Assembly (NCBI GenBank): GCA_002698945.1
Contig: NZZV01000173.1
Span: forward strand, 1-48,446
Reading direction: 5' to 3'
From: Acidimicrobiaceae bacterium
GTDB lineage: Bacteria; Actinomycetota; Acidimicrobiia; Acidimicrobiales; Ilumatobacteraceae
DNA: 48,446 bases
A model generated the notes under the pieces. That model was not told the DNA's origin. It ran no database searches and worked only from the letters and a program-made list of their open reading frames with translations. The stretch's first letter is position 1; every line of letters begins with the position of its first letter. The translations under genes and the position numbers were made by a program. Positions 1 through 48,446 of this stretch are shown piece by piece.

Positions 1-331
1 CGCGCGGTGCGTACATGATGACTGCGACGCCGATGAGACAGATCGCAGCGCCGATCAGGTCGTAGCGGTCGGGTCGGAATCCGTCGGCGAGTACTCCCCA
101 GAGCAGTGAGCCGGCGACGAACACGCCCCCGTATGCGGCGAGGACCCGACCGAAGCTCGGGTCCGGTTGGAACGTGGCGACGAAGCCGCAGCCGGCGAGA
201 GCCACGATCCCGACACCGACCCAGGCGATCCCGCGGTGCTCGCGTAGGCCTTGCCAGATCAGCCAGGCGCCGCCGATCTCCAACACCGCGGCGGCGAGGA
301 ACAACAAGATCGAACGCAACGTGTCGGGCAT
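1..331 (-). CDS. YnfA/UPF0060 small membrane protein (3' end cut by window edge)
   Basis: Reading the minus strand from an ATG at 331 gives an open frame to the window edge, about 110 residues. It carries the YnfA pattern: an N-terminal helix with AVLEIGG, then [14 protein letters not shown], and near the end [12 protein letters not shown] followed by a last membrane helix. Four membrane segments are expected, and the usual family length is 107 to 112, so only the stop codon is probably missing. The family is an inner-membrane protein with small-multidrug-resistance-like topology and no firm function. It is divergent from the MerR gene, with 71 bases between the two starts, so the MerR-type promoter may influence both. 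Confidence 0.88.
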
Positions 332-363
332 GACCTCGGACCGTACTGTCCTCGAACAACCCC

Positions 364-395
364 TTGACCTTGTAGTTGACTTGAAGGTTTACAGT
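364..395 (+). promoter_or_regulatory. MerR-type promoter and operator, probably leaderless
   Basis: A -35 box TTGACC (364-369) and a -10 box TACAGT (390-395) are separated by 20 bases, the over-long spacer typical of MerR-controlled promoters. Inside the spacer lies the dyad ACCTT-N12-AAGGT (367-371 and 384-388). The MerR ATG at 403 lies 8 bases after the -10 box, so the transcript probably starts at or next to the start codon. Confidence 0.82.
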
Positions 396-402
396 CGAGC
401 CC

Positions 403-1188
403 ATGACCGCATTGCTCCGCATCGCTGAGGTCGCCGACCGGGTCGGCATCTCGACCGCGACCGTCCGCTACTACGAGAACATCGGAGTCCTTCCCGAACC
501 TGAACGCGCCGGCAACGGCTACCGCGTCTATGACCAGCGCACCGTCGAGCAACTCGAGTTCATCGCCCGCGCCAAGCAGCTCGGCTGCAGCCTCGACGAG
601 ATCACCGACCTCGTCACGGCCTGGAGCGGCGGTGAATGCGGGCCCGTCCAGGACCGGCTCCGCACCCTTGTCGCCGACAAACTCACCGCTGCTCGAACCG
701 AGATCGTCGAACTCGAAACCCTCACCCAACAGCTGCAACGCGCCGCGACCGCCCTCGAGCAGCACCGCCCGGTCGGGCCGTGCGATGACAGGTGCGGATG
801 CGTCACCACCACGACCGTCGGGCCCGACGCGAGCGTGGCTCCTGCGGCGATTCCGATCGCGCTCACCAACCCACCGAACCTCACAGCCGACGTCGGAGAC
901 GTCCCGATCGCGTGCACCCTCACACCCGACCAGATTCCCGACCGGCTCAACGACTGGGCCGACCTCCTCCACGGCGCGACCCGTCTGCCGATCGACGGTG
1001 GCGTCCGGGTCGAACTCGACGACGCCACCGATATCGCTCAGGTCGCCCGTCTCGCAGCCGCCGAACAAGGCTGCTGTCGGTTCTTCTCATTCCGGCTCAC
1101 CATCGACGCACGCGGCGCCGCCCTCGAAGTGACCGCCCCTACAGACGCGCTCGACATCGTCCACACCGCATTCGGAGCACCCCAATGA
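403..1188 (+). CDS. MerR-family metal-responsive regulator with C-terminal extension
   Basis: This is a 261-residue regulator. Residues 5-70 form the MerR winged helix-turn-helix (RIAEVADRVGISTATVRYYE) and residues 80-120 the dimer coiled coil. Cysteines at 62, 79, 127, 131 and 133 lie around the coiled coil, where MerR proteins bind soft metals. Hg-type MerR uses three cysteines, and C79, C127 and C131/C133 are the likely equivalents. Unlike the usual 130 to 145 residue MerR, it has about 120 more residues with an EQGCCRFF segment at 222-229, which may be an additional metal site. The family distorts the long-spacer promoter and activates on metal binding; such a promoter lies directly upstream. 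The stop overlaps the next start (ATGA). Mercury is the best guess, from the partner gene, but is not proven. Confidence 0.86.
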   Translation: MTALLRIAEVADRVGISTATVRYYENIGVLPEPERAGNGYRVYDQRTVEQLEFIARAKQLGCSLDEITDLVTAWSGGECGPVQDRLRTLVADKLTAARTEIVELETLTQQLQRAATALEQHRPVGPCDDRCGCVTTTTVGPDASVAPAAIPIALTNPPNLTADVGDVPIACTLTPDQIPDRLNDWADLLHGATRLPIDGGVRVELDDATDIAQVARLAAAEQGCCRFFSFRLTIDARGAALEVTAPTDALDIVHTAFGAPQ

Positions 1189-1451
1189 GCCGCGCCCGCA
1201 CCCTCGTCGGCGCCGCCGGACTCGCCTGTGTCGCCTGCTGCATCGGACCGATCATCGCCGTGCTCGGCGCGATCGGCGCCGCCACCGTCGTCGGCGTCGC
1301 CGCCTTCGGCGTCATCGGCGCGCTCGTCGCAGTCCTCGCCATCCCGACGCTGCCCCGCGGTCGCCGCAATCGGTGCGGGGCGACATCGCCAGCCGAACCG
1401 GTCTCGGTCGCAGCGCCGACCGCCCGACTCCCATCCGAACGACGCCCATAG
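1185..1451 (+). CDS. MerT-like small membrane protein with vicinal cysteines
   Basis: This 88-residue protein is coupled to the MerR gene by an ATGA overlap. Two hydrophobic helices lie at residues 7-28 and 30-52. The first contains CVACCIGP, a vicinal Cys pair followed by Gly-Pro as in the first helix of mercury transporters such as MerT. The tail is short, basic and cytoplasmic. Such proteins move thiophilic ions across the membrane, but no reductase (MerA) or lyase (MerB) is in the window. It could equally be a metal sensor partner. The 245 bases that follow hold only a doubtful 43-codon ORF (1561-1692) with CSRCHAG. Confidence 0.6.
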   Translation: MSRARTLVGAAGLACVACCIGPIIAVLGAIGAATVVGVAAFGVIGALVAVLAIPTLPRGRRNRCGATSPAEPVSVAAPTARLPSERRP

Positions 1452-1696
1452 CCACGCATCGAGACCCCCACGAGCAGAACCGGCCTCGGCAGGTTCGACG
1501 GTCGCGGGCCCGGATCCCTCGCTGGCAAGTACAGGGCCGGCAACACACGGGCTGACCACGATGCGGCTCACCGAGACCGCCGAGTTCCCTGACGACATCG
1601 CCACATCCTCGGTCTGTTCACGCTGCCACGCTGGGACCGTCCGATCGGGTCGTTGTGCCCTGTACATCGAGCACCTCGGGTACGCACGATGACTCC

Positions 1697-2170
1697 ATGA
1701 TCGAGACGCAAGAGCCCACGGTTGCGCCGGTGACACGTCGTCGCCGCTGGATCTTGCCGCTCGTGGTCGTCGCCGTGGCGCTCGCCGGCATCGGCGTCGG
1801 GATCGCGCTCGCCAACCAAGACGACACGTCTGGGTCCACTGCATCCGCGAGCGGACAACTCGCTGACATCAGCCAGGCCTGCGCCACGTGGATGAACGAC
1901 GCTGGTTCGGGCCCGACCTCAGCAGGATGGTGCCAGGACATGACCGGCTGGATGAGCCGGCACATGGGAAGCGGCTCGATGATGGGCCCCATGATGTGGG
2001 GAGACCCCGAGCAGATGCTGTCGGCCTGCCGTACGTGGATGAACGACAACCCCTCCACCGAACGCCCAGCCGAGTGGTGCGAGAACATGATGCGCGGCAT
2101 ACGACCCCAGATGAACGGCGACTGGGACCAATGGGACGACTGGATGAACGGCCCGATGATGGGCGGCTGA
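1697..2170 (+). CDS. Membrane-anchored Met/Cys-rich protein, probably metal-binding
   Basis: The 157-residue product (start ATG at 1697, MIETQEP) has one N-terminal membrane helix (about 18-38, after RRRR) and an exported domain. The domain contains a duplicated motif, ACxTWMND followed 8 to 10 residues later by WC and two residues on by M: first ACATWMND...WCQDM, then ACRTWMND...WCENM. In all there are about 16 methionines and four cysteines, with runs such as SMMGPMMW. Methionine-rich exported proteins usually hold Cu(I) or Ag(I), so a copper sponge or chaperone is inferred; the family is not one I can name. A longer start at 1655 is open but would add residues without a clear ribosome site. 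Confidence 0.7.
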   Translation: MIETQEPTVAPVTRRRRWILPLVVVAVALAGIGVGIALANQDDTSGSTASASGQLADISQACATWMNDAGSGPTSAGWCQDMTGWMSRHMGSGSMMGPMMWGDPEQMLSACRTWMNDNPSTERPAEWCENMMRGIRPQMNGDWDQWDDWMNGPMMGG

Positions 2171-2180
2171 CGCCCCCATC
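2158..2180 (+). terminator. Hairpin over the stop codon of the Met-rich gene
   Basis: GATGGGCG (2158-2165) pairs with CGCCCCCATC (2171-2180) with one bulged base across a 5-base loop. It spans the stop codon. There is no T-run, which is common in high-GC actinobacterial terminators. Confidence 0.45.
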
Positions 2181-2271
2181 GCCGCTCCGCCGACGACACA
2201 CCGCACCCGCGCGCATCCCGTCGTTGAGATAGCTGCGGCGCGGCGACTCCTGGACGTATCTGCGACCACCG

Positions 2272-2296
2272 ATACATCGCTGGTCGTCGATATATT
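2272..2296 (+). promoter_or_regulatory. ArsR-type operator over a leaderless promoter
   Basis: An inverted repeat ATACATCG (2272-2279) and CGATATAT (2288-2295), matching at 7 of 8 positions, overlaps a -10 box TATATT (2291-2296). The regulator's ATG is at 2305, so transcription would start within a base or two of it. Binding of the ArsR protein here would block its own operon. Confidence 0.7.
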
Positions 2297-2304
2297 GTCG
2301 AGCG

Positions 2305-2652
2305 ATGCGCACCGCTCCCCGTCAACTCGACGACACCGCCGTCGCCGCCAAGCTGTTCTGCGGGCTGGGTGACCAGACCCGACTTGGGATCTTGCGACTG
2401 CTGACCGCCGGCGAGCACCGCGTGAGCGACATCGTTGCCGCGCTCGACCGGTCGCAAGGAACAATCTCCGGGCACCTGCGATGCCTGAAGGACTGCGGGC
2501 TCGTGATCGACCGACCCGCCGGCCGAGAGGTCCACTACCGACTCGCCCACCCCGAACTCGTCGACCTTCTCCACGCCGCCGAACGGGTCCTCGCCGTCAC
2601 CGGCGAGACCGTCGAGCTGTGCCCCAACTACACGCCGACCACCAGCGACTAA
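2305..2652 (+). CDS. ArsR/SmtB-family regulator, CmtR-like (Cd/Pb sensor type)
   Basis: The protein has 115 residues with a winged helix-turn-helix (QTRLGILRLLTAGEHRVSDI, about 24-43, then recognition helix to 65). Cysteines at 60 and 64 (LRCLKDCGLV) and 106 (ELCPNY) match the layout of mycobacterial CmtR, where two Cys of the recognition helix and one near the C-terminus bind Cd or Pb. C19 is extra. The α3N motif ELCVCD of CadC/ArsR is absent, which supports the CmtR class. It is autoregulated from the dyad just upstream and is followed after 7 bases by a transporter and lspA, so it most likely controls a Cd/Pb efflux operon. Confidence 0.85.
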   Translation: MRTAPRQLDDTAVAAKLFCGLGDQTRLGILRLLTAGEHRVSDIVAALDRSQGTISGHLRCLKDCGLVIDRPAGREVHYRLAHPELVDLLHAAERVLAVTGETVELCPNYTPTTSD

Positions 2653-2659
2653 GCCCCCG

Positions 2660-3448
2660 ATGACGATCAGCCGCTTCCACATCGCCGACATGGACTGCGC
2701 CGCAGAAGAACAACTCGTGCGGATGCGACTCGACGAACTCGACGGCGTCAACCGCATCGTCGTCGACCTCGACACCCGCCACGTCACCATCGACCACAAC
2801 CACCCCACCGACGAGATCACCGCTGCACTCGACACACTCCACCTCGGCGCCCAACACATCACCGACAACGCCAGCATCGCCGAACCCCCCGACACCGAAC
2901 GCGAACGATCTGCACTGATCTTTGCGTTCGTCGTCAACGCCGCATTCTTCGTCGGCGAACTCACCATCGGTGTCATCAGCGCATCCATGGGCCTCATCGC
3001 AGACGCGCTCGACATGGGCGCCGATGCCAGCGTGTACGCGCTCAGCCTGCTCGCAGTCGGCACCACCGCAACCCGCAAGAAGCAACTCGCACGCCGCAGC
3101 GGATACCTCCAAGCAGCCCTCGCCACGATCGGCCTCGCCGAAGTGCTCCGCCGCACATTCATCGACAGCGAAACCCCAGACCCCGCCTCGATGATCGTGA
3201 TCTCACTGCTCGCCCTCGCGGGCAACCTCGCCGTGCTCGTCGTGCTCCAACGTGTCCGCTCCGGCGAAGCCCACCTGCAAGCCAGCTGGATCTTCACCGC
3301 CAACGACATCAAGGTCAACCTCCTCGTCATCGCCGCTGCGATCGGCGTCGCCCTCACCGACTCCGCGATCCCCGACCTCATCGCCGGTGCCGTCATCTTC
3401 GCCGTCGTCGCCAACAGCGCCCGCAGAATCCTCAACCTCAGCCGATGA
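2660..3448 (+). CDS. Cation transporter: HMA-like domain fused to CDF membrane domain
   Basis: The protein has 262 residues. Residues 1-65 resemble a heavy-metal-associated (HMA) domain with FHIADMDCAAEEQ, where the second Cys of the usual CxxC is replaced by Glu. Residues 85-262 carry about six membrane helices of the cation diffusion facilitator type, with ADALDMGADASVYAL in helix 2 and an ANDIKVN segment in helix 5 in place of the usual HxxxD. No cytoplasmic C-terminal CDF domain is present, so the N-terminal metal domain may take its role. Proton-driven Cd/Zn/Pb export is inferred. The gene lies between the CmtR-like regulator and lspA, overlapping the latter by ATGA. Confidence 0.8.
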   Translation: MTISRFHIADMDCAAEEQLVRMRLDELDGVNRIVVDLDTRHVTIDHNHPTDEITAALDTLHLGAQHITDNASIAEPPDTERERSALIFAFVVNAAFFVGELTIGVISASMGLIADALDMGADASVYALSLLAVGTTATRKKQLARRSGYLQAALATIGLAEVLRRTFIDSETPDPASMIVISLLALAGNLAVLVVLQRVRSGEAHLQASWIFTANDIKVNLLVIAAAIGVALTDSAIPDLIAGAVIFAVVANSARRILNLSR

Positions 3449-4008
3449 CCACGCCGCACATCGCGCGACCGAGCGCTGCGATCGCCGCGCTGGTCGTCGT
3501 CGACCTCACCACCAAGTGGTGGGCCACACGAACCCTCGACTACGGATCCATCGCGATTCCCGGGCCGATCGATCTCCAGCTCAGCTACAACACCGGCACA
3601 GCATTCGGACTCCTCGCCGACGTCCCAGCCGCGATCACTTCGCTGCTCACCGGAGCCGTCCTGATTGTGCTTGCCGTCGGTTGGCGCCGGCGCCACGCAC
3701 CGACCGCGCCGATCGTTCTCATCCTCGCCGGCGGCACCGCCAACCTCATCGACCGAGTCCACGGAACCGGGGTCGTCGACATGTTGCACAGCGGCTGGTG
3801 GCCGACCTTCAACGTCGCCGACATCTACATCACCGTCGGCATCGCACTCGGGATTATCTACCACCTCCGCGCCCCCCGAACCCCCACCAACACCGGCGAA
3901 GGATCCCGCAATCGTCAACCCCGACGAGCATCGGCGACGGCTCGTCAACCCCAGGCCGAAACACCCGACCAAACCAACAAGTCCCCCGGAGTTCGCGCCC
4001 GCCGCTGA
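3445..4008 (+). CDS. lspA: Signal peptidase II (accessory LspA)
   Basis: This 187-residue lipoprotein signal peptidase has four membrane helices. Both catalytic aspartate motifs are present: GGTANLIDRVHGTGVVDML around residue 100 and FNVADIYI near 120, with NTGTAFGLL upstream. The enzyme is an aspartyl protease of the inner membrane that cleaves the signal peptide of diacylglyceryl prolipoproteins. The last 45 residues are a charged tail not needed for activity. Overlap with the transporter gene (ATGA) makes it part of the metal operon. In lead-resistance operons a dedicated signal peptidase (pbrC) plays the same positional role, so this is probably a resistance accessory rather than the housekeeping copy. 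Confidence 0.93.
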   Translation: MTTPHIARPSAAIAALVVVDLTTKWWATRTLDYGSIAIPGPIDLQLSYNTGTAFGLLADVPAAITSLLTGAVLIVLAVGWRRRHAPTAPIVLILAGGTANLIDRVHGTGVVDMLHSGWWPTFNVADIYITVGIALGIIYHLRAPRTPTNTGEGSRNRQPRRASATARQPQAETPDQTNKSPGVRARR

Positions 4009-4051
4009 CACCTGCTACGACGCTGTGTAGGTTTCGGGACCCGAGCGCCAG

Positions 4052-4074
4052 GCGGAACGACGCACACGTTCCGC
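4052..4074. terminator. Hairpin between convergent metal operons
   Basis: A perfect 8-base stem, GCGGAACG (4052-4059) and CGTTCCGC (4067-4074), has a 7-base loop and sits 44 bases after lspA. There is no T-run. The operon on the other strand ends at 4249, so it may act on both. The rest of 4009-4248 holds no gene I can support. Confidence 0.5.
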
Positions 4075-4248
4075 GACGAATCTCCCCCTCGGAGGCAGCC
4101 AACACGACGAGGTGGTGCGGTCACTGATGCCGCGATCGCTGACCGTTCTGGCGCTTCCGAAGGTGCGTGTCGTCGTCGTGGCATCCCGGCGAGCAGCGGT
4201 AAGAGAGGCTGCGGTGCTGGCGACAGATCTGGCCGTGGGCGCCGGCGG

Positions 4249-5331
4249 TCATTGGGACGAGAGCGCGTCAGCGAGATCGGGTGGGACAGGGCCGTGTTCG
4301 GTGAGTCCCATCGTGGTTCGACCGGTGTTGCCGGGAGGGTAGCGGTTGGTGAGTGACCCGGGACCGGCGACGACGAGTCGGATGAGCTGTCCGAGGACTT
4401 CGTGGTGGTCACCTTGGCGCCAAGCGGTTGCGAGCATGATGGCGTGGACGCGGGTGTGCGGCCACGCCCATGGCTGGGAGGCGACATGAGCACGTTCGAG
4501 ACTGGGCCACGGGTCATCGGCGCTGCGAGCGTCCGCGAGCGCAATCTCGATGATCTGAGCGATCGCTGGCGGGGTGCGCCTCCGGGATGCACGATTCATG
4601 AGAGGGCCTTCCCTGATTCTGTTGGGCGGTCGGGGAGCTGGTGCGACTTGGTTGGTCGGGTCGGGCTGAGTTGAGTCCGTGCCACTCTGTCGGTGACAGT
4701 CGGGAGAGCAGAACCAGACCTGTCGGGTGTCGAGGACGGCCGTGGGGGTAGTGGGCCCCGGGGAGATCCGCATTCCGCAGATTGGATCGGTGACACAGCC
4801 ATCAGGTTCGCAGAGCCTTGCCCGGTGGACGTTGACCGGCCGGCGAAGGCCACGCACGGACTTGGGGCCGAGAAACTCGACGGACCAGCCGGCGGCGGAT
4901 GCGGCGCGGGCTGGCGCCTCGGTCATCCAGAGTTCACCAGTCGTGGCGAGTCCGGCGAGACGGGACGCCAGATTGACGGTGGCGCCGAGCACGTCGCCGT
5001 CTCGTTCGACGACCGGACCTGTGCTCGCGCCGCCGGTGAGCTCAGGGGTGCGGTCGTGCTCATGGAGGTGAGCGTTCACAGCCTGCGCGACCTGGACGGC
5101 TGCCGCAGGGTCGCGAATCTGGAGCAGGACGCCGTCCCCAAGTGTCTTCACGATCCGGCCGTGACCGGCGATGGCGCGCTCGACGGCGACGACGAAGAGG
5201 TCGACGACGGCGACTGCTGTGTCGTCGCCGTGCGTGTCGTTCAGCGCTGTGAACGCCGTGAGATCGAGGAACATGATCGTCGTTTCGTTGCGACCGCTGT
5301 CCTGGCTGACTTCGCGATGTTCGTCATGCAT
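4249..5331 (-). CDS. Class III nucleotide cyclase-YHS-DUF3703 protein
   Basis: One 360-residue frame holds three units. Residues 15-165 are a class III adenylate/guanylate cyclase domain: metal aspartates in FLDLTAF (D23) and LGDGVLL (D66), and ATVNLASR with N120 and R124. Residues 174-214 are a YHS-like Cys cluster (DPICGM and WFCSPDC). Residues 245-360 are a DUF3703 domain with AHVRVHAIM-like and PPGNTGRT segments. DUF3703 is usually a separate gene in metal-resistance loci. Here an ATG at 4599 preceded by AGGGAAGG could also make it alone as 116 residues. The start overlaps the ATPase stop by 8 bases. A metal-linked cyclic nucleotide signal is inferred; the metal is unknown. Confidence 0.82.
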   Translation of the reverse strand: MHDEHREVSQDSGRNETTIMFLDLTAFTALNDTHGDDTAVAVVDLFVVAVERAIAGHGRIVKTLGDGVLLQIRDPAAAVQVAQAVNAHLHEHDRTPELTGGASTGPVVERDGDVLGATVNLASRLAGLATTGELWMTEAPARAASAAGWSVEFLGPKSVRGLRRPVNVHRARLCEPDGCVTDPICGMRISPGPTTPTAVLDTRQVWFCSPDCHRQSGTDSTQPDPTNQVAPAPRPPNRIREGPLMNRASRRRTPPAIAQIIEIALADARSADDPWPSLERAHVASQPWAWPHTRVHAIMLATAWRQGDHHEVLGQLIRLVVAGPGSLTNRYPPGNTGRTTMGLTEHGPVPPDLADALSSQ

Positions 5332-7267
5332 GGACGACCTCGCGTGTCGGGATCTGGTGCTCGGCGAAGGTGGTGTCGTGGTGAAGGCGGCGACGGGCGC
5401 GGAGGCCGTTGGCGATAACGAAGATCTCGGCGAGTTCGTGGGTGGCGACGACGGCGCCGAGGCCGAGCCATCCGAGCCCGGCGATGGGGATGAGCACGGC
5501 GATGATTAGGCCGGACAAGATCAGGTTCTGGATCATGATCCGCCGGGTGCGTACGGCGTGGTCGATGACGTCGGGGAGGTGGGTGAGCTGGTCGCCCATG
5601 ATCGCGATGTCGGCTGCCTCGATCGCGACGTCGGTACCTGCTGCTCCCATGGCGATACCGACCTGGGCGGTGGCGAGGGCGGGGGCGTCGTTGATCCCGT
5701 CGCCGACCATCGCTACCGGGCCGTGCGCCGAGAGTTCTTTGACGGCGGCGGTCTTGTCGGCGGGCAGCAGTTCGGCTCTGACGTCGTCGATGCCTGCCTG
5801 GGCGGCGAGTGCAGTCGCGGTCGCGGTGTTGTCACCGGTGAGCATCGCGACACGTAGCCCGCGCTGATGCAGTCGGTCGATCACGGCGCCGGCTTCGGGG
5901 CGCAGCTCGTCGCGCACCGCGATCGCGGCGACGGTGACGTCGTCGATCGCCACTACGACCAGGGTCGAGCCGTCGTGTTGCAGTCGGGTGACGTCGGCGG
6001 TGAGACCTGCGGGGTCGACGAAGCCCGGCTTGCCGACCCTGACGGACCGTCCGTCGACGGTTCCGGTGATGCCGTGTCCGGCGATGGCGTGCACCTCCGA
6101 CGCCGGCAATCGCGTGGGTGCTGCGTCCAGGATCGCCCGGGCGAGGGGGTGGTCGCTCGACGACTCGACCGCTGCCGCGACGGCCAGCGCGTGGCCCGGG
6201 TCGATGCCGGGGGCCGTGACGACATCGATGACTGCCGGCAGGTTGCGGGTCAACGTGCCGGTCTTGTCGAGCGCGACGACTCCAACGGTGCCGAGGGCCT
6301 CGAGTGCTGCGCCGCCCTTGATGACCAGCCCGGCCTGCGTCGCTGCGCCGATCGACGCGAACACCGTGACCGGTACCGAGATCGCGAACGCGCACGGTGA
6401 CGCGGCGACGAGCACGACCAGCGCCCGCTCGACCCACAAGCTCGGGTCGCCGGCGAGCGAGCCGACGATCGCGATTGCTGCGGCGACGATGAGGATCGCC
6501 GGCACCATCGGCCGGGCGATCCGATCCGCCAGCCGCTGCGCGCGGCCTTTGCGGTCCTGGGCTTCCTCCACGGCGCGCACGATCCGCGCCAGGGTGCTGT
6601 CACCGACCGGGGCCGTCGCTTCGATCTCGAGCACCCCGCCACCGTTGATGCTGCCCGCCAGCACCCGGCTATCGACGTCGACGTCGACGGGCATCGACTC
6701 GCCGGTCACCGCCGACACGTCCAGGCTCGACCGGCCCTCGACGACCACACCATCGGTAGCGACCCGCTCTCCGGCCCACACCAGAATCCGATCCCCGACC
6801 AGCACGTCCGCCGTCGGCACCGCCACGTGGGCGGTCCCGCAACGCAGCCGGGTGGTGTCGGGAACCAGCGACAGCACCGCCCGCAAACCCTGCCGCGACC
6901 GGGTGACCGCCCACTCCTCCAAGGCTTCGGAGATCGAGAACAAGAACGCCAGCGACGCCGCCTCACCCCACTGCCCCAACACCACCGCACCGACGAGCGC
7001 GATCGACATCAACAACCCGACCCCCAACCGGCGACGCCCCAACGCGCGCACTGCGTCGGGAACGAAGGTCGCACCGCCGGCCACGATCGCCACCACGAAC
7101 GCCGCCCGCCCCAACCCTCCCCAGTCGGCGAACTCGAGGCAGACACCGATCAGCCACGCCGCCGCCGACACCGACGCCGCCCACACCCGCCAACGCCCCT
7201 CCGCGTGCGCAGCTTCGGTCGACGCGTCGCTCGCGGCCGGTGCAGTCCCACAGCAGACGTCACCCAT
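5324..7267 (-). CDS. P1B-type heavy-metal-translocating ATPase
   Basis: The product has 647 residues from ATG 7267, chosen because it follows GAGGA and overlaps the ArsR stop by 8 bases; an upstream in-frame start at 7282 is possible. Numbering from 7267: TGES near 188-191, the membrane metal motif SPC at 290-292, phosphorylation site DKTGTLT with D334, the HP motif of P1B enzymes near 373, and GDGIND at 522-527. SPC in place of CPC is typical of the P1B-4 (CoaT/CtpD) group, but the last helices carry HELAEI instead of that group's HEGG. A CC pair sits at the N-terminus (MGDVCCG), with no full HMA domain. The enzyme exports a divalent soft metal using ATP; Cd, Co or Zn are all possible. Confidence 0.93.
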   Translation of the reverse strand: MGDVCCGTAPAASDASTEAAHAEGRWRVWAASVSAAAWLIGVCLEFADWGGLGRAAFVVAIVAGGATFVPDAVRALGRRRLGVGLLMSIALVGAVVLGQWGEAASLAFLFSISEALEEWAVTRSRQGLRAVLSLVPDTTRLRCGTAHVAVPTADVLVGDRILVWAGERVATDGVVVEGRSSLDVSAVTGESMPVDVDVDSRVLAGSINGGGVLEIEATAPVGDSTLARIVRAVEEAQDRKGRAQRLADRIARPMVPAILIVAAAIAIVGSLAGDPSLWVERALVVLVAASPCAFAISVPVTVFASIGAATQAGLVIKGGAALEALGTVGVVALDKTGTLTRNLPAVIDVVTAPGIDPGHALAVAAAVESSSDHPLARAILDAAPTRLPASEVHAIAGHGITGTVDGRSVRVGKPGFVDPAGLTADVTRLQHDGSTLVVVAIDDVTVAAIAVRDELRPEAGAVIDRLHQRGLRVAMLTGDNTATATALAAQAGIDDVRAELLPADKTAAVKELSAHGPVAMVGDGINDAPALATAQVGIAMGAAGTDVAIEAADIAIMGDQLTHLPDVIDHAVRTRRIMIQNLILSGLIIAVLIPIAGLGWLGLGAVVATHELAEIFVIANGLRARRRLHHDTTFAEHQIPTREVVHA

Positions 7268-7622
7268 GACAACCGTCCTCACGAGGCGCTCCCATCAGCG
7301 GGTTCGTGCACAACCGGACGTCGTGGCCGGCCTCGGCCAACAGACGTTCCGACGCCACCAACACGTCGCGCAGCTCAGGCCGGGCGATCGAATAGAACAC
7401 CTGCCGCCTCTCGGCCGGACGATCGACCACCAGCCCGCACTCGCGCAGACACGCCAGATGGTTCGACACATTCGGCTGCGACGTCCCCACCGCCGACACC
7501 AGATCAGTCACCCGCTGCTCACCATCGAGCAATCCCAACAAGATCCGCAACCGCGTCGGATCACTCAATCCGTGGAACAGCCGGGCCGCGACCCCGACAT
7601 CAACCTCACTCGTCACACTCAT
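7260..7622 (-). CDS. ArsR-family regulator, CmtR-like, of the ATPase operon
   Basis: The 120-residue winged-helix repressor is read from ATG 7622; a longer start at 7652 would run through the operator. Cysteines at 58 and 62 (LACLRECGLV) in the recognition helix, and 104 (RLCTNP) and 118 near the C-terminus, follow the CmtR pattern. It is similar in layout to the regulator at 2305, so the two operons have paralogous sensors. It overlaps the ATPase start, and both would be released together when Cd, Pb or a similar ion binds. Confidence 0.87.
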   Translation of the reverse strand: MSVTSEVDVGVAARLFHGLSDPTRLRILLGLLDGEQRVTDLVSAVGTSQPNVSNHLACLRECGLVVDRPAERRQVFYSIARPELRDVLVASERLLAEAGHDVRLCTNPLMGAPREDGCHG

Positions 7623-7631
7623 GACGTTAGT

Positions 7632-7647
7632 ATCAGCATACGCTGAT
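7632..7647 (-). promoter_or_regulatory. Operator of the second CmtR-like regulator
   Basis: A perfect palindrome ATCAGC-N4-GCTGAT lies 9 bases ahead of the regulator ATG (7622). On the minus strand, GATACT ends 6 bases before the ATG, so a leaderless promoter overlapped by the operator is likely. Confidence 0.65.
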
Positions 7648-7731
7648 GACATTTGCAGCGTTGATGTGATTGGGTTCGCCTGTCGTCAAACGCCGCTCGC
7701 CGCCGCCGTGCGGATCGGCTGGAGTGTCCGA

Positions 7732-8412
7732 CTACGATTCGAACACGACGTCGGGGTCGCGCTCCAGGAGCGGGAAGGGATCGGCAGGGACGTTCCCCGG
7801 CCGGTACTCGAAGTGCAGGTGGTGATTCGTCCCGGTCGGGACGCCTGATGTGCCAGTGTTGCCCACGAAGCCGATCGTCTGGCCAAAGCTGACTCGGTTG
7901 CCGACCTCGAGACCATCTGCGTGGCGGTCCATGTGGAAGAACTTCCACACCACACCGGAGTCGTCCCGAAGTGTCCAACCGTGTCCGGCTCCCCAGGTCT
8001 CGCCGCTGTCCACGTACTGATGCGTGAGCTCACCGGATGCCGGCGCCCGAATCGTCAGCCCGCGGTCGGCGAGGATGTCAACACCTGCATGTGATCGACT
8101 GCACGACGTCCCACGACAGTCCCCGAACCCGTCGATGACATAGCAGTAGTCGTCCGGGCCGACCTCGATGGGAAACAGAATCTCGCCCTCGGCGGGAGGA
8201 TCCGGTGGCACATCGACCGGACCGATGCGCTGGGCCGGGCTCAGCGCGGTCGCAGGTCCGCTGATAGCGGTCAGAACCGTGCCGGCCTGAGCGTCGACGG
8301 CGCGAGCTATCACCGTCGTCACCCCGACCCCAACCGCAGCGGCGAGCAGATGACGCCGTGTCGTTGCTTGTTCAGACCTCCGCCCAGCGGAAGCAGTCGT
8401 GTTTGGATCCAC
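7732..8412 (-). CDS. M23 (LytM-type) metallopeptidase, Tat-exported
   Basis: This is a 226-residue protein from GTG 8412, which is preceded by AGAGGA at the right spacing; the frame stays open to 8583. A twin-arginine signal (TTRRHLLAAAVG) is near residue 20, then a Pro-rich linker. The peptidase domain has SHAGVDILA (first His and Asp of the zinc site), a GAGHGW segment and NHHLHFEYRP (HxH). M23 enzymes cut peptide cross-bridges in peptidoglycan. It is divergent from nothing and stands alone between the metal operon and the NlpC gene. Four Cys around 130-150 could form disulfides, in keeping with the thiol-oxidation genes nearby. Confidence 0.88.
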   Translation of the reverse strand: MDPNTTASAGRRSEQATTRRHLLAAAVGVGVTTVIARAVDAQAGTVLTAISGPATALSPAQRIGPVDVPPDPPAEGEILFPIEVGPDDYCYVIDGFGDCRGTSCSRSHAGVDILADRGLTIRAPASGELTHQYVDSGETWGAGHGWTLRDDSGVVWKFFHMDRHADGLEVGNRVSFGQTIGFVGNTGTSGVPTGTNHHLHFEYRPGNVPADPFPLLERDPDVVFES

Positions 8413-8586
8413 GGGTTCCTCTCTAGGTGGCACCAAGGGATGAACGGTCACCACGCTCTCTGATGGACGGGTGACGCGACGACGTCGGAGAGTTCCGAGG
8501 ACGTCCATCGACGTCGGGCTGGCGCCGAGACCCGCTAGGTGTACAGGTAGGCCGCACGGTGCTCCGAGCGCCGTGTTCGGCATCGC

Positions 8587-9906
8587 TTACCCGGGGCGGC
8601 CGACCCCGGTGACGTTATTCCAGTTGACGGTGGACACCTTGACGGTGTCGCCACTGTTGGGTGAATGCACGAGTTGGCCGTTGCCGAGATAGATGCCGAC
8701 GTGGCTGATCGGGGAGTAGTAGAACAGCAGGTCTCCTCGTTGGGCGTTCGCGATAGGGATCTGGGGCAGGGCGGCGAACTGGGCTCGGGACTGGTGAGGC
8801 AGTGCGATGCCAGCCCGGCCCCACGCCCAAGAGGTCAGCCCGGAGCAGTCGAACCCGACACCGGGTTTGGCTGTGGCGAAGATCCAGGGTACGCCGAGTT
8901 GCGAAAGTGCCGCCTCGATCGCGACCTCAGCAAGCCCTGATGGGCTCGGCGGGACCGGCGTGGCAGGCGCCGGGTCGGGTGCAGGAGCGGGGTCCGGTGT
9001 GGGCGCCGGTTCCTGCGCAGGCGGTGGGTCTGTTGTCGGACCTGGTGCCGGTGTCGTGCCCGTGGTCGGAGTGGCCGTCGATGGTGTCGAGCCACCGTCA
9101 GCGCCCTGATCCTCGGTGCTCGGTGACGCGTCACCGCTCGCCGTTGGTTGGACGCCCACCACGTCCTCATAGGACTCGCGGGCGCGTCGTTCTTGTTCCT
9201 CGCGGAGCAACTGGCCGAGTTCGGCCTCGGCGAGAGCGCGAGCTCGTTCGTACTCGGTCTGCTTCTGCCGGTTCGCGTCGCGTGCTGCCTCGATCTCGCC
9301 GGCGAGGTCCTCGGCGCGGTCGAGACGTGCGTCAAGTTCGGATCTGGTTGCGTCGAGCTCGGCCAGCGCGACGTCGAGATCATCAGTGGTCACGTTTCCG
9401 GTGTCGGTCGCGACGCCGGCGAGCACGGCGCGTTGTTGGTCGACGGTGTGAGCGTCGTAGCTCGCGAGCAGGAACGGCAGGCTCCTGGCGCCGGACCCGG
9501 TGAAACTGTTGACGGCGATTTGGGAGAGTTGTCCTTTGAGGTCGTTGAGCGCCACCTGTTGGTCGTTCAACTGGGTTTCGAGTTCGGTGATCTCGCTCTC
9601 GAGCTGCGTCTGCTCCGCGAGCACGTCGATGTGGTCCTCGGCGAGCACGGCGGCCTCGCGTTCCAGGCGTTCGAGTTCGTCGACGATGGTGTCGATTCGT
9701 TCCTGCTGTTGCTCGACGGGTGACGCAAGCGCTGCGCGAGGTTCGATAGGACTGACACCCAACCCAGCCACCGCAGCGACCACGACGAGAAGTCGGGCTC
9801 GTCGCGACCGAGGTGCCCGCCACTTCAGGCTGGATGGAGCCCGGTGTCGGCACGCTGAGCCGATGAGTCGCTGGCGGTCAGGAGCCCGCGATGTTGGCGC
9901 AGCCAT
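8587..9906 (-). CDS. Coiled-coil NlpC/P60 peptidoglycan endopeptidase (RipA-like)
   Basis: The product has 439 residues from ATG 9906 (GAGGTG upstream); the frame is open to 10002. A basic stretch and hydrophobic signal (LLVVVAAVAGLGV) come first, then a long coiled coil (about 65-250) rich in Glu, Gln and Leu, then a Pro/Thr/Ala linker with PAPDPAP repeats. The C-terminal 115 residues are NlpC/P60, with catalytic C354 in FDCSGLTSW and H402 in ISHVGIYLG and a final LVHSPNSG. The family cuts D-Glu-to-diamino-acid bonds, and the coiled coil normally keeps it inactive until partners bind. It lies downstream of the ECF sigma gene on the same strand. Confidence 0.9.
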   Translation of the reverse strand: MAAPTSRAPDRQRLIGSACRHRAPSSLKWRAPRSRRARLLVVVAAVAGLGVSPIEPRAALASPVEQQQERIDTIVDELERLEREAAVLAEDHIDVLAEQTQLESEITELETQLNDQQVALNDLKGQLSQIAVNSFTGSGARSLPFLLASYDAHTVDQQRAVLAGVATDTGNVTTDDLDVALAELDATRSELDARLDRAEDLAGEIEAARDANRQKQTEYERARALAEAELGQLLREEQERRARESYEDVVGVQPTASGDASPSTEDQGADGGSTPSTATPTTGTTPAPGPTTDPPPAQEPAPTPDPAPAPDPAPATPVPPSPSGLAEVAIEAALSQLGVPWIFATAKPGVGFDCSGLTSWAWGRAGIALPHQSRAQFAALPQIPIANAQRGDLLFYYSPISHVGIYLGNGQLVHSPNSGDTVKVSTVNWNNVTGVGRPG

Positions 9907-10066
9907 CAGCGACCGCACCTCGTGGTGGGCGCGTAGGGATCTCGGGGGTTCATGACCCACAAGTGAACGATCTGACCCTGATAGTTCCGTCGGCGGGTGC
10001 ACAGGCGCGTCGGACGGCCACGCACCGTCATGCTTCGTCGATCGCCGCGGCGTAGCGTTCTAGGTG

Positions 10067-10588
10067 TCAGTCGCTGACGTGACGGCGCTCTGGACGAAGT
10101 GCGTCCGCGAGGATGTCGCGACCGCGTGCGACACGCGACCGGATCGTGCCGATCGGACAACCCGCAATCTCGGCCGCCTCGGCGTACGGCAATCCGATCA
10201 GCTGGGTGAGCAGGATTGCTTCACGCTGATCGAGAGACAGTTCTGCGAGGAGTCGGTAAACGTCGACGAGTCCGGTGTGATCCGCGACCGGCGGGGTTGT
10301 CGGGTCCGCAACCGGGTCCGTGCGGTGACGGTAACGGCGTCGTAGGTGCTCGTAGCACACGTTCCGGGTGACCCCGAGCGCCCAGGTCTTGACCGGACCG
10401 CGCTCCCAGCGATGCAGGTTGGCCACGATCCGAAGCAGCGCCTCCTGCGCGAGATCGTCCGCGTCGTCGACTCGGGTCAGGTGTGCGCAGAATCGCCACA
10501 CGTCAGCTTGAATCGCGACGACGAACTCCTGCAGCGCCTCCCGATCGCCGTCGGTGGCCTCGCGGGCGAGTCGGCTGAGGTCTCGCAT
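10067..10588 (-). CDS. ECF-type RNA polymerase sigma factor
   Basis: The product has 173 residues from ATG 10588 (MRDLSRLAREATDG). Region 2 is seen in the first half (DADDLAQEALLRIVANLHRWERG, key part DDLAQEALLR), and region 4 in LSLDQREAILLTQLIGLPYAEAAEIAG-type helices near the C-terminus. No region 3 is present, as expected of ECF factors. It starts 68 bases from the divergent zinc-finger anti-sigma gene, an unusual arrangement because the pair is normally co-transcribed. It likely controls envelope or thiol genes nearby; the target promoters are not identifiable by eye. Confidence 0.92.
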   Translation of the reverse strand: MRDLSRLAREATDGDREALQEFVVAIQADVWRFCAHLTRVDDADDLAQEALLRIVANLHRWERGPVKTWALGVTRNVCYEHLRRRYRHRTDPVADPTTPPVADHTGLVDVYRLLAELSLDQREAILLTQLIGLPYAEAAEIAGCPIGTIRSRVARGRDILADALRPERRHVSD

Positions 10589-10656
10589 GACAGCACAGTC
10601 TGGCGGGCCCGACCACCGAATGGAACTCGGCGGGAGGTTCGGGTCACTCCTACACC

Positions 10657-11301
10657 ATGGACTGCCGTGTTGCACGAGAGTTGCTGTCGGCGACGCTCGA
10701 CCAGGAGGCGACCCTGGAGGAGCGCCGCCTGGCCAACGACCATCTCGGCACGTGCGTCGCCTGCCGGGCCTGGTGGGCCGAGATCGGCAATGTGAATCGC
10801 TTCTTGCGGGTACGTCCTGCCGAGACGGTGCCGGACCTGTCGACCAAGGTGTTGGCGCGCGTCTCGCCGCCCAAACCTGGACGTGGTGAGTGGATTCGCT
10901 ACGCGTTGGCCGCGGTCGCCGCGAGCGAGTTCGTGCTGGCGTTGCCAGGTGTCCTGTTCGGACAGGGCGCGGCCTCGATCCATGACGGGCGCCACATCGG
11001 AACGTTCGGCGCCGCCGTCGCGATCGGGCTGCTGTACGTGGCGTGGCGACCCGGGCGTGCGCTCGGGATCCTTCCGATCGTCGCCGCGCTCGCGGTCATG
11101 ATGGCCGTGACCGCCACGATCGACGTCGCGGCGGGGCGCGTCAGCGTGCTCGGTGAAGCGCACCACGTTCTCGAAGCGACGGGGTTGGCGCTGGTGTGGA
11201 TGCTCGCGGGTCGACCGCTGCCCCGTCCTCCGCGGCACCGGCGCTGGCCCACAGACGCCGCCACGCCGCCCAAGGTCCCGGGAGGCCTGCCAGCGGCATA
11301 G
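10657..11301 (+). CDS. Zinc-finger (zf-HC2) membrane anti-sigma factor
   Basis: This is a 214-residue protein. Residues 1-45 are the anti-sigma zinc domain: C3, then HLGTCVACRAWW with the HxxxCxxC motif at about 29-36. Four hydrophobic segments follow (about 85-103, 115-128, 135-152, 165-180), so it is a polytopic membrane protein. It would hold the divergent ECF factor at the membrane. CxxC in such zinc fingers often makes them redox-responsive, which would suit the thiol-oxidation cluster immediately downstream (11.5-14.7 kb). That link is inference. Confidence 0.82.
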   Translation: MDCRVARELLSATLDQEATLEERRLANDHLGTCVACRAWWAEIGNVNRFLRVRPAETVPDLSTKVLARVSPPKPGRGEWIRYALAAVAASEFVLALPGVLFGQGAASIHDGRHIGTFGAAVAIGLLYVAWRPGRALGILPIVAALAVMMAVTATIDVAAGRVSVLGEAHHVLEATGLALVWMLAGRPLPRPPRHRRWPTDAATPPKVPGGLPAA

Positions 11302-11412
11302 GCGGATCCGACTGTCGGCAACCGTGTGCGCTTCGGCCGCTGCCGGTATCGCCACAAGTTCGGTCCAGCGTTGCTTCGTACCGCTGCCCAAGATCACCGA
11401 GAGGAACCGACT

Positions 11413-11523
11413 GTGAACAACGAGATGACCTCCACACTCCAACTGCTGACCCGCAATCACGCGTGCTGCGACGCCGAACCATTGAGCGGCAGCGCCCCGA
11501 ATGTGCGGCGGTGCTGGTCGTGA
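11413..11523 (+). CDS. 36-codon leader ORF with Cys-Cys, coupled to dsbA-like gene
   Basis: A GTG at 11413 follows GAGAGGA (11398-11405 region) at normal spacing and opens a 36-codon frame that includes RNHACCDAE and ends RRCWS. Its TGA overlaps the GTG of the thioredoxin-fold gene by four bases. Mycobacterial Cys-rich upstream ORFs attenuate downstream genes when cysteinyl-tRNA is scarce. The vicinal Cys codons, the good ribosome site and the coupling suggest the same here. It could also be chance or a small protein. Confidence 0.5.
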   Translation: MNNEMTSTLQLLTRNHACCDAEPLSGSAPNVRRCWS

Positions 11524-12158
11524 CCAAGAACGTTCGCGTGACGTTGGGGCTGGTCGTCCTGGCCGGGGTAGCGCTCTTGGTCGCGGCATCGTTCGGCGGC
11601 GACAGCGCCACCGCCCCGAGCGATGACACCGACGATCTTCTCGTCAGGACTGACAGCCAGCGCCTGTCGGTCGCAGACGATGATCAGGTCACGTTCGTCG
11701 AGTTCCTGGACTTCGAGTGCGAGGCTTGCCGTGCCGCGTATCCGGCGGTCGAGGAACTCCGGCAGATGTACGACGGCCGCGTGACGTTCGTGGTTCGGTA
11801 CTTCCCGCTGCACCGGAACTCGGAGGCCGCGTCGCGTGCGGCCGAAGCCGCTGCGGCACAGGACCGGTTCGAGGACATGTACCACAAGCTGTTCGAAACC
11901 CAACCGAACTGGGGAGAGCAGAGCACGTCGCAAGAAGACGTGTTCTTCGGATTCGCGGAAGAACTCGGTCTGGACATGGAAGAGTTCCGCGCCGTCTACG
12001 ACGATGAGGCCACGATCGACAAGATCGAGCGTGACCAGGCAGACGGTGAGGCGCTCGGCGTGACCGGAACCCCGACGTTCTTCCTGAATGGCGACAAGGT
12101 CGAGGTTGGCAGCTTCCAGGAGCTGATCGACCTCATCGAGACTGCGCTCGACCAGTGA
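11520..12158 (+). CDS. DsbA-like thiol oxidoreductase, membrane-anchored
   Basis: The product has 212 residues from GTG 11520 (another GTG lies three codons upstream). An N-terminal membrane helix (about 7-24) anchors an exported thioredoxin-fold domain with the active site FECEACRAAY (CxxC as C-E-A-C) and cis-proline region GVTGTPTFFLNGD. A helical insert lies between, as in DsbA and bacterial thioredoxins of the BdbD type. It would oxidise cysteines in exported proteins. The VKOR gene 90 bases downstream is the natural partner that reoxidises it. Translation is probably coupled to the upstream leader ORF. Confidence 0.88.
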   Translation: MTKNVRVTLGLVVLAGVALLVAASFGGDSATAPSDDTDDLLVRTDSQRLSVADDDQVTFVEFLDFECEACRAAYPAVEELRQMYDGRVTFVVRYFPLHRNSEAASRAAEAAAAQDRFEDMYHKLFETQPNWGEQSTSQEDVFFGFAEELGLDMEEFRAVYDDEATIDKIERDQADGEALGVTGTPTFFLNGDKVEVGSFQELIDLIETALDQ

Positions 12159-12249
12159 CCCACGCCGGCACCCTCCCAAGCCCACACGCCGCCTCCGACG
12201 ACATGGCGTCGCGCCGGTCGAGTGCCCGCAGCGCGCCACGGCCGGTGCG

Positions 12250-12939
12250 GTGACTGCAGCGACGTCTCACATGCGCCCGCGAACGGACCATCGATGTCCG
12301 GACCGTTCCGACGCCCCAGGCTCGGCGTACCACCCGCCACATGGTGGCACGCCCGCCTCGCTGTCGCGGCGAGTGAGCACCGTCTACTTGGTGGCAGGCG
12401 GAATCGGACTTGTCGCCGCGTTCGTGCTGCTGCTCGAGCGGATCGAACTCCTCAAGGACCCGAACTACGTCCCGAGTTGCAGCATCAACCCGATTCTGAG
12501 CTGCGGATCGGTGATGCAGACCAGCCAGGCCGAAGCGTTCGGATTCCCGAACCCGATCATCGGGATTGTCGGATTCACGATCGTCGTGACGGTCGGGGCG
12601 ACCCTCGCTGCCGGTGCAGAGTTGGCGAGGTGGTTCTGGTGGTCACTGTGGGCAGGCACTGCCGCGGCGGTCGCGTTCATCCACTGGCTGATCTTCGAGA
12701 GCCTGTATCGAATCGGAGCGCTCTGCCCATACTGCATGGTCGTGTGGGTGGTCACGATCCCGCTCTTCTGGTACACGACACTTCACGTCGTCCGACACCA
12801 CGCGTTCGGCGAGGGCACCGCCCGACTCGTGCGCCACGCAAGCGACTATCACACCGTCGTCCTCACCGTGTGGTACCTCAGCCTTGCCGCGCTCATCGCG
12901 AAGCGATTCTGGGACTACTGGATCACGGTGCTCCCATGA
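12250..12939 (+). CDS. Vitamin K epoxide reductase (VKOR) family protein
   Basis: The 229-residue product from GTG 12250 has a possible ATG at 12271, and the first 40 residues look disordered. Five hydrophobic helices follow. The two VKOR cysteine pairs are present: SCSINPILSCGSVM in the loop after helix 1, and the active CPYC (ALCPYCMVVW) at the start of the next-to-last core helix. Bacterial VKOR takes electrons from DsbA and passes them to quinone, making disulfide bonds in the exported space. It sits directly after the DsbA-like gene, which fits this pairing. Confidence 0.92.
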   Translation: MTAATSHMRPRTDHRCPDRSDAPGSAYHPPHGGTPASLSRRVSTVYLVAGGIGLVAAFVLLLERIELLKDPNYVPSCSINPILSCGSVMQTSQAEAFGFPNPIIGIVGFTIVVTVGATLAAGAELARWFWWSLWAGTAAAVAFIHWLIFESLYRIGALCPYCMVVWVVTIPLFWYTTLHVVRHHAFGEGTARLVRHASDYHTVVLTVWYLSLAALIAKRFWDYWITVLP

Positions 12940-13158
12940 CCAACCCGCGCCACACCTTCGCCCGGCACGCCCATCCGCCACTGCGCCGACCCGACTCGTG
13001 TCGCCGCCACGGCCCGATGTCAGCGGTCACGTCGCCGGGGCGCCCGCACGTGTCGCGGGACCGCGACGCGCGAAGCTCGCCGGCACAGGACGATCCGCCG
13101 TCGATGTGGACACACGGTGCAACCCACGCGCCGGGCGAAGTTCAGTGAGTCCGCCGCG

Positions 13159-14091
13159 ATGGACCTCCGCCCGCTTCCACGATCCAGCGACACCACCGAC
13201 ATGTCGGCCGCCGACGGCGCCGCGACCAGTTGGCGTCGAGTCCGAAGGACCGTCGCCGTCGTCTCGCTCGCCGGGCTGCTCGTCGCGCTCGTGTGGAGCT
13301 TGACCGCAGCGTCGCCCTCGACCCGGGTGAGCGACGATCTGCGAGCGCAGCTACGGCAGAGCGACCCCGCAGAGTCCGCGCAGTTCACCCACATCACCGG
13401 CGGAACCCGCGTGATGGAGTGCGCCATGCGCAACCTCCGCTACGGCGGAATCACCGACCCCGACGCCGGACGGCTCCTCGTCTGGCTCGGCGAACGGCCC
13501 GCACCAGACGACGCAGTCGCGATCGCTGACCGCGGCTCGGTCCTGCTCCACCGCACGCTGCTCGACGACCCACCATTCGACAGCGACTGGGTTTCGTTTT
13601 CTCGGCCGCTCAGCGACGCAGACCGTACGACGATCATCGAGATCACCGGCCAGCCACTCGGCGCCGATCTCGTCGCACCAGCACCCCCGCCGGTCGCATC
13701 GGTCCTGGTCGCCGAAGCGCTCGAGGTCGCTGCGAGCGTCGAGCGCGTCCACGTCGACGAGACCACTGGGCGTGGTCTCGTCCGCTACCGCATCGAGATC
13801 GACGCTGACCGACTCGACGCGCTCGACCGGTCCGGCACCGTAACCGACAGCCCACAAATCGTACCGCGGCTCGACGTCTGGTTGACCGACGACGGTTCGG
13901 TCGCCCGGATCGAGGTGCGATCGCAGCACGCCGACGGAACACTCGGCGACGCCGAGGACGGATGGCTGGTCGAATACGAGCCGACCAATGTCGAGATCCG
14001 CGCGCCCAAGCCGGCCGACGTTCACGACGTCTCCGGGGTCGACCGTTCGCAGCTTCGACCCACCGGGTTGGAATGCGCCGTGGAGATGTGA
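13159..14091 (+). CDS. Membrane-anchored exported protein of unknown family
   Basis: The product is about 310 residues from ATG 13159; alternatives are GTG 13117 and ATG 13201. There is one membrane helix (VAVVSLAGLLVALVWSLTAA, about 35-54), then a domain with no motif I can name. The second half (SVERVHVDETTGRGLVRYRI, RLDVWLTDDGSVARIEV) has the alternating strand pattern of LppX/LprG-like carrier folds, which is only a resemblance. Two Cys (MECAMRN, LECAVEM at the end) could form a disulfide. It sits between VKOR and the TlpA-like gene, so it may be a client of that machinery. Confidence 0.65.
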   Translation: MDLRPLPRSSDTTDMSAADGAATSWRRVRRTVAVVSLAGLLVALVWSLTAASPSTRVSDDLRAQLRQSDPAESAQFTHITGGTRVMECAMRNLRYGGITDPDAGRLLVWLGERPAPDDAVAIADRGSVLLHRTLLDDPPFDSDWVSFSRPLSDADRTTIIEITGQPLGADLVAPAPPPVASVLVAEALEVAASVERVHVDETTGRGLVRYRIEIDADRLDALDRSGTVTDSPQIVPRLDVWLTDDGSVARIEVRSQHADGTLGDAEDGWLVEYEPTNVEIRAPKPADVHDVSGVDRSQLRPTGLECAVEM

Positions 14092-14113
14092 CGATCGACG
14101 CGGACCGGAACAC

Positions 14114-14734
14114 ATGCGGACGAACGTAACGAGGACAGCTGGTGAGTCGCCCGGCGGCACCGCGGTCACGAGCGGTTCGATGATCGGCCGTCGACGGGTC
14201 GCGCCGGTCGTGGTCGGGTTGGTCGCGCTCGTCGTCGCAGCGCTGCTGGTCGTGCTGATGAACGCTGATCCGTCACGCGACGCGTCCGCCGGGTCACCGC
14301 TGCTCGGCAACCTCGCACCGGACGTTGCGGCCGAGCGCGACGACGGCTCGACCTTCACGCTGTCGCACCGCAAGGGCAGTTGGGTCGTGCTCAACTTCTT
14401 CACCCACGACTGCGTGCCCTGCATCCGTGAGCACCCCGAACTCGTCGAGTTCGTCGACCAACAAGAGGCGCTCGGGTCACAAGGCGCTGAGCTGTATTCG
14501 ATCGTACGGGATTCGACGCGTGAACAGGTCGAGACGTTCTTCGCCGAGCGCGGAGGGGACTGGCCGGTCGTGTACGACACCGACTACGAGTTCGTCAACG
14601 GCTTCGGGGTGACCCTGGTCCCAGAAACGTGGATCCTCGACCCGAATGGCTTCGTGCGACGCCGCTACATCGGCCAGGTCACCGCTGAGGAGCTGAGCTC
14701 CACCCTTCAGGCGTTGCGAGACGGGCATCCATGA
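14114..14734 (+). CDS. TlpA/ResA-like membrane-anchored thioredoxin
   Basis: The product has 206 residues from ATG 14114 (14183 is an alternative). The membrane helix is at about 30-48, followed by a TlpA/AhpC-TSA fold with LGNLAPDVAAERDDGSTF, the active site FTHDCVPCIREH (C-V-P-C) and cis-Pro in LVPETWILD. Such proteins reduce apocytochrome or copper-chaperone cysteines outside the membrane. It ends the plus-strand thiol cluster and converges with the acyltransferase gene 24 bases away. Confidence 0.88.
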   Translation: MRTNVTRTAGESPGGTAVTSGSMIGRRRVAPVVVGLVALVVAALLVVLMNADPSRDASAGSPLLGNLAPDVAAERDDGSTFTLSHRKGSWVVLNFFTHDCVPCIREHPELVEFVDQQEALGSQGAELYSIVRDSTREQVETFFAERGGDWPVVYDTDYEFVNGFGVTLVPETWILDPNGFVRRRYIGQVTAEELSSTLQALRDGHP

Positions 14735-14758
14735 CCGCTGCGGGCCTGGCGCCGCTGA

Positions 14759-16783
14759 TCACACGCCGGTCCAGTCCCGGGCGAGGTTCGCGTAGAAGAT
14801 CTTGCCGTTGGCGTTGAGGTGAATGCCGTCGCCGGCGAAGCAGTTGTCGGAGCACTCCGCAGCGCGTTGGGCCCAGTCGATCAGGACGATGTTGTCACCG
14901 GGCCGGTCACGGGCCCGCAGGAGCGCATTGTTCGTCGCCGTCCATGATCGGTCGGCCCGGATCGTGTACAGCAACACGTTCGGAACGATCGACAACGGCG
15001 CCAGCAAGGCGTCGAGCGTCTCGGCGCTGAACGTACCGTTGGTACCGAGGTGCACGATCACCGCCGCAGTGTCAGACGTGATCACGCCACCGTCGACCAG
15101 GGACTGCACCATCGGTACGGCGTCGACCATCTGGAGACCCTGTTCGGCGACCACGGTCCAGCCGCGCGGTTCGAGGACGTCGGCAGCCCCCTGCATGACC
15201 GAGTCGCCGATCCCGAGCACCCGGACCGGCTCGCGAGGAGGCGGAGCGGTGGTCGGGGTGGCCGTCGGGGTGGTGCTGGTGGTGGCCGTCGTGTCGCCGA
15301 CCACCGCGCCGCCGACCGACCCGTCGACGACGGTAGAGGTCGTGGTGGTGGTGGCCCGGGTTGTGTTCGGTTCCGTGGTGTCCGGGTCGAGCAGGTCGTC
15401 GAGGTCGGTCGTGAAGCCCTCCCCGTCCTCGAGCGTCTGGGCGATGTCGGCCGGGATCAGTTCGGCGGTGGTGAGGCGATACACCCCGAACGCGCCGAGC
15501 AGCAGCGCCACCACGGCTGCGACGGCGGCGATCTGGCGCAGCGCCGGGTCGCTGTCGCGCAGCGATGCCCAGCGCCTCGCGACCTGGCCGCGTCGGATCG
15601 GGGTCTCGACATAGGTGTAGGACAGTTCGGTGATGGCGACCGTGATCGCGGTTCCGAACGCGAACTGGGGTAGCGTCAGCTTGGCTCCGGCGGTGTCGCG
15701 GATGATCTGGTAGATCGGCCAGTGGAACAGGTACAGCCCGTACGAGCGGGTGCCGACGTAGCGCAGCACCGGGTTGCCGAGCAGCTTGTCGGCCATGCTG
15801 TAGCGGTGGGTTACGGCGGCCACGACCACCAGCGTGGCCACCCCGGTCAGGAACAGCCCACCGCGGAACAGCCAGGCGTTGAACGCTACGTCGATCGACT
15901 TCCCGAACGGCTCCGACAGCGGCACGAACCACATCAACGCCCCGAGCCCGGCGAGCCCGACCAGGCACCCCAGATCGAGGCTCCGACCGGCGTCGCGCAA
16001 CGGGCCACGCATGATCGAAACCGGCCGCCAGATCATCGCGAACGCAGCGCCGAGCATGAGCCCGCCCGAGCGCGAGATCGTCGACAGGTACAGCGTGTCG
16101 TTGCTCGAGATGCAGCGCTCGCCGACCGTCCAGTAGGCGTCGGGCGTGATGCCACACGTCGGCGAGACGCGCCCGCCGTAGTACAGCACCGCGACCATCA
16201 CGTTGATCGCGACCGCAGCGCCGAACAGGATCGCGGCGGTGTTGGCCAGCTGACGCGTGCCGGCCCGCAGCACGATCGCCATCACCACCGGCCACACCAG
16301 GTAGTACTGCTCTTCGACCGCCAGACTCCACAAGTGCCGCAGCGGAGCAAACTCGCCCGGCGCCGTGTAACCCTGGCCCACCCACAGCTGATACCAATTC
16401 GACACGTAGGCGAGTGCGGCCAGCAAGTCGCCACGCAGCATGCCGAGCGTGTCGGCCCGGAAGAACACCGTGTACACCAGCAGCCCGACCAGCATCACGT
16501 ACAGCGCCGGCATCAGGCGGCGGGCTCGCCGCAACCAGAAGCCCGTCAGGCTCACCCGTCCGGTCCGCTCGCGCTCGGCCATCAGCAACAGCGTGATCAG
16601 GTAGCCCGAGATCACGAAGAACACCTCGACGCCGAGGTAGCCACCAGGCATCCACGACGAGTTGGCGTGATAGAGCATCACCCCCGCCACAGCGAGCGCG
16701 CGCATGCCGTCGAGGCCCGGCATGTACGGCACCGTGCTCAGGTACCGCTGAGGTTGCGCCCCGGTGACCGGGTTGTCTACCAC
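14759..16783 (-). CDS. Acyltransferase-3 membrane protein with C-terminal SGNH domain
   Basis: This is a 674-residue protein from GTG 16783, preceded by GGAGAAGGGA. Residues 15-385 are the OafA-type membrane acyltransferase: PGLDGMRALAVAGVMLYH, FFVISGYLIT, WSLAVEEQYYLVWP and YLFHWP. A Thr/Pro linker of about 80 residues leads to an SGNH domain with GIGDSVMQGA (Ser), HLGTNG and GDGIHLN (Asp-His). The family O-acetylates surface sugars or peptidoglycan. It is not obviously linked to the neighbours. Confidence 0.92.
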   Translation of the reverse strand: MVDNPVTGAQPQRYLSTVPYMPGLDGMRALAVAGVMLYHANSSWMPGGYLGVEVFFVISGYLITLLLMAERERTGRVSLTGFWLRRARRLMPALYVMLVGLLVYTVFFRADTLGMLRGDLLAALAYVSNWYQLWVGQGYTAPGEFAPLRHLWSLAVEEQYYLVWPVVMAIVLRAGTRQLANTAAILFGAAVAINVMVAVLYYGGRVSPTCGITPDAYWTVGERCISSNDTLYLSTISRSGGLMLGAAFAMIWRPVSIMRGPLRDAGRSLDLGCLVGLAGLGALMWFVPLSEPFGKSIDVAFNAWLFRGGLFLTGVATLVVVAAVTHRYSMADKLLGNPVLRYVGTRSYGLYLFHWPIYQIIRDTAGAKLTLPQFAFGTAITVAITELSYTYVETPIRRGQVARRWASLRDSDPALRQIAAVAAVVALLLGAFGVYRLTTAELIPADIAQTLEDGEGFTTDLDDLLDPDTTEPNTTRATTTTTSTVVDGSVGGAVVGDTTATTSTTPTATPTTAPPPREPVRVLGIGDSVMQGAADVLEPRGWTVVAEQGLQMVDAVPMVQSLVDGGVITSDTAAVIVHLGTNGTFSAETLDALLAPLSIVPNVLLYTIRADRSWTATNNALLRARDRPGDNIVLIDWAQRAAECSDNCFAGDGIHLNANGKIFYANLARDWTGV

Positions 16784-16897
16784 TAGTCCCTTCTCCGTTC
16801 GACCACCGCAGCGGCCCGGGAGCACCGCCGGTGACACCAAACGGCCAAACAGCGCCCGATGCCGTACGTAGGGGTCGCGAACGTCTGAAGGTTCAAC

Positions 16898-16928
16898 GTT
16901 CCCGTGGTCACTGCTGGTTGACGGGAAC
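16898..16928 (-). terminator. Inverted repeat between SCO1 and acyltransferase genes
   Basis: GTTCCCGT (16898-16905) and ACGGGAAC (16921-16928) pair perfectly across 15 bases, 27 bases after the SCO1 stop. It could end the CDF-SCO1 transcript or be an operator of the acyltransferase gene (start 16783). Confidence 0.4.
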
Positions 16929-16954
16929 CATGCACGGTCGCTGAGTCGGCCTGG

Positions 16955-17590
16955 TCACCCTTGACGGTCGTCGAGCAACAGCCGCAGGTCGCGTTCGATG
17001 TCGTCACTGGTCATGTCGGCGGTCCACGTCACGATCACGTCGCCGTTGTCGTCGACGAGGTAGGTCTGGTCGGTATGGCCGACGTCGGTCGTGTCCCCTT
17101 CGTGGTCTTGTTCGGTGCCGTAGGTGGCACCGAACGCAGTCGCGAGTTGGCGAAGCATGGCCGCGTCGTCAGTGCGGAGGCCGATGCCACGGTCGATGAA
17201 ACCTTGGACGAAGTTGGTGAGCGCCTCGGGGGTGTCACGGTTCGGGTCGACGGTGATCATCGCGACGTCGATCGGGTCCGCGTCGCTACCGATCCGGTCG
17301 ATCGCTTGGCCGACTTCGGCGAGAGCGGTCGGGCACACGTCGGGGCAGTTCGTGAATCCGAGGAACACGATCAGCAGGCCGCCAGGCGCGGCGCGCACCG
17401 TGAACGGTTCGCCGGTAGCCGTGTTGTCGACCGTGAACGTCCCCACGTGCGGGACCGGGTCCACCTGGTATCCGACCAGCGATTCGTCGCCACCACCGCA
17501 CGCGGCGACGATGATGATGACGGCCATCGCGGACAGGACGTCGCGCAGGCGACGGGTGCGATCGGTGATTCGAGCGAAAGTCGTAGGCAT
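16955..17590 (-). CDS. SCO1/SenC copper chaperone lipoprotein
   Basis: The product has 211 residues from ATG 17590. A GTG at 17614, overlapping the upstream stop as GTGA, is also possible. The lipobox IIVAAC is at about residue 30. The copper site FTNCPDVCPTAL supplies two Cys, and GHTDQTYLVDD the His. SCO proteins deliver copper to the CuA centre of cytochrome oxidase or act as thiol reductases. Unlike the other SCO1 here (24502), this one is a lipoprotein and follows a cation exporter, so a resistance role is possible. Confidence 0.9.
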   Translation of the reverse strand: MPTTFARITDRTRRLRDVLSAMAVIIIVAACGGGDESLVGYQVDPVPHVGTFTVDNTATGEPFTVRAAPGGLLIVFLGFTNCPDVCPTALAEVGQAIDRIGSDADPIDVAMITVDPNRDTPEALTNFVQGFIDRGIGLRTDDAAMLRQLATAFGATYGTEQDHEGDTTDVGHTDQTYLVDDNGDVIVTWTADMTSDDIERDLRLLLDDRQG

Positions 17591-17610
17591 GGTCCGAGAC
17601 GTTGGGTTGA

Positions 17611-18537
17611 TCACCAGGCGACGTCGTGACAGCCATCGTGGGTCTCGGGTTCGACCTGGAATGTGGCGTGGGCGATGTGGTAGCGGTCGTCGAGCAGGTG
17701 TCGTGCTTGGTCGAGTACCCCGTGGAACTCGACGCCGCCGCGGACCATCAAGTGCGCCGAGGCGGCGTCCATTTCCGACGTGAGAGTCCACACGTGAAGA
17801 TCGTGCACGTCGACGACCCCATCGATCGCGCCGAGATCGCCGGCGAGGGCGTCGAGATCGACATGATCGGGAGCGGCCTGGAGCAGGATCCGCACGGCCC
17901 GCGAGCCGAGCCGCCAGGTTCGCGGCAGGATCCACACCCCGATCGCCGCGCCGATGACCGGGTCCACCCACGACCAGCCGAACACTTCGAGCAGGATCGC
18001 GGCAACGATCACGCCGACCGATCCGATCGTGTCGGCCAGCACCTCGAGATAGGCACCCTCAACATTGAGGGACTCCTTCGAGCCTTCGCGCAGCAGCGCG
18101 AACGCGACCAGGTTGGCGACGAGCCCCAAGATCGCGACGACGAGCATCGGCACACCGAGCACCTCGGGTTCACCGGTGAGCCGCCGGGCAGCCTCGATCA
18201 GCACCCAGATCGCGACGCCGAACAGCAACAACGCGTTCACGAACGCGGCGAGGATCTCGAGCCGGTACAGCCCGAACGTGTGCCGGGATCGGGATCCGTT
18301 CTGGCGTTGCTCGAATCGCGACGCGAGCTGGATCGCTGCGAGCGCCATCCCGATGCCGATCACGTCGGTGAGCATGTGGCCGGCATCGGACAACAGGGCG
18401 AGCGAGTTCGTGACGAACCCAGCGATCGCCTCCACAACGAAGAACGTGAAGATGATCGCAAATGCGATCAGCAAGCGGCCGCGGTGTCGCTCACCGGCTC
18501 GGGCCAGGCCGGCGCCGTGGTCGTGGTCGCCGCCCAT
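17611..18537 (-). CDS. Cation diffusion facilitator exporter (CzcD/ZitB type)
   Basis: The 308-residue protein has a His-rich start (MGGDHDHG) and six membrane helices. Zinc-site motifs are LSDAGHMLTD in helix 2 (HxxxD) and LEVLADTIGS in helix 5, where Leu-Ala-Asp keeps the Asp. The last 90 residues form the cytoplasmic CDF domain, ending in HATFQVEPETHDGCH. It is a proton antiporter for Zn and often Cd or Co. Its ATG shares one base with the stop of the ArsR gene upstream (TGATG). Confidence 0.93.
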   Translation of the reverse strand: MGGDHDHGAGLARAGERHRGRLLIAFAIIFTFFVVEAIAGFVTNSLALLSDAGHMLTDVIGIGMALAAIQLASRFEQRQNGSRSRHTFGLYRLEILAAFVNALLLFGVAIWVLIEAARRLTGEPEVLGVPMLVVAILGLVANLVAFALLREGSKESLNVEGAYLEVLADTIGSVGVIVAAILLEVFGWSWVDPVIGAAIGVWILPRTWRLGSRAVRILLQAAPDHVDLDALAGDLGAIDGVVDVHDLHVWTLTSEMDAASAHLMVRGGVEFHGVLDQARHLLDDRYHIAHATFQVEPETHDGCHDVAW

Positions 18538-18923
18538 CAGCGGTCGTCCCCGGCGTGGGCGAGATGGTCGCGTGACACGTCGAGCAGCATGCGAATGTGG
18601 CTGTCATCGAGCCGGTAGAAGACGTTGCGTCCGTCGCGACGGTTGCGCACGACCCCCGCCGCGCGCAGCAGGCGCATCGCCTGGGACACCTTGGTCTCGT
18701 TCGTGTCCACCACCGCAGCGATGTCACACACGCACAACTCCCCGGCTTCCAAGAGCGCGTACAGAATGCGCACCCGGGTCGGGTCGCCGAGCAGCCGGAA
18801 CATCTCCGCGAGATGCACGGCCTCTTCGAGGCCAACCACGCGTTCCGAAGTCGCCGCGACCCGACCCGGATCGACCCCAGGTACGACGCACCGATCCAAC
18901 GCGGTCACTCTCGACGACTGCAT
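18537..18923 (-). CDS. ArsR-family Zn/Cd sensor with both α3N and α5 sites
   Basis: The 128-residue repressor carries two complete-looking metal sites. ELCVCD with C64 and C66, plus C12 in the N-terminal arm, matches the CadC α3N site for Cd/Pb. D107, H109, H120 and H123 give DxH-x10-HxxH, the α5 site of SmtB/CzrA for Zn. The winged helix lies between (about 45-100). It controls the coupled CDF exporter. This is a different subtype from the two CmtR-like regulators in the window. Confidence 0.9.
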   Translation of the reverse strand: MQSSRVTALDRCVVPGVDPGRVAATSERVVGLEEAVHLAEMFRLLGDPTRVRILYALLEAGELCVCDIAAVVDTNETKVSQAMRLLRAAGVVRNRRDGRNVFYRLDDSHIRMLLDVSRDHLAHAGDDR

Positions 18924-18932
18924 AGATTCGAA

Positions 18933-18946
18933 GATATCGCTATATC
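18933..18946 (-). promoter_or_regulatory. Operator ahead of the CadC/SmtB-like gene
   Basis: GATAT-N4-ATATC (18933-18937 and 18942-18946) sits 9 bases before the start at 18923 in AT-rich sequence that also supplies the -10 region. This is the position and look of an SmtB/CadC operator. Confidence 0.62.
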
Positions 18947-19012
18947 GTCATGCTGCCACCGGGAAGCACCGATGCTGCGCGAATCGGCTAACTACACCCA
19001 CCTCGATGCGTG

Positions 19013-19160
19013 GGAGGCACCAGCCGAAGCGAGCGAGCTGGCGAGGTGATCGGGTACGTGGGTCAGAGCGGGAACGCCGTCGGCGGCCACCTCCACTTCG
19101 AGACGCGAGCGGACAGGTTGTCGAGAATCCGTACCCGTTGGTTGAGGAAGCGTGCGGATC
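19013..19160 (+). pseudogene. Decayed C-terminal end of an M23 peptidase
   Basis: One frame reads GEVIGYVGQSGNAVGGHLHF-ETRA, the LytM active-site end with HLHFE. Homology then moves to another frame as SGQVVENPYPLVEEACGS, which matches the layout of the last residues of the intact M23 protein at 22671 (VNPYPYARGAC). A frameshift near 19110 separates the two. No N-terminal part or start is left. The remaining bases to 19398 hold nothing else I can support. Confidence 0.6.
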
Positions 19161-19398
19161 GCCGACAACTTCTCGATCGGCGCCGCTCACCGGCCGGCCA
19201 CTGCTCCGCTGAACGTTCCGAGCCCGGCGACTTCAGTCAACGGTGGGGCCCGTCAGCACATCTGTGCCGTTGATCGCTCTGGGCGCGTCGCCGCTCAGGG
19301 TGGTGGCTGTGCTCACTGCGGCGTGGGGAACGTCGTCGGACCCTCGACTGCCCTCCCTGTGGCTAGGCGACGGGTGGCGTGCCGTCGCCGCTGATGGC

Positions 19399-19938
19399 TC
19401 AGTACGAGAACGGCTGCAGCGCAGCGTCGTTTCGAACCGCAAGAACCGTCTGCAAGGCCCACGTGGTCTCGTCGCCGCCCATGCCGGGAGAGTCGCCCGG
19501 CATACCGGGTACGGCGAGGCCGACCACGACGGGGCGGTCGGCGAGCAAGCGTTCGATGGCCTGGATCGGAACGTGCCCCTCGAGAACGTAGCCGTCGACG
19601 ATGGCGGTGTGGCACGACGCCGCCTCGTCGGGAATGCCGAGTTCGATACGACGTCGCCGTCGCTCGGGGTCGTCCTCAAGATTTACGGCGATGCCGCGGT
19701 CTGCCAGGTACCCGACCCAGCTCGTGCAGCACCCTCAACCAGGATCGCGCCACACGTCGACCCGGACGCCGTCGAGCACGGTGGACGCAGTGTCACCGGA
19801 CGATCGGCCGGCCGACGGCCGATCCGACCCACCTGCGCAGGCCGTCAGCGCCAGCCCGGTCAGCGCCACGAATCCGTGGACGAGCAGCGAACGCCGGGTC
19901 AACTCCTCAACGTGTACTCGAATCTGCCGGTTGGGCAC
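19399..19938 (-). CDS. DUF411 metal-binding protein with in-frame UGA at the first Cys
   Basis: From GTG 19938, the frame gives a twin-Arg/lipoprotein signal (LTRRSLLVHGFVALTGLALT then AC) and VDVWRDPG. A TGA follows (19735-19737), then GCCTSWVGYLADRG with no further stop until 19399. DUF411 proteins read SPSCGCC-x2-W here, so the TGA stands exactly at the first Cys of C-G-C-C. The rest is canonical: LGIPDEAASCHTAIVDGYVLEGHVP and AVPGMPGDSPGM. Either the codon is read as selenocysteine, or a single-base nonsense change (TGC to TGA) has broken a periplasmic copper or mercury-binding protein, or the base is a sequencing error. Counting the UGA as a residue, the length is 179. Confidence 0.75.
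19703..19721 (-). promoter_or_regulatory. Possible bacterial SECIS hairpin after the DUF411 UGA
   Basis: Read on the minus strand, bases 17 to 35 counted from the U of UGA can form a 7-pair stem (two G-U pairs) with loop CGGGU. Bacterial SECIS elements sit 11 to 16 bases after UGA and expose G/U in the loop. The fit is suggestive only, since GC-rich DNA folds easily. Confidence 0.3.
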
Positions 19939-20122
19939 GACCCCGAGTGTACGAGCCGTGTCGGAATGCTGACGCCGACGTGTCGCGCCTGCCGGTCGGT
20001 GAAGGCCGCCTGCCGAGCAACCCTGATCCCCGCCGCCTCTCAGACGCCCGACCGAGACGGCTGGAAATCCCCCTAGTGTGACGAGGAGGTCTGAAGCCCT
20101 CGACGACTCGGAGCCACGCAAG

Positions 20123-20839
20123 ATGACCAGCAACACGATGACGGCGACAGGCGAGCAGACCTCCGACAGAGACGCCAGTGACCAATCCGATGCAGGGTCG
20201 ACGACCCGGGACCTGTCGGATGCGACGTTCGAGCGGCTGCTCCGGTTCGTACTCTTCGGCCTCTCGGCGGTAGTGATCGTCAGCTTGCTCGCGGCTGGAG
20301 CAGTGTGGGTGCTGGCGGACGACACGGCTCCGCAACCGATGAACGCTGTCGACGTCGGGTTCCTTCGCGACATGCTCGATCACCACGAGCAGGCGCTCTT
20401 GATCTCAGAGATCTACCTCGACGAGCGACCCGACAGCGGCGTCGCTCCGTACGCTCGCGAGGTGGTCCTCTACCAGCAACGCGACATCGACTGGATGGAA
20501 GCGTGGCTCGCCGAAGAGGGGTATCCGCGTGGTGCGCCCGACCGGATGGCGATGGAGTGGATGGGCATGGCCGTGCCGGTTGCCGACATGGCAGGCATGC
20601 AGACCGAGGAGCTGCTCCAGCGCCTCGACAACGCGACGGGCGAAGACGCCGACCTGTTGTTCCTCACGATGATGAGCGACCACCATCGCGGTGGCATCCA
20701 CATGGCGGACTACGCCGCCGCGAACGGCGCCAACGAGGAGATCACAGACTTCGCGGCCGGCGTCGCCCGGAACCAGAGCATCGAGATCAGCGAATACGTC
20801 CTGGCCGCAAAGCGTCTCGGTCTCATTCCCGAACGCTGA
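20123..20839 (+). CDS. DUF305 (CopM-like) membrane-anchored protein
   Basis: This is a 238-residue protein from ATG 20123, which has GGAG nine bases upstream; GTG 20078 is also open. One membrane helix lies at about 45-66. The exported domain shows the two DUF305 His motifs, FLRDMLDHHEQAL and FLTMMSDHHRGGIHMADYA, and a Met-rich middle (DRMAMEWMGMAVP, DMAGM). Members such as CopM bind copper or silver outside the cell. It is divergent from the DUF411 gene, another predicted soft-metal binder, so the 185 bases between may be a shared control region. Confidence 0.9.
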   Translation: MTSNTMTATGEQTSDRDASDQSDAGSTTRDLSDATFERLLRFVLFGLSAVVIVSLLAAGAVWVLADDTAPQPMNAVDVGFLRDMLDHHEQALLISEIYLDERPDSGVAPYAREVVLYQQRDIDWMEAWLAEEGYPRGAPDRMAMEWMGMAVPVADMAGMQTEELLQRLDNATGEDADLLFLTMMSDHHRGGIHMADYAAANGANEEITDFAAGVARNQSIEISEYVLAAKRLGLIPER

Positions 20840-20855
20840 GTGAGTCCACCATGCC

Positions 20856-20874
20856 GCCCTGAACCTATCAGGGC
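20856..20874 (+). terminator. Terminator hairpin after DUF305 gene
   Basis: GCCCTGA (20856-20862) and TCAGGGC (20868-20874) form a perfect 7-pair stem with a 5-base loop, 16 bases after the stop. There is no T-run. Confidence 0.6.
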
Positions 20875-21555
20875 CTCGAAGTCCGCAGGAGACAGCCTCG
20901 GCGACGACACGTGGGGTGCGTGCTGAACTTGTCGACATCACACACGCCCACCTGACACTCGTTCGACGCGGGGACGTCTCGGGCCCCGTCGGGCAATTGA
21001 CGAGCACACCTACCGCACCCGGTCAACTCCAACGAACGACGAAAACCCGGGACCGGTGCAGTGTCTGGCCGATGCGAATGGCGTTCGCCTCCGCAACCGT
21101 TGCGATGCGTCTACCTGATCGGCGCAGCGGGACGTCGGGACGACTGCCTGACGTGACGGACCGGCCGAGGTCCTCCGACGCGTCAGTGAGGCGGGACCGT
21201 GCTCAGCCAGGTCGACCGGCGATTCGTTCCGGGGGTTTCCTCGTCGTCACGACCGTTGCCGTCTTGGGATATCTCGGACACGGCCGTTGATTCGTCAACG
21301 TTCGTCCTGGCGGTGCGCTCTTCGATGACCAGGTGCTGCCGGAATCTACCTCTTCGCAGTCGCAGCGGCGCTCGTCGCTCCGAGATCGCCGTCGATCGCC
21401 GCGCAGGCTCGGTGATCCAGAGTCTCAGCGGCAGGACCGATGAGCGTCGTCGAGTTCGACCTGACCGATACGGGGACTCGATTGCCGCGGCCGACCGACG
21501 TAGGCAAGGTCACGTCGAAACGGCAACGTGGCCAGGTGATCTTGGTGCGACGCGG
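20875..21555. other. Gap of 680 bases with traces of a decayed membrane gene
   Basis: No intact gene is visible. Around 21220-21400 on the plus strand, hydrophobic stretches occur in different frames: GGFLVVTTVAVLGYLGHG, then ALFDDQVLP, then after a one-base shift GIYLFAVAAALVAP. This looks like a frameshifted membrane protein tail, but I cannot name a family. The remainder shows no repeat or hairpin I would defend. Confidence 0.35.
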
Positions 21556-22401
21556 CTACCAGATCGCGAGCGCAAGGCCCGCCGCGTTGAAGCCGATGTG
21601 GATGGCGATCGGGAGGCCGAGCCGCCGGGTACGCATTGCTGCAGCGCCGACGATCAGCGCGAAGACGGCGAGACCCGGATACTCGACGGGCCGGAAGTGA
21701 ACGATGGTGAACACGGCCGCGGTCATGAGCCATCCCGCGATGTTGGTCGTGACGGCGGTGACCGAGCGTTGCAGCAAGCCCCGGTAGACGACTTCTTCGA
21801 CGAGCGGCGCTCCGACGACGACGAGGAGCGCCAGCACGACGATAGAGAATCCGCCGGCGCGTTCGACCAGGTCGGTTGCGTTTCGTTGCAGGCTGGAGTC
21901 GTCGAACGCCGCCGGCCAGAGCGCCCTCAACGGGACGTATGTGAGGGGTACGGCGACGAGTTGGATCGCGACGCCGGTGGGGACACCGATCAGATCGCTC
22001 GTACGGAATCTGGCGCCGAGATCGCGACGGATGTCACCGGTGCCGAGTCGACGCGATGCCGCCCAGACCGCGATCGCGTAGACACTCCACGATCCGACCA
22101 TCCCGACCGCGAGGATCGAGATCGGAAGCGGATCGCTGTGGCCGCTCGTGGCGATCACCACGGCGGCGACGATCTGGGCGGCCGCCCAGGCGGTCAGCCA
22201 CGCAAGGACACCGAGGCGTCCCTCGGTCGGGAAGCCGGGCTGCAGTCTCGTCGCCGACACCGGGCTCGAGAGCAGTTGGTCACCTCGAGATGCGCGTGCG
22301 TTCAACGTGTGCGCGGTTGCCCGGCCGATCCCGACGACCGCCGGCGTCACGATCGCTGCCAGCAGGGCAACTGCCAACACGTCTCCTGCGTGCAAGCTCA
22401 T
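21556..22401 (-). CDS. CPBP-family intramembrane metalloprotease
   Basis: The 281-residue polytopic protein has about eight hydrophobic segments. The CPBP (CAAX/Abi) motifs are VGAPLVEEVVYRGLLQR (EExxxR), FTIVHF with the second metal His, and LPIAIHIGFNA with the third. The family includes CAAX prenyl proteases and bacteriocin-immunity proteins, and bacterial substrates are mostly unknown. It overlaps the small membrane protein gene upstream by ATGA. Confidence 0.9.
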   Translation of the reverse strand: MSLHAGDVLAVALLAAIVTPAVVGIGRATAHTLNARASRGDQLLSSPVSATRLQPGFPTEGRLGVLAWLTAWAAAQIVAAVVIATSGHSDPLPISILAVGMVGSWSVYAIAVWAASRRLGTGDIRRDLGARFRTSDLIGVPTGVAIQLVAVPLTYVPLRALWPAAFDDSSLQRNATDLVERAGGFSIVVLALLVVVGAPLVEEVVYRGLLQRSVTAVTTNIAGWLMTAAVFTIVHFRPVEYPGLAVFALIVGAAAMRTRRLGLPIAIHIGFNAAGLALAIW

Positions 22402-22640
22402 CGGAGTCGTTCGCTCAGCGGCGCGGGCGGCATGCCGGTCGGGGCGTCGGGCTCATGGTTGACGAGCGAGATACCGAATACGACCGCTGCGATGACGACC
22501 AGGACGAGCACAGCCCATGTCAGGACCTGCTGTGCAGGGTCAGCGCGCGGAGCTGATCGACAAGGTTCGGCCTCCGGCGTCGTGTCGACCGGATCGCTAC
22601 TGCTGGTGTCGTTGTCGTCTGAGGAGGGGGTGTCAGGCAT
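22398..22640 (-). CDS. Small single-helix membrane protein of unknown function
   Basis: The 80-residue protein has an acidic, Ser/Asp-rich N-terminus, one membrane helix at about 39-59 (VLTWAVLVLVVIAAVVFGIS) and a short Pro-rich tail. It is coupled to the CPBP protease by ATGA overlap and lies 30 bases after the M23 gene, so the three form one transcription unit. The role may be to assist the protease; no family is recognised. Confidence 0.65.
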   Translation of the reverse strand: MPDTPSSDDNDTSSSDPVDTTPEAEPCRSAPRADPAQQVLTWAVLVLVVIAAVVFGISLVNHEPDAPTGMPPAPLSERLR

Positions 22641-22670
22641 TTCGGGATGGGGTTTGGTTCGCGGGCGGTG

Positions 22671-23903
22671 TCAGCATGCTCCGCGAGCGTATGGGTACGG
22701 GTTGACCGCGAGGCCGCCACCGGGGTGGACCTGGAGATGGAGGTGGTTCACGGTCGTGTTGCCAGTCTTGCCGACGTAGCCGATCACTTCGCCGCGCGTC
22801 ACCGGACGACTCGAGCCTTCCCACGCGCTCAGGTGGGCGTAGTAGTAGCGCGTTCCGCTCGCGCCCTGCAACGACACGGTGTTGCCACCGAGCCCGTTCG
22901 TTCGGAAGCTCGCTGTCCCTGCTTCCATGGCCACCAACGGAGTGCCGCCGGCGGCGATCATGTCGACCCCCTCGTGGCTGCGCCCCCCTGAGCGCGCAGC
23001 ACCCCACGTGTCGGAGAAACCGACCGCACCCGCAACCGGACAAGCTAACCCGGCAGACACCACCGGCGCGGACGGCGAGCCAGGTCCCGGGCCCCCGGAA
23101 CCGTTCGCTGCGCCGCTACCACCACCGCTGTTCGCTTCACGCTCGGCCTGCTCGCGAGCCTCGCGCTCGGCCTGTTCTCGCGCCTCGCGTTCGGCCTGTT
23201 CGCGAGCGCGCTGTTCGGCTCGCTGACGTTCGAGCGCGTGCTGCACCTCGGCGTCGCGGACACGTTCAGCCTCGACTTGTTGGAGCCGCACGATCTCCGC
23301 TTCGGCGTCGGACCGGAGCCGCTCGAAGTCGTCGCGGGCAGCAACCTCGTCGGCACGACGCTGCTCCAGCTCGGCTCTCGCGTCGTCGAGCTCGTCGATG
23401 CGTTCATCGAACTCATCGACATCGACAACCATCCCGCCCGTGGCGACACTCGTCAAGACGGCCGCCGCCGCGTCGGCATTCGCGTCACTGATCGATCCCA
23501 GCAACGGATTCGCCGACACACCCCCTGCGGTGTAGCGACGCACCGCCATCTCACTCAGACTGCCCCGCATCGCCACGACCTCCGCTTCGAGTTCACCGAC
23601 GCGCCGCGTCGCATCGGTGATCTCGGCGTCGAGCGTCTCCAACCGCAACTCGGCATCGAACAGAGCCTGCGCCGCTGCATCTGCACGATCGCGGGCCTCT
23701 TGAATCTCGCGAGCCGCCTGCTGAGCAGCCGGGCCGTCGTGGTCGGCGTGCGCCACGTCGTGCGCCGCCAACACTGCCGCGAGCGCGACAAGCGCAGCAA
23801 TCCACCGGAGGCGACGTGGTCGGGGCACGAGCGGCAACGTTACAGAACGATGACGAAAATCGGACGGCAGCGTGGCGGACGCGGACTCGTCGAACGCCGT
23901 CAC
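22671..23903 (-). CDS. Coiled-coil M23 peptidoglycan hydrolase (EnvC-like layout)
   Basis: The product is about 410 residues from GTG 23903. The frame is open to 24161 with an ATG at 23984, so the start is uncertain. A signal helix (WIAALVALAAVLAAHDVAHA) is followed by some 190 residues of coiled coil, ending in 8-residue repeats of the type EREAREQA, then a Gly/Ser linker. The LytM domain has GRSHEGVDMIAAGG, YYYAHL and NHLHLQVHP, and ends NPYPYARGAC. It probably cleaves or activates cleavage of cell-wall cross-links. The pseudogene at 19013 is a damaged relative. Confidence 0.88.
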   Translation of the reverse strand: MTAFDESASATLPSDFRHRSVTLPLVPRPRRLRWIAALVALAAVLAAHDVAHADHDGPAAQQAAREIQEARDRADAAAQALFDAELRLETLDAEITDATRRVGELEAEVVAMRGSLSEMAVRRYTAGGVSANPLLGSISDANADAAAAVLTSVATGGMVVDVDEFDERIDELDDARAELEQRRADEVAARDDFERLRSDAEAEIVRLQQVEAERVRDAEVQHALERQRAEQRAREQAEREAREQAEREAREQAEREANSGGGSGAANGSGGPGPGSPSAPVVSAGLACPVAGAVGFSDTWGAARSGGRSHEGVDMIAAGGTPLVAMEAGTASFRTNGLGGNTVSLQGASGTRYYYAHLSAWEGSSRPVTRGEVIGYVGKTGNTTVNHLHLQVHPGGGLAVNPYPYARGAC

Positions 23904-24043
23904 TGCACTCTCACGATCGCGGACCGGGCGCACCGAGCGTTTCGGCGCACGTATCGAGATACCAACGGAACTTTGGGCCGTCATCCAGCGACTTGTAGGG
24001 GGCGTGCCGTGTTGCCGGCCCGCAACGACGAGCAACCATTTTC

Positions 24044-24505
24044 GTGAGCACTCGACCCGCAAGATCGACCACCGTGACCGACCCACATGCCGCGCCCGGC
24101 TCCGCGGCGGCTGCGGGACTGGCAGGCCCGACGCTGGTCGTCTCGTGGGCCGTTGGCGCAACGCTGGTGCTGCTCAGCTGCGGCGGGTCGGCGCCGCGGG
24201 ACCTGGACGGCGCTGCCGCACGAGGAGCGACATTGACCCGCGAGCTGGGTTGTGCGGCGTGTCACGGTGGTGCCGACCAAGACGCCGAGATCGGCCCGTC
24301 ATGGGTCGGGTCGTGGAACGACGAGATCGTGATGTCCGACGGCGAGAGGGTCCGCTTCGACGCGTCGTACGTTGTTTCGTCGGTACGTCAGCCGGATCTG
24401 CAACGCCGAGGCGGTGACTGGCGTCGCATGCCGGCTTACGACATTGATCAGCTGACCGACGACGAGTTGAACGACATCGTCGACTACCTGGAAGCGCTCG
24501 GATGA
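24044..24505 (+). CDS. Membrane-bound c-type cytochrome
   Basis: The 153-residue protein begins at GTG 24044 (GTG 24074 is also open). The N-terminal hydrophobic stretch ends in a lipobox-like LVLLSCGG. The single haem site is CAACH (ELGCAACHGG), and RRMPAYD gives the likely Met axial ligand, as in class I cytochromes. The end (LTDDELNDIVDYLEALG) is the typical last helix. It is the first gene of a four-gene oxidase-assembly operon and overlaps SCO1 by ATGA. Confidence 0.9.
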   Translation: MSTRPARSTTVTDPHAAPGSAAAAGLAGPTLVVSWAVGATLVLLSCGGSAPRDLDGAAARGATLTRELGCAACHGGADQDAEIGPSWVGSWNDEIVMSDGERVRFDASYVVSSVRQPDLQRRGGDWRRMPAYDIDQLTDDELNDIVDYLEALG

Positions 24506-25194
24506 CCGAGACCGACACGCACACCGATGGTGCAGCGCCGGTCACCTCGACGCCACCCGGCCCGGCCGAGGTCGAGTCGCCGCGCCGACAGGTGATCGCG
24601 ATCGCCATCGTCGCCTTCATCGTGCTCGGCGTCGGGTTGGTCGTCGGCTACACCCGCGCGTCGTCGCAATCCTCGGCGGCGTGGGTCGAACTCGCACAAC
24701 CGGTTGAGATGCCCGACGTCGTGTTGACCGACACCGACGGCCAACCCTACGACCTACGGGACCGGACCTCCGGTCGGGTGACACTGCTGTACTTCGGATA
24801 CCTCAACTGCCCTGATGCGTGTCCGATCCACATGGCGGTGCTCGGTGCGACATTCGACCAACTCGACCCAGACGTGCGCGCACAACTCGACGTCGTGTTC
24901 GTTACCACCGATCCCGATCGCGACGGCCCCGACGAGCTTCGCGAGTTCCTCGATCGGTTCGACCCCGACTTCGTCGGCCTCACCGGGTCCCAGACCGAGC
25001 TCCGCGACGCACAAATCGCCGCCGGTGTACCCGTCGCAGTGGCCGATCCGCCCGACACGAACGGGGACTACCTCGTCGGCCACGCCACCCAGGTGCTCGT
25101 GTTCGACACCGACAGTGTCGCTCGCCGCGTCTACCCCTTCGGCGTCCGCCAGTCAGACTGGGTCGCAGATCTCTCCGACTTGGTGGACACGTGA
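24502..25194 (+). CDS. SCO1/SenC-family copper chaperone
   Basis: The 230-residue protein has one membrane helix (about 32-52) and an exported thioredoxin fold. The copper ligands are CPDAC in YLNCPDACPIHM and His in VGHATQVLVFD. It delivers copper to cytochrome oxidase CuA together with PCuAC, the next gene, which it overlaps by GTGA. This is the better candidate of the two SCO proteins for a true oxidase-assembly role because of its operon. Confidence 0.93.
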   Translation: MTETDTHTDGAAPVTSTPPGPAEVESPRRQVIAIAIVAFIVLGVGLVVGYTRASSQSSAAWVELAQPVEMPDVVLTDTDGQPYDLRDRTSGRVTLLYFGYLNCPDACPIHMAVLGATFDQLDPDVRAQLDVVFVTTDPDRDGPDELREFLDRFDPDFVGLTGSQTELRDAQIAAGVPVAVADPPDTNGDYLVGHATQVLVFDTDSVARRVYPFGVRQSDWVADLSDLVDT

Positions 25195-25646
25195 AGCCCG
25201 CTCGCCGCCTCACGCTCATCGCAGCAGGAGCGGTCTTGGCGGGCTGCGCGCAAACAGCCAACGCACCAAGCACCTTGACCGTCGACCGCGCCCGTGTCGG
25301 CGCCACACCCGCCGGCGCCGACGCCGCGGCGTACTTCGACATCCGTGCCGGTGGCGACGACCGGCTGACCGGAGCCGTCACCGACGCCGCCGCGCGTGCC
25401 TCGCTCCACGAGATGCGCGATGCGGACGGCGGCGGCATCATGACGCAAGTCGACGCGGTGGACCTGCCCGCCGGCATCGAGGTGAGATTCGAGCCGTTCG
25501 GCGATCACGTCATGCTGGAAGACCTCGAACGTGACCTGCGGCCCGGTGACAATGTCACGATCACACTGTCGTTCGCCGACCACGCGTCGATCGACGTCGA
25601 AGCGACCGTGGTCGCCCTCGTCGATCTCGCCGAGGAGAACCGATGA
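25191..25646 (+). CDS. PCu(A)C copper chaperone lipoprotein
   Basis: The product has 151 residues from GTG 25191. The lipobox is VLAGC at about residue 20. The Cu(I) site is conserved: LHEMRD, then GIMTQVD, then FGDHVMLEDL, giving the H-x-M, M and H-x-M layout. PCuAC hands Cu(I) to SCO or straight to the CuA subunit. It overlaps the gene before (GTGA) and a 20-codon ORF after (ATGA). Confidence 0.92.
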   Translation: MKPARRLTLIAAGAVLAGCAQTANAPSTLTVDRARVGATPAGADAAAYFDIRAGGDDRLTGAVTDAAARASLHEMRDADGGGIMTQVDAVDLPAGIEVRFEPFGDHVMLEDLERDLRPGDNVTITLSFADHASIDVEATVVALVDLAEENR

Positions 25647-25705
25647 GCCCCACCCCCGAAGCAGCCAGCACCGGCATCCGACGACTCCGAGGCCTGTGTC
25701 GATGA
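25643..25705 (+). CDS. 20-codon ORF relaying translation from PCuAC to CtaG
   Basis: This short frame (MSPTPEAASTGIRRLRGLCR) starts in an ATGA shared with the PCuAC stop and ends in an ATGA shared with the CtaG start. It may carry ribosomes across a 55-base gap rather than make a useful peptide. It could instead be the remnant of a longer CtaG start. Confidence 0.4.
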   Translation: MSPTPEAASTGIRRLRGLCR

Positions 25706-26670
25706 GGTGGTGGTGTTCCCAACTGTACGAGCCCTGGTCGTGGACTCCGCGGCCGTACCTGGGCGTCTGGGTCATCATCGCCGTAGTGGTGATCGTCCGC
25801 GCTCGCACGCTGCGTCGTCGACGTCACGAGACGGAATCGAACGCTGTGACGTCGCACCAACGGGTTGCGTTCTGGTTCGGACTCTTCGGCTTCTGGCTGG
25901 CCTCGGATTGGCCGATCGGCACGCTCGGAGCCGGCTACCTGGCGTCGCTCCACATGACCCAATACATGCTGTACACGTTCATGGCCGCTCCCTTGCTACT
26001 GCTCTCGGCCCCGGAATGGTGGGTCCGCCGGCTCCTCGCTCGCAGCCGCAACTATCAACTCATCAGCTGGGTGGCACGGCCCGTCCACGCGGCGGTCATC
26101 GCCAACGCCATCCTGATCGCCACCCACGCACCGTGGACCGTCGACAACCTCCGCGTCACGCAGGTCGGATCCTTCCTCCTCGACGTGGTCTGGCTCGTCG
26201 GCGGGTTCGTCGTGTGGTACCCGGTGATCGCCCCACTCCCCGAGCATCGAGTCGCATCCCCGCCGCTGCGCTGCGCCTACCTCTTCGTCGCCGCCGGCAT
26301 CTCCTCGCTGATCCCGGCCGGCTTCCTGACGTTCGCCAACAACCCGCTGTACCGCAGCTACGAGATCGCCCCTCGGCTCGGCCTCGACCCCCTCGATGAC
26401 CAGCAACTCGCCGGCGCTATCATGAAAGTCGGCGCATTGCCGGTCATCTGGATCACGATGGCCGTCATCTGGATTCGCTGGGCAACTGCAGAGCGAAACG
26501 ACCCCGGCGCCTACCGCCAGCAGCACCAACCCGCCGGCGAGTCGAACCGACCCGATTGCTGGCAAGCACCAATCACCCTGGAGACAAAATGCAGCGAGAC
26601 CAACCACCCCCCTCCTTGTGCCGGCACGGGCCGGCCAACACCCCAGTCGCTCCCAACCCCGCTCATCTGA
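25702..26670 (+). CDS. CtaG-type cytochrome c oxidase assembly protein
   Basis: The product has 322 residues from ATG 25702. About seven membrane helices belong to the caa3_CtaG family: WFGLFGFWLASDWPIGTL, LHMTQYMLYTFMAAPLLLL, PVHAAVIANAILIATH, and the conserved DDQQLAGAIMKVGALPVIW near the C-terminal helix. These proteins insert copper into haem-copper oxidase. The last 50 residues are hydrophilic and read through low-similarity sequence, so the natural end may have shifted. It completes the cytochrome-SCO1-PCuAC-CtaG set. Confidence 0.88.
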   Translation: MRWWCSQLYEPWSWTPRPYLGVWVIIAVVVIVRARTLRRRRHETESNAVTSHQRVAFWFGLFGFWLASDWPIGTLGAGYLASLHMTQYMLYTFMAAPLLLLSAPEWWVRRLLARSRNYQLISWVARPVHAAVIANAILIATHAPWTVDNLRVTQVGSFLLDVVWLVGGFVVWYPVIAPLPEHRVASPPLRCAYLFVAAGISSLIPAGFLTFANNPLYRSYEIAPRLGLDPLDDQQLAGAIMKVGALPVIWITMAVIWIRWATAERNDPGAYRQQHQPAGESNRPDCWQAPITLETKCSETNHPPPCAGTGRPTPQSLPTPLI

Positions 26671-26734
26671 ACGACGACACGTCACACCGGACGGTGCGAC
26701 ACACCTGCCAACACGATCGACCAAGCGCGCTCGC

Positions 26735-26905
26735 ATGAGCATCGAGCGGGTAGCGGGAGAAACCGCGCGCCACCTGACTGCCGCCGTATCTGCGAGCGGC
26801 AACGGCTACAACGCAACCGGTACATGGGCCTTCGCAGGATCCGTCATCGCGATCGTGACAATCGGGGTAATCGTCATCTGGCAGGTTCGACGTCAGCGTC
26901 GCTGA
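26735..26905 (+). CDS. Small membrane protein (56 residues), unknown
   Basis: The ATG at 26735 opens MSIERVAGETARH, then one membrane helix (WAFAGSVIAIVTIGVIVIW, about 32-50), ending in RRQRR. The small size and clean single-helix layout resemble oxidase accessory subunits. It lies 64 bases after CtaG. No family is recognised. The 274 bases after it, up to the end of the wall-hydrolase gene, contain nothing I can support. Confidence 0.45.
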   Translation: MSIERVAGETARHLTAAVSASGNGYNATGTWAFAGSVIAIVTIGVIVIWQVRRQRR

Positions 26906-27179
26906 CGCGGAAGTGACAGCAGCTCGACCAGTCATCGACACTGCGTGCGGCCGGGCGCCTTCCAGCGCGATGCCGGTCTCGGGCCGGGCGCAGCGCCAGA
27001 CGGCGACCGAGTGCAGCCAATGTCAACGACCCCGGATCGTCGCGAGCCGATCAATGGTCCGCACTGGGGTACGCTCCGATGCCGAGCTCGACCGGCAGGT
27101 TGTGCGGCGGCGGGCCCGCACATGACGACCATCGGCGCGCGACGCTCTGCTGCCGATCTCATCGCAAGGTTGTGCTCCG

Positions 27180-28364
27180 TCAGGGAGCAGTATCGGCGTT
27201 CATGAATGCGGCCCATTCCCAGTGCCAGGGTTCGAGGTAGCAGCATGAGTCGCCGATGTGGCCGCCAATGCCGGTACCGCCAAGGATGACCGGTTTGGCC
27301 CAGTCGGGGTTCAAGAATCCGTAGAGGGGCGCGTTGTTGGTGAGCCAGGTGTAGGCGTCGGACGTGAACGCCGCGGCGACCGCGTCGTCGTTGGTGCCAA
27401 CGGCGAGGGCGTTGATGTCGATGGCAAGACCCCAGCCGTGGTTGGAGGTGCCAGCGGTGGCGCCACCGGCTGCGGCCGGCCGGTAGCCGCTGCCGCGAAA
27501 GTCGAAGCCGTCGGCGAGGGCGGCGGCATGGAGTTCGTCGAAGGCTTGTGAGGCTTGGGGGTGCAGGTAGCCCGAGTTCGAGCTGTACCGCATGGCGTCG
27601 AGTGGGATCTCGCCGTTGGTGTAGCCGCCCCACGAGATCTGCGAGCCGACGAGCCGGACGAGGCCGTCGGGGATCCGGTAGTCGCCCACCCCGACGACAC
27701 CGGAACAGGTTGGGCTTGCGACGGCGGGGAGGTCGCCGGCGGCGCCGTCGGTGGGGATGTTGTACGTGGTGAGCCAGCGGGTCTGGTACTGGCGTGGGGT
27801 GAGGACGTTGCCGGCATCGGGGTACGGGACGGTGTCCCATTCGGCCGAGCCGGCGGGTGGGAGGTGGCCGATGTACCACACGACGGGGACGGCGGCGACG
27901 TCACCGCCGTGGGCCTCGAGGATCGTGGTGGCGTATTCGGCGGCTTTGGCGTCTTGGATGTCCGGGGGTGCCTGCCAGGCTTCGGGGTAGCCGCCGTAGT
28001 TGCCCCAGGTCGCGTTGATGAACTGGTACGCCCCCGATGCGGTCGCGCCGGCGGCTTGGGCCTGGAAGTCGCCGCGAGATTCGAGGGTGCGGATCGTGGC
28101 GAGGACGCGGTCGAGTTCGCCGTCGAAGACGACCACGTTGCTGCTGGCGCAGCTCGGGTGGGGCGAGTCGCTGCTGAACAGCGCAGCGAGCATCATGACC
28201 ACCCCGAGCGCGGCAGCGGGGATGAGGACGCCGGCGCGTCGTGCGAACTTGTGGGGGTCGGTGGCCTCGTCGACGACGCGCGCAGCGCGTTGCACCGTGC
28301 GGTTCGATGAGGTGTGCTTCGCGACCTTCGCGGCGGCGCGCGCGGCAGCGAGTTGGACGGCCAT
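27180..28364 (-). CDS. Lysozyme-like plus VanY (M15) cell-wall hydrolase of the T4SS
   Basis: The product has 394 residues from ATG 28364. A membrane helix lies at about 48-66. A transglycosylase/lysozyme-like domain follows (IRTLESRGDFQAQ, where the Glu is likely catalytic, and GAYQFINATWGNYGG). The C-terminal half is an M15B D,D-carboxypeptidase: GYLHPQASQAFDEL, RGSGYRPAA, SNHGWGLAIDI (SxHxxGxAxD zinc ligands) and PWHWEW. It therefore combines a sugar-cutting and a peptide-cutting unit, the job of VirB1 in opening the wall for the conjugation channel. It is last in the T4SS operon, coupled by TGATG to the gene upstream. Confidence 0.87.
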   Translation of the reverse strand: MAVQLAAARAAAKVAKHTSSNRTVQRAARVVDEATDPHKFARRAGVLIPAAALGVVMMLAALFSSDSPHPSCASSNVVVFDGELDRVLATIRTLESRGDFQAQAAGATASGAYQFINATWGNYGGYPEAWQAPPDIQDAKAAEYATTILEAHGGDVAAVPVVWYIGHLPPAGSAEWDTVPYPDAGNVLTPRQYQTRWLTTYNIPTDGAAGDLPAVASPTCSGVVGVGDYRIPDGLVRLVGSQISWGGYTNGEIPLDAMRYSSNSGYLHPQASQAFDELHAAALADGFDFRGSGYRPAAAGGATAGTSNHGWGLAIDINALAVGTNDDAVAAAFTSDAYTWLTNNAPLYGFLNPDWAKPVILGGTGIGGHIGDSCCYLEPWHWEWAAFMNADTAP

Positions 28365-29077
28365 CAGCCGACCGCCGCGACGTCGAGCGCGGTGACGGTG
28401 CCGTCGACGACGGTGACGGTGGCGACTCGACGCGTGACGGTTTCGGCGGCGGCCGCGCCGACGAGGTGCTGGTCGAACGTGACCGTGGCGATCTCGGTCG
28501 CGCTGTCGCTGCCGGCCGCTTTGTCGACCTGACGGATGATCACCCACGACACCTCTGCACCAGCGGCTCGGGCCGCGAGGACATCGCCGTTGGGGGCGAG
28601 CTCGTCGACGAGGCCCGGATCGCCGAGTGCCGTGAGGAGGTCGCGGTGGCGGTCCGGCTCGTCGTCGAAGCGCCACGACCACAAGCTGACCACCAGCGCC
28701 GCCGCGATTGCAGCAACGTCAGCCTCACCGCTCCCCCGCTGGTGGTGTTCGTGGTGGTCGTCGAACGTCGAGGTTGGCAGTGTCGGGCGGGCGGCGGCGA
28801 CCAGCTCGGCGAGCGACACGGTCGCTGGCTCGACGGTCGACGACCGTGGCACCGCATTGTCGGGCTCAAGCGTCGAGATCGTCGTGGGCACGTGTGTGGC
28901 CGGTGTGGCGGGGACCGCTGGTGGCACCGCCGGTTCGGAGGGTGAGTCCACGTGCGCCGGCACGACCGCGGTTGCCTGGCCGGGTGCGGCGCCGTCGCCG
29001 ACCAGTGCCCGCCCGGCGATCGCTCCCGCGACCACGACGACGACAGCGGCGGTGAGGACGCGTCGGTCGACCATCAT
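28364..29077 (-). CDS. VirB8-like bitopic protein of the T4SS
   Basis: The 237-residue protein has one N-terminal membrane helix (about 8-25), a Pro/Thr-rich linker and a C-terminal domain of about 110 residues with the helix-then-strands look of an NTF2-like fold (WSWRFDDEPDRHRDLL, then GAEVSWVIIRQVDK and TEIATVTFDQHLV). The topology and position fit a VirB8-type scaffold. Sequence identity to any named family is not evident to me, so the label rests on context and topology. Confidence 0.6.
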   Translation of the reverse strand: MMVDRRVLTAAVVVVVAGAIAGRALVGDGAAPGQATAVVPAHVDSPSEPAVPPAVPATPATHVPTTISTLEPDNAVPRSSTVEPATVSLAELVAAARPTLPTSTFDDHHEHHQRGSGEADVAAIAAALVVSLWSWRFDDEPDRHRDLLTALGDPGLVDELAPNGDVLAARAAGAEVSWVIIRQVDKAAGSDSATEIATVTFDQHLVGAAAAETVTRRVATVTVVDGTVTALDVAAVG

Positions 29078-29079
29078 TG

Positions 29080-30705
29080 TTACAAGGCGGCGCGGCGTCG
29101 CTGGTGATAGCCGCGCCGAGAGCGGGCGCCGCGGCTGCGGTAGCGCATGTTCTGATAGCGGTGCATACGGCCCTTGTGGGACAGCTCGTAGGCGCGGGTG
29201 CCGGGCACGTCCATGACGGCGTCGCGGGCGCGTTGGCCGACCCCGAACCCGGTCAGGCCGGCCACTCCGCCAGCGGTCGCCGACCCGGTGAGCCCGCCCA
29301 TGCCGCGTCCGGCGAGGCCCGGCCGCCACGCGCCGAGCTCGGCACGGATGCGTTCGAACAGGTGGTGTACGCCGGCGATGACCTGTTTGCGGTACATGAA
29401 CATCGAGATCGCGACGATCAGCATCAGCGAGAACCGGTGCCCGAGGCTGAGATCCGGTGCCGTCAGGAACGCGGACATGAGCATCATCAGGTACGAGATG
29501 ACGAACGACATCGTGGCGACGACAGCGGCGTTGCGACACAGCCCGACCAGCCACGCCCACGACAGTTCGCGGGCCGCGCCGGGGAGTTGGAATCCGAGCA
29601 GCGCGAACGGCAGCCACGCGAACCGCAAGATGAAGAATAGCGACCCGACCAGGAACGTGACGCTCGCGATCAGCAGGAACGCGAGCACGACGAGCGATAC
29701 CCAGAACGCCATCCAGGCACCGGCCATCCGATCGGCGGTAGGGACGTGGTTGAAGTCGTATTCGTCGTCGCAGCCGGCGTCACGCATCCGGTTGCGGGGC
29801 TCGTCGTCGGCACCCCACGGTCCCTCGGCCAGGATGCCGTCGAGGAGCTCGGCGCACGCGCCGGTAAGGGGGCGGCCCCAGTTGATGACTTCGTAGGGTT
29901 GTTCGAGCAGGACGTCGTGGAGTTCGGCGCGCATCGGATCGACAATGGATGCGGCCTGACTCGGGTCGCCCGTCGGTGCCTCACCACGCGAGACGGCCAT
30001 GGTGGCGCCGGAGATCTGCTCGAGGGTTCTTTGTGCGCCGTCGACGTAGCCGGCCGGGTTCGCCGAGATCGTCAACGCGACGGCGAGAGCGAGCATCGAC
30101 ATGGTGAGTTCGCCGAGGGCGTTCACGGCGCGGCCTCGCCACACCTGGAACGCGACGTAGGACATGACGATGAACCAGACGACGTCGGAGAGGCCGAGTG
30201 GGCCGATTAGGTTCGTCGACCAGGCGTTGCCGATCGTGAGGATCGGCCCTTTGATCGGGCCGATGATGTCGTAGGCGAACGCCCAGCCGGTGAACCACAA
30301 CACGATCGACACGACGGCGCGGTTCGCGGTCCAACCGAGAGCGGTGACGTTGCCGTAGAACTTGCGGTCCCAGTGGTTCCAGGCACCAGAGTCGTAGCCG
30401 ATGTCGTAGTTCCCCGATGGGTGGGAGCCGACGCCGGCGTCGGGGATCATCGAGTCCCCGTCGGGCAACGGACCACCGTCGTCGTCGAGGGCCGGCAAGG
30501 TCGGGACCGGGACCGTCGTCGCCACCGTGTCGTCGCCGGGCCTGCCCGCGTCGTCCGGGACCGTCGTGGGGGTGGTGGTGGGCGGTGTGGGTTCGGTTGC
30601 GGCGTCGACCGTGTGGCTCGTCGTGCAGGCGAGCACCACCGTCGCGAGCATGGCGGAGGCCACGACGACGAGCGCGGCGGCCAGTGGTCGTGAGTGTGAT
30701 GTCAT
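29080..30705 (-). CDS. VirB6/TrbL-like polytopic conjugation channel protein
   Basis: This 541-residue protein begins with a cleavable or anchoring signal (LAAALVVVASAMLATVVLAC), a Thr/Pro-rich region and a membrane domain of about seven helices between 115 and 430. The segment FVISYLMMLMSAFL and the basic, Gly-rich C-terminal tail (RRGYHQRRRAAL) are typical of VirB6-like inner membrane channel subunits in Gram-positive systems. It overlaps the VirB4 gene by ATGA, as is usual for these neighbours. Confidence 0.75.
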   Translation of the reverse strand: MTSHSRPLAAALVVVASAMLATVVLACTTSHTVDAATEPTPPTTTPTTVPDDAGRPGDDTVATTVPVPTLPALDDDGGPLPDGDSMIPDAGVGSHPSGNYDIGYDSGAWNHWDRKFYGNVTALGWTANRAVVSIVLWFTGWAFAYDIIGPIKGPILTIGNAWSTNLIGPLGLSDVVWFIVMSYVAFQVWRGRAVNALGELTMSMLALAVALTISANPAGYVDGAQRTLEQISGATMAVSRGEAPTGDPSQAASIVDPMRAELHDVLLEQPYEVINWGRPLTGACAELLDGILAEGPWGADDEPRNRMRDAGCDDEYDFNHVPTADRMAGAWMAFWVSLVVLAFLLIASVTFLVGSLFFILRFAWLPFALLGFQLPGAARELSWAWLVGLCRNAAVVATMSFVISYLMMLMSAFLTAPDLSLGHRFSLMLIVAISMFMYRKQVIAGVHHLFERIRAELGAWRPGLAGRGMGGLTGSATAGGVAGLTGFGVGQRARDAVMDVPGTRAYELSHKGRMHRYQNMRYRSRGARSRRGYHQRRRAAL

Positions 30706-33209
30706 GACGGCACGATCGACAGCGGACGCTCCCGGCGAGCCGGTGTTGGGGTGGTGGTCGGGTTGGTGTCGGATGCTGCGCGCAGCAGGGGATGGAATGA
30801 CTGGTGGATCTGCACGAGCGCGACCCGATTGTCGAGGTCCCGATAGAGGCAGGTTCCGGATGCGAAGCCGCCCTCGTGCAGGTTCGAACTCGTCAGCCGT
30901 TCGACCATGTCGTCGTCGACGACATCCAAGAACTCGAGCGCGGCCCTGGCGGCGCCGGGGGTGCGCTGGCGGAACACCATCCGGGTGCCGAGGAACGAGC
31001 GGACCTCGTCGTCGAAGTCGTCGGCGTGTTGGGAGAACAGCCCGACCGCCGCGAAGTGCTTGCGGGAGTCGCGTAACCACTCGCGGATCAGCGACCGCCC
31101 ATACGGCGACGAGCCGATCCCCCACCACTCATCCAACAACGCGACCGAGAACCGGGAGCGGTCCGCGAACGTCGCCCGTCGGCAGAACGCGGCGACCAGA
31201 TACAACAAGGCCTGGGCGGCGACTTGGGAGTCGAGCATCCGCTTCGAGAGATGCTCGTTCTCGAGCGTTTCTCGCGATGGCAGGTCGAGGCCGGCGACGG
31301 AGAACACGACGAAGCCGGCGTCCATCTGCAACGGGTCGCCGTCGCCGAACACCGAATGGCCGAGCTCCCCCAACCGCGCGAACCGGCCGAGCTTGCGCGC
31401 CAAGATCCCCGCCTCGGGGGTGCCACCCGCGGCCTGGTCGGCGAGCTCGGCGGCGACATCGATCAGCCGCCCATTGCGTTCGGACACGGCGTCGACCGCC
31501 TCGGCGAGCGCCATGGCTTCGATGCTGCCCGTTTCGACCGAGCAGAGCTGGGCGAGGAACCCGACAGTGACCGTGACCCGTTCGGCCCGGTCGAAGACGC
31601 GCATCGGATCGACCGTGGTGCCGGTGTCGGCGCCGATCTCGACGACCTGCGTCGAGACACCCAACTGCTGGAGGGCGTGTGCGTAGCGGGCGTACTCGCG
31701 TTGTTCGGTGCGATCGATCGTGACGACCTGGCCGCCATCAGCGCAGACCAGCTCGATCTGTCGCTTGCCGGTCGACGACTTGCCCGCACCGGGCTCGCCG
31801 ACACCGGCGAAGTTGCCCGGCATCTGACGCCGCGGGCCAGCGGAGAGACGTTGCAGCACCGGCTGCGCGACACCGGAGTCCAGGTTCACCCCAAGCAGGC
31901 CGCCGGTCGGATCGCCGACGGCGGAGCCGTTGAACGGCAGCATCGAAGCGAGGTCGCGGGCCAACAGGTGCTGGCGGTAGTCGCGCACCGGCGGCGTCGC
32001 GGGCGAGCCGGGCCACATCATCGCCAACAGCCGCGACTGGTCACCGATCGGGCGCACCAGCCCGTAGTTCGCCGGCTCGTACTGGGACTGCAGCGACTCG
32101 GCGTGCCGCTCCAGGCGTTCCAGGCTCGCGTCGGCGAGATGCACGATCACGGTCACCTCGAGTTCGGGTTCGGCCCGGTTCGCCTCGAGCGCAGTCTCCA
32201 AGTCGTGGAGCGACGCCGCAGCGGAGTCGAGCGAGCCGGGGGTGCCGGTCGCCGAGCCGGCGTACTCACCGCGCTGGTGCACGAGCGAGGTCCGCTTGCC
32301 TTTGGTGCGCTTGCGGGCCTTGGCGTTGTCGATCCGACGGATCCGGATCGAAATGTCGGCTTCGATCACCTCACCCGCGTCGGACTCCTCGGCCGCGGAT
32401 TCGAGCTCAGCGAGGATCTCGCCGTCGCCGGGGAACGTCCAGTTCGCCGGCATGTCCGACAACACCAGCGTCGTGTGGAACGCCGAGCCGAAACCGGTGT
32501 CGATGCGCACGTAGCGGCCGAGCCGGCCCCGTCCCTCATCGGACGGCTGGCCGCCTTCGGCGAAGCGGACCTCGCGGAACGGGCCGGTCAGCGACGTCGT
32601 CGCGGTGCCGGTGCGCGGCTCCCACGATTCGTGGTCGAACAGCACGTCGTCGACCCCGCGCGACAACAACCGCGCCGACAGCCACCGGACACGCCCCGCC
32701 GTGACCGGTTCGAGGCGCAGCGATCCGAGCCGCGACACCATCTCCGCGGCGCGGGCACGGCACCGCTCCACCGTCGCGGGTGACGGCATCGAGGTGGCGC
32801 CGAGAGCTTCGGTGACCGCGGTCATGCCGGCATCCAGCTGGGCGCGCCACGGCGACCGGCCGACATTGTCGAGCATCAACGCCACGAAGTGAGAGCGCTT
32901 CACGCTGCGGTGTGAGCACAGGTAGCCCTCGTAGCGCTCCTGGAGGTCCTGGCCGAGCGATGCCAGCACCCCGTTGTCCGGCAGGGTCGCGGTGAGTGTC
33001 GTGAACGGGTCGACGGTCTCGCCGATCGACAACAGGTGCGACTCGGCCGGCAGCCGCATGAACGCGGCGCGCAACTTCCCGAAGGTCTTCAGTCGTTGCG
33101 CATGCGACTGGTGCATCGCGCCGACCGGATCGACCTCATACACCCCCCACACCTGACCGGCCCGGTTCCACACGAGATGCCCGACGACGGCTTGGATCGG
33201 CGGCCTCAC
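30702..33209 (-). CDS. VirB4-family conjugation ATPase
   Basis: The product has 835 residues from GTG 33209, which overlaps the TcpE-like stop (GTGA); the frame remains open to 33587. The N-terminal half is the divergent VirB4 platform. The ATPase half has Walker A GEPGAGKSS near residue 475, Walker B VALLDEWW near 690, and GLFSQHADDF followed by GTRMVFRQRTPG, typical of the family. It powers pilus or channel assembly and substrate passage at the membrane. It is the most certain member of the T4SS set here. Confidence 0.92.
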   Translation of the reverse strand: MRPPIQAVVGHLVWNRAGQVWGVYEVDPVGAMHQSHAQRLKTFGKLRAAFMRLPAESHLLSIGETVDPFTTLTATLPDNGVLASLGQDLQERYEGYLCSHRSVKRSHFVALMLDNVGRSPWRAQLDAGMTAVTEALGATSMPSPATVERCRARAAEMVSRLGSLRLEPVTAGRVRWLSARLLSRGVDDVLFDHESWEPRTGTATTSLTGPFREVRFAEGGQPSDEGRGRLGRYVRIDTGFGSAFHTTLVLSDMPANWTFPGDGEILAELESAAEESDAGEVIEADISIRIRRIDNAKARKRTKGKRTSLVHQRGEYAGSATGTPGSLDSAAASLHDLETALEANRAEPELEVTVIVHLADASLERLERHAESLQSQYEPANYGLVRPIGDQSRLLAMMWPGSPATPPVRDYRQHLLARDLASMLPFNGSAVGDPTGGLLGVNLDSGVAQPVLQRLSAGPRRQMPGNFAGVGEPGAGKSSTGKRQIELVCADGGQVVTIDRTEQREYARYAHALQQLGVSTQVVEIGADTGTTVDPMRVFDRAERVTVTVGFLAQLCSVETGSIEAMALAEAVDAVSERNGRLIDVAAELADQAAGGTPEAGILARKLGRFARLGELGHSVFGDGDPLQMDAGFVVFSVAGLDLPSRETLENEHLSKRMLDSQVAAQALLYLVAAFCRRATFADRSRFSVALLDEWWGIGSSPYGRSLIREWLRDSRKHFAAVGLFSQHADDFDDEVRSFLGTRMVFRQRTPGAARAALEFLDVVDDDMVERLTSSNLHEGGFASGTCLYRDLDNRVALVQIHQSFHPLLRAASDTNPTTTPTPARRERPLSIVPS

Positions 33210-33628
33210 CACTCGCCCCCGCACACGTACCCGCGGCCCACCATCCGCCGCCTCCGCGGCCGCGGCGACGACCGACCGGCGACGACACCGTGGCGGGGTC
33301 GCACGAGGTAGCGAGCGAACGCGAACCCGCCGACGATTGGGTTCCGGCCGTCGACACGCAGATACTGCGATGCGATGCCGGCCGCGACCGGTACCCCGAC
33401 GCACAACACGGCGTTCAGCCAGGTCGGAAACAGCCACGTCCACAACCCGCCGTTGGCCCAACCGAATACCATCACGGCGCCGACCACGAAGAACGACATC
33501 AACGCCGGCGCTGTGACCTGGAACGGCAACGTGGTCGCGCCCAACGACCCGAGCACCTCCGGGTGACGCCGACCGGCGGTGTAGCACGCACAGTCGACGA
33601 ACTCGAGCGGTTCGCTACTGGCGTTCAT
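33206..33628 (-). CDS. TcpE/PrgI-like conjugation membrane protein
   Basis: The 140-residue protein has two close membrane helices (about 40-58 and 66-84) followed by a conserved-looking SQYLRVDGRNPIVGGFAFAR segment and a basic tail. PrgI/TcpE proteins have this size and are always encoded just before VirB4, as here (GTGA overlap). They help dock the VirB4 ATPase to the channel. Confidence 0.75.
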   Translation of the reverse strand: MNASSEPLEFVDCACYTAGRRHPEVLGSLGATTLPFQVTAPALMSFFVVGAVMVFGWANGGLWTWLFPTWLNAVLCVGVPVAAGIASQYLRVDGRNPIVGGFAFARYLVRPRHGVVAGRSSPRPRRRRMVGRGYVCGGEW

Positions 33629-33888
33629 GGCCCGACGGTCGCTCCGGCTGCGGGTGCCTCGATGCTGGCGGGGGCACCGCTGATGTCCTCGCCGGTCTTG
33701 TCGCGCAACCAGTCCGAGTTGTTCATCCCCCACAACAGCAACGCTCCGAACAACAACGTGCCGAACGCCGCCAACAGCGACCGCTTCATCACCCCCACCG
33801 CGATCGTCGCGACCAGCAGCGCGACACCAGCGAACGCCAACACCAACGTGCGCGCATCGCTCAACCATTCGGTCAACTCTGTGAACAT
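33625..33888 (-). CDS. VirB2-like two-helix small membrane protein
   Basis: The product has 87 residues from ATG 33888, with AAGGAG seven bases upstream. Two membrane helices (about 15-34 and 38-56) flank a short basic loop (MKRS), and the tail is acidic. This is the topology of VirB2/TrbC pilins or TcpD. The position, between TcpC and the TcpE-like gene with ATGA overlap, supports a channel or pilus subunit. The sequence alone is not diagnostic. Confidence 0.62.
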   Translation of the reverse strand: MFTELTEWLSDARTLVLAFAGVALLVATIAVGVMKRSLLAAFGTLLFGALLLWGMNNSDWLRDKTGEDISGAPASIEAPAAGATVGP

Positions 33889-33890
33889 GG

Positions 33891-34880
33891 TCAATCTCCT
33901 TCAATGGATTCTGTGACTGCCCCGTTGGCGGCCACATCCGCCGGCACGTCCGGCGTGTCGGACGCGACCGGCTCAGGGCCCATCGCGGCGATCTCCCAGC
34001 GGCCATCGCGCTGCTCCACAGCCAGGTCGTAGGTCAACCACAACACCGACCCAGCCGACACCGCCTCCACCCAGGCCCGCACCCACACCCGCCCGTCGAC
34101 CCGCCGCGTCGCCAACCGATCCAAGGCGACCGACTCGAACGTCGCCGGTGCCGCCCGCAACCCCGACCCCGGCGCCGCATACCGGCCCAGCTCGCCGTTG
34201 CCCGTCAACAACGCCGACACGAACCGCTCGACCGTGTCCGCCACCGGATCACCCGCCGTCGGCGCCTCGGCCTGCCCCCACCCATCGTCGACCGAGTCGG
34301 CGACCGGCGGGCCAGGCACCATCCACGGCAACGACGTCGCCACCAGTCCGCCGTCGACCGCCGCGATCTCCACGTCGAAGAACCGCACACCCAACGACAC
34401 GAACCCATCCACATCGACGTCGCGGCGCAACAACTCGACCGCGACGGTCACCCGCCACCGGTCCTCGCCCGTGAGCGCCACTGCGGTTGTCGTCGACGAC
34501 GACGCGAACCACGCCCCCGTCACCGCACCGCGCAACGACCCCGGAGTCGCGCCGCCCAGGTAAGGCGTCAATGACTCCTCGTCACCATCGCCCACCTCCA
34601 CATACCCGACGACGAACAGCTCGGCGAACCCCGCCACGTCCCAACGCGCCCCCTCCCCCACCACCACCGGCGCCGGAGCAGCAGACGACGACGGCCGAGC
34701 GAACGCCAGCCCCGCCAACACCACCGCCGCAACCACCAACGACCACAGCGCCACAGCGACCGCCCGCGACACCCACCACCGACCCAGCGGCAACGTTCCA
34801 TCACTCAACGCACCGGCGGCGGTGTCAGATGGCGACTGGTCTCGACCGGCAGACTCGGAGCGCACCCGACGCAGCTTCAT
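33891..34880 (-). CDS. TcpC-family conjugation scaffold protein (VirB8 analogue)
   Basis: The 329-residue protein has one membrane helix (VAVALWSLVVAAVVLAGLAF, about 40-59) and a periplasm-side region made of two similar domains: about 80-190 (FAELFVVGYVEVGDGDEESL) and 205-310 (VERFVSALLTGNGELGRY). Two NTF2-like domains after one helix is the TcpC layout of Tn916/pCW3-type systems. It forms the core scaffold of the channel. It leads the downstream T4SS gene run, with two bases to the next start. Confidence 0.85.
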   Translation of the reverse strand: MKLRRVRSESAGRDQSPSDTAAGALSDGTLPLGRWWVSRAVAVALWSLVVAAVVLAGLAFARPSSSAAPAPVVVGEGARWDVAGFAELFVVGYVEVGDGDEESLTPYLGGATPGSLRGAVTGAWFASSSTTTAVALTGEDRWRVTVAVELLRRDVDVDGFVSLGVRFFDVEIAAVDGGLVATSLPWMVPGPPVADSVDDGWGQAEAPTAGDPVADTVERFVSALLTGNGELGRYAAPGSGLRAAPATFESVALDRLATRRVDGRVWVRAWVEAVSAGSVLWLTYDLAVEQRDGRWEIAAMGPEPVASDTPDVPADVAANGAVTESIEGD

Positions 34881-35443
34881 GACCGCCTAAGACCCGGCCA
34901 ACTGGCCAGATGTCGGGCCGACTCGGTTCAGGCGGTGACTTCGCGCTCGAACCCATCGCAGCGCTCGGCGCAACTCCCGGACGGGCGCCGTGCGCAAACA
35001 TGCCGGTGCTCAGTTGCCGATAACCAATCACCCGGTGCGATGGCGGCGGGTCGCGACACCTGCGGCGACCGTCCCCTTCCGGTATCCATGCCACCCCGGG
35101 GCCTGTCCGATCGGTTGTGTAAGTGAGCGTGGCCTGATGATCCGCGGGAAATCGGACAGGCCCCAAGCGACGCAGCGGTAGTGGTCTGAGGTAGTCGGTG
35201 ACGAGCGCAGTCGAGCACCCCGCCCCTTCGGCAGCGAACAAGGCGCGCGGTGCCGCCCGTCAGGCGAGCACCGGCCGACACGCGTGCGGGGTGCGCTCGA
35301 CGGTCGCCAACCGCCAGCCGCTGAGACGCAGACCCCTCGTGAGGGTGTTGATGGATCCACGTGGCCGGCGCTCGGTGGCGGCACCGTTGCGGTCAACAGC
35401 CGGGGAAGACCCTCAGCTGGTAGTGCTGGTAGGTGAGGTCCCG
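34881..35443. other. Non-coding gap upstream of the TcpC gene
   Basis: No gene is supported in these 563 bases. The gap holds the 14-base inverted repeat pair described separately (35099-35165), a short hairpin CCCTC-GT-GAGGG (35334-35345), and presumably the promoter of the TcpC-to-hydrolase operon. I cannot point to a clear -35/-10 pair. Confidence 0.5.
35099..35165. repeat. Perfect 14-base inverted repeats, IS-end-like
   Basis: GGGGCCTGTCCGAT (35099-35112) and ATCGGACAGGCCCC (35152-35165) face each other across 39 bases. The left side continues CGGTTGTGTAAGTGA. From memory, GGxCCTGTCCG with nearby TTGTGTAA resembles ends of actinobacterial IS256/mutator-type elements, so this may be an internally deleted element reduced to its ends. 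No target duplication is visible. Confidence 0.5.
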
Positions 35444-35602
35444 TCAACCTTGTTCGTGGGCGACGATCATGGCGTAGTTGACGCCGAGGATCGCGGCGAG
35501 TTCGCGTCGGGTGAGCTGGGCGTTGTGGCGGGCTCTGGCAAGGAGCCCGGCGACGACGGCGGTGAGGTGGGCGTGTTCGTCGAGTTCGATCACGGTGTTC
35601 AC
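35444..35602 (-). CDS. Short XRE-like helix-turn-helix protein
   Basis: A GTG at 35602 overlaps the stop of the DUF3846 gene as GTGA and opens a 52-residue frame. It reads LARARHNAQLTRRELAAILG, then VNYAMIVAHEQG at the end. This is a compact helix-turn-helix of the Cro/CI type with little else. It may be a regulator of the conjugation operon, or an accessory DNA-binding subunit working with the protein to which it is coupled. Confidence 0.6.
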   Translation of the reverse strand: MNTVIELDEHAHLTAVVAGLLARARHNAQLTRRELAAILGVNYAMIVAHEQG

Positions 35603-36432
35603 AAGTCGACGTCCAAGTCGTCGTGGTCGAACCCGATCTCTGCGCGGGTGGTGATGTCGCTGTCGAGGTCCGTCGCGCCCGGTGGGTCGTGCTGGTGGCC
35701 GTCGTCGAGGTCGAGTCGGCCGGGTTGGTCGGTGTCGGTGAGGTCTTGTGATTCGAGTCCTCGGTGGTGGTCTTCGTAGTCGAGGGCGTCGGTGCCGCGC
35801 AGCAGGCTGGTGGTGAGGTCGGTGGGGAGGGGTTGCTGGTTGTCGGAGACGACGATCGCGTCGCCGAGGATCGGCCAGCCGGTCCCGTACAGCTGGGTGG
35901 CGGTCGGGTTGACGGGGAGGTGTTTGTCGTAGCCTCGGTCGTCAACCCACATCACGATCCGGTCGCCGTTGGAGCCGGCGATGGTGCGGGCGACGTCGAG
36001 TTCGTCGCCGAGGCGGCCACGGACACGGTCGAGGCTTGGCGGTTCATGCCACACCTGTCGGCTGCCGTCGGCGGCGACGACGACGCCGTAGATCGGCGGA
36101 GCGCTCGCACCGGGAGCGGTGTCGACGTCAGTGTTGGGTGCGGTGCGGGCGAGGTCGCTGGTGTGGCGGCGTAGCCAGTCGAGGCTGCCGGGCTGCATGG
36201 ATCGTGCTCCCCAGTCGGGGATCGCCGCGGTGACGGCTTCGGGGCTGTCGAATCGGCCGAGCACCTCGACTTGGTCGCCGGATTGGGTGCGTGCGTAGAG
36301 CTCGCCGGTTCCGGTGTTGTAGGTGAGTGCCCATTCGGCAAGGTCGCCTTCGGCGGTCCAGCGCATCCCGTAGTCGTATTCGGCCGCGATGCGGGCGGGG
36401 TTCTCGTCGACCCAATCGTCGATGGTGGGCAT
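35599..36432 (-). CDS. DUF3846-domain protein of the conjugation module
   Basis: This is a 277-residue soluble protein. The middle part carries VDDRGYDKHLPVNPTATQLYG followed by PILGDAIVVSDN (about 160-195), which fits the DUF3846 family found on plasmids and phages. The N-terminal 90 residues (YGMRWTAEGDLAEWALTYN) form a second, unnamed domain, and the last 60 are acidic and disordered. It starts three bases after the coupling-protein stop, so it is co-expressed with VirD4. The function is unknown. Confidence 0.7.
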   Translation of the reverse strand: MPTIDDWVDENPARIAAEYDYGMRWTAEGDLAEWALTYNTGTGELYARTQSGDQVEVLGRFDSPEAVTAAIPDWGARSMQPGSLDWLRRHTSDLARTAPNTDVDTAPGASAPPIYGVVVAADGSRQVWHEPPSLDRVRGRLGDELDVARTIAGSNGDRIVMWVDDRGYDKHLPVNPTATQLYGTGWPILGDAIVVSDNQQPLPTDLTTSLLRGTDALDYEDHHRGLESQDLTDTDQPGRLDLDDGHQHDPPGATDLDSDITTRAEIGFDHDDLDVDL

Positions 36433-36435
36433 CGG

Positions 36436-38307
36436 TCATTTCCTCCCGACGTAGTCGGCCGCCCGACGCGCCGGGGCCGCTCGGAGTGTCGGTGGTGTTG
36501 GGTCTTGCAGCGGATTGAGCGGCCCGGTACCGGTGGGGGTGTGGCGGGCTTTGGCGGTGAGGGTGCGGTTGCGGAACCAGGGGCGCAGCTCGAGTTGTGC
36601 GCCGCGGGCGTTGCCGTAGATGAGGGTGCCGTGGCCTTCGCGTTGTTGACGGAGCAGGTCGGCGGGTGCGAGCGGGGTTTCTCGGACCGAGTCGGTGCGG
36701 GTGCGCCGGCCCCACCCGGTCGCGTCGCGGCTATAGGAGGCATTGGTTTGTTCGACGTTGCCGAGCAGCTTGGACACCGTCTCGAGCGTGGTGGTGTCTT
36801 TCACGCCGGTCAGCAGCAGCAGGGCGCGGTGGTTGTTGACGATCGTGTTGGCGTCGTTGGGGCCGTAGCGGGTGTGGAGCTGGGAGAGGTCCTGGACGAC
36901 CGAGACGAGCTGCATGCCTTGTGACGCGACGGTCGAGGCGATGCCGCCGAGGTTGTTGATCGGGGCGATGTTGGCGAGTTCGTCGAGGATCAGCAGCACC
37001 TTGCGGTCGAGGGGCCGGCCGTGTTCGAGCACCCAGGCGTAGGCGGCGTCGACGAACTGCTTGATGACCATGTTGAACACGACCCGGAGCCGTTCCTGGT
37101 TCGCCGGTGGGGCGACGAGATAGAGCGTGTTGGGGCGGCCGTCAAAGAACGCCGCGGGCGCGAAGTCGGTTGACTCCGCGGCTGCGGCGACGTTGGGGTC
37201 GAGGTAGGCGGCGATGATCAGCCGGGCGGTGGAGAAGATGTTCGACAGCGTCTTGCGGTCGTCGGCGAAGATGCCCCGGAAGTGCTGGACCGCTTCGAGC
37301 GACGGCAGATCGGCGAGGATGTCGTCGACGTCGTCGTTCACTTTGCGGGCGACCCACGACACGACGGTCCGCATCGACGCGCCTCGCTGGTTCGCCGCCG
37401 CGTAGAGGTAGCAGGCGAGCAGGCTCTCGGCGGATTCGTAGAAGAACTTGTTGTCGCCATCCGCGCCGCCGTCGGCTGACGACCCGGCGCGTGTCAGGTC
37501 GAACGCGGTCGACAGCGCGCCCTGCCAGGTGGCGCAGTTCGCGAGCGGCGACCATGAGGCGCGCACGATCCGGCTGCGGAGGCGGGCGTGGCGGAGGTCG
37601 TCGCCATCAAGGTGGTCGAGGTCGGAGTCCGGGGTGGCGGCGAGGACGTTGGTCGGGTCGAACACCCAGCACTGCCCGTCGAGCTGGGAGCGCCAGCCGA
37701 TCGTGTCGGCGACCAGGTCGTCTTTCACCGACACCGCGATGACGGCCTTGTCGTCGGCTTCCAAGATGGCGGGCACGGCGAGGCCGGTCGTCTTGTGGGT
37801 TTGGGTGGCTCCGACGACCATCACGGAGTGTCGGGGTTCGACCGCGACGAGGGCGGCGCGGTGGGTTCCGAGCACCACTCCCCCGTGTTCAGCGGCGTCG
37901 CGCAACGCTGCGGTGTCGCTGCGGTGCGCCCACCCTCCCGGCCGGCGCCGCCGATCGAGGATCTTCACGGCGATGAACGTCACGAGCCCGGCGACGACGA
38001 CGGCGACGGCGGCGACGGAGCCCCACCACAGGCGGGCCGATGGTGCTCGGTCGGCGTAGTCGGCCGGATACGACCGCGTCGGGTCCCAGTCGTTGAACGG
38101 CAGCCGACCCCACGCCTCGAGATGGACGTCGACCGGTAGCCAGGTCCGTGAGGCGACCGCGGTCGCAACGATCGGTGCTGCGACCGCGACGGTGCCGGCG
38201 ACGCCGACCAGCGCCAAGATGACGCCGATCCAGAGCGTTTCGAGGTCCATCCCGGCGGTGCCGGCCCCGCGCGGTTTGGCCGTCTCGGCGGCGCGGTCGG
38301 TCTCCAT
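36436..38307 (-). CDS. VirD4/TraG-family coupling protein
   Basis: The 623-residue protein has two membrane helices (about 23-45 and 95-116) and a cytoplasmic ATPase. Walker A is GATQTHKTTG (166-175), an atypical variant; Walker B is LLILDELANI (438-447), followed by VASQGMQLVSVVQDLSQL with the conserved Gln. T4CPs bring the relaxase-bound DNA strand to the VirB4 channel. A start at the Met of MDLETLW (38250) is also possible. The rather long N-terminal region between the helices is exported. Confidence 0.93.
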   Translation of the reverse strand: METDRAAETAKPRGAGTAGMDLETLWIGVILALVGVAGTVAVAAPIVATAVASRTWLPVDVHLEAWGRLPFNDWDPTRSYPADYADRAPSARLWWGSVAAVAVVVAGLVTFIAVKILDRRRRPGGWAHRSDTAALRDAAEHGGVVLGTHRAALVAVEPRHSVMVVGATQTHKTTGLAVPAILEADDKAVIAVSVKDDLVADTIGWRSQLDGQCWVFDPTNVLAATPDSDLDHLDGDDLRHARLRSRIVRASWSPLANCATWQGALSTAFDLTRAGSSADGGADGDNKFFYESAESLLACYLYAAANQRGASMRTVVSWVARKVNDDVDDILADLPSLEAVQHFRGIFADDRKTLSNIFSTARLIIAAYLDPNVAAAAESTDFAPAAFFDGRPNTLYLVAPPANQERLRVVFNMVIKQFVDAAYAWVLEHGRPLDRKVLLILDELANIAPINNLGGIASTVASQGMQLVSVVQDLSQLHTRYGPNDANTIVNNHRALLLLTGVKDTTTLETVSKLLGNVEQTNASYSRDATGWGRRTRTDSVRETPLAPADLLRQQREGHGTLIYGNARGAQLELRPWFRNRTLTAKARHTPTGTGPLNPLQDPTPPTLRAAPARRAADYVGRK

Positions 38308-38381
38308 GACCCACGAAGACCCCGCCAGCCGCGCCGTGTTGGGAACCCGCTACTTCACAAGCTTCGCTGTGGTCTGTGCTG

Positions 38382-38413
38382 CCGGGAGGCCGGCGCATGG
38401 CGGCGCCTCCCGG
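38382..38413. terminator. GC hairpin upstream of the coupling-protein gene
   Basis: CCGGGAGGC (38382-38390) and GCCTCCCGG (38405-38413) form a perfect 9-pair stem. It lies between the AAA ATPase stop and the VirD4 start, so it may end the first transcript. It may also belong to the structured region that continues to 38535. Confidence 0.45.
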
Positions 38414-38445
38414 GAGCTACCGGCTCCTTCGGCGACGCCGGGAGC

Positions 38446-38535
38446 GGTGGCAACCGGACCTTGCGACAACATTGCCCGCTGAGCGAAGCGGCGACAGCCA
38501 GGCGGGCAGTGTTTCGCGAGCAGACGGTTGCCACC
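38446..38535. repeat. 90-base nested imperfect palindrome
   Basis: Outer arms GGTGGCAACCG (38446-38456) and CGGTTGCCACC (38525-38535) pair perfectly. Inner arms 38461-38479 and 38502-38520 pair at about 15 of 18 positions with one gap, leaving a 22-base loop. The whole 38308-38725 gap contains no gene. A structure of this size next to T4CP and relaxase genes is a candidate origin of transfer, or a structured RNA or attenuator ahead of virD4. Confidence 0.6.
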
Positions 38536-38725
38536 CCGAGCGCACGGCGACGCCACACCCACTCGACGTTGGATGCCGATCTCGTGCCACACCCACGAAC
38601 GACGTCGCATCCGGCGCCGACGCCAACGAGGTTCGTGCCTTTCGACAACGAGTCCGAGACTTCGTGGTGGGCGACGACGGCTGCAACTGACGATGCAGTG
38701 ATCGGTCCGCCGACACCTGGTTTGG

Positions 38726-39850
38726 TCACGCGTCGGGGTCATCGAGTTCGATGTCGAGTCCGCGGACGTAGTCGCGCAGATACGGCAATGCGAAGTCGAC
38801 GTGACCGCGCGAGGGTGCGTCGACGAGCTCGCTGGCGAGGAGTCGGCGACGGTACTGGCCGGCGTAGTTCTTGTCGACACCCATCCGGTGCGCGATGTCT
38901 GCCATTCGTGACGGGCCGTCGTCGAGTGCCATCGCGGCGAGGAAGTCGCGGTCGCGGGTCGACAGACCGGCGAGGGACGGTGCGTGAACGAGTTGTCCGA
39001 CGCGCTCGATGGCGTACGTCGCGGCCCGCTCGACGTCGTGCAGCTCGATCACCGGGGCGTCGGGCTGCTGTCGCCACGTGGCGTGTCCGACGACCTGCAC
39101 CATGAACGGGTACCCGGCGGCGACGTCGACCGCGGCCGACAGCGCCTCGTCGGTGATCTGACGGCCGGCCTGTTCGATTGGGGCTCGCAGTCCTTCGGCG
39201 GTCATGGTCGGGGTGAGCAGTCCGACCCGGTGGCGGTCGGCGCGTCGAAGGAACGTGATCGCGGCGTCCTGGTAGAGCCGCTCTTCGACCAGGTCGGGGA
39301 GTCCTGCGACGACGATCGCGACCTCGCGGTCTTCTCGGAACATGTGTTGGATCGTGGTCGCGATCTCTCGGATGTCGGCCGGTTCGACGCTGTGGATCTC
39401 GTCGATCGTCAACAGCACACCGGTGCCGTTCGCTGCCGCAGCGTCCGCGGCGCGGCCGAGCAGGCTCCGCAGCGACGGCGATGGCGGCGGGTCGCTGTCG
39501 TGTTCCCACGAGGCGCCGCCGAGCCCGAACGGCGCGTCGATCCCGGTGAGTCGAGTGGACGACGTCGGCGCGATGTCGGCCAGGATCGTCGGGAGGTGGT
39601 CGGTCTCGAGGCGTTCGACAAGGCCGCCTGCCGCGGTCTCCGAGATCACGATCCAGCCGCGCCGTCGAGCGACGTCCTCGACGGCATTCAGCAGAACGGT
39701 CTTGCCAGAACCTCGCGGACCTGTGTAGATGGTGGCGCGGCCGGGAGCACCTGGACCGTCGTCGAGCGCGATCGCGAACTCGTCCACGAGTTCGTCCCGG
39801 CCGACCATGGCCGGTGGCGACGTGCCAAAGGTCGGACGGAACGGGTTCAT
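38726..39850 (-). CDS. AAA ATPase with C-terminal winged helix (Orc/Cdc6-like layout)
   Basis: The product has 374 residues from ATG 39850, which has GGAGGT directly upstream. Walker A is GPRGSGKTVLL (about 44-54), Walker B VLLTIDEIHS (about 145-154), and IVVAGLPDL contains a sensor-like segment. The last 90 residues (LSTRDRDFLAAMALDDGPSR, MADIAHRMGVDKNYAGQYRR) are a winged helix-turn-helix. This matches AAA_16-type ATPases common on actinobacterial plasmids. A DNA-binding role in replication, partition or transfer initiation is possible; the function is not assigned. Confidence 0.83.
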   Translation of the reverse strand: MNPFRPTFGTSPPAMVGRDELVDEFAIALDDGPGAPGRATIYTGPRGSGKTVLLNAVEDVARRRGWIVISETAAGGLVERLETDHLPTILADIAPTSSTRLTGIDAPFGLGGASWEHDSDPPPSPSLRSLLGRAADAAAANGTGVLLTIDEIHSVEPADIREIATTIQHMFREDREVAIVVAGLPDLVEERLYQDAAITFLRRADRHRVGLLTPTMTAEGLRAPIEQAGRQITDEALSAAVDVAAGYPFMVQVVGHATWRQQPDAPVIELHDVERAATYAIERVGQLVHAPSLAGLSTRDRDFLAAMALDDGPSRMADIAHRMGVDKNYAGQYRRRLLASELVDAPSRGHVDFALPYLRDYVRGLDIELDDPDA

Positions 39851-39854
39851 CGGC

Positions 39855-39883
39855 ACCTCCAGAGCTTTTATACACTTTTACAC
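39855..39883 (-). promoter_or_regulatory. Ribosome site and repeat-containing promoter of the AAA gene
   Basis: On the minus strand, GTGTAAAA and GTGTATAAAA stand side by side (39883-39866), supplying AT-rich -10 candidates as a direct repeat that may be an operator. GGAGGT (39860-39855) is an exact Shine-Dalgarno for the ATG at 39850. Confidence 0.55.
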
Positions 39884-39933
39884 TACTGGAGTGGAGGGAC
39901 GTGCGATCTCGGAACGCCGGCTCGAATCCTCGC

Positions 39934-41421
39934 TCACACGATGTCGAGGTCGTCGACGCGGTGCGGCGCTGGTTCGGGCTGGTCGCCGACCTGGTCGTAG
40001 TGGGCGGCGATTGCCATGTCGACCACCGCGGCCCGCCACTCGTTGCGGGCGTCGACGCCAACGGGCGGCTGGCCGAGCTGGTCGACGACCATCGGTGGTG
40101 GGTCCTGTTCGATCGCGATCGTCATCTCGGCGAGGACGTCGCGGATCTGGCGGTCGAGGGCTCGCCGTTCGGTGAGCTGGTCGGCGTGGTCGATCGCCCA
40201 GGTGTCGAATCGGGCCTGCATCGCGGCGTACTCGTCGAGCTGGTCACGGGCTTCGTCGAGTGACGCGGTGCGGGCTGCCCATTCGTGGTCGTCGGCGTGG
40301 TCGAGTCGGCGTTCGGCGAGCCGGTAGCGGCGTTCGGCGTCGGCGAGTTCGGTGTGGACGCGTGGTGGTGCGGTCCGGTACAGGTCGGCGCCGATCCGGT
40401 CGCGGCGATCCAACAGTTCGTCGACGTCGACCTCGCCGGGGTTGAGCGGTTGCGGGAGACGCTTGGCTTCGTCGATGGCGAGCTGATGAGCGGCGGAGCG
40501 TTCCATCGACGCGACCAGCTCGGCGATCGGGTCGCGATCGGGTGTCGGTGCGGGGTAGTGGGCGTGTTCGATGTCGTCGTCGTGGTCGGGTCCGGTGGTG
40601 ACGGTCCAGATGCGGTTGTCGATGCGGCCGCGCGACAGCGCGACGTAGCCGAGCTCTCGATAGAGGGCGTCGGAGGCGAGGAGGTAGCCGTGGTCGCAGG
40701 TGGCGCCCTGGTTCTTGTGGACGGTCGCCGCGTAGCCCCAGACGAGGTGCCCGCCGTCGAGATACGTACGGGGCACAGGGACCTCGCGGCCCTCGATGGT
40801 GACGGTGATCGTGTCCGTCGCTGGGTCGAGGGCGGTGATGTGGCCGCGTTCTCCGTTGCGGACACCGAGGCCGTAGTCGTTGCGACCGAACATCACGAGG
40901 TCACCGGTCGCGTAGTCGCGATCGGCGGCGTGGATGCGCTGCTCGCCGAGCAGTCCGGCGTCGGCGAAGCGCCGTCGTGCGGCGTCGTTGAGGCGGGCGA
41001 CGTCGACGCGGCGTTCGGCCATCATCAACTGGTCGGTCCGGCCGTTGCTCCGGTCGGTCCACCAGGCGTCGACGAGCGCAGTGCGGGCGTCGGCCATGTC
41101 GACGGCGGGGGTGACGCGTCCGGACGCGAGATACCAGTCGAGTCCGTTGCGTACATCGCCGTCACGGACGTCGGCGAGCGCGTCGCGTTCGGCGAGGTCG
41201 GTTTGGCGGCGGTTCTCGGTGAGGGTCGGGATGTCGTCGCAGCGTTCGACGAGGCCGCGCAGGACACCGCCAGCGCCGATTTCGGGGAGCTGGTGGTGGT
41301 CGCCGACGAGGATGATCTTCGTGTCGGGTCGGGTCCGGTCAAGGAGTTGGGCGAGTTTGCGGGTGGGGACCATGCCGGCTTCGTCGATGACGAGGACACA
41401 GCGTTCGGGTCGAGCCTTGTT
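39934..41421 (-). pseudogene. 5'-truncated MobF/TrwC relaxase: helicase end only
   Basis: The frame is open from a TGA at 41422-41424 to 39934 (about 495 codons). It begins abruptly at the helicase Walker B, RCVLVIDEAGMVPTRKLA, and continues with RecD-like motifs (ILVGDHHQLPEIGAGG, ENRRQ, GYAATVHKNQGATCDHGYLL, YVALSRGR) and a coiled-coil C-terminus. The Walker A half and the relaxase domain are missing, and sequence beyond 41421 is unrelated. An internal ATG (41373) could still make 479 residues. The gene lies just upstream of the AAA gene on the same strand, where an intact relaxase would be expected. The 41425-41706 junction holds no gene. Confidence 0.85.
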
Positions 41422-41706
41422 TCATCGTCGCTTTCCCCGGCGATCGAAGCGCGTACGTGAAAGAGGCCCACGACACGACGATACGTGAGGATCATCGACG
41501 GGCTTGATCATCGGCGTGCGATCAGCCGACGACAACGGCGGTCCGAACGATCGCAACGAACCGTCGAGCGCTCCGTCAGGCGGGGATGGATGCCAGGTGG
41601 GTCGCGCTCGATCGTCGCATGTCGAAGGCCGATCCCAATGGGCCTTGGAGGGCTGCAGGCCCTGTCAGAGGGGAGTGGGTCCGCAAGCTCGCATATCTTG
41701 CTGGTC

Positions 41707-42195
41707 ATGGCAGACCCACGATGTGCTGATGATGAGGCGCTACGAGCGGTGCACGAGGCGGCGCACGCCACCGTGGCGCTCCTCATCGGGTTCGACTTCG
41801 ACGCGGTCACCTTGCCTGAGCCCACGGACGATCGGATCGGCTTGTCGTTCAGCCAATACGACTTGGCACCTGGCGAGGAAATGGATGCGGTGTTCGCAGC
41901 ACACGTGGAAGCGCGCATCACCGTGAGGCTGGCCGGCGAAGCGATCGAAGGTCGGCTTTGCGGAGCAGTTCGTTTCGCCGGTGCCGACATCCTCGCCGCG
42001 CAGCACGACTCTCTGCGTGCCACCAGCGACGAGCCCGCCGCGGCTGCCGAGTTGCGGAAGTTGTGCAAGGAACGAGCCTACTACCTCGTGGCACGGGCGC
42101 ACGGCGAGATCGGAGCGGTAGCAGATGCACTTCTGGAGGCGACGAGCCTCGACTGGAGTCAAGTCGCCGAGATCGTGTTTCAAAACGAGGATTAG
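41707..42195 (+). CDS. Stand-alone M41-like (FtsH peptidase-type) HExxH protein
   Basis: This is a 162-residue protein from ATG 41707. Near the start is AVHEAAHATVALLIG, the HExxH zinc motif in the form used by FtsH-type peptidases. A later VRLAGEAIEGRLCG, then FAGADILAAQ, mirror the FtsH AGRAAE and Asp-ligand segments, and the end ADALLEATSLDWSQVAEIVF mirrors its last helices. There is no AAA domain or membrane helix. Such isolated peptidase domains occur on mobile elements with unknown roles. A paralogue of the same layout lies at 44694. Confidence 0.7.
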   Translation: MADPRCADDEALRAVHEAAHATVALLIGFDFDAVTLPEPTDDRIGLSFSQYDLAPGEEMDAVFAAHVEARITVRLAGEAIEGRLCGAVRFAGADILAAQHDSLRATSDEPAAAAELRKLCKERAYYLVARAHGEIGAVADALLEATSLDWSQVAEIVFQNED

Positions 42196-42386
42196 ACGCA
42201 TCGCCCGATTGCCGACCTGCATCCAACGGTTGCCGCTCGGCCGCCCCGCCAATCACGCTGCCGCCTGCGGTGTCGCGTACCCGGCGTTCTGGGACAGCGC
42301 TCCTCGTTCGTACTCGACTTCACCGGTTCGGGGGCGCGATAGGTGACGCCCTCGTGCGGGCGAGCGTCGGAGCGTGACCTGGCTGT

Positions 42387-43091
42387 TTACGCCGGGGGTT
42401 GAGAGTCCTCGCTCGGAGCGGCACCTGAAATGCACGCGGCGCAGCGCACGGCCTTCGTCTCCGGATGCCAGTCTGCGTCCTCTCCGACTCGCAACTCACG
42501 GCCGCACACTGCACACGTCGACCTGAAGCGCACCTTGATCGGCGCAGGCCTGACCTCGCGTGGGGCCGGCTTCGGCCTGGCGGACAGCTCCGCTTCCACC
42601 TCGCTTCGGCGGGCACGTAACCGGACCACGACTTCGTACGACCACAGCCGTTGGACTGCGCCGGGCCGCTGCGGAATCCCGGCCGCGGGCACCGGTTCGA
42701 TCTCGATGTAGAGCCCGGCGGCTGCTTGGGTCGGCCAGTCCTTCCGATCACGGCGCTCGAGCAGGCCTTCCTCACGCAGCAGCTTGAGCACCGTGCTCGT
42801 GGAGGCGACCGGCTCGAAGACCGCACCGAGGTCGGTGACCCTGATCCACTCGGTGTCTGTGGGCTCGGAGACCTCGTCGTCGTACTTGCTCGGTTGACCG
42901 CTGAGGAGTTCCCAGAGCCGACCGGACGTGCAACGCGCATGCAGGCCCCCGTAGACGTCCCAGTAGTAGTCCACGCCCGAAGCTTCGAGTCGCTCATCGA
43001 CGCTGTCGGGGCGCCCGTCCACACGGCGTGCGTATCGGGCCACCTGGTTCGCAAGCAGTCGAGTCCAACCGGTGGCCGGATCGAAGCTCAT
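42387..43091 (-). CDS. Protein with winged-helix-like segment and C-terminal zinc ribbon
   Basis: The product has 234 residues. The middle (ASTSTVLKLLREEGLLERRD, then QAAAGLYIE) has the look of a winged helix as in phage antirepressor tails. The C-terminus has CAVCGRELRVGEDADW and VRCAAC, a four-Cys zinc ribbon. The N-terminal part is not recognised. It is the only minus-strand gene in this island and is divergent from the HEPN-like gene at 43151, whose regulator it may be. Confidence 0.6.
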   Translation of the reverse strand: MSFDPATGWTRLLANQVARYARRVDGRPDSVDERLEASGVDYYWDVYGGLHARCTSGRLWELLSGQPSKYDDEVSEPTDTEWIRVTDLGAVFEPVASTSTVLKLLREEGLLERRDRKDWPTQAAAGLYIEIEPVPAAGIPQRPGAVQRLWSYEVVVRLRARRSEVEAELSARPKPAPREVRPAPIKVRFRSTCAVCGRELRVGEDADWHPETKAVRCAACISGAAPSEDSQPPA

Positions 43092-43150
43092 TCGCAGAAG
43101 CTTGCCAGTTCTGGTTTCGGACGTGGGATGACCGGCGTCAAGAATGGAGC

Positions 43151-43816
43151 ATGGGCAAGTTCACCGGCCATGAGTGGCAAGCCTTGGCCGAGCATGTGGC
43201 CCCATACCGCATCGACCCGGATGCACCCGATCCCTACGTCTCGACGTTCAATGCCGCAGTTCGTGAGGCACGGTACGTCTGCGGCCGTGATGTCGATACT
43301 GGCGAGCGCCTCGATGGTCGGCCAGTCGCGATCTGGGCCGGCACGCTCGTGTACCTCGTGCTACTCGAGCAGATCGGAAACACTTTGCGACCGGTCGGCG
43401 GCCGTGATCTCCCGAAGCAGGTTCGAGAGTCGGCAGCGGCGCGGGCACTCCGGCAGTTCGCGCCACACACGACGAAGCCACAACGGGAGGTGATCTACGC
43501 GCTCAGGAATGCCTTCGCCCATGAGTTCGGCCTGTTCAACGACGGCCGAGGCGGGCGCTACCGCCATGTGTTTACCCTCGACGACGAACCTGGCGGACCG
43601 CTCGTTCGCTGGCCCCGTCGACGATGGGATGGAACGGTGGACGGAGTGCGCCGCGCAACCAGAACAACGGTGAATCTCGTTGCCGTCGGAGACCTCTGCG
43701 AGGACGTCGTGCGCAGCGTTCGTGAGCATTCAAACTCGGTCGCACTTCGCTCTCGTGTGCCGCTGGCAGAGCTGCAGAAGCGCTTCGCCTTCAGCATCAG
43801 CGATACGCCGGACTAG
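43151..43816 (+). CDS. HEPN-like protein with RNxxxH motif
   Basis: This 221-residue, mostly helical protein has no membrane segment. The centre reads REVIYALRNAFAHEFGLFN, with R119-N120 and H124. R-x4-H following a helix is the catalytic signature of HEPN RNases and is widespread in toxin and defence proteins. The N-terminal helices (WAGTLVYLVLLEQIGNTL) and C-terminal part are not assigned. The family name is therefore inferred from one motif and fold propensity. Confidence 0.5.
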   Translation: MGKFTGHEWQALAEHVAPYRIDPDAPDPYVSTFNAAVREARYVCGRDVDTGERLDGRPVAIWAGTLVYLVLLEQIGNTLRPVGGRDLPKQVRESAAARALRQFAPHTTKPQREVIYALRNAFAHEFGLFNDGRGGRYRHVFTLDDEPGGPLVRWPRRRWDGTVDGVRRATRTTVNLVAVGDLCEDVVRSVREHSNSVALRSRVPLAELQKRFAFSISDTPD

Positions 43817-43972
43817 GTGGAGACCAGGTCGAACGACGAGTTCACCCGTTGCCATGCAGGGCCTGTCGCCGGACGTGCCCGATCAACGATTCGGAATTCA
43901 TCAGCTGGGCTCGGAGGCACCACAAAGTAACGGCGCCGCGAGGACTGCAGTTGCGTACCGTAGGCAACCAAT

Positions 43973-44641
43973 ATGGGCGACGAATACACCTGGCCTGAAG
44001 CAGGCGGAACATTCTTCACGTTCAAGCGCACCCGTGACGACGCCTACACCTGGATGCGGCAGTCGCTGCACGAGTACGCCTACATGTACCGGGAGAGCGC
44101 AGAGGTCCTGATGGAGAGGGCATGCAACGCGCCGGGGCTGCTGAACGTCCATGCCATTCCCGCCGTCTACCTGTTCCGGCACTTCGTGGAGCTCTCGCTC
44201 AAGGACCTGCTCGTGCAGACCGGTCGTCTGAACGACAAGACAGAGAGCTACCCCGACAAGCACCGTCTCGAACCACTGTGGCAGAAACTGCGAGCACTGT
44301 TGGACGAAGCTGAGCTGGGCGATTCGGACGACGATCGAGCGACGCTCGACGTGGTGGACGATCTCATCCGACAGCTCGACACCGCCGACCCCAGTGCGAT
44401 GGCGTTCCGGTACCCCGTAGGCACCCAGCGAAAGGACGGGAGCCGCGAGGTTCTACTCAGCGACAACTTCGAATACTTCGACATGCGGACCTTCCGTGAT
44501 CAGGCCGAGCGTCTGGCGCACTTCCTCGAAGCGTGCGGCGAGCAGGTTCATGTGTACCTCGAAATCCACGACGACCTCGCGCGCGAGTACCAAGACTTCC
44601 TTCGCGACGAGACCCGAGACTTCTTGGAGGACGACTGGTGA
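43973..44641 (+). CDS. HEPN-like protein of the RHxxELxLK type
   Basis: The 222-residue protein contains IPAVYLFRHFVELSLKDLLV (about 62-81) and, after a gap, DKHRLEPLWQKLRALLDEAE. The pattern R-H-x2-E-L-x-L-K ... H-x-L-x2-L-W marks a large group of helical HEPN-related proteins of unknown function found near defence genes. The C-terminal third is acidic (DDLAREYQDFLRDETRDFLE). It is followed after 52 bases by an M41-like gene on the same strand. Confidence 0.55.
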   Translation: MGDEYTWPEAGGTFFTFKRTRDDAYTWMRQSLHEYAYMYRESAEVLMERACNAPGLLNVHAIPAVYLFRHFVELSLKDLLVQTGRLNDKTESYPDKHRLEPLWQKLRALLDEAELGDSDDDRATLDVVDDLIRQLDTADPSAMAFRYPVGTQRKDGSREVLLSDNFEYFDMRTFRDQAERLAHFLEACGEQVHVYLEIHDDLAREYQDFLRDETRDFLEDDW

Positions 44642-44693
44642 AGCCGAGCGCTGACAGCAGCTCGACTCCCGGCGGCCGGAAACGGTGCGTGCG

Positions 44694-45191
44694 ATGAACG
44701 ACATCCGATACCGGACAGCGATCCATGAGGCCGGCCACGCCGTGACGGCGATCTGTCTTGGATTGCGGGCCGTGGTGATCAAGCTCGAGACCGACACCAA
44801 CGGATGGACCGAGGTACATGCGGACGGACCGTTGACCGTCGACCGGCTACGTGAACAGACGTATCGCTCGTATTGCACCACGGCTTGCGCTGGCAACGCC
44901 GCCGTGCGCCACGTTGTCTCCCAAGAGGCAGCCGACGCCGAGCTCGCGGATCAGCCAGAGCTCGCCATCGTCGATCGTGAGCGAGCCCAGCACTGGGCGA
45001 AGTGCGTCATCCAGCTCACGGGTGAGCCGATCGAGGTCGTGGTCGCCGCTGCTCAAGCCGAAGTCGGGGAGCTATTCAAGAATGCAGGCGTCGACGAAGC
45101 AATCCGGCGCGTTGCCGACGCCTTGCTGGCAGCTGGTGGCGTTCTGGAGGAAACTGCGATCAGCGTGGCCTTCGACGACGTTGGGCCGTAG
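44694..45191 (+). CDS. Second stand-alone M41-like HExxH protein
   Basis: This is a 165-residue protein from ATG 44694 (GTG 44685 also open). AIHEAGHAVTAICLGL is a textbook FtsH-family zinc motif (HEAGH). Then come ACAGNAAVRHVVSQ, a run of acidic residues that could give the third ligand, and the final IRRVADALLAAGGVLEETAIS. No AAA domain is present. The layout is shared with the protein at 41707, though identity is low. It probably forms a unit with the HEPN-like gene upstream. Confidence 0.7.
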   Translation: MNDIRYRTAIHEAGHAVTAICLGLRAVVIKLETDTNGWTEVHADGPLTVDRLREQTYRSYCTTACAGNAAVRHVVSQEAADAELADQPELAIVDRERAQHWAKCVIQLTGEPIEVVVAAAQAEVGELFKNAGVDEAIRRVADALLAAGGVLEETAISVAFDDVGP

Positions 45192-45821
45192 GCGCGAATC
45201 CCAAGACGCTGTGCCTCATGGGGCACTCATCACAGCGTTCGATACAGCGTTCGATCGAGTCGGACGTTCCGGTGAGGTGACCGAGTCCAGGACGTGCTGA
45301 GCGCCGCCAACTCGGCAGGTAACAAGCATCAGATCCACTCGCGCTACCCGAAGGGCAAGGACTTCTCCGAACAATGCGGTCAGCGGCTCATCATCTCGAA
45401 CGCTAGGAACCCAGACGGAACCGTCTGAACTCAATCGCATGCGCGAGGTCCTCAACTGCGTCGTCGATCGCGAACGATTCGACGCGAGCGCGTCCGCTCG
45501 CAGAACACCGCCGCAGCCAAGGCCAGAAGCACCACGAGCCGAACGGTGCGCGAAGCATCCGTTCAAAGTCCTTGGGCCTGGAGAGTCCCGACGAGACGAG
45601 TTGGGCTGATCCAGTTGCCCAGCAAGACGCCGAAGGAATCCGTTGTCAGGGCATGGGAGGAACGCCAGCGCTTACCGCCTCTGAGCATGTCTGCGCTGAA
45701 CGGTCTCACCAGTGAACACCTCGATCGTGTCCAGCGAACATCGCCATCCCCGAACTGTCGTTCGGAGACACACGCATCGTGCGTAGCGCGAGCTTGCGCT
45801 TGCGTGGAACAAGTCCAAGGA
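45192..45821. other. Gap of 630 bases without a supported gene
   Basis: Neither strand shows a coding pattern I trust. A 44-codon plus-strand frame (45294-45428, containing YPKGKDFSEQCGQRL) has some non-random look and may be the tail of a lost gene. The gap separates the M41/HEPN genes from the AbiE pair and may mark a junction between cargo blocks. Confidence 0.4.
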
Positions 45822-46652
45822 TTAGCCGCCACGGCGGATGAGTTCGTTCAGCCAGGCGACGGCATCGCCGAGTGGGAGCACGCCGGTTACGAGTTCGCTC
45901 GTCGCCGCGTCGTACAGGTCGGGCCAGGCGTCGTGGGCGACGACCGTTGGTGGCCACGCCTGCTGGCGTCGGTAGGCGAACAGGCGGGCGCCGGCCTCGG
46001 CGACCTCGGGCGGGTCGAGCGGATCGACTCGATCGAGGATCTGGAGGTCGACCAGATCGTGCGCTCGCTGCGATGCCGTCGGCCCAGTGCAGGCGTGGAT
46101 CTTCTGTGCCGCCTGGTGTGCGGCGGCCATCACGGCAATCGGCTCGGGTGCCGGCAGACCAAGATCGGAGAAGGTCCTCGTGATGTCTTCGGCGAGGCGG
46201 TGCTCCGGCGTGTCGGTGCTGTCGATCTCGGGGTGGCCGACCTCGAACACCACCGTCGTCCATGCGGTGCCGTGGAAGCTGAGCTTGATCTCGTACGGCT
46301 GCATCACGTACTCGATCGGGACACCCTCGGGCTGAGCCTTCCGCTTCGTCACGAGGCGGCCGGTGACGTGATGCCAGCCGCGCTCGAGGTTGTCAGCGAG
46401 TTCGTCCTCGAAGTCCTCGGTCGTCGTTCCGGGCCGAGGGGAGAAGTCGAGATCCCGGGTGAGGCGCGCGTCCTGCTCTTTGGTCCGAAGCCGAATCGAC
46501 GCTCCACCCTTCACGACGCCGGCCGGCAGCATCTGGCCGACGATCGTGTGCGCGACGGTGCGCCGAAGTCTCGGCTCGGCGATCCCGAGATCGTCAGCCA
46601 GGTTGCGCAACCGGGCCGCCAGGGCTTGTTGGTTCCGCGGCGGCTCCTTCAT
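45822..46652 (-). CDS. AbiEii-type nucleotidyltransferase toxin
   Basis: The 276-residue protein is of the AbiEii/MenT superfamily. The nucleotidyltransferase core reads VVKGGASIRLRTKEQDARLT, then RDLDFSP, matching GGxxL-x-R ... R-x-S/T-x-DLD. A further segment AHDLVDLQIL fits the conserved C-terminal D-x-D region. Type IV toxins of this group modify tRNA or another target and stop growth, often in response to phage. The start overlaps the antitoxin stop by ATGA. Confidence 0.87.
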   Translation of the reverse strand: MKEPPRNQQALAARLRNLADDLGIAEPRLRRTVAHTIVGQMLPAGVVKGGASIRLRTKEQDARLTRDLDFSPRPGTTTEDFEDELADNLERGWHHVTGRLVTKRKAQPEGVPIEYVMQPYEIKLSFHGTAWTTVVFEVGHPEIDSTDTPEHRLAEDITRTFSDLGLPAPEPIAVMAAAHQAAQKIHACTGPTASQRAHDLVDLQILDRVDPLDPPEVAEAGARLFAYRRQQAWPPTVVAHDAWPDLYDAATSELVTGVLPLGDAVAWLNELIRRGG

Positions 46653-47197
46653 CGGGCCGAGCCGATCTCCTCGATGATGCGCGCGTGGTCTCGGCGGCGA
46701 AGGAGGCCTTCGTCTCGGGCACGGTCGGCGGCGTCGACGAGTCGGTCGCTCATGATGCTGCCGACGCAGTCGCGCAGGGCCCGCTCTACGGTCGCGGATG
46801 GCAATCCCTCGTAGACGGTCCGGTCCGATGCGGGTAGGTCATCGCGGATCACTTCGATCTGGTCGGGGAGGTTGCGTCGCACCCGGCGCGTGGTGCCGAC
46901 ACGAATCCGGCGAGGGTTCACGAGCCCAAGGCCGTGGAACGCGAGCACCGAGTCACGAGTGAGGTAGGCGTCGGGGCCGACGGACAGGACGGCCTCGTAG
47001 AACGGAGCGCGCTCGTCGTCGACGAGATCGGGGAAGCGGTACACGCCCCGTGAGACATGTTCGAGCCCACCGCGCACCGCGAGCTTGCGCACCTCGATGG
47101 GCGGCACGCCCACTTCCTCCGCGATGGCGGGCGTGACGTAGCCGCCGTTCGCGGCTGCACGGAGGCGCCGCCGGTTCGTCGTCGCGAGTTGACCCAT
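46649..47197 (-). CDS. AbiEi-type antitoxin
   Basis: The product has 182 residues from ATG 47197. The N-terminal winged helix (GYVTPAIAEEVGVPPIEVRK) is followed by LAVRGGLEHVSRGVYRFPDL, the hallmark of AbiEi_4 antitoxins, and a C-terminal antitoxin domain (PSATVERALRDCVGSIMSDR). AbiEi represses its own promoter through inverted repeats and counteracts the toxin without tight binding. It forms a two-gene operon with AbiEii. Confidence 0.88.
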   Translation of the reverse strand: MGQLATTNRRRLRAAANGGYVTPAIAEEVGVPPIEVRKLAVRGGLEHVSRGVYRFPDLVDDERAPFYEAVLSVGPDAYLTRDSVLAFHGLGLVNPRRIRVGTTRRVRRNLPDQIEVIRDDLPASDRTVYEGLPSATVERALRDCVGSIMSDRLVDAADRARDEGLLRRRDHARIIEEIGSAR

Positions 47198-47205
47198 GTC
47201 AAAAG

Positions 47206-47223
47206 CGTACTGTTTTCGGTACG
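47206..47223 (-). promoter_or_regulatory. Operator/promoter of the AbiE pair
   Basis: CGTAC-N8-GTACG (47206-47210 and 47219-47223) lies 9 bases before the antitoxin ATG. On the minus strand, TACGCT ends 6 bases before the ATG, so the mRNA is probably leaderless and the operator covers the -10 box. Confidence 0.6.
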
Positions 47224-47238
47224 GTTTTGCCAGAGCAC

Positions 47239-47466
47239 TTACCGCCGGTCTTCGCTGGCGAGGATCTCCTCGATGCGCTCGGAGACGTCCGGTCGTCCAC
47301 TCGCGCCGGCACCCGCTGCGCGCAGGTAGCGCCGCCCCGTCAGCACGCCGCGGTACGTCTCGATCGCCCCTCGGACAAGCTCGGACAACGTGAGCCCGCG
47401 TCGAGCAGCCTCGTGACGTAGCAATGCGTCGAGGTCGTCGGGGAGCATCACGGTCGTGCGCTTCAT
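47239..47466 (-). CDS. Ribbon-helix-helix (CopG/VapB-like) protein
   Basis: The product has 75 residues from ATG 47466. MKRTTVMLPDDLDALLRHEA, then RRGLTLSELVRGAIETY, is a full ribbon-helix-helix DNA-binding fold. The C-terminal 30 residues (DVSERIEEILASEDRR) resemble the toxin-binding tail of VapB-type antitoxins. No PIN or other toxin follows; the next gene on this strand is the AbiEi antitoxin. It is thus an orphan antitoxin or a regulator. A palindrome AACGAC-GAC-GTCGTT at 47513-47527 may be its operator. Confidence 0.8.
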   Translation of the reverse strand: MKRTTVMLPDDLDALLRHEAARRGLTLSELVRGAIETYRGVLTGRRYLRAAGAGASGRPDVSERIEEILASEDRR

Positions 47467-47631
47467 GTACGCCAGCATGCCGCACGCCGGAAGTACGACA
47501 CGTTGCAGTTGTAACGACGACGTCGTTGTCGGGCTAGTTGGCAAGCGATCGGACGATCTCAACGTGCCAAGTCATCTCGACTCGGCGAGGTGCGTCCGGT
47601 TCACGGGTGGGGTGACCCTTGAGAGGGTGGA

Positions 47632-48009
47632 ATGCCGACACGACGACCAATCGACGCTTCGACGGCGCAGAGCGCGCCGCCAGACCTGCTGACCGTCGCT
47701 GAGACGGCCGCGGTGCTGCGCTGCGGGTTGACGTTCGTCTACGAGTCGATCCACCGCTACCGGGCCACCGGCGACGCCGACGAGATCCCCGGGCTGAAGG
47801 TCGGTCGCAGTCTGCGCGTTCCCCGCGTCCGGCTCGAGCGCTACATCGGCGCGCCGATCACGTGGCCCATCGTCGACCACCCGATCGTCGATCACGAGCC
47901 CGACACCAGCGACCCCGTCAACACCGCGACGCCATCGCCTCGCCCGACCGCTCGACACCCCCGCCGCGCCACTCGCCGCCCGGCGACTCCTCGTCTCTTC
48001 GAGGACTGA
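47632..48009 (+). CDS. Excisionase-like helix-turn-helix protein
   Basis: The product has 125 residues with AGAGGG ahead of ATG 47632. Residues 20-75 form a MerR/excisionase-type helix-turn-helix: LLTVAETAAVLRCGLTFVYE, then IPGLKVGRSLRVPRVRLERY, with the wing and lysine/arginine contacts. The tail is Pro/Arg-rich and disordered. Genes of this kind often precede actinobacterial MobF relaxases and may act as the accessory oriT-binding protein or as an excisionase. Confidence 0.78.
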   Translation: MPTRRPIDASTAQSAPPDLLTVAETAAVLRCGLTFVYESIHRYRATGDADEIPGLKVGRSLRVPRVRLERYIGAPITWPIVDHPIVDHEPDTSDPVNTATPSPRPTARHPRRATRRPATPRLFED

Positions 48010-48029
48010 CCCACTTCCCGGGAGCACCC

Positions 48030-48101
48030 ATGACCAACTGCCAACCACATGCCAGTGAATCGAACAGACAGGTGCCCGCGGGCAGTCGGGAACGTTCATG
48101 A
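48030..48101 (+). CDS. 23-codon ORF coupled to the relaxase start
   Basis: GGGAG precedes an ATG at 48030 that opens a 23-residue frame (starts MTNCQPHASES). Its TGA overlaps the relaxase ATG as ATGA. It may set relaxase translation. There is no evidence that the peptide itself has a role. Confidence 0.35.
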   Translation: MTNCQPHASESNRQVPAGSRERS

Positions 48102-48446
48102 TCAGGGTGACGACGATCTATGCGGCGTCGGCGGGGCCGTCGGCTCGCTACTACACCGGCTACCTGACCGAGCCGGACGGCGAGTTGCCGGGACGGTGGA
48201 TGGGCCGGCAGGCGTCGGCGTTCGGTCTCGGCGGGGAGGTGTCGACCGACGCGCTCGAGTCGCTGCTGTCGGGACGTCACCCGGTCACCGGTCAGGTCCT
48301 CGGGCGTGAGCTGTTGGATCGGGTCGACCGGCACGGCAACGTCACCAGAGCGGTGGCGGGGTATGACGCGACGTTCTCGGCGCCGAAGTCGTTGTCGGTG
48401 CTGTGGGCGCTCACCGGTGACGACGGGCTCGCCGAGTGCCACGACC
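48098..48446 (+). CDS. MobF/TrwC-family relaxase, N-terminal part (runs off window)
   Basis: The first 116 residues are in the window. The catalytic tyrosine pair Y18-Y19 in SARYYTGYL sits at the same position as in TrwC. AVAGYDATFSAPKSLSVLWA is the conserved second motif of the MobF relaxase domain. The enzyme nicks DNA at oriT and stays covalently bound while it is pumped out. It points away from the conjugation genes, while a headless helicase end of the same family lies at 39934-41421 on the other strand. Confidence 0.92.
   Translation, partial: MIRVTTIYAASAGPSARYYTGYLTEPDGELPGRWMGRQASAFGLGGEVSTDALESLLSGRHPVTGQVLGRELLDRVDRHGNVTRAVAGYDATFSAPKSLSVLWALTGDDGLAECHD

Follow-up and report, generated by a model that had tools for sequence, protein, structure and literature searches.

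The DUF411 gene on the minus strand of the window (the whole stretch of 48,446 nucleotides analysed here) very probably encodes a selenoprotein form of CopG, a form predicted in nearly all of the full-length copies that we found in the class Acidimicrobiia. As the preliminary description had it, the frame reads VDVWRDPG, an in-frame TGA and GCCTSWVGYL, with 111 sense codons between this TGA and the terminal one, and the in-frame TGA sits at the first cysteine of a C-G-C-C site (codon 68; Table 1). The gene product was assigned to DUF411 by Pfam (PF04214, 87.5 bits against a cut-off of 27), and no NCBIfam family scored above its cut-offs for these DUF411 proteins. The UGA would, with high likelihood, be decoded as selenocysteine (Sec) by SelB and tRNA-Sec, with a hairpin 20 nt downstream as the guide. 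Four lines of evidence support this reading, i.e. the conservation of the TGA, the Sec machinery of the genome, frozen synonymous codons at the spacing of a bacterial SECIS element, and selection acting downstream of the UGA; the preliminary description had offered a selenoprotein as one of two options, and it is this option that the data favour. The insertion of Sec itself we infer from the same sequence data.

Table 1. Position of the predicted selenocysteine codon, the associated sequence elements and the neighbouring genes in the window.
Feature	Position	Strand	Remarks
Predicted Sec-containing DUF411/CopG-like gene	19399..19938	-	GTG start at 19938, terminal TGA 19401-19399; 179 codons with the UGA read as Sec68
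In-frame TGA, predicted Sec codon	19735..19737	-	Residue 68, first position of U-G-C-C
Cys70-Cys71 of the U-G-C-C site	19726..19731	-	
Met146-x6-Met153	19480..19503	-	Spacing as in the CutG Met pair M120-x6-M127
Predicted signal peptide	19837..19938	-	Ends in lipobox-like LTAC (Cys34), with TRRSLL ahead of LTAC; Cys34 nearly invariant in the alignment
bSECIS-like hairpin GCUGGGU-CGGGU-ACCUGGC	19703..19721	-	7 pairs; loop CGGGU (19714-19710)
DUF305 protein	20078..20839	+	
SCO1	24502-25194	+	Copper/cytochrome-oxidase assembly group (24502..26670), 4.5-7 kb away
PCu(A)C	25188-25646	+	Copper/cytochrome-oxidase assembly group
CtaG	25531-26670	+	Copper/cytochrome-oxidase assembly group
SCO1, nearby second	16955-17857	-	
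Cation-efflux CDF pump	17611-18537	-	
ArsR regulator	18537-18923	-	

A sequence search of the PDB returned CopG of Pseudomonas aeruginosa (6WIS and 6WJE, entitled copper resistance protein CopG; E 9.8e-28) as the sole match below E 0.1, the next match lying at 0.13. In a fold search with a structure model of the window protein (mean pLDDT 84.5), nothing but CopG matched below E 0.001; the model aligned with 6WJE at a TM-score of 0.83 by CopG length and 0.60 by model length (35% identity). This homologue is described as holding a tetranuclear copper cluster by means of a CxCC motif and two methionines, with a proposed role in copper oxidation or transfer (PMC7558416). CutG of Rhodobacter capsulatus, a CopG homologue of the cutFOG operon, also has C-x-C-C and M-x6-M and shares its operon with a multicopper oxidase, the activity of which is reported to drop to about half without CutG (PMC8456105). 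Both copper-ligand motifs are present in the window protein, with Sec as the first Cys (U68-G-C70-C71 and M146-x6-M153), and position 68 (Sec or Cys), Cys70, Cys71, Cys109, Met146 and Met153 were invariant in an alignment of 41 rows in which U was written as C. Since DUF411 is the family of CopG and the model matches CopG, Sec would replace a predicted copper ligand. Two differences stand beside this likeness: CopG and CutG are Cys forms whereas the window gene has a UGA at the first position, and CopG is reported as a periplasmic protein of Gram-negative bacteria whereas the window protein looks like an actinobacterial lipoprotein. The proposal in the preliminary description that Sec serves as a metal ligand thus fits the ligands reported for CopG; we still infer that role for Sec68 from homology, and rate its probability a little above even.

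The genes around the window copy include two SCO1 genes and genes for PCu(A)C, CtaG, a DUF305 protein and a CDF pump, all within ~7 kb. An M23 peptidase fragment (19010-19273, plus strand; profile positions 64-90 of 96, below the cut-off) looks like a remnant, and a full M23 gene is located at 22671-24161 in the window. Close to the second DUF411 copy of the same genome (contig C212) we found a P-type ATPase carrying both HMA and CPC. In two other copies (L035 and L037) a multicopper oxidase gene immediately precedes the DUF411 gene on its own strand, CutG too being next to such an oxidase; the opposite strand downstream encodes a MerR regulator and has a frame with a HAD domain, in all probability the terminal part of a P-type ATPase. 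CopC-CopD lie near L036 and a CPC-type ATPase near L043. Within the reach of our neighbour scans (selected ORFs in ~1.5 kb on each side of the other copies), copper genes stood beside 6 of the 14 scanned copies of the window's own family (family total 15); further neighbours were an ATPase without a CPC match (L034), a DUF305 gene (L039) and a COX1 gene (L048). Copper-resistance genes were beside none of the 15 scanned copies of other families, the Cys copy among them, and four of these copies (L055, L063, L065 and L068) adjoin genes for cytochrome c or its assembly.

The best surviving alternative is a variant within the selenoprotein reading, in which Sec68 would be a redox catalyst working by selenol/thiol exchange on a thioredoxin-like fold (reducing, for example, a disulfide or a metal complex) and no lasting copper ligand. 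A thioredoxin-like domain is indeed described for CopG (PMC7558416), thioredoxins and glutaredoxins were numerous among the weaker fold matches, the CxCC of CutG is reported to be dispensable for multicopper oxidase activity (PMC8456105), and a 2026 review of prokaryotic selenoproteins expresses the view that most uncharacterised selenoproteins are redox proteins (PMC13188914). Against a purely catalytic role stand the invariance of Cys70, Cys71, Met146 and Met153, which are the reported kinds of copper ligand, and the copper genes that adjoin several copies, and we regard this role as possible but somewhat doubtful. With Sec68 as a copper ligand, a lipoprotein outside the membrane would bind copper(I) via one selenolate, the remaining thiolates and Met146/Met153, and would shuttle or oxidise copper together with the multicopper oxidase, the copper ATPase and the oxidase-assembly systems; for these two steps taken jointly our confidence slightly exceeds an even balance.

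The window protein is probably exported as a lipoprotein, its LTAC presumably being a lipobox. The VWRDPG-type copies (the window copy, L034 and L050) carry TRRSLL, SRRALL or SRRALM ahead of the lipobox, motifs that resemble Tat signals and would in that case mean export after folding. The UGA follows soon after the signal peptide and a linker, and might act mainly as a selenium switch, giving a 67-residue lipopeptide without selenium and the full protein with it. However, the N-terminal part of the DUF411 copies is poorly conserved in the alignment apart from Cys34, and no separate function is visible for the short product, so that we consider such a switch improbable.

The preliminary description had proposed a search of the host genome for selA, selB, selC and selD, the absence of which would have spoken against Sec, and all four were found above their cut-offs in the window genome. 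The tRNA-Sec scored 66.6 bits (gathering score 47) and was assigned the anticodon TCA by ARAGORN, selA is the direct neighbour of selB on contig C151 (SelA, 413 bits against a cut-off of 267.9; SelB, 249.2 bits against 242.25, with the SelB winged-helix domain present), and selD, in its Cys form, scored 323.6 bits (cut-off 125). The genome also encodes a homologue of formate dehydrogenase alpha (Fdh-alpha; G000 C90:8920-10788, L087; 644.5 bits, just under the cut-off of 666.25) whose frame is interrupted by a TGA at RT-U-HAPS. DUF411 would thus not be the sole gene here for which UGA is apparently recoded. Here, too, a hairpin follows the TGA (GUGGUC-GGUCU-GGCCAC, 6 bp, 5-nt loop) at a distance similar to that of the DUF411 hairpin, although the enzyme is a different one and the loop is GGUCU instead of CGGGU.

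SelA exceeded its cut-off in 256 of the 395 genomes sampled from the class, where the use of selenocysteine looks common; the open-access papers listed on selenoproteins or selenocysteine in this group gave nothing on this point. Genomes with a TGA copy contained SelA (E 3e-110 or better) in 21 of 23 cases vs 235 of 372 for the others (Fisher p 0.006, to be taken as a guide only because the genomes are related). SelA was not found in G504 and was weakly detected in G530, both of which are incomplete MAGs with a TGA copy.

The SECIS rule given in PMC13188914 asks for a small apical loop, located 16-37 nt after the UGA, whose first or second base is G. The seven-pair hairpin with loop CGGGU that the preliminary description had placed at SECIS spacing is present and fits this rule, its loop starting 20 nt after the UGA, and it belongs to the minimum-free-energy fold predicted for 52 nt starting at the UGA, although the whole fold was no stabler than shuffles (z -0.41). 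The hairpin region showed no excess of stability over synonymous recodings either (mean z -0.05 for the 36 Sec copies and -0.2 for 39 Cys stretches), stability of this kind being a supporting and not a defining feature of bacterial selenoproteins. Across the class, 33 of the 36 TGA copies are able to form all six core pairs, with G and then G/U at loop positions 2-3, but the core pairs belong to the predicted best fold (52 nt) of only 15 of the 36, that of the genome's second copy not being among them, and the outermost (seventh) pair forms in 9 of the 36. One clade of four copies shows a pair changed on both sides (G-C to C-G or U-G). The count of pairs changed in this way did not exceed that of shuffles (218 of 500), while the covariation score and the percentage paired exceeded all 500 shuffles. 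The RNAalifold consensus was weak (-3.81 kcal/mol, of which the covariation term was -0.25), and no Rfam family matched within the window at gathering scores. Much of the hairpin pairing follows from the conservation of the residues W-V-x-Y-L-Q. In the three divergent copies that break core pairs (G543, G552 and G334), other hairpins fold at the same place with loops that depart from the G rule, one of them with ten pairs and a z of -3.84.

In the hairpin, the Val codon was GTC in 33 of 33 cases vs 43% elsewhere and the Gly codon GGG in 20 of 20 vs 20% elsewhere. When 106 codons were ranked by synonymous conservation, +7, +8, +9 and +5, all in the hairpin, took ranks 1-4, and among 107 four-codon windows each of the top five overlapped the hairpin. 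This synonymous freezing is the strongest sign of RNA-level selection at the hairpin that the alignment offers, and we keep the assignment as a putative SECIS element on the basis of position, loop and frozen codons, and not of stability.

The genome of the window is a draft of 4.36 Mb in 226 contigs (82% complete), and its second DUF411 gene, 55% identical at the protein level, reads VRRDPG-TGA-GCCSAW with the TGA at the same codon; one recent mutation cannot account for both paralogues. Two MAGs of Ilumatobacter, a genus of Actinomycetota in the class Acidimicrobiia, carry TGA (L030 and L031), and a member of the Magnetococcales (L032) carries TGC. The family sample (221 genomes) gave 14 matched genomes, 13 of which contained 15 real copies with exactly one TGA each, the weak match in G140 being left out, and 27 genomes matched in the class sample (395 genomes). 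Taking the family and class searches together, the motif codon of the full-length class copies was TGA in 36 of 37 and TGT in one (G364), so the recurrence of UGA at this column, which the preliminary description had suggested looking for among DUF411 homologues, was found throughout nearly the whole set. In this count L034 is the L030 gene and L036 the L031 gene, each entered once. Outside the 37 are three fragments that end short of the motif (L129, G311 C19; L130, G555 C196; L131, G506 C80) and a decayed copy (L128, G445 C97), which has TGA at the motif, a deletion of the hairpin stretch and a frameshift; weak matches (L046, L049, L072, L073 and one in G478; E 5e-5 to 6e-4) were taken as chance.

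Beyond the class the codon changes. The phylum sample (396 genomes) yielded 10 matched genomes, the window genome among them, and the 6 other copies that reach the motif have Cys codons (L080 falls short of the motif, and the matches to L082 and L083 were weak). In the sample of the phylum of L032 (398 genomes), 191 genomes matched, that of L032 included; for the 30 loci whose codon was read among the matches listed it was TGC in 17 and TGT in 13, and none of the further rows among the matches listed had an internal stop. Hence every copy with the motif whose codon was read outside the class is a Cys form; these number 37, with 6 from the phylum, L032 itself and 30 from the phylum of L032. Stops located elsewhere, away from the motif, occur in L110 and L116 (Pseudomonadota); L110 (G1114 C110) has the Cys motif, a TAA before it and an in-frame TGA ~30 codons further on, and is either broken or misassembled.

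A frame that stays open after the UGA throughout the class would also be expected if the UGA were read through as Trp or Gly, by a changed code or a leaky stop. Such recoding is rejected, and we hold it to be highly improbable, because the aligned residue outside the class is Cys, neither Trp nor Gly, and TGA also terminates the window gene and several of its relatives; in addition, tRNA-Sec and SelB are present. A fresh nonsense mutation, a sequencing or assembly error in a Cys gene or a pseudogene, as the single base between TGC and TGA, the draft state of the genome and the existence of decayed copies might suggest, is ruled out for the window gene by the 36 distinct TGA copies (no pair of which is >95% identical from the UGA on) and by a dN well below dS downstream of the UGA. 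The preliminary description had kept a TGC to TGA nonsense mutation as its plain alternative, and had named TGC in all close relatives, together with an error in the reads, as evidence against Sec; the TGA recurs in the paralogue and in another 34 copies of the class, which refutes this alternative.

Downstream of the UGA, dN was lower than dS in all 11 chosen pairs (dN 0.02-0.17; dS 0.13-1.26), a pattern by which purifying selection is seen to act on this part of the gene. A tree with 44 rows placed all 36 TGA copies together with the lone TGT copy in one supported group (95/96), and two label changes suffice, which we read as one gain of Sec and one return to Cys; the direction of the Sec/Cys change is tentative, since the tree was rooted at its midpoint. 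Two old paralogue types, VWRDPG and VRRDPG, co-occur in the window genome and in G108. The lone TGT copy, a Cys form (L057 in G364), has kept UGGGUCGGGUACCUG and lost the pair at the base of the hairpin; SelA is still present in its genome, and the copy seems to have gone back from Sec to Cys.

DUF411, CopG and PF04214 are absent from Table 1 of the 2026 review, which by the review's own count comprises 119 families or subfamilies (PMC13188914), and the portions of other selenoproteome papers that were consulted contain nothing on DUF411/CopG. The open-access papers listed gave no report of DUF411 or COG3019 in connection with selenium, of a selenoprotein in Ilumatobacter or of a selenoprotein form of CopG. 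The same table does list metal-handling selenoproteins, i.e. a CopZ-family protein (2Fe-2S), the SO_0444 Cu/Zn efflux transporter, MerT and an E1-E2 ATPase, which likewise have a predicted Sec and act in metal transport or resistance but belong to other domain families, none of them DUF411/CopG (PMC13188914). The novelty that the preliminary description had seen in a selenolate ligand is therefore narrower than supposed, Sec in metal handling being already on record, and what is new with respect to the 2026 table is the CopG/DUF411 family.

It is about an even call whether the window protein represents a natural copper-selenolate cluster, in which Sec68 would bridge copper in a tetranuclear cluster of the CopG type, gained once at the base of the Acidimicrobiia branch, kept in nearly all copies found and serving a selenium-dependent copper defence or delivery at the cell surface. 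A reading by the standard code ends the window frame at VWRDPG and splits the gene, so that the copper-handling gene would probably be missed or called broken in these genomes. CopG/DUF411 is a candidate addition to the prokaryotic selenoprotein families, one with a solved Cys relative for comparison, and selenium at a ligand site of a known copper cluster would make the role of selenocysteine for copper testable in one small protein.
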